Position numbers and translations under genes: made by a program. Below, piece after piece: positions 1 to 36,222 of a stretch of DNA of 36,222 bases. The DNA comes from Methanofastidiosum sp. (GTDB lineage: Archaea; Methanobacteriota_B; Thermococci; Methanofastidiosales; Methanofastidiosaceae): NCBI GenBank assembly GCA_013178285.1, contig JABLXD010000019.1, positions 1-36,222 of the forward strand, written 5' to 3'. Each line of letters starts with the position of its first letter. The stretch's first letter is position 1. Under the pieces are notes generated by a model. It saw only the letters and a program-made list of their open reading frames with translations, was not told the origin of the DNA and ran no database searches.

Positions 1-278
1 CAGCAGGATACCAGTGGTGTGAATACACTCAGAAATGTTACAGGCCTTTTGAAGAAACATGCAGCATCGGGGGAGATGTCGATGAACACGGATGCAAAGA
101 ATCTGCCGGCTATACTTGGTGTGAAGTCAAAAACAAGTGCATAAGGACCTGGGAAGAGTCATGCACAATCGGCGGAGATGTCGACGAGCACGGATGTCTT
201 GTTGCATCTGGATACCAGTGGTGCGAAGGACTCAAAAAGTGTATCAGACCTTGGGAAGAAGAATGTCCAACCGACTGA
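1..278 (+). CDS. Cysteine-rich tandem-repeat protein, 3' end only
   Basis: This is an open frame entering from the left edge (codons from base 3) and ending at TGA 276-278. It encodes about 91 residues made of two full 34-residue repeats and one partial one. Each unit reads GYxWCE, then KCxRxWEE (or PFEE), then C, and full units continue IGGDVDEHGC. Each full unit has four cysteines. No start codon is visible, so the N-terminus, any signal peptide and the full repeat number lie outside the window. From memory, similar GYxWCE/KCxRxWEE repeats occur in secreted or lipid-anchored archaeal proteins, but I cannot name a function. The regular cysteines suggest small disulfide-stabilised extracellular modules. 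Confidence is high that it is coding, low on role. Confidence 0.75.
   Translation, partial: AGYQWCEYTQKCYRPFEETCSIGGDVDEHGCKESAGYTWCEVKNKCIRTWEESCTIGGDVDEHGCLVASGYQWCEGLKKCIRPWEEECPTD
3..278 (+). repeat. 102-bp coding tandem repeat (2.7 copies)
   Basis: Units start at 3, 105 and 207 and each full unit is 102 bases (34 codons). The copies differ mostly by scattered substitutions, with strongest conservation around the GGxGATGTCGA segment and the TGGTG(T/C)GAA segment. The third copy stops after 23 codons at the gene end. The period is a multiple of three and the encoded cysteines align, so this is a protein repeat rather than a CRISPR or DNA-binding array. Confidence 0.8.
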
Positions 279-310
279 TAAATAATTTATATTTTTTATT
301 TTTAACCGAA

Positions 311-323
311 CTTTTAAAAATAG
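311..323 (+). promoter_or_regulatory. TATA box for the AI-2E-family transporter gene
   Basis: The sequence CTTTTAAAAATAG is an archaeal TATA-like element centred about 27 bases before the ATG at 343. There is no Shine-Dalgarno motif in front of that ATG, so a leaderless transcript is inferred. Confidence 0.45.
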
Positions 324-342
324 AATTAAATTATACTTCACA

Positions 343-1356
343 ATGGATAAAATTGCGTACGTCAAGATTACAATCTCTATAATTATCCTTCTTATGGGGG
401 TCTATTTGGTATACCCAATAATTCCCGGCCTTATTGGTGGATTTGTATTTGCATATACCTTCTCTCCCGTATACAATAGAATTTTTAATAGAACAAAAAG
501 GAAAAGTCTATCTGCAATATTTACAACTCTTTTCATATCTGCCCCAATACTTGTCACTTTGCTCTATGTATTCTATAAGGCGCTAGCTGAACTTGACGCT
601 GTGAATGAAATACTAAGAACCCATTCCTACATCTCAATTATCAACATTTTTGGGATACACATAGAAGATTCCCCTTTTTATGGATTTATTACTCAAACCT
701 TTCCACAGATAGTTAATATATCAGAATTATTCTCAAAAACAATGGGGCAATTACCTTTGACTTTATTGAACATGGCCATCTTATTCCTCGCCCTTTATTA
801 CTTCTTGGATGAAAGAGAATCAATTGAAGGCTTTATCCACAAAATAATTCCTCCCTCATATTACAAAGATATGCTTGAAATACTTCAACCTACAAAAAGT
901 GTAATTAATGGCCTTATATACGGAAACATAATGAGCGCCATGATAACTGGATTACTAGCTATTATTGGATTTGCCCTTTTAGGGGTACCTTACTCATTTC
1001 TATTGGGACTTTTGGTAGGTCTAGCTTCGTTTCTTCCCGTTATAGGCCCTTGGACAGTTTTTGTACCCTTGGGAGTTTACTACCTTTTTTTAGGAGAATA
1101 TCTTAGAGGGGGCATACTGCTTATCTATGGGGTAGCGGTCCTCGGACTGCTATACGACCTTTATATATATCCAAGGTTTTGTGAAAAAGACTCACAACTA
1201 CATCCTTTCATAATTCTTATAGGATTATTTGGGGGATTGTACATGCTTGGTCCAATAGGCCTACTTTACGGACCTATTATCATTGGACTACTTAAAGGCG
1301 TGGCAGAAGGAGTTATCAAAGAGACTACACAAAAAAGAAGATTCTTTAGGTTATGA
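343..1356 (+). CDS. AI-2E family (PerM/UPF0118) membrane transporter
   Basis: This 337-residue polytopic membrane protein has the AI-2E/PerM family layout. Two N-terminal helices (about residues 8-45) are followed by a third helix near 58-80, an extracellular stretch, then a C-terminal block of at least four helices (about 145-165 and 195-325). Recognisable family segments include LALYYFLDERE before the C-terminal core, LVGLASFLPVIGPW near 227, and LGPIGLLYGPIIIGLL near the end. Family members are bacterial and archaeal exporters or ion antiporters; the archaeal substrate is unknown and quorum-signal export should not be assumed. Translation is probably leaderless from ATG 343. It ends two bases from the convergent zinc-ribbon gene. 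Confidence 0.85.
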   Translation: MDKIAYVKITISIIILLMGVYLVYPIIPGLIGGFVFAYTFSPVYNRIFNRTKRKSLSAIFTTLFISAPILVTLLYVFYKALAELDAVNEILRTHSYISIINIFGIHIEDSPFYGFITQTFPQIVNISELFSKTMGQLPLTLLNMAILFLALYYFLDERESIEGFIHKIIPPSYYKDMLEILQPTKSVINGLIYGNIMSAMITGLLAIIGFALLGVPYSFLLGLLVGLASFLPVIGPWTVFVPLGVYYLFLGEYLRGGILLIYGVAVLGLLYDLYIYPRFCEKDSQLHPFIILIGLFGGLYMLGPIGLLYGPIIIGLLKGVAEGVIKETTQKRRFFRL

Positions 1357-1358
1357 TT

Positions 1359-1718
1359 CTATCTCCTAAAAATATACCTTGCAGGGCTTCTACCAAGGCC
1401 TATCTCAAACTTGCAGTTTTTACAAACTTTACCAACTGTTGTTGATCTCCCGAAAAGGTCTTCAGAGAGTACATCTTGTAATTCTTTTCCACAAAAAGGG
1501 CAGTTCTTTACTTCCTTACCTTTTCTCGAATGGACTTGTATTCGTATTCCATATTTTTTTGCAACTCTCCTTATTCGCTCTGCAGAGACTTGAATCTCTT
1601 CTTTATCGGATAACTTATGCTTTACCTTTTCGAACAACTCTTTCTGGGAGTGGATTACAATATCCTCTCTTAGGACTCTCTTAATTGCATCAAGAATTTG
1701 GGGGTCTGTAGCCCTCAT
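1359..1718 (-). CDS. Small zinc-ribbon protein with N-terminal helical domain
   Basis: The protein has 119 residues. The N-terminal half (about 1-60) is helical and charged and resembles a winged-helix or swivel-like DNA/RNA-binding fold (IKRVLREDIVIHSQKELFEK; VSAERIRRVAKKYGIRI). The C-terminal half has a CPFCGK knuckle at about 73-78 and a CKNC knuckle at about 98-101, giving one four-cysteine zinc ribbon, then a conserved-looking GRSPARYIF tail. I recognise it as a type of conserved archaeal hypothetical but cannot name it. The role is probably nucleic-acid binding (inference). There is a TATA-like stretch around 1735-1745 and no Shine-Dalgarno motif, so the transcript is probably leaderless from ATG 1718. 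Stop is TAG. Confidence 0.7.
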   Translation of the reverse strand: MRATDPQILDAIKRVLREDIVIHSQKELFEKVKHKLSDKEEIQVSAERIRRVAKKYGIRIQVHSRKGKEVKNCPFCGKELQDVLSEDLFGRSTTVGKVCKNCKFEIGLGRSPARYIFRR

Positions 1719-1763
1719 ACTTCATATTAGAAATTTAAAATATAAATGATTATCTCTAAAAAA

Positions 1764-2957
1764 TCAATTTTTGTGTTTCATGAACTCTTCAAGCCTTGAA
1801 AAAGCTTCTTCCATGGTGTCAATTGGGGGTAGAAAAACTGATCTAAAATGGCCCTTCCCATATGTCGGACAAAAACCACTGCCGTGGACCAAAAGAACTT
1901 TTTTCATTTTCAAAAATTCATATACGAACTCTTTATCGTCCTTCCACCTATTTTCTAATTCAACTTTTGGAAATATGTAAAGGCCGCCCATTGGCTTTGA
2001 AGTGCTTATCCCAGGTATTTCATTTAATCTCTTGTAAGCAAATTCACTTCTCTCTTTCAATTTTGAAACCATCTCTAAGACATATTTTTCACTACTCTTA
2101 TAGGCTTCAATGGCACCAACTTGACATATTGAATTTGCAGCTATCCTTGCCCTAAGTTCCTTCATTATCCCCTCTTTTATGTCAGAAAGTGTATCCCAGT
2201 TGTAGAAAGCTATATAACCGACTCTCCACCCCGGTGCAAGGTAGATCTTTGAAATGCCATTGAAAGTCATTATAGGCACTTCATCTGTCATTGAAGCAGG
2301 GCTTACAAAAGAATCGTTAAATGTAATCCTGTCATAAATCTCATCAGATATGATAAAGAGGTCATGTTCTATTGCAATATCAAGTATCTCTTTCAGATTT
2401 TTTTTAGAATATGTTGCGCCTGTCGGGTTGTTAGGATTTATTATGACTATGCATTTTGTCCTATCTGTTATCTTAGATCTGAGATCTTGAACGTCAATGT
2501 TCCAATTGTCCTCTTCGATAGTTCTATAAGGAATAGGAGTCGCTCCAAAAAATGTTGCATATGCTGTATAAGTTGGGTAACCTGGTCCAGGGATTAAAAC
2601 TTCGTCTCCTGGCTCAAGCGTCGCTCCAAAGACTAAATTTACACCTTCAGTAACGCCTGAAGTTATAACAACATCTTCTAAGTATATCTTCCCGTTATTT
2701 TTAGATTCCCTTTCAGCAATGACTCTACGCAGTTCAGTATTCCCAAGAGAATCTTCATAGCCATTAAAATTTCCTCTAGCCGCGTTGATGATGGCATCTA
2801 CCATAGGTTCTGGAGTTTTAAAATCAAACTTCAATGGGTCCCCTATATTTAATTTTAGTATATTGTCTCCTTTAGATTCTAGTTTCCTTGCATATTCAAC
2901 TACGTCTCGAATTGCATAACTTATCGTTGACGATCTTTCTGAAACGTTCAATGTCAT
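1764..2957 (-). CDS. Class I PLP-dependent aminotransferase (alanine/aspartate type)
   Basis: This is a fold-type I aminotransferase of about 397 residues. Visible hallmarks are GDP near residue 41, the NPNNPTG loop, SDEIYD (PLP-binding Asp and Tyr), the Schiff-base lysine in NGISKIYLAPGWRVGY near 240, and a C-terminal arginine region (GHFRSVFLPP). The N-terminal SYAIRDVVEYARKLESKG closely resembles archaeal alanine aminotransferases (Pyrococcus AlaAT), so alanine/2-oxoglutarate transamination is the likely reaction; other amino acids cannot be excluded. The start is ambiguous: GTG 2960 and ATG 2957 overlap the GGTGA at 2961-2957, whereas TTG 2951 follows that GGTGA by five bases and would give an N-terminus matching the Pyrococcus length. 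A TATA-like element lies around 2992-3003. Confidence 0.88.
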   Translation of the reverse strand: MTLNVSERSSTISYAIRDVVEYARKLESKGDNILKLNIGDPLKFDFKTPEPMVDAIINAARGNFNGYEDSLGNTELRRVIAERESKNNGKIYLEDVVITSGVTEGVNLVFGATLEPGDEVLIPGPGYPTYTAYATFFGATPIPYRTIEEDNWNIDVQDLRSKITDRTKCIVIINPNNPTGATYSKKNLKEILDIAIEHDLFIISDEIYDRITFNDSFVSPASMTDEVPIMTFNGISKIYLAPGWRVGYIAFYNWDTLSDIKEGIMKELRARIAANSICQVGAIEAYKSSEKYVLEMVSKLKERSEFAYKRLNEIPGISTSKPMGGLYIFPKVELENRWKDDKEFVYEFLKMKKVLLVHGSGFCPTYGKGHFRSVFLPPIDTMEEAFSRLEEFMKHKN

Positions 2958-3099
2958 CACCTTCTATCCGGCTATTGAAGTTTATTATATCCCTATTTAA
3001 GTTTATCTATTATATTTGGACATAATACTAAAAATTAATATAAATTATAAAATTTGTTCTATAATAAGAGTTATATTAAAATAATATATATTCGCATTA

Positions 3100-3720
3100 T
3101 CAATAGAGAAATAAATATAGGTAATATATTCCAATTAGTATAAGCATTACCCCGCTTATTCTATCTAAAGACTTTGAATACTTCTTAACAAAATCTTCTA
3201 CCTTCTTTAATCCAAAAACTGAAGAAATGACAATAAGTGGAGCGCCGACTAAAAAAGAGTAAATTAAAAGAGAGGCTACAACTATCAATAGGTTTTTCTC
3301 AAGGGATACTATTGAAACTAATGATATCAAAAGAGGTGCGGCCCTTGCTATAGTGATTATTCCATAAGAAATCCCATATGTGTATGGAGTTGAACCGTAA
3401 AAGTTTCTCTCTTTTTTTACCGATAGGATATAACTAATTCTTATTATTCTTAAGAGGATTAATCCTATAATAATAGATATTATCGCCCCTAAAAGAAATC
3501 CTAGTTTGTTGCCTGAATCAAATATCGAGGAAAATCCGAAATTTCCCATGAGCCCAAGAGGTATAAATACAGTTGATACCCCTAACGAAAATAAAATGGC
3601 ATTAAGTGGGGCCCGTTCACCTAAAACTTTTGGGAAAATAGGAATAATAAAAAATAGGTTTAATGGACATAAACCAGCTGTGATACCCAACACGATGGAC
3701 GAAACTAGCGATTCAAACAT
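3100..3720 (-). CDS. CcdA/DsbD-like transmembrane protein with a single cysteine
   Basis: This 206-residue integral membrane protein has about six helices and the two-fold repeat of the CcdA/DsbD transmembrane family. The first repeat opens with GLCPLNLFFIIPIFP, aligned with the family's SPCxLPLLP segment. The second has GISYGIITIARAAPLLIS where the family has a TPCxGP segment. Canonical CcdA moves electrons across the membrane with one cysteine in each repeat. Here only one cysteine (about residue 18) exists in the whole protein and its counterpart position is alanine, so ordinary dithiol transfer is not possible. It may be a different transporter on the same scaffold (the LysE/CcdA-like superfamily). 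It starts three bases after the ppsA stop without its own Shine-Dalgarno motif, so it is probably co-translated with ppsA. Stop is TGA. Confidence 0.65.
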   Translation of the reverse strand: MFESLVSSIVLGITAGLCPLNLFFIIPIFPKVLGERAPLNAILFSLGVSTVFIPLGLMGNFGFSSIFDSGNKLGFLLGAIISIIIGLILLRIIRISYILSVKKERNFYGSTPYTYGISYGIITIARAAPLLISLVSIVSLEKNLLIVVASLLIYSFLVGAPLIVISSVFGLKKVEDFVKKYSKSLDRISGVMLILIGIYYLYLFLY

Positions 3721-3723
3721 TAA

Positions 3724-6165
3724 TTATATGAACCCCATCTCTTTTTCTTTTTCCCACACGTTAAGTCTAGTTTTTATGACCGTGTCAGGGTTTAAACTTA
3801 TAGAATCTATTCCGCTTTCTACTAAGAAGGACGCAAACTCTGGGAAGTCTGATGGGGCCTGACCACATATACCTATCTTCTTGCCCTTTGATTTTACAAC
3901 TTCTATTACCTTCTTAATCAATCTTTTTACAGCGATGTTCCTTTCATCATAGATGCTTGAAACAAGCTCGGAGTCCCTGTCAAGCCCAAGTGTAAGTTGG
4001 GTGAGATCATTTGAACCTATAGAAAATCCATCGAATATTTCACAAAACTCGTCTGCAGCAAGTACGTTTGAAGGTATTTCACACATTACATAGATCTCAA
4101 GCCCATTTTCACGTTGCACTAATCCAAATTCCTTCATAGTATTAACAACTTTTCTGCCTTCAGCAGGTGTTCTGCAAAATGGAACCATTACTTTGATATT
4201 ATTTAATCCAATCTCTTCTCTCGCCTTTTTAATGGCTTTACATTCAAGTGCAAACGCTTGCTTAAAGTTTTCATCGTAGTACCTTGAAGCACCTCTCCAG
4301 CCGATCATTGGATTGCTTTCTTTTGGTTCGTAGAATTTACCACCTATGAGATTTTCATACTCATTGGATTTGAAGTCACTTAGACGAAGAATTACATCCT
4401 TTGGATAAAATGCAGCCCCAATCATTGAGATGCCATATGTAAGCTTATCAATATAGAAATGCGTTTTTTCTTTATATCCCGCTGTTTTATTTTCTATTTC
4501 TTTAACAACTTCTGCAGTTGACATATCATACCTTGATTTTTCGCTTAAATCTTCAAAGTTTACAAGAGCCATTGGATGGATACCTATGTAAGAATTAATA
4601 ATGAACTCTTCTCTTGCTAATCCAACACCATCATTTGGGATTTGTGACTGATAGAATGCTTTTTCTGGTATCCCTACGTTCATCATTATTTTAGTTCTTG
4701 TTTCAGGAAGCTTCTGGATGTCTATTTCTTCTACGTTGTACTTTAGTATACCGTCATAAACTGCCCCAATTTCTCCTTCAGCACAGCTTACTGTAACCTT
4801 CTGGCCATCAGACAAGACTTCAGTTGAGTTATCTGTTCCCACAATACATGGTATCCCAAGTTCCCTTGAAACTATGGCGGCATGGCAAGTTCTTCCTCCC
4901 CTGTTTGTAACAATTGCATTTGCCTTCTTCATAACAGGCTCCCAATCTGGGTCTGTCATCTCAGTTACAAGTATCTCTCCTTCTTTAAAGAGAGAAATCT
5001 CCTTAGGTGTTTTTATAATGTGGGCCATTCCCTGACCAATAAGATCTCCAACAGCTTGGCCAGTTACGAGTTTTTTCCCTTTTTCTTTCAAGATGTATGT
5101 CTTTATGGTGTTAACGTCTCTTAGAGACTGGACAGTTTCAGGTCTTGCCTGTATAATGTAAAGCTCCCCAGTATTACCATCCTTTGCCCATTCAATATCC
5201 ATTGGAGTATATTTTCCTTTTTTATTAGAATAGTGGTCTTCTATTATTACAGCCCACCTTGCAAGCTTTAGGACATCTTCATCAGAAATTGAGAATTTAT
5301 TTCTTTCCTTTTCATCGACCCTAATATTCTTTGTACTTTCATTGGGATCTTCAGAATAAATCATTCTCCTCTGTTTTGCCCCAAGTTTTTTATTTATTAT
5401 AGATTTGTAACCTTTCTTTAGAGTAGGTTTAAAGACATAAAATTCATCTGGATTTACAGTACCCTGAACAATATTTTCGCCAAGTCCAAAAATTGAAGTA
5501 ACTAAAACTACATCCTTGAATCCTGATTCTGTATCGATTGTAAATATGACGCCACTTGATCCGGTGTCACTTCTTGCCATTTTTTGAACGCCTATTGAAA
5601 GCTTAACAGAAAAATGATCAAAGCCTTTATCATGCCTGTATGATATGGCCCTGTTAGTGAAAAGAGATGCAAAACATTTCTTACAAGCCATTATGAGTGC
5701 ATCGGCACCAGTTATATTTAGAAATGTTTCTTGTTGTCCTGCAAATGAAGCATCGGGTAGGTCCTCAGCAGTTGCAGACGATCTAACAGCAACATCCACA
5801 TTTTTTCCATACATTTCTTCTAGCTTCCCATAAGCCTTTATTATTTCTTTTTTTAGTTCATCGGGAAATTCAGCTTCTATTATAGCATGTCTTATCTTTT
5901 CCCCTCTCGTTCCAAGATTCTCATATATATTTGTATCAAGATCTTTTAATATTTCTTTAATCTTTTTTTCTATTCCAGCATTCTTTATAAAATAATCATA
6001 AGCATAAGATGTAATAGCAAATCCTTCGGGAATTTTTATCCCCTTGCTTTTTAAGTTCCTTATCATCTCGCCAAGAGATGCATTTTTACCACCTACAAAA
6101 GGAATATCATCGATATCTATCTCTTCAAAAAGTAGGATTAATTTATTTTCCTTATCTTGGGGCAT
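3724..6165 (-). CDS. ppsA: Phosphoenolpyruvate synthase
   Basis: This 813-residue PEP synthase (pyruvate + ATP + water to PEP + AMP + Pi) is a gluconeogenic entry enzyme. Domains in order are: ATP-grasp-like pyruvate phosphate dikinase N-domain (about 18-345, with FVGGKNASLGEM near the start and VAVRSSATAEDLPDASFAGQ), the phosphohistidine swivel domain with GGRTCHAAIVSRELGIP (catalytic His near 428), and the C-terminal TIM-barrel PEP/pyruvate domain (about 480-805) with SIGSNDLTQLTLGLDRDS and GICGQAPSDFPE. All expected catalytic segments are present and the length is normal. The start is fixed by GGTGTaactATG. A TATA-like TTTTTAAGG lies around 6192-6203. The downstream CcdA-like gene is probably in the same transcript. 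Confidence 0.95.
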   Translation of the reverse strand: MPQDKENKLILLFEEIDIDDIPFVGGKNASLGEMIRNLKSKGIKIPEGFAITSYAYDYFIKNAGIEKKIKEILKDLDTNIYENLGTRGEKIRHAIIEAEFPDELKKEIIKAYGKLEEMYGKNVDVAVRSSATAEDLPDASFAGQQETFLNITGADALIMACKKCFASLFTNRAISYRHDKGFDHFSVKLSIGVQKMARSDTGSSGVIFTIDTESGFKDVVLVTSIFGLGENIVQGTVNPDEFYVFKPTLKKGYKSIINKKLGAKQRRMIYSEDPNESTKNIRVDEKERNKFSISDEDVLKLARWAVIIEDHYSNKKGKYTPMDIEWAKDGNTGELYIIQARPETVQSLRDVNTIKTYILKEKGKKLVTGQAVGDLIGQGMAHIIKTPKEISLFKEGEILVTEMTDPDWEPVMKKANAIVTNRGGRTCHAAIVSRELGIPCIVGTDNSTEVLSDGQKVTVSCAEGEIGAVYDGILKYNVEEIDIQKLPETRTKIMMNVGIPEKAFYQSQIPNDGVGLAREEFIINSYIGIHPMALVNFEDLSEKSRYDMSTAEVVKEIENKTAGYKEKTHFYIDKLTYGISMIGAAFYPKDVILRLSDFKSNEYENLIGGKFYEPKESNPMIGWRGASRYYDENFKQAFALECKAIKKAREEIGLNNIKVMVPFCRTPAEGRKVVNTMKEFGLVQRENGLEIYVMCEIPSNVLAADEFCEIFDGFSIGSNDLTQLTLGLDRDSELVSSIYDERNIAVKRLIKKVIEVVKSKGKKIGICGQAPSDFPEFASFLVESGIDSISLNPDTVIKTRLNVWEKEKEMGFI

Positions 6166-6243
6166 AGTTACACCTGTATTTATTTTAAAAACAATCCTTA
6201 AAAAGTTTTGGATATTTATTTATACTCTATATTCTATATATTT

Positions 6244-6264
6244 TTGGCAATATTTATTTGCCAA
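6244..6264. promoter_or_regulatory. Perfect inverted repeat between divergent genes (possible operator)
   Basis: TTGGCAA and TTGCCAA form perfect 7-base arms around the 7-base spacer TATTTAT. The element sits in the 150-base gap between the divergent ppsA and VCBS-protein genes, upstream of both inferred TATA boxes (about 6192-6203 for ppsA, about 6276-6286 for the plus-strand gene). This position fits a shared regulator site. It is not followed by a T-run and faces the 5' ends of both genes, so a terminator is unlikely. The binding protein is unknown. Confidence 0.35.
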
Positions 6265-6315
6265 TCTTCATCAATAGTTTTAAATAAAAGAATAAATAAC
6301 TTATTTCGTGATATT

Positions 6316-7653
6316 ATGAATTTTAAAATCATATCTATATTAACTATTTTACTATTTTCCATGGGGACATTGTCGTCTGTAATGTCTTTAGAATTTGAAA
6401 ACAATACAATTTACAAGGATGAATTCGACATCCTAGAGATTACTGCAAACGATATCAATGGCGATGGCAACTATGAGATACTTGCTTATACTGCAGGTAA
6501 AAAATTTTTATGTCTTGACGACAAGGGAAATACAAACTGGACACTTGAATCAAATAACTCTTTTTCAACGATTAAAGTCATGGACATCTACGATTCTCCT
6601 GAGAATGAAATAATTTTAGGAACTGAAAACAGAGTTATCTCAAAGAAAGAGATTTTCAATGCTTTGATATACTTCCTTGATAAAGACGGAAATGAAATTG
6701 CCATTATACCTATTTTGGGTTCAGTTCTTGATCTCGATATCGGAGACGTAGACTCAAACGGGACCTACGAAACACTTGTCGGTGCCGATGATGGAAATGT
6801 CTATCTTTTTGACGAGGAACTTAACTTGTTATGGAATTACAAGACTAGGGGGTATAACTTTAGGACCCTTATCGTTGATCTAAATGAAGATGGGATCAAT
6901 GAAATCATGACAGTATCCTGGGATAATACGTACATGCTTGATGGCCTTGGAAAACTTACTAGATCTTACGAGACCAAACACATTCTTAGAGATTTATACC
7001 TTGATAGGTATAACAATATTATCCACGTTTCAAGATGGTACAGGGAAGAGTCTCAAAACTGGAAAGGTACAGTTGCATATTCATTAAATAGAAATCTAGC
7101 TCAGATGTGGGAGTTTAGGACAGAAACTGAATCAAGTGCTTCTGCATTCTTTGACATCAATGAGGATGGAAAGGATGAACTAATAATTGCGGGCACACAA
7201 GGGGAGATAATAATCCTCGATTCAAAGGGCGTCTTCCTTAAAAGATTTGATTTGCCAGATAGAATCTTTAAAATTGAAGCAATGAAGGAAGAAGGTACCA
7301 ATTATCTTGTTGCAGGATGTAAAGATAATACTCTCTATATACTTAACTACAGCACTGGAGAAATTGACTATAAACTCCAAACTCAAGGATGGGTAGAAAC
7401 TTTTTCAATTGTTGATATTAACAAGGATGGCAAGCAGGATATCCTAGTAGGCTCTAATGACAATAAAATATACCTAATGCTTCAAAAAAAGGTGGAAGTA
7501 ACTCCTCCAGAAGAGAACACTACAGTTATAGATAAACCACCTGAAACAGAGCAGCCAAAAAGTGAAACTAAGAACGTTCCATTTGAGGAAGCTGGAATAT
7601 TCGGTGGCACATTACTTGGGGCAATATACATTGCATTAAGAAAAAGGAGATAA
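6316..7653 (+). CDS. Secreted VCBS/FG-GAP beta-propeller protein with C-terminal anchor
   Basis: The protein has about 445 residues from ATG 6316. An in-frame start at 6208 exists, but the 36 extra residues place a second hydrophobic stretch before a good signal peptide (MNFKIISILTILLFSMG), and the ATG at 6316 follows GTGAT. At least five calcium-loop repeats of the FG-GAP/VCBS type are visible (DINGDGNYEIL, DVDSNGTYETL, DLNEDGINEIM, DINEDGKDELI, DINKDGKQDIL), each followed by a blade such as VYLFD, as in integrin-like or PQQ-like propellers. A Pro/Glu/Thr-rich linker (about 395-420) leads to a final hydrophobic segment (AGIFGGTLLGAIYIAL) and RKRR, a typical surface-anchor tail. It is likely an extracellular binding protein; the ligand is unknown. 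Its stop abuts the convergent gene with no gap. Confidence 0.8.
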   Translation: MNFKIISILTILLFSMGTLSSVMSLEFENNTIYKDEFDILEITANDINGDGNYEILAYTAGKKFLCLDDKGNTNWTLESNNSFSTIKVMDIYDSPENEIILGTENRVISKKEIFNALIYFLDKDGNEIAIIPILGSVLDLDIGDVDSNGTYETLVGADDGNVYLFDEELNLLWNYKTRGYNFRTLIVDLNEDGINEIMTVSWDNTYMLDGLGKLTRSYETKHILRDLYLDRYNNIIHVSRWYREESQNWKGTVAYSLNRNLAQMWEFRTETESSASAFFDINEDGKDELIIAGTQGEIIILDSKGVFLKRFDLPDRIFKIEAMKEEGTNYLVAGCKDNTLYILNYSTGEIDYKLQTQGWVETFSIVDINKDGKQDILVGSNDNKIYLMLQKKVEVTPPEENTTVIDKPPETEQPKSETKNVPFEEAGIFGGTLLGAIYIALRKRR

Positions 7654-9231
7654 TTATTCCCTCTTTTTTACACTCTCTCTTTTTATTCCTTGATTTTTTC
7701 TTTCTTTTGATATCCTTAATCTTTCTTGGCTTACGGCAATATCATTTTTCCTTGACTTGTTTGGATGTTCTTTTCTCTTGATAACCTTCCCTTTTGGTTT
7801 TTCTTTAGGCTTTTCTACAACAGGAAGCCTTTGCCTTGCCGAATTTATTATTATCCCAGTTGATAGTAAGATGCCTATGTAGAATAAAGTATTTATTGAA
7901 CTTTGAAGAATCCTTATCCTATCTTGGGTGAAAATATACTCTCTTGTGATGTAAATTAAAGAATTCATTGGGCCTTCTTTTAAAGCTGCACTTACTTTGG
8001 ATTTGATATTTACCGTTTCTTGAAATCCTTCAGAAGACTGTCCAGTGTTGACATTAAAAACAAGTACATATTCTCCTTCGCTATTAAACCGTGCCTTAAA
8101 CTTAAGATCTTTAGTTTCTCCAGGATTTAGTGTACCTTTCCAAGTACCTTCAATTATATTGGCACTTGAATTCTGTAGACTTATTGTTAGATTATTTGCA
8201 CCGGCCTTACCTATGTTTGCAATTGTAAAAGGTATTTCGAATATATCCCCTTCCTCAGATTCTAATTTTTTCGTGACAGTAAGTGTAACATTTGGATTAT
8301 AATCTACCAAAGTTACCGAAGGGTGGTGGTATATATCTAAACTGACGACATCTCCGGATATATCGTTTACTTCAAAAATATAATTTCCTATACTTTTCAA
8401 AGAGCGTTTTTTTATTATGTAATCTTGATTTTCCGCTTTTATAGTGGCCGAAAGTGTAGCAGTATCAGAAATTGTAAAATCCATACCCCCAATATTTCCA
8501 GTTTCTCCCTTTCTTAATGAAGTTTCTGATTTAGAAAGTTCCTTAATATTTGAATTCGAATACACAGTGAATTTTATCCCTGTATTTGTCTGATTTAGAA
8601 CCTTTACCATAATAGGGCCGAAAGGAATAATGTCATCAGACAATCCATACAGCGTTTCTGAGTCTTGACCATTCCTAACGTTAACTATGAGTCTAGTATC
8701 GCTTCTATTTACGGTCATTGAGTAAAGATTTTCTCCCTCTCCAAAGTATAATGAAAGCGGATCTTCATTCATTTCCCCTGCATAAATCGGGGCCATACTC
8801 CTAAGGATATCTTTTTTTGTATAGTTAATCTTAAAGTTTGCAGCCCCTTGGTCAAAATATATCGTAAATACATAAACACCTTCAAATTTGACGTCTTCAA
8901 ATTCCGTATTCATAGGAAAATCTCTAAGCTTTACGATATCTGGCACAACAACAGTCTTAATGACCTCTTTTGTGTATTTGTTTTTTTGTAGTATATTAAG
9001 TTCGATAGTATTAATACAAGAAGTAATGTATAGATCTTTATCACAAACTTCGGCTTTAACTAGTCTTACCTCATAATTATAGATATCGCCCGATATAGTG
9101 TACTCTTCCTGACTCTCTTCATACAGATGTAACATTATGGTTACTTCTTTCTTCTCATCTGCTCCAAGGACGAAATTTATCGAGCATATTAGCATCAAGC
9201 AGGTAAAAACTGACAAAAAACGCCTATTCAT
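7654..9231 (-). CDS. Secreted CARDB-like surface protein with membrane anchor and basic tail
   Basis: The protein has 525 residues. It has an N-terminal signal peptide (about 1-23, ending FVLGA) and a long extracellular beta-rich region. An Ig-like/CARDB-type domain at about 315-410 carries IPFTIANIGKAGANNLTISL and GTLNPGETKDLKFKARF, the alternating pattern of CARDB and NEW3 domains. A transmembrane segment follows near 445-465 (SINTLFYIGILLSTGIII), then a roughly 60-residue very basic cytoplasmic tail rich in Lys/Arg (EKPKEKPKGKVIKRKEHP and on to KRESVKKRE). The basic tail is unusual for these proteins and could contact nucleic acid, the membrane surface or a partner. The start is ATG 9231 without a Shine-Dalgarno motif, so probably leaderless. 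It is divergent from the 9283 gene with 51 bases between starts. Confidence 0.7.
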   Translation of the reverse strand: MNRRFLSVFTCLMLICSINFVLGADEKKEVTIMLHLYEESQEEYTISGDIYNYEVRLVKAEVCDKDLYITSCINTIELNILQKNKYTKEVIKTVVVPDIVKLRDFPMNTEFEDVKFEGVYVFTIYFDQGAANFKINYTKKDILRSMAPIYAGEMNEDPLSLYFGEGENLYSMTVNRSDTRLIVNVRNGQDSETLYGLSDDIIPFGPIMVKVLNQTNTGIKFTVYSNSNIKELSKSETSLRKGETGNIGGMDFTISDTATLSATIKAENQDYIIKKRSLKSIGNYIFEVNDISGDVVSLDIYHHPSVTLVDYNPNVTLTVTKKLESEEGDIFEIPFTIANIGKAGANNLTISLQNSSANIIEGTWKGTLNPGETKDLKFKARFNSEGEYVLVFNVNTGQSSEGFQETVNIKSKVSAALKEGPMNSLIYITREYIFTQDRIRILQSSINTLFYIGILLSTGIIINSARQRLPVVEKPKEKPKGKVIKRKEHPNKSRKNDIAVSQERLRISKERKNQGIKRESVKKRE

Positions 9232-9282
9232 TGAATTGATATATGGAGTAACGCTTAAAAGAGTTATTATATACTATCTTTC

Positions 9283-10398
9283 ATGATGAAGAAGGCATTA
9301 CCATTATTGCTTATATCCTTAATTTTGTTACCTCTATACGGGGCAGCAGATGCTGACCCAAAGGTAGAATTAACATATCCTAAGGAAATTGAGCCAGGTA
9401 AACAGATTTTAATTGATCTTAAGTTGACGAATACAACCTCTGAAATGCTTTGGGATTTGAAAGCTGTAATAGATCCTAGCGATATCCCTCCTGAGATTAA
9501 AAATTATATCAAGATAGTGGATGGGGAAAAGCAGTTTGTAGTGGGAGATGGGGACCATAGTATTAACATCCAAGAAGAAGTGTCTATAAGATTATCAATT
9601 GAGACCACCTCAAATGCAGATCCTGGAACCTATAAAATCCCTATAAGAATTAAGGGAGAAATTGGAAATTGTAGAGAGGGTTGTAAACCTTATTTATTAA
9701 TGAAAGATATAGAGTTTAAAGTAATTAAAGAATATCCTTCACTTAAAATAGAACTATCTTCATACCCCCAAGAAGTTTTGCAGGGACAAAGCATTACCAT
9801 TCCCTTTAAGGTATCTAACTATGGGGTCGGCTACGGCAACAATATAACTTTAAGTGTTCCCTCTAACAACAATTTCACCACATCGTTGGATGTATCTTCA
9901 ATTGGACTAATGAAATCTAATGAATCAAGAAACGTTAAACTAAACGTAACTGCAAAAGGTGATGCCTCTACAGGAAGTTATAAGACTGATGTCATAGTTG
10001 AGTATTTTGACCCATATGGCAATAAGAAAGCCACGACAGAGTCGATATCCTTCACAATAAAAGATTCTGCTCTCGTTAAAGAAGCCGAACAGTATTATGC
10101 CCAAGGAAACGAATACTTTGATAAGAAAAACTACTCTAAGGCCCTAGAACAGTATGAACAGGCTAAAACAGACTACCAGCAGCTTGGCTTAACTGAAAAA
10201 GTTACCGAGATTGAAGCCAGGATACAATTAGCCAAATCAGCAATTGAATCAACAAAATCAAATATCTCTCCATCAATTTACATATTGTTTGGCGTGCTAC
10301 TAAGTGCCGTTACAATGGAGCTAGGGGTATTAATTGGGACATTGACACGAAAACCAAAATCTCCCAAATCTTCGAGTATCCCAAAAAATGATTTTTAA
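9283..10398 (+). CDS. Secreted NEW3/CARDB-like protein with juxtamembrane TPR
   Basis: The protein has 371 residues. The signal peptide is about 1-22 (KKALPLLLISLILLPLYGAA). Two beta-sandwich domains of the COG1361/NEW3 kind follow, about 28-145 and 150-260, the second with ITIPFKVSNYGVGYGNNITL. A TPR-like helical hairpin at about 265-325 (YYAQGNEYFDKKNYSKALEQYEQA) precedes a C-terminal transmembrane helix (about 330-352) and a short basic tail. The TPR before the anchor suggests a protein-protein contact close to the membrane. TTATATAC about 15-20 bases before the ATG and the absence of a Shine-Dalgarno motif point to a leaderless or very short leader transcript. Function is unknown; it is probably an envelope component together with its divergent neighbour. 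It overlaps the convergent radical SAM gene by four bases at the stops. Confidence 0.7.
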   Translation: MMKKALPLLLISLILLPLYGAADADPKVELTYPKEIEPGKQILIDLKLTNTTSEMLWDLKAVIDPSDIPPEIKNYIKIVDGEKQFVVGDGDHSINIQEEVSIRLSIETTSNADPGTYKIPIRIKGEIGNCREGCKPYLLMKDIEFKVIKEYPSLKIELSSYPQEVLQGQSITIPFKVSNYGVGYGNNITLSVPSNNNFTTSLDVSSIGLMKSNESRNVKLNVTAKGDASTGSYKTDVIVEYFDPYGNKKATTESISFTIKDSALVKEAEQYYAQGNEYFDKKNYSKALEQYEQAKTDYQQLGLTEKVTEIEARIQLAKSAIESTKSNISPSIYILFGVLLSAVTMELGVLIGTLTRKPKSPKSSSIPKNDF

Positions 10399-11441
10399 AG
10401 AGGAATGTACTCTACTACTAATCTTTTATAGATTGGGTATTCTTTTACTATTGCCGCTTTTACTTTCTTTGATATTTTTTTATCTTCTGATATCTCTTCT
10501 GCTATGGCCCAGTGGGTATACACCTTATCCTCCTGAACTTCATACATCTTTTTTGAAATATTAAGTTCATTCCTTAGATAGTTTATTATTTCTTTTGTGT
10601 CCCCTGAAATTTCTCCCTTTACAATAAGGCAATCTTCAATTTCTTCGTAGTATTTCTTTGTATTTTTTGCCCTCCTTTCCCACCGCCTTCTTAATTGAAT
10701 TGCATCTTTTAAAACAGATGGGCAGAAGTGAATAGATATTGGAAGATCTTCACATTCTTCTAATAATTTCATTGATAATTCTCTGCTACCTTTTACCATG
10801 CTCGTATCACTATCAAAATCAAACCCTTTTTCTGAGAGGATGTTCCAATTTGTTTCAGTATATTCAAATTCATTTAGATTAATAAAAGAAAATTTTGAAG
10901 AAGCTGCCGATTCAATTATTGTGAGCATTCTTTTGTAATCTCCTGGGATAGACGGGATTTCAATACCAAAATTGAAATTCATTTTAAGAATATTTTTTAG
11001 ACCCTCTATTTCTTTTTCATTTTGCACATGGAATCTAACTTCATCAACATATCCTTCTAATATTTCTAGTTTATTGGCAGTTTTATCAGTGCTTCCTGTA
11101 TATAGGTGGATATGGTGTTTATTATTTTCTTCTTTGATTAATTTCGCATATTCAAGGCATCTATTTATTTTTAGAAGTGGGTCCCCTCCAGTAAAACTAA
11201 TCCCCTTTGAGCTACATGCCTTTATCTCTTCTAGGACATCTGTATTTTTTTCTACCCTTCTTTCGTTAATGTATGAAACATCTTTGTCTTTTTTTTCATT
11301 TGAGACAGGGCAATAATAACAGTTTACGTGACAAACTCCAGTAACAAAAAGAACTGATTTTTTACCTTTTATGCATAATTTGCAGCCTTTTGGTAGCTTT
11401 CCGGTGAAACTGGAGCCCGCATCTGTTACTTTTATTGACAT
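10395..11441 (-). CDS. Radical SAM protein, COG2108-like (PFL-activase-related)
   Basis: This 348-residue radical SAM enzyme has the [4Fe-4S] motif CHVNCYYC (CX3CX2C) near residues 37-44, a preceding CKLC pair near 20-23 and a SAM-binding GG motif (SFTGGDPLL). It resembles the archaeal family COG2108, described as related to pyruvate formate-lyase activating enzyme; the substrate of that family is not established. The C-terminal ~100 residues (ERRAKNTKKYYEEIEDCLIV onward) form an extra domain beyond the radical SAM barrel. No obvious partner enzyme sits next to it. The start at ATG 11441 has no Shine-Dalgarno motif, so a leaderless transcript is likely. Confidence 0.75.
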   Translation of the reverse strand: MSIKVTDAGSSFTGKLPKGCKLCIKGKKSVLFVTGVCHVNCYYCPVSNEKKDKDVSYINERRVEKNTDVLEEIKACSSKGISFTGGDPLLKINRCLEYAKLIKEENNKHHIHLYTGSTDKTANKLEILEGYVDEVRFHVQNEKEIEGLKNILKMNFNFGIEIPSIPGDYKRMLTIIESAASSKFSFINLNEFEYTETNWNILSEKGFDFDSDTSMVKGSRELSMKLLEECEDLPISIHFCPSVLKDAIQLRRRWERRAKNTKKYYEEIEDCLIVKGEISGDTKEIINYLRNELNISKKMYEVQEDKVYTHWAIAEEISEDKKISKKVKAAIVKEYPIYKRLVVEYIPL

Positions 11442-11526
11442 CTGAAATGATTTATTAATTGGCCTTTAAAAGATATCTTCAAAACTTATTTAAACTGAAA
11501 CAAAAAAAATTGATAAAGGTGCGACA

Positions 11527-12642
11527 ATGGACTTCGTTAAAGTCACAACTGAGCTCAAAAAAGAGGTAGAAGATGAAATCAAAAAATTCTTTGAAGCTGA
11601 AATCCAATCAATAGAAAACGACGTTCTACGTGATTTCTATAAAGATATAAGGCATCATACACTACTTGGGGGGAAAAGACTTAGACCAATAATGTGCATT
11701 ATGGCTTATTGTGGATACGCAGATTACAATCCAAGTATTTTGAGAGCTTCAATAGCATTTGAGTTGCTTCATTCTTCTTCACTTATACTCGACGATGCTA
11801 TGGATGAGGATGTTATAAGGCACGGAGAAAAAACTTTCAATGCTATATACGCAGATAAATTTTTGAAGTCCACAAGGTTTAACTTGGAGCCATATTATGA
11901 CGGCGGGAACTGGATCAAAAAAGATGGATTTTTCCAATTACTTAACATACAAAGAGCGATATCAAGGTATTCTTATGGGCTCTCAGTTTTAGGGTCTAAT
12001 ATACTTTATGCCTTAAGCGGCAAAGCGATAAGGTCAAGCGGATTCTACGATAAAACAGTAACCAAAGCAATGATAATGCAGAGAGAAATGTATAAAATAT
12101 TAAACGAAGGTCAGCTATTGGATATACTAATGGAACAAAAAGGCGGAAATGAAGACAAGTATTTTGAAATGATAGATCACAAAACTGGTATACTCTTCAA
12201 ATATCCTTTAAGAATTGGATTACTCTTTACAGAAAAAGCAGATATATTCTCGCTGGATAATTATTCTACAAATCTTTCAAGAGCATTTCAGGTTCATGAT
12301 GATATACTGGGTGTTTTCGGTGATGAAGGTACAACCGGAAAACCCGTTGACAGTGATATACGCGAAGGAAAGAATACCTTACTAGTCATCAAAACACTTG
12401 AATTGGCCAATGAAAATCAACTGAAAAAAGTTAAGGCAATTTTGGGAAACAGGAATGCATCTTCTGAAGACATTGCCGAAATAAAAGAGATAATGAAAAG
12501 CTGTGGAGCTTTAGACTATTGCATCGAAAAAGAATCTCAATTTATTAAAAAAGCTAAAGAGTCAATTGATCCAAATATGAAAGAAAGTTCAAGGGAGTTC
12601 TTAACTCAACTTTGTGACTTTATAATAAAAAGAAAGTATTAG
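11527..12642 (+). CDS. Polyprenyl (geranylgeranyl-type) diphosphate synthase
   Basis: This 371-residue trans-isoprenyl diphosphate synthase condenses IPP with allylic diphosphates to make archaeal lipid chains. Visible motifs are GGKRLRP near 51-57 (IPP binding), the first Asp-rich motif DDAMDED, and the second Asp-rich region HDDILGVFGDEGTTGKPVDSDIREGKNTLL. Serine five residues before the first DD is compatible with a long chain such as C20, but chain length cannot be fixed from sequence. About 25-30 residues appear inserted after the first motif (around KSTRFNLEPYYDGGNWIKKD), and the usual GD following it is replaced (LGSNILYALS), so the protein is longer than the common 320-340. The start is supported by GGTGCgacaATG. 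Stop is TAG. Confidence 0.85.
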   Translation: MDFVKVTTELKKEVEDEIKKFFEAEIQSIENDVLRDFYKDIRHHTLLGGKRLRPIMCIMAYCGYADYNPSILRASIAFELLHSSSLILDDAMDEDVIRHGEKTFNAIYADKFLKSTRFNLEPYYDGGNWIKKDGFFQLLNIQRAISRYSYGLSVLGSNILYALSGKAIRSSGFYDKTVTKAMIMQREMYKILNEGQLLDILMEQKGGNEDKYFEMIDHKTGILFKYPLRIGLLFTEKADIFSLDNYSTNLSRAFQVHDDILGVFGDEGTTGKPVDSDIREGKNTLLVIKTLELANENQLKKVKAILGNRNASSEDIAEIKEIMKSCGALDYCIEKESQFIKKAKESIDPNMKESSREFLTQLCDFIIKRKY

Positions 12643-12647
12643 AAAAA

Positions 12648-13154
12648 TTATTCAAATACAATATCTACATTCTCGCCCGTAATCAACAAAAGTATTTCTT
12701 TTACACTTTTTGTCGCAATAGGAAGTTTTCTCTCAAATTCTTTTCCTAATCTGAGTCTCTTGATTATTGAGCCATCCGGCATGTAAACAATGTTTATTCC
12801 ATAAACTTTTGCTGGGTATAAAAGGTCAGAAGCAACTTTCTTAACATCTTTGCTTTCTTCAATAACCCTTATTTTTTTGTTTAATTTTTTACTTAAGCCC
12901 CTTATTACATTGCCACCTTTACCAATAATACTTCCTATCTCTCCTGCTTCGATGAGAATAATTACAAGGTTGCCAACCTTAATACTCCTCTTAAACTTTA
13001 CATCTTTAAGCCCTTTATTTTCTTGAGAGAGCCTGTAAAGTTCTTTAGCTATTTCGAGGTCGTTGTCATTAAGTTCGCCATCTTTAATCTTAGCAGTACA
13101 ACCTGGGCAGAGCATTCCGGTTTTCAAACAAATCTCACAAAAAGGTAGCTCCAA
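12648..13154 (-). CDS. Zinc-ribbon/KH-domain RNA-binding protein (NusA-like)
   Basis: The protein has 168 residues. The N-terminus has paired cysteines (CEIC near 6-9, CPGC near 16-19) forming a small zinc knuckle. The rest contains a KH-type RNA-binding domain with the signature GSIIGKGGNVIRGLSKKL near 75-92 (GKGG loop) and a second KH-like half (VYMPDGSIIKRLRL). It belongs to the conserved archaeal Zn/KH proteins related to NusA KH domains; a role in transcription elongation or rRNA handling is plausible but unproven. The start codon is TTG at 13154, seven bases after a GGTGA; no ATG fits in frame before the cysteines. It converges on the prenyl synthase gene with a five-base gap. Confidence 0.75.
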   Translation of the reverse strand: MELPFCEICLKTGMLCPGCTAKIKDGELNDNDLEIAKELYRLSQENKGLKDVKFKRSIKVGNLVIILIEAGEIGSIIGKGGNVIRGLSKKLNKKIRVIEESKDVKKVASDLLYPAKVYGINIVYMPDGSIIKRLRLGKEFERKLPIATKSVKEILLLITGENVDIVFE

Positions 13155-13199
13155 ATCTCTTTCACCTTCTAAAATATAGCTTTATCTTCCTTTCTTAAG

Positions 13200-13213
13200 C
13201 CTTTTTAAAAAGG
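13200..13213. promoter_or_regulatory. Perfect palindrome CCTTTTTAAAAAGG in the KH/hom promoter gap
   Basis: This 14-base perfect palindrome lies in the 167-base divergent gap. It contains a TATA-like core and is placed to give a minus-strand transcript starting near 13180 for the KH gene. It could be only a symmetric TATA/BRE element. The separate CTTAAATAAAG at 13271-13281 is the better promoter candidate for the plus-strand homoserine dehydrogenase operon. Confidence 0.35.
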
Positions 13214-13321
13214 TTTCGGTATTATTTTTTTTCTATTTCAAAAAATAAAAATTATTAGATTCCCGAAAATCTTAAATAAAGGATAAAAATAGAGTATTCA
13301 CTATTTAAGAGGATGTTTATT

Positions 13322-14338
13322 ATGGAAAAAGTACGTTTAGGAGTCGTTGGTTTCGGTATAGTTGGTAAAGGAGTATGCAAAGTAATTAGAGATAGAGCAG
13401 AACAATACAAAAATAAGTATGGCGTTGATGTCAGGATTGTTTGTGTTGCCGATATGTTAAATTCTATTTATGATGAAAATGGAATTGATCTCAATAAGTT
13501 AATGGAGCATAATCAAGAAAGATCACTTATGATTAATTATCCCGATTCTTCTAAAGATAAAAAGTGGAACGGGGAAATGGCAGTAGAAAACATGGACGCC
13601 GATATTGTAGTTGAAGTCACACCAACAAATATCAAAGATGCCCAGCCAGGATTGAATCATATAATGAAAGCATTTGATAGAGGTATGCATGTAGTTACTT
13701 CAAACAAGGGGCCACTAGCACTCCACTATGGCAAGGTAATCAAAGCCAAAGAGAAAAGTGGGAAGGAATTTAGATATGAGGCAACCGTTGGAGGAACAAT
13801 GCCAGTCCTAAATCTTGCCCAGGAAGCCCTCAAGGGAAATGAAATTATGGCTGTAAAAGGAATACTAAACGGAACTACAAACTATATACTTTCCAATATG
13901 GCATTTGAAGGGAAGAAATTTGGCGATGCTTTAAAGGAAGCTCAAGAGCAAGGCTATGCGGAAGCAAATCCTGCCCAAGATATCGAGGGATGGGACGCAG
14001 CATGCAAAGCAACTATTCTCTCAAACGCTTTGATGGGAAAAACAATGACATTAAGCGATGTTAAAGTAAAGGGGATCACAGGCGTAATGATGGAAGATGT
14101 TTTAGAAGCAAAGAAGAACGGCAATATAATCAAATTATTGGTAGAAGTTACAGAGAAAGGTGCAAAAGTTGAGCCAACACCAGTGCCTCTAAACTCGCCA
14201 CTTGCAGTAACAGGTACCTTGAACGTTGCGGTATTTGAGACAGACCTTTCAAAAGATATTACTGTAATGGGCAGAGGGGCAGGACAGATAGAAACAGCCG
14301 CAGCAATAATGAGTGACGTATTCGCAATAGTAAGATAA
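13322..14338 (+). CDS. hom: Homoserine dehydrogenase
   Basis: This 338-residue NAD(P)-dependent enzyme reduces aspartate semialdehyde to homoserine for threonine and methionine synthesis. It has an N-terminal Rossmann motif GVVGFGIVGKG, the substrate domain with GILNGTTNYIL, and the diagnostic EQGYAEANPAQDIEGWDAACK containing the catalytic lysine. There is no C-terminal ACT domain, so feedback control by threonine through ACT is not expected. ATG 13313 is also in frame but lies inside the GAGGATG ribosome-binding region, so ATG 13322 is preferred. It is the first gene of an operon with a FAH-family enzyme, aspartate-semialdehyde dehydrogenase and an unknown protein. The TATA-like element is at 13271-13281. 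No aspartokinase is present in the window. Confidence 0.92.
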   Translation: MEKVRLGVVGFGIVGKGVCKVIRDRAEQYKNKYGVDVRIVCVADMLNSIYDENGIDLNKLMEHNQERSLMINYPDSSKDKKWNGEMAVENMDADIVVEVTPTNIKDAQPGLNHIMKAFDRGMHVVTSNKGPLALHYGKVIKAKEKSGKEFRYEATVGGTMPVLNLAQEALKGNEIMAVKGILNGTTNYILSNMAFEGKKFGDALKEAQEQGYAEANPAQDIEGWDAACKATILSNALMGKTMTLSDVKVKGITGVMMEDVLEAKKNGNIIKLLVEVTEKGAKVEPTPVPLNSPLAVTGTLNVAVFETDLSKDITVMGRGAGQIETAAAIMSDVFAIVR

Positions 14339-14348
14339 AGGTGAAGTA

Positions 14349-15101
14349 ATGAAGTTTTTGAGATACAGCTACAATGACAAGATAGAAAATGGAATCTTTG
14401 AGAATAACATGATAAAAAAAATTAAAGGGGATTATTTTTCAGAATTTCAGATTACTGAAACTGAAATTGACATAAATTCAGTTAAGTTACTCTCTCCAAC
14501 GATGCCCTCAAAGATTGTGGCTGTAGGTCTAAATTATGTCGATCATGCAAAAGAGCTCAAAATGGAGATACCAAAAAATCCAATCATATTTATTAAACCT
14601 GCAAGTACTGTAATCGGCCCAGAAGACCCAATAATATATCCTGAGACCTCAACTCAAGTTGATTATGAAGTTGAACTTGGTATAGTAATTGGACGAAGGG
14701 CAAAGAATGTAGAAAAAGACGAAGCCGAGGAATACATATTAGGATATACAGTATTCAATGATGTGACAGCTAGGGATTTACAGAGAAAAGACACCCAATG
14801 GACACGAGCAAAATCATATGACACATTTGCACCGATAGGCCCTATGATTGAAACAAATATAGATCCATTTGACCTTCCAATATCTCTAAAATTAAATGGA
14901 ACTACAAAACAAAATTCTTCAACGAAGAACATGATATTTAATTGTTACGATTTATTGGAATTTATTTCCGAAATAATGCCCCTTGAACCAGGTGATGTCA
15001 TTGCAACTGGCACACCACCCGGAGTTGGCCCAATGAACAGAGGGGACACAGTTGAAGCCAAAATAGAAGGAATAGGAGTGTTAAAGAATTACGTAATATA
15101 G
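14349..15101 (+). CDS. Fumarylacetoacetate hydrolase (FAH) family enzyme
   Basis: This 250-residue protein is of the FAH fold. The active-site segment VGLNYVDHAKEL is near 60-71, followed by the metal ligands in DYEVELGIVIG (two Glu) and NDVTARDLQ (Asp), then KSYDTFAPIGP and the C-terminal GDVIATGTPPGVGP loop. Family members include acylpyruvases, oxaloacetate decarboxylases or tautomerases and homoprotocatechuate isomerase/decarboxylases; residues alone do not separate them. Its place between hom and asd suggests chemistry connected to oxaloacetate or aspartate supply rather than aromatic catabolism (inference). The start is secured by GGTGAagtaATG ten bases after hom. Stop is TAG. Confidence 0.85.
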   Translation: MKFLRYSYNDKIENGIFENNMIKKIKGDYFSEFQITETEIDINSVKLLSPTMPSKIVAVGLNYVDHAKELKMEIPKNPIIFIKPASTVIGPEDPIIYPETSTQVDYEVELGIVIGRRAKNVEKDEAEEYILGYTVFNDVTARDLQRKDTQWTRAKSYDTFAPIGPMIETNIDPFDLPISLKLNGTTKQNSSTKNMIFNCYDLLEFISEIMPLEPGDVIATGTPPGVGPMNRGDTVEAKIEGIGVLKNYVI

Positions 15102-15104
15102 TAT

Positions 15105-15109
15105 GGTGA
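15105..15109 (+). promoter_or_regulatory. Ribosome binding site that fixes the asd start
   Basis: GGTGA at 15105-15109 is followed by five bases and ATG 15115. An upstream in-frame ATG at 15103 overlaps this site and would add four residues before a canonical Rossmann N-terminus, so 15115 is the likely start. Confidence 0.6.
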
Positions 15110-15114
15110 AGATT

Positions 15115-16197
15115 ATGGAAAAAATAAACGTTGGTGTCATTGGAGCTACTGGGATGGTAGGCCAAAATTACATAAGATTATTGGATAATCACCCTTGGTT
15201 TAACGTAACATATGTTGCGGCATCACCAAAAAGTGCCGGCAAAAGTTACGAAGAAGCGGTAATGGGAAAATGGCAGATGGTTACAGACCCACCTGAAAAA
15301 GTTAGAAAACTAATAGTCGGAGACGCAAATGACGTCGGGCAAGCTATCGGGAAATGTTCTTTAGTTTTTTCAGCACTAGAAATGGAAAAAGAAAAAATAA
15401 AAGAACTTGAAGCAGCTTATGCAAAAGCCGGCATACCTGTTTTTTCAAATGCATCAGCCAATAGGCACGTCGATAACGTTCCAATGCTAATCCCTGAAAT
15501 TAATAGTAATCATATTGAAGTAATTCCTCATCAGAAGAAAGCAAATGGATGGAATAAAGGATTCATAGTTGTAAAACCAAACTGCTCATTACAGAGCTAC
15601 ATGGCTCCTGTCTACGCATTAATCAAGGCAGGCTATGAAGTGAAAAGAATGATAATTACAACAATGCAAGCTGTTTCAGGCGCGGGATATCCTGGTGTCC
15701 CGTCACTTGATATGATCGATAATATAGTTCCATTCATATCGGGCGAGGAAGAAAAATCAGAGGTAGAGCCACAGAAGATTATGGGAAAGATTGTAGGGGA
15801 GAAGATTGTAAACGATACAAGCATCGAGATATCTGCTCACTGCAATAGAGTACCCGCCATCGATGGCCACACAGCATGTGTAAGCCTTGAATTTGGCGCA
15901 AAAAAACCTTCAATTGAAGAGATCAAAAAGATTTGGATAGAATTCCGCTCCGAACCACAAGAGTTAAACTTACCATTTGCACCAAAACAGCCAATTATAT
16001 ACAGAGAAGAGCCAAACAGGCCTCAACCAAGAAAAGACAGAGATTCTGATAAAGGGATGGCAGTAACAGTTGGAAGACTTAGAGAATGTAAGGTATTTGA
16101 TATAAGATTTGTCTGCCTTTCTCATAATACAGTTAGGGGAGCTGCAGGCGGAGGAATTTTAAACGCTGAGCTTCTTAAAGCTAAAGGCTATCTTTGA
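15115..16197 (+). CDS. asd: Aspartate-semialdehyde dehydrogenase (archaeal type)
   Basis: This enzyme of about 360 residues reduces aspartyl phosphate to aspartate semialdehyde, the branch point to lysine, threonine and methionine. It has an N-terminal NADP-binding motif [13 protein letters not shown], a catalytic cysteine in [14 protein letters not shown] near 155, and the active-site histidine in [14 protein letters not shown]. This is the archaeal/yeast-like subfamily, which also contains malonyl-CoA reductases of Sulfolobales. Because the operon partner is homoserine dehydrogenase, the ASADH role is strongly favoured. It ends TGA 16195-16197, and the following gene's ribosome-binding GAGGA overlaps that stop, indicating translational coupling. 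Confidence 0.93.
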
Positions 16198-16205
16198 GGA
16201 TAATC

Positions 16206-16751
16206 ATGGCATTTGAAGAAGATATACTAAAACGTTTGAAGTCTGTAAAAGGGATTTTAAATGCGTTCTTGCTTACATCTGAAGACATTGATAAAGTTAG
16301 GGAATTTGAAATACAAGCAGAAAAAAATAAGGCCGCAGGTGGAATGATGGACTTTATCAATGAAGGTGTCTGGGAAGTTTTGTCAAAGAATGCAGTATTT
16401 CTTATTTTTATTGATGAAACGTTTTCAGACCGAAAACATGGCCAGAGCTTAACATTAATGAAGGATCCTTCTGGCAATGTTCTTGGCAAGCTCTTGAGAA
16501 AGGATGAGATTCCAGAATATCAGAACAGAAATGATGTCCTTTTCATGGGTGAGGAGTTTGTCCTATTCACTAATGTAAAGGCTCAAGGAAAACCTTACTT
16601 TGTTATCCCTGCCCAAGAAGTAGAAGAACTTAAAGAGCTAAATGGAATTTCTGCTAGCCTATGCGTCCCAACAGATCTTTTCTTTAAAGATAAATATAAT
16701 ATCGATGGAGAAAATCTTGGAACGGTGATTATTGGCATTGACAAACCCTAA
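16206..16751 (+). CDS. Unrecognised cytoplasmic protein, last gene of the hom-asd operon
   Basis: The protein has about 181 residues with no signal peptide or membrane segment. I do not recognise a family. It is an alternating alpha/beta sequence opening with an amphipathic helix (FEEDILKRLKSVKGILNAFL), then a central part with hydrophobic strands (NAVFLIFIDETFSD; VLFMGEEFVLFTN) and a C-terminal strand GTVIIGID. It lacks cysteine clusters or obvious nucleotide-binding motifs. The length and helix-strand pattern recall Roadblock/profilin-like small-molecule or regulatory domains, but this is only an impression. The start is ATG 16206, preceded by GAGGAT overlapping the asd stop; the in-frame TTG 16194 is less likely. 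Tight coupling to asd suggests a role in, or control of, aspartate-family amino-acid synthesis. Confidence 0.6.
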   Translation: MAFEEDILKRLKSVKGILNAFLLTSEDIDKVREFEIQAEKNKAAGGMMDFINEGVWEVLSKNAVFLIFIDETFSDRKHGQSLTLMKDPSGNVLGKLLRKDEIPEYQNRNDVLFMGEEFVLFTNVKAQGKPYFVIPAQEVEELKELNGISASLCVPTDLFFKDKYNIDGENLGTVIIGIDKP

Positions 16752-16783
16752 CGTTTAAATCTAAATCTTTTATTTCTTTTATT

Positions 16784-17575
16784 ATGATTAAATATTCGAT
16801 GTATGTCAAGGAATCTTCGTTTTTTCACAGCCTTGACCCTAGAACTAAAATTATTATTCTTGCATCAATATTTGGTCTAGCACTCTTATATAAAGATCCA
16901 CTTTACCTAGGTAGCATAGCAATCTTTGTTTTAGTAATGATTAGATTCCTTTGCAAAATAAAAATCAGAAAACTTTTAACATACATAAGGCCAATATTGC
17001 CTCTAGTTTTAATGTCATTGTTATTATGGCCATTTTTCCAACCTACCGGGAAAATACTTTTTGAATATTGGAAGATTAGTGTAAGTGAAGATGGGATTAG
17101 GATGGGCCTCGCAATGACATTTAGGATATTTGCAATAATTACTGCAACATTTCTTCTTCTAATGACCACACTTCAGCGTGACCTTGTATTGGGTCTAATG
17201 AAATTTAAGATCCCATACGAATACTGTTTAACTTTGGCAATATCCTTAAGGTATGTGCCTACATTGGCCGGAATTACATACACGATAATGGACGCACAGA
17301 GATCAAGAGGGCTTGAACTCGACAAAGGCCCAATATTCAAAAGAATACGGAATTACATACCAATAATTACGCCTTTGATTATAGGATCCATAAGGATGGC
17401 CGAAGAACTCGCAATAGCAATTGAATCGAGAGGATTCGGATACGGGGAAAGGACATTCTTAAAAGAAATTTCTCTTAAAAGAAGGGACTATGCCACAATG
17501 ACTATTTTTGTTCTGATTTTAGGCGTAGGGATATACATCAGATTGTTGGGTTATGGGAACATGGCATTTGTTTAA
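16784..17575 (+). CDS. Energy-coupling factor transporter T component (EcfT/CbiQ family)
   Basis: This 263-residue membrane protein has the EcfT layout: an N-terminal LDPRTKIIILASIFGLALL segment, several transmembrane helices, and the two cytoplasmic coupling motifs, QRSRGLELD near 170 and AIESRGFGYG near 215, which press the A-site ATPases. EcfT couples a pair of ATPases to a substrate-binding S protein for uptake of vitamins or metals. No ATPase or S component is encoded here, so the substrate cannot be inferred and the protein is probably shared among S components encoded elsewhere. Leaderless expression from ATG 16784 is likely: CGTTTAAATCTAAAT lies about 22-36 bases upstream and no Shine-Dalgarno motif is present. 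Confidence 0.85.
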   Translation: MIKYSMYVKESSFFHSLDPRTKIIILASIFGLALLYKDPLYLGSIAIFVLVMIRFLCKIKIRKLLTYIRPILPLVLMSLLLWPFFQPTGKILFEYWKISVSEDGIRMGLAMTFRIFAIITATFLLLMTTLQRDLVLGLMKFKIPYEYCLTLAISLRYVPTLAGITYTIMDAQRSRGLELDKGPIFKRIRNYIPIITPLIIGSIRMAEELAIAIESRGFGYGERTFLKEISLKRRDYATMTIFVLILGVGIYIRLLGYGNMAFV

Positions 17576-17588
17576 TTCTACCCTAATA

Positions 17589-19442
17589 ATGTTTGACTTT
17601 CAAAAGACTTTTAAAAGAAAAAGTTTCATTTTCATTGTGGAATCTCCTGATTTAAAAAAGACAGAACAGATTAGAGAATATCTAAAAGAGGAATACGAAT
17701 ATTTTGATCTTGTCGAAGTTTTAAAAGAAAAAGGATTTTCTGAAAAAACTCTTGAGAAAGAAGAAATAAAGGCCCTCGTAGCTTCAGCACAAGAAGTAGT
17801 AAATCAGATACAGCATGAGAGAGGAATGTTAAAAAATGAGATTAAGGTATTCCTCGAAGGTAGAATAAATAGGCTTGAACAGAGAATAAGGGAGTTAAAC
17901 GAACCCCCATTCATGATTGGAATATATGTGAGACCTCTTCCCCAAGAAGGGATGCATGAGATTTTTGATTATGTTAATTATAGAATTATAGCTTACATGA
18001 TTGATGATATATATGTCAACAAAGGTGACAAGATACGTTACAAATTCATTGAGGCGAAAGAAGGAGGAAGATTTGTAATACTGGATAGACATCCTGGAAA
18101 AGTTGACACTACACTTGGCGAGATAATAAAAATTGAAGGTAAGTATGCAACTGTAAGATTTGATACTTATCATGAGATGATGATGGATATTGGAGATTTT
18201 TTAGAGTCTAAAGATCCCTATCTTAAAGCTGGGGCAACAGTTACTTTGTTTGGAAATTCAAAGGATTGGGAGATACTTGAAGTTAAACCCAATGTAAAAT
18301 ATGGTGATGATCTCCTTCTTGAAAAGAAACCAAAGATAAAACGAGAGGAGATTGGCGGGCTTGACGAGGCAATTTTAGAGATTGATCAGGCGGTTGGTTC
18401 AGCACTTAGTTATGATTTTATTAAAGAAAAAGTCACTAAACTAAAAATTGAAAGGACCAAAGGCATAATGCTTTATGGCCCTCCAGGATGTGGAAAAACA
18501 TTAATTGCACGTTATGCAGCCTCTATTTCTTCAAGAAACTTTATCAACGTAGATAAGGAACTTAGAAGCAAATGGTTTGGGGAAACTCAACAAAATATCG
18601 AGGAATTGTTCAAGTATGCAGAAGAGAAAGCACCTTCAGTTCTATTCTTCGATGAATTTGATAGTCTAGTTCCAGAAAGGGAATCAGGTTCAGAAGCGGC
18701 AAGGCTTGAAAATCCAATTGTAAATAAATTTTTACAACTACTTGACGGTCTTGAAGAAATGGGGGATGTCATTGTTATTATAGCTACAAATAGACCTGAC
18801 ATCATTGATCCTGCAATTTTAAGGCCGGGAAGAATTGACAAGCATATTAGAATTGGAAGGCCAGATACAAAAGAGGCTGGAGAAAAAATATTGGACATAT
18901 ACCTGAAGCCCGACCAATTAATCCCCCACCCGCTTGAAATCGAAAAATATGGTTCTATCAAGAGATTTGCAGAAGCTATGAAACAAACTATACTTGAGGA
19001 GCTATATGAAAAGAATAGAATTTGTAATATTGAAAAACTTGGCTTAATAAATGTTCCAATTAAAGAAACTATCTCCGGTGCAATGATTAAAAACATTGTA
19101 ATAAAAACAAAGAAGTACTATGTCAATAGGCTTGATAAATATGCAAAATTAATCGATGTAATAAACAACATCTATCACAATAAACTTTACATTGAGAAAA
19201 ACTGTGACGTTCTATGTAAATATATTATAGATGAATGTCATGAAGTTTCAAAGGAGCTTGGGGAAACAGCTGAAAAAGTAATAGGGGATATCAAGAAAGA
19301 TTTGATAGCTGACATTTCTGATAGAATTGAAGAGGATTTCTTGTTAAATAGAATTGAGATTTACATTGACCAAAACGAAGGAATGCTAATTGAAGATTCA
19401 ATAAAGGCCATAGAAGAAGATTGTGGAAACATTCAGCGATAG
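17589..19442 (+). CDS. ARC/Mpa-like AAA ATPase with coiled coil and OB domains
   Basis: The protein has about 617 residues (a start at 17553 inside ecfT would add 12). In order it has an N-terminal segment, a coiled coil (about 54-104), a beta-rich region fitting OB domain(s) (about 110-235), and an AAA module (about 245-430). The AAA module has GGLDEAI, Walker A GPPGCGKTLIARYAA near 297, Walker B LFFDEFDSL near 353, sensor ATNRPDIIDPAILRPGRID with arginine fingers, and a helical extension containing SGAMIKNIV near 496. The GPPGCGKTLIA Walker A, the SGAMI motif and the coil-OB-AAA order match actinobacterial ARC/Mpa (proteasomal unfoldase) better than archaeal PAN, which is about 400 residues. 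The C-terminus ends GNIQR, lacking both the HbYX motif of PAN and GQYL of Mpa, so 20S docking is doubtful. It could be a chaperone or disassembly ATPase. Stop is TAG. Confidence 0.75.
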   Translation: MFDFQKTFKRKSFIFIVESPDLKKTEQIREYLKEEYEYFDLVEVLKEKGFSEKTLEKEEIKALVASAQEVVNQIQHERGMLKNEIKVFLEGRINRLEQRIRELNEPPFMIGIYVRPLPQEGMHEIFDYVNYRIIAYMIDDIYVNKGDKIRYKFIEAKEGGRFVILDRHPGKVDTTLGEIIKIEGKYATVRFDTYHEMMMDIGDFLESKDPYLKAGATVTLFGNSKDWEILEVKPNVKYGDDLLLEKKPKIKREEIGGLDEAILEIDQAVGSALSYDFIKEKVTKLKIERTKGIMLYGPPGCGKTLIARYAASISSRNFINVDKELRSKWFGETQQNIEELFKYAEEKAPSVLFFDEFDSLVPERESGSEAARLENPIVNKFLQLLDGLEEMGDVIVIIATNRPDIIDPAILRPGRIDKHIRIGRPDTKEAGEKILDIYLKPDQLIPHPLEIEKYGSIKRFAEAMKQTILEELYEKNRICNIEKLGLINVPIKETISGAMIKNIVIKTKKYYVNRLDKYAKLIDVINNIYHNKLYIEKNCDVLCKYIIDECHEVSKELGETAEKVIGDIKKDLIADISDRIEEDFLLNRIEIYIDQNEGMLIEDSIKAIEEDCGNIQR

Positions 19443-20107
19443 ATATCCCTTACTTTTCCCATATAGGTTCCATCAAGAAGGTAACAATCAAAATCTTTTA
19501 TTTCAAATCTGCCACTCTCAAAATAAGGTCCGGGTATTTCTTCATCCTTGTTTATCGAAACGCCCTCTATTAAAGGATTAAAAGAAGGCAAAACAATCAC
19601 ATTTTGTGGCCCTTCAATTCTAAGAAAGCACTTTAAACGAGTTATTTTTCCGTTTGAATCAATGAATTCAACTACTGGGTGAACGTGGCCCATTATTAAA
19701 TTACTTCCTTCGATGAGGATGTGGCCATGAGTCAAAACATAGTCTTCTATCTTAAAAGATTTCATGACCTCATTACTGACTATTTCCTCGATATTCCCGT
19801 CATGATTCCCCTTTATCAGTTTAACAGGTATGTCAAAATCAAGAAACTTAGGCAAATTTAATTTTTCAAAATAGGAAGTAAATGGAAGATTGTGCTTTAT
19901 ATCTCCCAGCAATATAAGCTCGTCTATGTTTTTTCTTTTAATGATTTTTAATATGTCGGACTTCATTTTTTGTCCAACATCTGGAACTTTTATCCCTTTT
20001 TTGTAATACTCATATTCTTTGCCTAGATGAAGATCTGCAATAACAAGGTATCGTTTATCAGATTCAATGATTATCGCAGATTGATTGATTACAGGGTACA
20101 AGTCCAT
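19433..20107 (-). CDS. Calcineurin-like metallophosphoesterase (COG1407, Lhr-associated)
   Basis: This 224-residue binuclear-metal phosphoesterase has all five blocks visible: DLHLG near 26-30, LLGDIKH, KGNHDG, THGH and GHVHP. The family (COG1407, ICC-like) is commonly found next to Lhr helicase genes in archaea and bacteria, as here, where it is divergent with 60 bases between starts. That genomic link suggests nuclease or phosphodiesterase action on nucleic-acid ends during repair or RNA processing, though the substrate is not established. Translation from ATG 20107 is probably leaderless, with an AT-rich TATA-like box around 20122-20136 that may also serve lhr. Its 3' end overlaps the convergent AAA gene by ten bases. 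Confidence 0.85.
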   Translation of the reverse strand: MDLYPVINQSAIIIESDKRYLVIADLHLGKEYEYYKKGIKVPDVGQKMKSDILKIIKRKNIDELILLGDIKHNLPFTSYFEKLNLPKFLDFDIPVKLIKGNHDGNIEEIVSNEVMKSFKIEDYVLTHGHILIEGSNLIMGHVHPVVEFIDSNGKITRLKCFLRIEGPQNVIVLPSFNPLIEGVSINKDEEIPGPYFESGRFEIKDFDCYLLDGTYMGKVRDIYR

Positions 20108-20167
20108 AATTTAAAACCAATAAATTAAATTTAAAAATGCTTTGGTGAGTTTTAAGTAGGTGCATCC

Positions 20168-22942
20168 ATGAGCTTTGAGCTTTTAGGCGAAGATATTGTC
20201 AGGATTTTAAACGAATTTAATATTACTTCTCCTACTGATATCCAGAAAAGCTCACTTCCAGAGATACTAAATAGAAACAATGTTTTATTGATGGCTCCGA
20301 CAGGTTCTGGAAAAACTGAAGCCGCAATATTTCCTCTCCTAAGGCTAGTGAAGGATAGCAATGCACCGGGTATAAAAATACTTTATATTGCCCCCTTAAG
20401 GGCACTTAATAGGGACCTTCTCCAAAGACTTGAAAAAATGGGGGAAGCTATGGGGATTTCAATTAAAGCAAGACACGGGGACACAGTTCAAAGCGAGAGA
20501 AGAAGACAAAGCTTGAAACCTCCCGATGTTCTGATTACCACACCAGAAACATTACAGGCACTTTATACTGGAAAGAAATTAAGGGAACATCTAAAATCTG
20601 TAATGGCAGTTGTAGTAGATGAAATCCATGAAATAGCTGAGGACAAAAGGGGCATACAGCTAAGTTTAGCTCTTGAAAGGATTGAAAGACTAAAAAATGG
20701 AAGTATACAGAGAATTGGGCTCTCAGCTACAGTTGGATCAAAAGAAGAAGTTGCAAAGTTTTTAGTGGGAGAGGGAAGGGAAGTTAAGATAATCCAGTCT
20801 CAGATAAAAAAAGAGTTCGACATCGAAGTTGAAACTCCAGAAATCTTTGAAGAAGACATCATGACGGCAGAGAATCTGAAAATATCCCCTTATGTAGCAT
20901 CATCAATTAGAAGAATAAAGGAACTGATAGACGCCCATAAAAGCATCCTTCTTTTTGTCAATACCCGTCAAATGGCCGAAACTCTTTCATCAAGATTTAA
21001 TCTTATGGAAATGAATTTTATTGATGTTCACCATTCTTCGCTCTCCAAAGAAACTAGGATTGATGTGGAAACTAGATTCAAGAATGGAGAAATCAAAGGG
21101 ATAGTATGCACATCAAGCATGGAGCTTGGGATAGATGTTGGCGCAGTTGATCTAGTTATCCAGTATGGTAGCCCAAGACAAGTATCAAAGCTTTTGCAGA
21201 GAGTCGGGAGGGCTGGCCACAAAACTTATCTTGTTTCAAAAGGGGTAATTCTCGCAAGTGATGAAGAGATATGTGAGTCTGCTGTAATTGCAAAAAATGC
21301 TCTAAATTATAGAATAGAACGTTCACTTATACCAGAAAAACCTCTTGACGTTTTATCTCATCAGATAATTGGGCTTTCAATGGAAAGCAATGAAGTTTCT
21401 ATTGAAGAGGCTTTCTCCCTTTTTAAAAAATCTTATCCCTATAGAAATATGAGTCTAGAGGAATTTTGGAGGGTACTATACTTTTTAGAAAGTATAAAAC
21501 TAATATGGATTAATAATGGAATAACTTACAAAAGATCTAAACAAGGGATGTTTTATTATTTTGAAAATTTATCAATGATTCCTGACACAAAACAGTACCG
21601 TGTTGTTGAAGTGGGAACAGGTTCATCTTTAGGTGTACTAGATGAGAACTTCATTGTTTCAAACATTGAAGTAGGTGGAAACTTTATAGTTCGTGGGAGA
21701 ACATGGAAGGTATTAAACATTGAAGAAGAAAGAATAGAAGTAACTGAAACTAGGTCTGTAGGTGCAATACCTTCTTGGGAAGGTGAGCTCATCCCTGTTC
21801 CATTGTTTGTTTCTAGGGATGTGCATGAAATTTTCAACGATGGCTCTAAGATAGGAGAATTGCCCTTAACAAAAGATACAAAGCAGATTCTACGTGATTT
21901 GCTTGATGACCAGTCAAAGTATTTTTCTTATTCTAAAGATTCTTTGGTAATTGAAGATATTGGAGAGTTTGTCATTCTCCACATTTTTAATGGGTCTAAG
22001 GCAAATGATACATTGGGCAGGGTAATAACATCCCTACTTGCACAGAGATTTGGAGAGTCAATGGGGATGAGGACAGATCCATACCACATAATGATAAAAT
22101 TTCCTCCTGGAATAAAAGATGGGGGGACGGTAGTAAAAAATACTTTAATTGAGTTAAATGAAGATCATGTAATACCTATACTTGATATTGTTTTGAAGAA
22201 TACGCCGCTATTTGAGTGGAAAATGATACAGATAGCAAAAAGATTTGGAGTTGTAAGGGCAAACTCTGAAAAATATTTGATGAAGAATATTCTAAAATTA
22301 TACAGAAACACGCCGCTTTATGAAGAAACATTAAATGAGTTATACCACGATAAACTTGAAATTGAGCCAGTAAAAGAATTTATCAGAAATATAAAAAATG
22401 GAAAAATTAACATTGTAATAAATAAGAATAATGAACCTTCTACTTTTTCAAAATATCTATTAGAAGGATCCTCATTTGAGCTTCTGTATCCAAAAAGACC
22501 AGATAAGGAAATTATAAAATATCTAAAGAAAAGACTTCTTGAAAAAAGAGTCACTGTAGCATGTCTTCACTGCAGAAACTGGAAAACTACTCTTTCAGTA
22601 AATAACTTTGATGATAACCCGCAATGTCCCCAATGTAGTGCACGATATATTGGAATTTTAAGAAGGCGCGAAGATTTGGAAATAGTTCGCAAAGGCCAAA
22701 AAGGAAAGTTGGACGAAGAAGAAAAAAAGACTTTGAAAGAAATAAAGGACTCTGCAGATTTAATACTGCCTTACGGTAAAAAAGCCATAATTGTTTTAGC
22801 TGGAATTGGAATAGGGCCAAGAACTGCAAAGAGAATACTAGCAAAAGATAGAAAAAATGAAGAAGATCTTTTTAGGGATATCCTTTCTGCAGAAAGGGTA
22901 TATGCTAGAACCAAGATGTTCTGGCAATCAAACAAACAGTAA
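20168..22942 (+). CDS. lhr: Lhr-type superfamily 2 helicase
   Basis: This 924-residue ATP-dependent 3'-5' nucleic-acid helicase has RecA domain 1 with a Q-motif (SPTDIQKSSLP), Walker A APTGSGKTEAA near 44, the DEIHE box and SAT motif. RecA domain 2 has CTSSMELGIDVG and QRVGRAGH. The Lhr winged-helix and Lhr-core region follows, to about 800, and includes the Lhr-type segment SLLAQRFGESMG. A zinc ribbon (CLHC near 799, CPQC near 820) and a final helix-hairpin-helix-like LAGIGIGPRTAKRIL follow. Archaeal Lhr proteins act in DNA repair or translation-linked RNA remodelling. The start is fixed by GGTGCatccATG. It overlaps the convergent S-layer-like gene by 15 bases at the 3' end. No residue loss is seen in the motor. 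Confidence 0.92.
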   Translation: MSFELLGEDIVRILNEFNITSPTDIQKSSLPEILNRNNVLLMAPTGSGKTEAAIFPLLRLVKDSNAPGIKILYIAPLRALNRDLLQRLEKMGEAMGISIKARHGDTVQSERRRQSLKPPDVLITTPETLQALYTGKKLREHLKSVMAVVVDEIHEIAEDKRGIQLSLALERIERLKNGSIQRIGLSATVGSKEEVAKFLVGEGREVKIIQSQIKKEFDIEVETPEIFEEDIMTAENLKISPYVASSIRRIKELIDAHKSILLFVNTRQMAETLSSRFNLMEMNFIDVHHSSLSKETRIDVETRFKNGEIKGIVCTSSMELGIDVGAVDLVIQYGSPRQVSKLLQRVGRAGHKTYLVSKGVILASDEEICESAVIAKNALNYRIERSLIPEKPLDVLSHQIIGLSMESNEVSIEEAFSLFKKSYPYRNMSLEEFWRVLYFLESIKLIWINNGITYKRSKQGMFYYFENLSMIPDTKQYRVVEVGTGSSLGVLDENFIVSNIEVGGNFIVRGRTWKVLNIEEERIEVTETRSVGAIPSWEGELIPVPLFVSRDVHEIFNDGSKIGELPLTKDTKQILRDLLDDQSKYFSYSKDSLVIEDIGEFVILHIFNGSKANDTLGRVITSLLAQRFGESMGMRTDPYHIMIKFPPGIKDGGTVVKNTLIELNEDHVIPILDIVLKNTPLFEWKMIQIAKRFGVVRANSEKYLMKNILKLYRNTPLYEETLNELYHDKLEIEPVKEFIRNIKNGKINIVINKNNEPSTFSKYLLEGSSFELLYPKRPDKEIIKYLKKRLLEKRVTVACLHCRNWKTTLSVNNFDDNPQCPQCSARYIGILRRREDLEIVRKGQKGKLDEEEKKTLKEIKDSADLILPYGKKAIIVLAGIGIGPRTAKRILAKDRKNEEDLFRDILSAERVYARTKMFWQSNKQ

Positions 22943-24868
22943 AGCCATAAGGTCTTCTAGCGCCTTATTTGTCGCCTCGCCGTTTCTTCCGCCAACTATT
23001 AAAACATTGTTCTCGTAGAATACATTTAGTATATATTCCCACTGTCCAAATGATCTTGACCATACTACCTTTGACACGCCTGAATCGTATAGCTCCTTTA
23101 TTATTAGATTACTTTCTTCATTTCCAATTAGGATTAAGTTCTTCTTTGCCTTATCTTCGCCTGTAACATCTATGTCTCTTTTTATGAGTGAGGCGGGCTC
23201 AATCTTAACTGTTGAATCGTAATACAAATACAATTTTGATTTTCTCTGGCTTACTTCAAGCTCGATACCATTGCCATCTTTCTGCTTGTAGTTTGAGTCA
23301 AGTATGTCGATTTTGAAATAGTTCTTTGGCCCATAAACAGTCTGAGGGTCACAGCATGTTAGATCTATTTTATCGCACAATATTACATCGATTGTGTCAT
23401 AGTTGCACTTCTTAAATCTTGGATGCAATGGATTTAAATCAAGAAAATCATCGCATGTCCAATATTTCCCATCTTTTCCAGGATTTACATAGACGGGAGC
23501 GAAAAATGGAATTTTAATTGAAGCATTGCATTCTTCTCCAGGAGTTTCAAATACAGGGATCTGTTGCTCTTCAGGGGATAAATTTCCATCGCCGTTAAGG
23601 TCAACGCCCAACGCAATGATATCCTCCAAAAGATTGGATATGGTAAGATTATAGTCATTGGGATATGTAACAAATGGCATGCAACAAGGTGTTTCTTCAA
23701 TTGCACCATAATCCTTCAGTGAATAAACATCAAACTCTGCAAGTAGGCTATTATCTGCACCCTCAAAGACTTTTATTCCATCAATATAGAAAACTGGCAC
23801 AGTCCAGATAGTTTCCTCAAGACCATCAATAACTCTTGTTCCCCTCTCAAATAAGAAGTATGGGTCGTTCTCATATTGCCTTGTTGGTACAGTTGTAAAT
23901 GAGCCGTACCCTCCTTTAGGGTCGCAAAGCCCCACACAGGTACAGCACCTTGAACTATTAGCGTCCATTACCATAAGAAAGTCATTGCTTTTCCCGGTGA
24001 AATCAGACACTCTGAGGTAAACTTTATACTCTCCTGAAAAGTTTCCGCCACTTTTAACCTTAAACTTGTCATCCTTGGATGTTTCTTCAGTTGTAGGGCT
24101 GTGAATATCTAGAAGAGTTACAGTGTACCATCCGAATACTCTGGTATCTCCTACTTTAAATATAGTTTCAGGAGAATAAATGGGAATTCCATAAATGAAG
24201 TAACTTATATTTTGATCTTCAGAACGGTAAACCCCGTTATTAATAATTGGGTACTCCCTTTCAAATAATCTGATTTTGTAAGAGTTATATGGTATATCAT
24301 AAAGAGGGCCGCCGCATCCAGCAAAAACTTTTCTTTGGAGGGGGGTATGGATATAAGATACTCTATAAATGATGTCGGACATGTTAAAGTCAAGGCAGTA
24401 ATCATCAGGAACGTCAATATCTGATAGCTTTATCATAATCTCTTCGTGCGTTTCGTTATAATCAAATGCCTTGTCGCCATCCCCATAAGGGTACAAAAAT
24501 GATGAGTACTTGTATCCATCATCCCACCAAAGTGATTTTAATCCGTCTGCTACCTTGATTGAATTTACCGAAGCATTAGCAGGGTCTATTCTTATCGTGT
24601 CACTTGCATTTAGATTCTTTAAAGAAACTTTGTATTCTTCATATATTGTATTCTCAATTCTCTCAGTGTGTCTGTTGGCTATAAGAAAAGCAAGTTTGGA
24701 AGCAGATATGATGTCTTTTGAGGTTGCTGTTTCACCAACAACTATCATAGATTTTACTGTATCTCCGTCAAAAAAGAAATCATCTCTCGGTACGGAAGAG
24801 GAGCTAACATTAGAAGGTAAGAATATAGAAATAAAAATAATTGAAAGTAATATTAGGCCCCTTTTCAT
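22928..24868 (-). CDS. S-layer-type surface protein, cysteine-rich
   Basis: The protein has 646 residues. The signal peptide is about 1-23 (KRGLILLSIIFISIFLPS). The first mature domain carries SMIVVGETATSKDIISASKLA (positions about 40-60) and the last 75 residues carry LILIGNEESN and VLIVGGRNGEATNKALEDL. These are the paired N- and C-terminal S-layer domains of methanococcal and thermococcal S-layer proteins. The intervening region contains an EF-hand-like DLNGDGNLSPEE and 14 cysteines, several adjacent (RCCTC, PCCMPF, LTCCDP), which is unusual for an S-layer protein and suggests disulfides or metal sites. There is no C-terminal membrane helix. It is the last gene of the padR-RND operon, starting with GGTGTatacATG 21 bases after the CARDB gene. 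It may be a minor S-layer-domain protein rather than the main lattice protein. Confidence 0.8.
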   Translation of the reverse strand: MKRGLILLSIIFISIFLPSNVSSSSVPRDDFFFDGDTVKSMIVVGETATSKDIISASKLAFLIANRHTERIENTIYEEYKVSLKNLNASDTIRIDPANASVNSIKVADGLKSLWWDDGYKYSSFLYPYGDGDKAFDYNETHEEIMIKLSDIDVPDDYCLDFNMSDIIYRVSYIHTPLQRKVFAGCGGPLYDIPYNSYKIRLFEREYPIINNGVYRSEDQNISYFIYGIPIYSPETIFKVGDTRVFGWYTVTLLDIHSPTTEETSKDDKFKVKSGGNFSGEYKVYLRVSDFTGKSNDFLMVMDANSSRCCTCVGLCDPKGGYGSFTTVPTRQYENDPYFLFERGTRVIDGLEETIWTVPVFYIDGIKVFEGADNSLLAEFDVYSLKDYGAIEETPCCMPFVTYPNDYNLTISNLLEDIIALGVDLNGDGNLSPEEQQIPVFETPGEECNASIKIPFFAPVYVNPGKDGKYWTCDDFLDLNPLHPRFKKCNYDTIDVILCDKIDLTCCDPQTVYGPKNYFKIDILDSNYKQKDGNGIELEVSQRKSKLYLYYDSTVKIEPASLIKRDIDVTGEDKAKKNLILIGNEESNLIIKELYDSGVSKVVWSRSFGQWEYILNVFYENNVLIVGGRNGEATNKALEDLMALLFV

Positions 24869-24889
24869 GTATACACCGATATCGATTCT

Positions 24890-26389
24890 TTATTTTTTCT
24901 TTATATAATTGTTGTATCCGAAGTATCCACCTACTAACAATACAACTATTAGCCCTATAATTACCCCTATTCTTATATTACTTATTGATTTTTCGACAGG
25001 AACATCAATGTTCTTTTGGAACAGATATACATTTAGATCCTGTTTTTCTTTGTCGCCGACTGCCCTAATCCTTAGATTTAGTTGGTATGTCTTTTCTTCT
25101 GCTATTGATTTTATATCGGTGCTTAACACTACTTCTGCCTCTTGTCCTGGTTCTAAGACCCCAATATAATCATTTTTAGATGTGAAGTCAAAAGGCTGCT
25201 CCGACCTTTCAATCGCCTCAACAATTATTGATTCAGCCTTCTCTTCTCCCGTGTTTACTATTGTGAGGTAGATCTTTGCACTTCCTCCTGCTCTTACTGT
25301 TTCTGGAACAAGTCGATATTCGGTGATTTCAAGTTCCGGTTTTCCTTTTACATCCAAGTTCAATTCAAACTCTTCTTTTAGGAGATTATTGGAAGAATCC
25401 CTGTACTCTACAAACATTGGAATCTTGTAAGTCATTTTCTTTGCTTCTTTGTCAACATTTATTAGAAATTCTGCATCCTTTGCCTGCCCACCTGAAAGTG
25501 TTCCTAGATTATATGAGCTTTCATAAGATTTTGATAATGAAAAAGGCTCTTCTAGATCAAGATAAGCTTTAACATATTTTGCACCTTCGGTCCCCTGATT
25601 TGCCAGATTTACTTTTATCTTCACATTTTCATTTCCTGGCCTTATAGTTTCTGGAGCAGAAGAGAAGTTAACTACCATTAATTCTGTTCTTCCACTCACC
25701 CGAAGACCAAACTGGATTGTATACGGTCTTGGATATGGGGTTGTCCCATCATAGAAGTAAAGTACAAGGGTCATGGGATAGTTACCGGCTGTTATTTTTT
25801 CATTTGCCCTGAGCTTGAATGAAAGCAAACTTTCTGTACCCGCATCAAAATCTCCTATATAAATGGAATCAGAAGTATTCTCAGGCATAAAAGGAACTAT
25901 TGTGCCTGCAGGCGGAACAGTCAAACTCGCTTTCACTGTGTATGCTTTCATTGAACCTTCATTAGAAAGCAGGATTTCTAGATCAAAGGCTTCTCCAGGT
26001 TCTACGCTTAAAGGATTTGTTTTTACCTCATTTATAACAAATTCATACTGGCTTCTACCTATCTTATAGCCGACCGGCCCTTTGATTATTACATTGACTC
26101 CAACTTTTGAAACGTCAATTAGATTTATCGTTATATCATTTACTTTAAGGGAGTCCCCTTCTGATATATAGACTCCAAGCGGACCAATAGGTGCACTCCC
26201 CTCTAGCACCATAAACGATGCTATAGTGTCTTTGTAATCTGTAAGTGCTAAAGCATAAGGCCCGACAAAGATAAATTCGTTATCATAAAGGTATCCTGAA
26301 TAAATCACTGAATCTGTACTTGCATTAGCGCTTGGCGCTAAAACACTCATTAAAAAAACTCCAATTAAAAAAATATTAATCTTTTTCAT
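24890..26389 (-). CDS. COG1361-type CARDB-repeat surface protein with membrane anchor
   Basis: The protein has 499 residues. The signal peptide is about 1-24 (ending PSANAS). A roughly 100-residue N-terminal domain is followed by three successive CARDB/NEW3-like beta-sandwich domains near 120-230, 235-345 and 352-455. Each domain starts with an (S/P)AE(T/P)-like lead such as SAPETIRPGNENVKI or LVPETVRAGGSAKI and has the LxNxG turn (LSNEGSMKA, LANQGTEGA, IVNTGEEKA). One C-terminal transmembrane helix (about 474-492) ends NNYIKKK. COG1361 proteins are often encoded with RND-type exporters in archaea; this one probably works outside the membrane with the permease encoded just upstream. The strongest ribosome-binding site of the operon (GGAGGTATattATG) precedes it, and its start overlaps the permease stop by 14 bases. 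Confidence 0.8.
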   Translation of the reverse strand: MKKINIFLIGVFLMSVLAPSANASTDSVIYSGYLYDNEFIFVGPYALALTDYKDTIASFMVLEGSAPIGPLGVYISEGDSLKVNDITINLIDVSKVGVNVIIKGPVGYKIGRSQYEFVINEVKTNPLSVEPGEAFDLEILLSNEGSMKAYTVKASLTVPPAGTIVPFMPENTSDSIYIGDFDAGTESLLSFKLRANEKITAGNYPMTLVLYFYDGTTPYPRPYTIQFGLRVSGRTELMVVNFSSAPETIRPGNENVKIKVNLANQGTEGAKYVKAYLDLEEPFSLSKSYESSYNLGTLSGGQAKDAEFLINVDKEAKKMTYKIPMFVEYRDSSNNLLKEEFELNLDVKGKPELEITEYRLVPETVRAGGSAKIYLTIVNTGEEKAESIIVEAIERSEQPFDFTSKNDYIGVLEPGQEAEVVLSTDIKSIAEEKTYQLNLRIRAVGDKEKQDLNVYLFQKNIDVPVEKSISNIRIGVIIGLIVVLLVGGYFGYNNYIKKK

Positions 26390-27455
26390 AATATACCTCC
26401 ATCTTTCTCTTAATTAAATTTTTCGTATCTTGAAATACTTTTTCTTGAATTACCAAAAAGGAGGGCAAGAATATAAGCGTTACCCCCATGCAACTGAAAA
26501 CTCCAATGAATAACATCTTTCCCATTGTATCCAGTATGGATAAAGATCCAGCTAACATTGCAATAAATCCAAATCCCGCAACAATAGATGATACAACAAT
26601 CGGTTCAACGACTCCTTCAAGAGTCCTAATTATCTTTTCAACAATTATTGGCGTTCTTTCAAGGTTATATCTGTTTATAGTCTGTATCGCAAAGTCTATC
26701 CCGATACCTGCCATCATTGAAATAACGCCGACAAGTTCAGAACTTAATGATATCCCTGCAAATCCGGATATTCCCATCATCCATACTATACCAACTCCTA
26801 CACATATTAAAGGCATTATACCATACCTTATTGATCTGAATGTTAGAATAACGCACAATAAGACTCCTATCATACCAAATGTTGATATCTTTGACATCTC
26901 AGGCAGAATTATATTCGTGAGTTCCCTATTCATTGCTATATCTCCGCCTGCTTGAACGTTCAATGTAGTTTTTGATATAATAGATTTTACATCATCATAC
27001 ACCACGATATCATCTACACCTTTCAAAACGCTAAGTCTTATCACCATATACCCAAGGCTATCTGAAACTTCAATTCTGTTTTTTAATTCTTCTTTTGGCA
27101 AATAGATATCTTCAAGTCCAATGTCAAAGGAAGAATCTTCAATTCCATAGACATTTATTAACTCTTGATTCAAAAGATATGCTTCTCTCAATACGTCCGG
27201 AGAGAATACGTTTTCCGAGTTGATTACAACTATAATTGAATTATATCTTTCAAACTTATCTTCCATTTTCATGAATACTTGTATCTCTTCAATGTCATTA
27301 GGTAGCTGTGACATATCGTCTCCTTGCTCTATTTTGATGAGAGAGATACCCGCACCTAAAATTATAGTTATTATAAATGATAATATTAGGAATCTCTTGG
27401 GATATTTCCCATGCAGTTCTGAAAAATCTTTTATCAATTTATCGTAATTTGGCAT
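26376..27455 (-). CDS. RND superfamily permease, C-terminal half (HAE3/MMPL type)
   Basis: The protein has 359 residues with one half of the RND/HAE3 fold: TM1 near 22-40 (FLILSFIITIILGAGISLI), an extracytoplasmic loop domain (about 42-185), then five helices near 190-340. The transport-relevant aspartate is in MAGIGIDFAIQTINRYNLE (TM4-equivalent). A standard HAE3 exporter is one protein with both halves and about 12 helices. This half starts only one codon after the stop of the other half and is in the same reading frame. The ATG at 27455 has a poor ribosome-binding site (GGTAG, three bases away) compared with its neighbours, so it depends on reinitiation or readthrough. Substrate is unknown; family members export lipids, hopanoids or hydrophobic compounds. 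Confidence 0.8.
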   Translation of the reverse strand: MPNYDKLIKDFSELHGKYPKRFLILSFIITIILGAGISLIKIEQGDDMSQLPNDIEEIQVFMKMEDKFERYNSIIVVINSENVFSPDVLREAYLLNQELINVYGIEDSSFDIGLEDIYLPKEELKNRIEVSDSLGYMVIRLSVLKGVDDIVVYDDVKSIISKTTLNVQAGGDIAMNRELTNIILPEMSKISTFGMIGVLLCVILTFRSIRYGIMPLICVGVGIVWMMGISGFAGISLSSELVGVISMMAGIGIDFAIQTINRYNLERTPIIVEKIIRTLEGVVEPIVVSSIVAGFGFIAMLAGSLSILDTMGKMLFIGVFSCMGVTLIFLPSFLVIQEKVFQDTKNLIKRKMEVYYEKD

Positions 27456-27458
27456 ATG

Positions 27459-27461
27459 CTA
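27459..27461 (-). other. In-frame TAG separating two RND halves
   Basis: The gene read from 28541 meets TAG here, then one CAT codon, then ATG 27455, all in one frame. If the TAG were read through, a single 721-residue protein of normal HAE3 length would result. TAG is used as an ordinary terminator elsewhere in this window (padR, the prenyl synthase, FAH, AAA ATPase and Tes-type genes), so special decoding cannot be assumed. Confidence 0.7.
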
Positions 27462-28541
27462 CCACTCCCTCAAAGCCATAATTGAAGGCAAGAATACCAA
27501 TGCCCCAACAAGGCAGCTTATAATCCCTAATGATAAGGCAGTTCCTAGATGGACCATCATTGGCATGGAGGAAAGGGCCAGTGCCATAAATCCAGCAACG
27601 GTTGTTGAACTAGAGCCTATAGTTCCTCTACCAACCCCTGCAACCATGGCAACTATTCTTTCTTGATTGGGTTTACCTTTCTTAGATTCCTCGTTGTAAC
27701 GCAATACCATGAATATCCCGTATTCTGCGCCCAAACCAATAACAATAGCTCCAACACTTGCTGTAACTAGGCTTATTGGTATCCCAATATAGGATAAAAT
27801 ACCTGCGGTCCATAAAATTCCACAAATGAGGGGGATTATAACAAAGAATGATTTGAATCTCAATATCAAAGTCAGTAAAATAAATACTATAATTGCAGAT
27901 ATTGCCATAGTTTTTAATGAGTCTTCTCTCAAAATTCTGAGGATAGTTTTATTCAGTACAGGGGAACCTGTTATAGTATAATTAAGTCCATACAACTCGA
28001 CTTTTTCAGTTTCTTCATTTACTATGTCAATAGCAGTTTGAATCTCTTCTTCCCCTCTTACTCCTCCCATTTTTACCATTACAATTGCTGAAGTATAATC
28101 TTTAGATATCAATCCTGGCATAGTTTTTGCAACCTCTCTTAAAGTTGCATCGTCTGAAGGTATGCCTCTAAAGATAGAATAATAGACTGTTCCGGGGCCT
28201 ATCACATCAATTATTTCAGGCCTAGATTTTAATCTGTTTTCTAACTCATATATGCTCTCAAGGCTTTCTTTATTCCTTATGTCATTTACAACATCAAAAT
28301 TAGTTTCCAAGAGTATTATTATTCCTTCCTCTTCACCAAATTCACTGTTAATTATATTTTGAGTTCTTATAACATCAAAGTTTTGAGGTAATTCTTTCAT
28401 AAAGTCAGATTCAAAACGTAAATTTAAGGCGCCAAATGATAGGAAAACAGTGATTAGTACCATTGAAATAACGATGATTTTACTGTATTTGTATTCAATT
28501 AGTGCAAGTTTGCCAAAAAGAGTATCTTTAAGTTCTCTCAT
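27459..28541 (-). CDS. RND superfamily permease, N-terminal half (HAE3/MMPL type)
   Basis: The protein has 360 residues. TM1 is near 20-38 (IIVISMVLITVFLSFGAL), followed by a periplasm-equivalent domain (about 40-210), then five helices from 215 to the end. In the TM4-equivalent, GLGAEYGIFMVLRYNEE has Glu where HAE3 proteins usually have Asp; the acidic proton-relay position is kept as the longer side chain. Together with the next gene it makes a complete 12-helix exporter. The start is set by GGTGTaggaATG, which overlaps the padR stop, so padR and the permease are translationally coupled and probably co-regulated by PadR. The termination codon is TAG, discussed separately. Confidence 0.82.
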   Translation of the reverse strand: MRELKDTLFGKLALIEYKYSKIIVISMVLITVFLSFGALNLRFESDFMKELPQNFDVIRTQNIINSEFGEEEGIIILLETNFDVVNDIRNKESLESIYELENRLKSRPEIIDVIGPGTVYYSIFRGIPSDDATLREVAKTMPGLISKDYTSAIVMVKMGGVRGEEEIQTAIDIVNEETEKVELYGLNYTITGSPVLNKTILRILREDSLKTMAISAIIVFILLTLILRFKSFFVIIPLICGILWTAGILSYIGIPISLVTASVGAIVIGLGAEYGIFMVLRYNEESKKGKPNQERIVAMVAGVGRGTIGSSSTTVAGFMALALSSMPMMVHLGTALSLGIISCLVGALVFLPSIMALREW

Positions 28542-28543
28542 TC

Positions 28544-28888
28544 CTACACCTCAAAAACTTCCTTTAAAAAATCTTCATAATAAAGGAGGTCTTCTTTTAA
28601 GCTACCCATTTTCTCATTTAGCTTTATATCTCCTTTCGGAGTAATTTTATAAAATTTTTTACCTCTTGAACCTTTATTTGTTTCTTTAATTAACCCTTCA
28701 GATGCCATCAACATTATTTTAGGATAAATTAATGCCGGAGAAGGTTTCCAGGCTTCTTTTGATCTACTTTCAAACTCTTTTATGATATCGTAACCACATA
28801 GTTCCTTCTTACTAAACAACCAAAGGATAAATGTATCAATTTGAATTTGAAAATAATGAAAACTTTTATGAAATCGTACAAATGTCAT
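28544..28888 (-). CDS. PadR family transcriptional regulator
   Basis: This 114-residue winged-helix repressor of the PadR type has an N-terminal helix leading into FILWLFSKKELCGYDIIKEFE, the recognition region PSPALIYPKIMLMASEGLI and the wing GKKFYKITPKG, followed by a short C-terminal dimerisation helix. PadR proteins typically repress their own operon and an adjacent efflux pump and release on ligand binding. Here it is the first gene of a padR-RND-RND-CARDB-S-layer unit. The start follows GGTGCgaatATG, and a 23-base palindrome overlies the predicted transcription start, fitting autorepression. The inducing ligand is unknown. Stop is TAG. Confidence 0.85.
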   Translation of the reverse strand: MTFVRFHKSFHYFQIQIDTFILWLFSKKELCGYDIIKEFESRSKEAWKPSPALIYPKIMLMASEGLIKETNKGSRGKKFYKITPKGDIKLNEKMGSLKEDLLYYEDFLKEVFEV

Positions 28889-28897
28889 ATTCGCACC

Positions 28898-28920
28898 GAC
28901 ATATCATATTCTGATATATC
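28898..28920. promoter_or_regulatory. Palindromic operator at the padR operon promoter
   Basis: GACATATCA-TATTC-TGATATATC gives nine-base arms with one mismatch (six perfect inner pairs) around a five-base spacer. It lies 10-32 bases before the padR ATG and about 20-40 bases past the TATA box, over the predicted transcription start. Binding here would block initiation, as expected of an autoregulatory PadR. Confidence 0.55.
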
Positions 28921-28936
28921 ATTAACAAATAGGAGC

Positions 28937-28946
28937 TATATAAATT
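28937..28946 (-). promoter_or_regulatory. TATA/BRE promoter of the padR-RND operon
   Basis: On the minus strand the sequence reads CGAAAAATTTATATAGC, a good archaeal BRE plus TATA box. Counting about 26 bases gives a start near 28914, leaving a short leader that contains the ribosome-binding site. Confidence 0.55.
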
Positions 28947-28965
28947 TTTCGTTCTCTAAAAAATA

Positions 28966-30261
28966 TTAGCCAACAATCTTTTCCCATTTTTTAAGTTTTA
29001 GTACTTTTGAAAGTGTTGAGCCTCTCTTTATCTCTTCTCTGATTCTATTCTCCTTTTCCTTTACGTCAAGACTTCTATTTATTATTTCTTGTGCCTCTTC
29101 TTGAGGTATCACTACGACGCCACTGTCATCTCCAATTATATAGTCTCCTTTGTTTACTTTAAGTCCACCACATACAACTTCGCAACCTATTTCTCCAAAA
29201 CCTTTAGGATCTCCTGCATCTGGAACCTCATATCTTGCGAATACGGGAAAACGTATTTCTTTGAGGTCATCTACATCCCTTACAGCGCCATCTATTACAA
29301 CGCCACCAAGTTTTCTCATGAATGCACTCCAAGTTGCAAGCTCTCCCCAGATAGCAATATTGCCAGAATTGGCGTCTATCACAAGAATATCTCCTTCTTC
29401 TGCTAGATCAATTGCTTCAACAGCTTTTGCCCAGTCTCCATTCATAGTCTTAACTGTCAAGGCTTTTCCTGCCATTCTGATTCCGGGAATGACTGTATGT
29501 ATGCCCTTCATTGCGCCTCCTCTGTGCATGGCATCCGATACATTTGAAGAAGAAACTTTTTTTAGAGCTTCAATAAGTTCTTCTTTTTTATATTTTCTAA
29601 ACTCTAAACTTTCAATCGGTTTTCTGAGATCAACGCTCTTTCTTACTATTTTTGTAGCCTCTAATAGATTAGAAGCTTTGGTAATTGCACCGCCTACTAT
29701 GACTATATCAGCGCCAGCGGAAACTACGTCCGGTATATTTTCAGAGTTTAATCCTCCTGCAGTTGCAATAGTAATGTTCACAGCTTCCTTAACGTCTTTT
29801 ATATCCTGTAACGGATTTTCACCCTTCATCTGTTGATCAATACCCACATGAATACAGACATATTTTGCACCCATTTTCTGCACTTCAGCAGCTCTGTCCA
29901 CTTTGTTTTTGACATTGATTAAATCAATCATTATTTCTGAATTATACTTTTTTGCAGCCTTGATTGCTTCTTTAATTGTGCTGTCATCAGAAGCACCTAA
30001 AATTGAGACTATGTCAGCACCAGCTTTTGATGCCATCTCAGTTTCAAAATCTCCCGTATCCATGGTCTTCATATCTGCTATAATTTTTTTATCAGGAAAA
30101 ATGTGCTTTAGTTCTCTTATTGCTTCCATACCCTCACTTTTTATAAGGGGGGTTCCAGCTTCAATCCAGTCTATACCTCCTGGAACAGCTTCTTTTGCCA
30201 TAGAAATAGCTCTGTCAAGATTTAATATATCCAATGCAAGTTGAAGTATTATTTTACTAAT
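28966..30261 (-). CDS. Bifunctional hexulose-6-phosphate synthase / RraA-like fusion, apparent ATT start
   Basis: The protein has about 431 residues from an ATT codon at 30261 (422 if the in-frame TTG at 30234 is used). Domain 1 (about 1-215) is hexulose-6-phosphate synthase of the OMP-decarboxylase family: DWIEAGTPLI, DMKTMDTGDFE with the catalytic Asp-x-Lys-x-x-Asp, HVGIDQQ, and the phosphate loops ATAGGL and IVGGAI. Domain 2 (about 225-420) is RraA/4-hydroxy-4-methyl-2-oxoglutarate-aldolase-like, with SDAMHRGGAM, WGELATWSA and GGVVIDGAVRD. This fusion is known in methanogens, where HPS supplies ribulose 5-phosphate or handles formaldehyde; the role of the RraA part is unsettled. Without the nine codons before TTG the first beta strand (KIILQLALDIL) would be cut, so the upstream start is favoured. 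Confidence 0.9.
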   Translation of the reverse strand: MSKIILQLALDILNLDRAISMAKEAVPGGIDWIEAGTPLIKSEGMEAIRELKHIFPDKKIIADMKTMDTGDFETEMASKAGADIVSILGASDDSTIKEAIKAAKKYNSEIMIDLINVKNKVDRAAEVQKMGAKYVCIHVGIDQQMKGENPLQDIKDVKEAVNITIATAGGLNSENIPDVVSAGADIVIVGGAITKASNLLEATKIVRKSVDLRKPIESLEFRKYKKEELIEALKKVSSSNVSDAMHRGGAMKGIHTVIPGIRMAGKALTVKTMNGDWAKAVEAIDLAEEGDILVIDANSGNIAIWGELATWSAFMRKLGGVVIDGAVRDVDDLKEIRFPVFARYEVPDAGDPKGFGEIGCEVVCGGLKVNKGDYIIGDDSGVVVIPQEEAQEIINRSLDVKEKENRIREEIKRGSTLSKVLKLKKWEKIVG

Positions 30262-30264
30262 AGA

Positions 30265-30270
30265 ATCACC
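30265..30270 (-). promoter_or_regulatory. Ribosome binding site GGTGAT for the ATT-started fusion gene
   Basis: GGTGAttctATT has the same geometry (GGTGN, four bases, start) as the ATG-started neighbours (GGTGTcaaaATG, GGTGGgcatATG, GGTGTaggaATG). It overlaps the TGA of the upstream phosphopantothenate synthetase gene, indicating coupling. No ATG, GTG or TTG exists in frame between this site and the HPS first strand. Confidence 0.6.
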
Positions 30271-31024
30271 TTTTACTCATTTTTTCTTCCCAATGAATAA
30301 GATTATCTTTCATAATCTGAATAGACCTCTTAATATTATCTCCATTGTCAAATATTAACTCGTCTACATTATCTGTTTTCTTAATTTTTTTAATCTCTTC
30401 AATAAGTTTTGGAATAGCTCTAACTACATTGTCAACTATTGTTATGTCCGCACATAAAGAAGTTCTTGAAAGTGGATTTAGGTCGATTGCAATAATCTTC
30501 TTTCCCATTTTCTTAAGGGCCAGTGCTCTGTCTCCATCCTCTAAAGGAACAATTACAGCATCAGAAGAAAAAATGCCTTCATTTGAAACTTTCCCCCTAA
30601 GTGAGTCAAGTCCGGGTATCGATTTATTAGCATTTTCTCCAACACCTAAAATATTAGTTGCCCCATGCTGCTCAAGTCTTTTTTTAATCTTAGTTTCTCT
30701 TTCATAAGTTCTATAAAAAAGATTGATTTCTATTTTCAAAGGAACAATTTTTGATAACTCAACAATCTCATTTGGAACAAGACAAGCAATATTTCCATTT
30801 ACCGATATCACTGGATTAGCAGCTCTGCATAATATTATGGCCGCAGCTTTAATGGCTTTGTTCGCCTCTTCTGTAGTTGTTTCCCCTATAAAGTAATCAA
30901 AAGCTTCTCCTCTACCATGAGCTGCAATTCCAACTTCCGAAATAATTCCCTCTTTAAGGCAATCTTTTACCTTTTCTCTTAATACAAGGGATTCGTAACG
31001 GGGGTGACTTTTTGGCACTTTCAT
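30266..31024 (-). CDS. 4-phosphopantoate--beta-alanine ligase (archaeal phosphopantothenate synthetase)
   Basis: This 252-residue protein belongs to the archaea-specific DUF137 family, which joins 4-phosphopantoate and beta-alanine with ATP to give 4'-phosphopantothenate. Conserved family segments are present: HPRYESLVLREK at the N-terminus, AAHGRGEAFDYFIGE near 33-47, PVISVNGNIACLVP near 72-85, and DLNPLSRTSLCADITIVDN near 180. It lies directly after pantoate kinase (eight bases apart), which makes its substrate, and before the HPS/RraA gene. The start is secured by GGTGTcaaaATG. Its TGA lies inside the next gene's ribosome-binding site. Confidence 0.92.
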   Translation of the reverse strand: MKVPKSHPRYESLVLREKVKDCLKEGIISEVGIAAHGRGEAFDYFIGETTTEEANKAIKAAAIILCRAANPVISVNGNIACLVPNEIVELSKIVPLKIEINLFYRTYERETKIKKRLEQHGATNILGVGENANKSIPGLDSLRGKVSNEGIFSSDAVIVPLEDGDRALALKKMGKKIIAIDLNPLSRTSLCADITIVDNVVRAIPKLIEEIKKIKKTDNVDELIFDNGDNIKRSIQIMKDNLIHWEEKMSKR

Positions 31025-31032
31025 TTTGACAC

Positions 31033-31911
31033 CTATATTAAACCTTTAGCTATTTCAGAAACAACTATGTCTCCTTTGATATCTATCAAACTTTCCAATA
31101 CTTTATTTTTATCTTCTTCGTTAATAAATGTAAATGCTCCCTGCCCAATCATAATCCCAGAAGCATTGAAACTATTAATTTCACTAATTATTTCAACTAG
31201 TTCTAAAATTTCTTTAGAGATAATACCTGTTTTATAACTAAAGATTTTTGAGCATTCCATCAATTTTTCAACATTGGGTTCGCTAATTAATCTGTTCAGT
31301 AATTTAGTTCCGCATTTTTCAATTATTTTTATCTTTTCAGGATTTTTTAAGATGCTTTCTGTTTTTTTAGTTCCAAGGCTTATGGCAAGCACCTTAAGAT
31401 TATTTGCTTGAATATTTTCAATTACGCCATCAATACCTGGACTTTTCCTTATTTCAATGCCTCCCTTTACTTCTGCCACAACATCCCCAAGGCCGCTAAA
31501 ATTTCTTACTTCAGTTTCATGTGCACTTCTTATGCACTCATAATCTGAAATTCGTATCAAATCCTTAATTGAAAAGCAAATTCCAAGAGCAGCTGAAGCA
31601 GAAGCTCCAAATCCAGATTCAATTGGCACATCACTTTCATGTTCTATTAAAACATCCCTTTCTATAAAATAATCTGGATATCTCTCAATTATTAGATTGA
31701 TACAGTCCAAAGATACGGGGGCATTTGTCGTTTTTCCATTTATCTTGATATCAATTGAACCATTTCCTTTAGCTACATTAACTTTAGTTCTAAGGCCAGA
31801 AGAAAGCGAAACTCCTGCTCCGGTAGAACCTGTTTTAAAATAGTCCTCACTAAAGAATGGAACGAAGAATCCAGTTATATGGGAAGGAACATAATACTCT
31901 GAACTGTACAT
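31033..31911 (-). CDS. Pantoate kinase (GHMP family, archaeal)
   Basis: This 292-residue GHMP-fold kinase phosphorylates pantoate to 4-phosphopantoate in the archaeal CoA route that replaces bacterial pantothenate synthetase/kinase order. N-terminal SHITGFFVPFF and TGSTGAGVSLS are characteristic of the pantoate kinase family, and the ATP loop is IESGFGASASAALGI near 97-111. The C-terminal GHMP motif region is near 250-265 (NASGIMIGQGAFTF). The start ATG 31911 has only a weak upstream GGCG and lies ten bases after the flavodoxin stop, so it is probably coupled. The immediate neighbour encodes the next enzyme of the pathway. Confidence 0.9.
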   Translation of the reverse strand: MYSSEYYVPSHITGFFVPFFSEDYFKTGSTGAGVSLSSGLRTKVNVAKGNGSIDIKINGKTTNAPVSLDCINLIIERYPDYFIERDVLIEHESDVPIESGFGASASAALGICFSIKDLIRISDYECIRSAHETEVRNFSGLGDVVAEVKGGIEIRKSPGIDGVIENIQANNLKVLAISLGTKKTESILKNPEKIKIIEKCGTKLLNRLISEPNVEKLMECSKIFSYKTGIISKEILELVEIISEINSFNASGIMIGQGAFTFINEEDKNKVLESLIDIKGDIVVSEIAKGLI

Positions 31912-31921
31912 AAAACGCCTT

Positions 31922-32455
31922 TTAGATACCTTTAAGTTTATTCACGAACTCAATACACCTAGTTCTATCAAGTTTATTCATCACAGGCATAAAAATTAAA
32001 TCTTCTTTCTTTACATCTTTCCCAATTTCTTTTAAGAAGTTCACTATTCTATCCTGGTCATTTTCATCGAGTATTTTAGGATTAAAAACTCCTCCCATGA
32101 CTTCCTCTAAAACAATATTTTCCTTTGGAAGCTCTCTTTTTAGAATATCAAGATTAAATTTGCCGCCTATTTGTTTTCCACGATATTCTGCCTCTTCCAG
32201 ATCATTACATACAACAAAAATTGCAATCTTTTTTTGTTTAAGTTCTTCTTTGAATTTTTCTATAAACTTACTTATACTTTCCAGAGGTTTATCATCATAG
32301 TCAGGAGAACCAATAACTATCAATGAGTAATCTTTAATTGAAGTTATCTCTGAAGCTTTCTTTACTTCGATATCTTTCATCTCTTCAGATATCCAACCTG
32401 TAATTATCTCAGTTGAACCGTATTTTGTATCGTATACTAAGAGATTGTTAGTCAT
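31922..32455 (-). CDS. Flavodoxin-like protein (HemG-type flavodoxin domain)
   Basis: The protein has 177 residues. The FMN phosphate loop appears as YDTKYGSTEII near 8-18, with the second loop VIGSPDYDDKPL near 46-57 and CNDLEEAEYRG in the ribityl/isoalloxazine region. It is most like the flavodoxin-domain proteins grouped with protoporphyrinogen oxidase HemG (COG4635) and is somewhat longer than simple flavodoxin. Being first in a CoA-biosynthesis operon, it might supply electrons to a pathway enzyme, but no canonical archaeal CoA step needs flavodoxin, so this is open. The start is fixed by GGTGGgcatATG. It is divergent from coaBC with 57 bases between. Confidence 0.8.
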   Translation of the reverse strand: MTNNLLVYDTKYGSTEIITGWISEEMKDIEVKKASEITSIKDYSLIVIGSPDYDDKPLESISKFIEKFKEELKQKKIAIFVVCNDLEEAEYRGKQIGGKFNLDILKRELPKENIVLEEVMGGVFNPKILDENDQDRIVNFLKEIGKDVKKEDLIFMPVMNKLDRTRCIEFVNKLKGI

Positions 32456-32485
32456 ATGCCCACCTATTTAATTAAAATAATAACA

Positions 32486-32497
32486 ATTTTTATAAAG
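32486..32497 (+). promoter_or_regulatory. TATA box region for coaBC (possibly bidirectional)
   Basis: TTTTTATAAAGA ends about 16 bases before ATG 32513 and is centred about 22-26 bases before it, fitting leaderless transcription. The near-symmetric TTTATAAA core could also drive the minus-strand flavodoxin-pantoate kinase operon, whose transcript would then start near its own ribosome-binding site. Confidence 0.4.
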
Positions 32498-32512
32498 ATT
32501 TAGGCCATTTCT

Positions 32513-33727
32513 ATGATGATGCATAGAAAATCGATAAAAGGAACTAAATCAAAAAAATTAGAGGGTAAAGGTATAGTATTGGGAATTACAGGAAGTATAG
32601 CGGCAGTTGAGTCTGTTAAACTTTCTAGAGAGCTCATGAGACACGGAGCAGAAGTATACGCAGTAATGAGCGGAGATGCAAAAAAGATAATTCACCCATA
32701 TGCTCTTGAATTCGCAACTGGAAATCCAGTTGTAGATGAAATTACAGGAAAAATAGAGCATGTTTCCTATGCGGGAGAGCATGATAAAAAGTGTGATCTA
32801 ATACTGATTGCACCGTCAACAGCAAATACAATTTCAAAAATAGCATCGGGAATTGATGATACCCCAGTCACAACTGTCGTGTCCACTGGATTTGGAAAGA
32901 TACCAATTGTTATAGTTCCTGCTATGCATAGCTCAATGTATAAGAACCCTATAATTTTAGAAAATATTGAAAAACTAAAGAAATATGGCATTGAATTCTT
33001 GACACCAAAGTTTGAAGAAAATAAAGCAAAACTCCCTGAAATTGATGATATTGTAACTGCAGTAATTAAAAAACTGTATACTAAAGATTTTCAAGGTAAA
33101 AAGGTATTGGTGACAGCAGGCCCCACAATTGAGAAGATTGACGACGTGAGATTTATCACAAATAAAAGCACTGGATTAATGGGCATAAAAATTGCAGAAG
33201 AATTTGAACTTAGGGGTGCCGATGTAACCTTAATTTTAGGGCCAACACAGTTGAACTCTTATGTTAAGACTTACAATGTAGAAACTTATGAAGAGATGTT
33301 CAACGCTGTAATGTCAAATAAAGAAGTCGACATAGCTGTTTTTGCAGCGGCAACTTCTGATTTTCATGTTGATAACCCTTCTTCTGGGAAGGTATCTTCT
33401 GATCAATCTTTTAATTTAACCTTAACTCCAAATAAGAAGATAATAGAAGAATTTTCAAAATGCTCAAAATCATTTATAGTTGGATTTAAAGCAGAACACA
33501 ATGTTTCAGAAGACCAACTCATAAAAAAGGCCTATGATAGGCTTCAAAGTTCCAATATGGATTTGATTGTTGCAAATCATGTTGGTAAAGAGATGAGGGG
33601 ATTTGAATCCAAAACAAATGAAGTCTATATTATTGATAAGACAAAAAAGATAGCCCATTTACCTCTAGAGAAAAAAGAAAAACTTGCAGAAAAAATTTTA
33701 GATATAATAAAGAAATATATAAATTAA
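32513..33727 (+). CDS. coaBC: Bifunctional phosphopantothenoylcysteine decarboxylase/phosphopantothenate--cysteine ligase
   Basis: The protein has 404 residues (three successive ATGs at 32513, 32516 and 32519). The N-terminal CoaC flavoprotein domain (about 20-190) has GITGSIAAVESVKL for FMN binding, the catalytic His in IEHVSY, LIAPSTANTISKIASG and PAMHSSMY. The C-terminal CoaB domain (about 195-404) has VTAGPTIEKIDDVRFITNKS, the dimer/active segment TGLMG, and FAAATSDF. Together they convert 4'-phosphopantothenate to 4'-phosphopantetheine. This complements pantoate kinase and phosphopantothenate synthetase encoded divergently 0.5-2 kb away. A somewhat basic N-terminal extension (about 18 residues) precedes the first strand. 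It converges on the lipoprotein gene with a four-base gap. Confidence 0.95.
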   Translation: MMMHRKSIKGTKSKKLEGKGIVLGITGSIAAVESVKLSRELMRHGAEVYAVMSGDAKKIIHPYALEFATGNPVVDEITGKIEHVSYAGEHDKKCDLILIAPSTANTISKIASGIDDTPVTTVVSTGFGKIPIVIVPAMHSSMYKNPIILENIEKLKKYGIEFLTPKFEENKAKLPEIDDIVTAVIKKLYTKDFQGKKVLVTAGPTIEKIDDVRFITNKSTGLMGIKIAEEFELRGADVTLILGPTQLNSYVKTYNVETYEEMFNAVMSNKEVDIAVFAAATSDFHVDNPSSGKVSSDQSFNLTLTPNKKIIEEFSKCSKSFIVGFKAEHNVSEDQLIKKAYDRLQSSNMDLIVANHVGKEMRGFESKTNEVYIIDKTKKIAHLPLEKKEKLAEKILDIIKKYIN

Positions 33728-33731
33728 AGAT

Positions 33732-34688
33732 TTATTTGTTTATTTCGCTTTCAGGAACTGTTCCTTGCTCTAGAATCTCTATTTCGAAAGGTTTACAACC
33801 TTTTCCTTCTAAGTTGCTTCTGTAGCATGAGAAGTCAAGTTCTACTAGATCCACTGTTTCGTCTAACTTGAGATAATATCTTGAAAGAGTGCCTATCTTT
33901 TCTCTGTAAGGATCCACGGGAACCCATTTTCCGTTTATGTACAGTTCATTCCAAGCGTAAGGTTTCCAGATTCCACCTTCTTCAATGTCATAATAAAGTC
34001 CATACACGACTTTTGTTGGGACCATTAGAGACCTCATAAGAGCTGCATATAGTGTTACATATGGGCCATAACCTAAAGCTTTCTTTGAAGCGATTGTGTC
34101 AGTAGCATGTTGTAACCACCAGTTTTCATAACCTCCTTTTAGATAGGGGCTTTCGTCTACCGTGACTATAGTTTTTTGATCTCTCATAATCAAAAAGGCA
34201 GTTCCATAAAGATTGTAATCCGCGTCTTCTTTTGCATATCTTTTTGCAACTTGATCCCTCATGTAAGCATCCCATCCAACTGTCCCCATTCCTTTTTCAC
34301 CATAAAGAATATCTTCTGGTAAAACATATAATGCAACATCTTCTGGGAAGCTATTGATGGCCTTTAAAGCATCTTCTTCTGTTTCAACAACAGGTATCTT
34401 TGTAGTATCATCAAATGTGTAGTTCTCATTATATAAAGTAACTATGGCTTCGAGTCTCATACCGCTGTTTCTAACTATTACAACTTTTTGTCTTGATGAA
34501 TTTAGATCTGCGAGATCATAAGGCTGTGAAATATTAATCTTGGCTTTTAGATAAGAAACTGTATTGCCTGTTTGTGTCGTCGTCGTATTGACATCTGTGC
34601 CATTTTCTTGTTTTTGTGAAATGCAACCTGAAAAGGTAGCAATTGTTAATAAACATATTAGGGTGAATACAATACCCGCTTTTTTCAT
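33732..34688 (-). CDS. Lipoprotein with transglutaminase-like fold, catalytic Cys and His replaced
   Basis: The protein has 318 residues. The signal peptide has a lipobox ending FSGC near residue 22, followed by a Thr/Asn-rich linker, so it is a predicted surface lipoprotein. The C-terminal part matches the transglutaminase-core pattern: ALGYGPYVTLYAALMRSLMV then YAWNELYINGKWVPVDPY. In active members the first segment carries the nucleophilic Cys and the second begins HAW. Here the Cys position is Tyr/Gly/Pro and the His is Tyr, while the Asp of VDP remains. It is therefore probably a non-enzymatic binding or structural module. The start is set by GGTGActctATG. No operon partner is certain; the Tes-type gene upstream is 54 bases away on the same strand. 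Confidence 0.75.
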   Translation of the reverse strand: MKKAGIVFTLICLLTIATFSGCISQKQENGTDVNTTTTQTGNTVSYLKAKINISQPYDLADLNSSRQKVVIVRNSGMRLEAIVTLYNENYTFDDTTKIPVVETEEDALKAINSFPEDVALYVLPEDILYGEKGMGTVGWDAYMRDQVAKRYAKEDADYNLYGTAFLIMRDQKTIVTVDESPYLKGGYENWWLQHATDTIASKKALGYGPYVTLYAALMRSLMVPTKVVYGLYYDIEEGGIWKPYAWNELYINGKWVPVDPYREKIGTLSRYYLKLDETVDLVELDFSCYRSNLEGKGCKPFEIEILEQGTVPESEINK

Positions 34689-34742
34689 AGAGTCACCAAT
34701 CTTGAAGATTTCAGGGCCTAATAAATAGCTTTCGGTGAAAAT

Positions 34743-36222
34743 CTATTCGACAATTGGCGTAGTAAACTGTTTTTCTACACTTTCCCTATGAATTGAATTA
34801 TAGCTGCAAAATGGAATAAATGATCCATCAGGAAGTGCGTAATGTATCGCACATCTTTTTACCCTACCTAGATCAAAGTTAAAAGGGTCCATAAAGTGCA
34901 TAGTTCCAATAAATAATGATTTGTGATGAAGTTTTGCTAGGAATTCCTTCCCCCCACCATTTAATATCCCTTTAGTTATCTCTAAAAGATTAAGGTCTTT
35001 TGGCATTTTTTCTTTGTCTATAAATGAATTCATGTTCTTTATTATTCTAGATATTTCAATACCTTTTCTTATTCTTCCGCCGCATCTTATACTTTCATCT
35101 CTATCTTTAAGATATTCAAAAAATCCTTCTACATCTACAAATCTTGTTATAGGTATAAGCTTTCCATTCTCAACAAATACGTAAGTTGCAACACCACATT
35201 GAGGGTGTGTTGTAAAATGAGGCATAGGTTTTCCCCTCAAAGCTTCAACAAACGTTGATACTGGAACAACAAACGGTATTGGGTAAAAATCTTCCTTTCC
35301 AAGTTCACCATTCGTCTGATTTTCAATCAATTTAACTAAATCTGTGATTGTAATCCTGTAATTCTTTACCTCTTCTTGGCTTGCACGGCCTGAAAAAGAA
35401 AGTGGCTGGAAATTAATTCCCCTAATAACATCAAAATTATCTCTTCCAAAATAGATTATGTCTCCGAGCTCTTGATCATTTACGCCCTTTGAAACAGTTG
35501 GTACAAGGACAACACTGGTCTCTCCAAGACTTCTTAGATTTTCTATCGCCTGTTTCTTTTCTGGAAAAGTATCATATCCTCTGAATTTCTTATATGAAAC
35601 AGGATTCAAACCATCAAATTGTAGGTAGTATGTATTTATTCCAGAATCAATAACCCTTTTTAAATAATCTTTATCTCTGGCAAACCTTTTTCCATTTGTT
35701 GCAACTTGAATTTGAGAGATCCCAAATGACTTTGCTGCTTCTATCAATTGAGGCAGATCATCCCTCAATGTGGGCTCTCCTCCAGAAAATTGGACTGCAA
35801 AAGGGGGATTTGGTTTTATTGATGCCATTTTTTCAAGTATTTTTTTTATATCTCCAAACGAGGGCTCATAAAGTCTTTTAGTTGCCCCTGCGCTTGCAAA
35901 GCATACAGGACAGTTCATGTTGCACCTGTTTGTAAGATCGATATTAACAAAAATTGAAGGGGTCATATGGTCTTCACATAACCCGCAATCATAGGGGCAC
36001 CCCTTATCCTTATTTTTTATTTTCTCAACAGAATTCTCGGCAATCTGGTCAAGTCTATCCAGTCTTTTGTAAAATTCAGCATCGTTAGAAAGAGTTTCTG
36101 AGAAAAATCCGTGCTCTTGGCACTCTTTTTCCATTATAATATGGCCTCGAATCTCTTTGATATCTGCTTTGATTTTTTTTGGCAAACGGGGCATATTGAG
36201 TCTGTAGTACGTATAAGTTCAG
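34743..36222 (-). CDS. tes: Tetraether lipid synthase (Tes)-type radical SAM protein, frameshifted and 5'-truncated by window end
   Basis: The long frame gives 483 residues from ATG 36194 to TAG. It holds CPYDCGLCEDH near 67-77, the radical SAM cluster CNMNCPVC near 91-98, FSGGEPTLRDDLP, a later cysteine in THPQCGVATYV, and the C-terminal CAIHYALPDGSFIPFCSYN. This arrangement matches the MJ0619/Tes family, which joins lipid chains to form biphytanyl tetraethers. The family normally starts with a CPVC knuckle before the KEC..HG motif. That knuckle (TTDSICPVC) is present here but one frame over, upstream of an A8 tract at 36173-36180; one extra A would restore continuity. ATG 36194 is therefore unlikely to be the true start, and an in-frame TGA lies nine codons before it. 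The real start is beyond the window. The substrate is inferred; other members of this radical SAM group modify other lipids. Confidence 0.8.
36173..36180 (-). other. Homopolymer A8 slip site in the Tes-type gene
   Basis: Eight T on the plus strand (eight A in the coding direction) separate the frame coding SICPVC from the frame coding KIKADIKEIRGHI. Inserting one A gives CPVCQKKIKADI, exactly the layout expected of the family N-terminus. Homopolymers are typical places for sequencing indels and for polymerase or ribosome slippage. Confidence 0.7.

Follow-up and report, generated by a model that had tools for sequence, protein, structure and literature searches.

A gene pair conserved in Methanofastidiosum probably encodes a split HAE3-type RND exporter

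The 36,222-nt stretch of Methanofastidiosum sp. DNA analysed here (hereafter the window) carries, on its minus strand, two adjoining genes whose products correspond to the N- and C-terminal halves of one RND-superfamily transporter. We propose, with a probability of about 0.93, that they encode an HAE3-type RND exporter stably split into two genes in this genus. The two genes lie within a block of five, whose features are as follows:

28544–28888, minus strand: PadR-family regulator (PF03551), first gene of the block, separated from the N-half gene by 2 nt
27459–28541, minus strand: gene for the N-terminal half of an RND (HAE3/MMPL) protein, 360 aa, with TM1–6 and the first porter loop
27462–27471, minus strand: predicted ribosome-binding site GAGGGAGTGG of the C-half gene, lying within the last codons of the N-half gene (..R-E-W) and assigned from its anti-SD duplex and GAG conservation
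27456–27461, minus strand: TAG-CAT junction, read from the relatives' junctions as the ordinary stop of the N-half gene and a 3-nt spacer
26376–27455, minus strand: gene for the C-terminal half of an RND (HAE3/MMPL) protein, 359 aa, with TM7–12 and the second porter loop
24890–26389, minus strand: CARDB/NEW3-domain protein (PF07705, PF10633), sharing its first 14 nt with the end of the C-half gene
22928–24868, minus strand: S-layer-like protein (PF05124), end of the block

The first open reading frame runs from an ATG at 28541 to a TAG at 27459–27461 and the second from an ATG at 27455 to a TAA ending at 26376. As the initial annotation had noticed, both lie in one common frame on the minus strand, with only TAG and CAT between them. 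Each half exceeds the cut-off of the MMPL family PF03176 (110 bits for the N half, 63 bits for the C half). Against the HAE3 model TIGR00921, the best stretches cover model positions 3–348 and 548–733, and the halves taken singly score 226 and 116 bits, each spanning half of the model, the curated cut-off of 351.9 bits being set for the whole chain and not for single halves. The acidic proton-relay residues expected in TM4 and TM10 of HAE3 exporters are both present, Glu273 in the TM4 motif GLGAEYGIF of the N half and Asp254 in the TM10 motif GIGIDFAIQ of the C half, and both residues are invariant in the nine pairs described below. The pair thus resembles HAE3 exporters in having two MMPL halves, the two acidic motifs and a collinear full length, and we file it as HAE3-type by homology only. 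It departs from its one-chain HAE3 homologs in having two genes, two chains and a shortened, interrupted TM6–TM7 linker: a single polypeptide is a criterion of the HAE3 class, and two genes were found in 9/9 orthologs. The one-chain HAE3 proteins of Thermococcales share about 26–36% identity with each half and differ in their TM4 motif (GMGIDYG versus GLGAEYG in the pair), residue 273 being Asp in Thermococcales and Glu throughout the Methanofastidiosum pairs and paralogs. Among solved structures, the best sequence matches are MmpL4/MmpL5 and HpnN (N half, E-values of 1e-14 to 1e-9; C half, 0.0014 with HpnN), which unlike the pair are single chains, exporting siderophores or hopanoids in bacteria.

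The nature of the junction was decided by comparison across 10 Candidatus Methanofastidiosum genomes, window genome included, the genus being represented solely by fragmented, metagenome-type assemblies. Both halves are present and adjoining in nine of the ten. The remaining genome, G003, which is listed as 99% complete, has neither the split pair nor a one-chain paralog. The N-half orthologs are exactly 360 aa long in 9/9 genomes and all end in ...MALREW, while the C-half orthologs have 359 aa (358 in one genome) and start with ATG, or TTG in two genomes. The split point is therefore constant, and the stop codon that marks it varies: three genomes use TAG, four TAA and one TGA, and the remaining one reads TAN, with its third base unread. 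In 8/8 relatives exactly 1 nt separates this stop from the second start, so that the halves lie in different frames (+1). The window genome is the sole one with a 3-nt spacer (CAT), 2 nt longer than in the relatives, which is why its two halves share a frame. The in-frame TAG is thus a coincidence of this longer spacer. An in-frame arrangement alone is also weak evidence and unremarkable in the window, where 5 of 17 same-strand neighbour pairs are in frame and a second 3-nt in-frame gap separates the genes at 3100–3720 and 3724–6165.

These observations bear directly on the claim of the initial annotation that a full-length exporter had been cut by an amber codon, a claim for which it had named a different spacing or frame in close relatives as refuting; both proved to be different there. 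It had offered read-through of the TAG, possibly as pyrrolysine, which would give one chain of 721 residues. The frame does continue past the TAG, in the window genome only; at this site, relatives carry not only TAG but also TAA and TGA, and in 8/8 cases they have the second half in another frame. TAG is moreover an ordinary stop here, as had been pointed out: it ends 7 of the 27 genes of the window, and it ends the C-half gene in 8/8 relatives (TAA in the window). The suggested search for pylS yielded no match near the cut-off: in the window genome and six other genomes of the genus, the best scores were 21–35 bits against a cut-off of 178, in a search whose control brought just one control genome over that cut-off, and the weak matches were mostly long frames sized like other aminoacyl-tRNA synthetases. 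We regard the probability of read-through as negligible.

The same comparison disposes of a recent nonsense mutation, a pseudogene or a sequencing or assembly error in a one-chain gene. Such an accident would account for the in-frame arrangement and nothing further, and is contradicted by an identical break in nine genomes whose proteins share 77–89% (N half) and 74–89% (C half) identity, and by the different stops and frame of the relatives. Pairwise dN/dS against the window is 0.04–0.09 for the N half and 0.05–0.10 for the C half, where one comparison is saturated, and synonymous sites are near saturation in the comparisons of both halves with relatives. Both halves are under strong purifying selection, and neither can be a remnant. 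With the start and the SD site of the second gene also kept, we give an accidental break hardly any credence. Pyrrolysine, nonsense mutation and sequencing error are thus ruled out by the relatives' split point, stops and frames and by the lack of PylS. The break being old and genus-wide, the description 'cut in two by an in-frame TAG' is misleading, and a possible case of recoding is removed. More generally, close relatives decide such cases, since stop identity and frame vary among them and the split point stays constant.

The second gene appears to have its own translation signal. The statement that it lacks the GGTG-N4-ATG start signal is literally true, though GAGGGAGTGG, which holds a GAGGGAG site, ends 6 nt before its ATG. 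Its predicted duplex with the anti-SD, taken from general knowledge as the usual archaeal one (the 16S rRNA was not found in this assembly), amounts to -9.2 kcal/mol, the third strongest among 28 starts of the window, and the corresponding values in relatives are -8.3 to -10.3 kcal/mol; for internal ATGs of the pair genes the median is -2.9 and the 5% value -7.5. Codon usage points the same way. The codon of Glu-359 of the N half, located at the SD site, is GAG in 9/9 genomes, whereas GAA is preferred in the other 31 Glu columns that are invariant in the pair (GAG:GAA = 62:204). The sole all-GAG column among these 31 is Glu-353 of the C half, whose codon lies within the downstream gene's GGAGG site. 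Both all-GAG columns thus coincide with ribosome-binding sites, good evidence that the site of the second gene is functional. The distance from GGAG to the start is 7 nt in relatives and 9 nt in the window, where the downstream gene has the 7-nt distance, and the start and SD of the C-half gene are retained across the nine genomes. The pair is a clear example of conservation of a ribosome-binding site within the coding 3' end of the gene before it. Of the earlier proposal of a split exporter with coupled reinitiation, the split is established by the nine genomes. Translation of the second gene would start from a Shine-Dalgarno site of its own, located within the 3' end of the first gene. It would probably be coupled to termination of the first, since stop and start are only 1–3 nt apart.

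As to the origin of the pair, a one-chain paralog of 702–736 aa occurs in three genomes of the genus, the window genome G000 (contig C45), G002 and G009, and aligns end to end with the pair at 60–61% (N) and 53–61% (C) identity. In G001 the paralog is interrupted by stops. The copy in G000 (L072, C45 7253–9361) shows a frame change near its C-terminus, close to the contig end, and that in G001 (L075, C19 5494–7669) a frame change and an in-frame stop in its N half; both may be decaying or misassembled. The split point corresponds to the TM6–TM7 linker, in which the paralog has about 8–9 extra residues and the one-chain Thermococcales homologs a linker longer still. Outside the genus, the homologs found are one-chain proteins, and in a search of the phylum (115 genomes) strong MMPL matches in frames of about 360 aa occurred solely in this genus among the matches listed. 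Together with the one-chain paralog, these findings are most simply accounted for by fission in the lineage of the pair: an ancestral one-chain gene would have been broken in a short TM6–TM7 linker by a stop and an immediate new start. Fission followed by re-fusion in the paralog is a possible alternative with which the trees are compatible. They group the pair and the one-chain paralogs apart from all others (99–100% bootstrap) and leave the nesting of one relative to the other ambiguous, monophyly of the pair against the paralogs receiving 71/80 in the N tree and 27/73 in the joined tree and not being recovered in the C tree. Returning to fission, we somewhat favour the fuller scenario in which fission of an HAE3 exporter, shared across the genus, gave an obligate two-chain transporter, made by termination-reinitiation and coexisting with an unsplit paralog. 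If this is true, the cost or benefit of splitting between TM6 and TM7 becomes directly testable, the split and unsplit paralogous exporters of one genus forming a natural pair for comparison. The split pair can also serve as a genomic marker for Methanofastidiosum.

In RND proteins the TM4 and TM10 helices adjoin and carry protons. With one of these helices in each chain, the two chains most likely must assemble. We therefore envisage that the half-proteins come together in the membrane as the usual pseudo-symmetric 12-TM unit and that this unit would use the proton gradient through Glu273 in TM4 of the first chain and Asp254 in TM10 of the second. Such a heteromeric exporter is probable, as in SecD and SecF, the known precedent for a two-chain RND protein. 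These two members of the superfamily are described as a heterodimer of two 6-TM chains and also in fused, single-chain form (Chem Rev review, PMC8277102); they differ from the pair in family and function (Sec translocation), and sequence similarity is marginal. Our search for half-size or split HAE3 exporters found nothing in the literature available to us, and the main text of a survey on fusions and fissions in archaea mentions neither RND nor MMPL.

Alternatively, each half could be a separate half-size transporter, forming two homo-oligomers rather than one heteromer. Methanocaldococcus jannaschii, for example, has a stand-alone half-size RND gene. We consider this improbable here, as the two genes always adjoin in a constant order, each product aligns with the corresponding half of the one-chain homologs and bears one acidic TM4 or TM10 motif, and the pair is retained in nine genomes and jointly missing in G003.

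The heteromeric exporter would act in a conserved genomic setting. The PadR gene occupies the same place in the orthologous loci examined, the CARDB/NEW3 gene is conserved directly downstream of the C-half gene, and the order PadR – N half – C half – CARDB/NEW3 – S-layer-like is kept in the genus. This conservation suggests that the PadR protein may regulate the exporter and that the two S-layer-like proteins may cooperate with it, and from these neighbours we would guess at an envelope-related compound as substrate.

A separate observation concerns a gene (28966–30261, minus strand) encoding an HxlA-RraA fusion (hexulose-phosphate synthase/RraA-like), which seemingly starts with ATT (30259–30261). 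In 7/7 Methanofastidiosum loci the listed TTG is preceded, 27 nt upstream, by an ATT codon behind a GGTG site, and the loci have no common in-frame ATG, GTG or TTG. In the relative's locus L081 a stop immediately precedes the ATT codon, and the NCBIfam model for this gene starts exactly at it. Such a conserved AUU start would, if true, be unusual for an archaeon.
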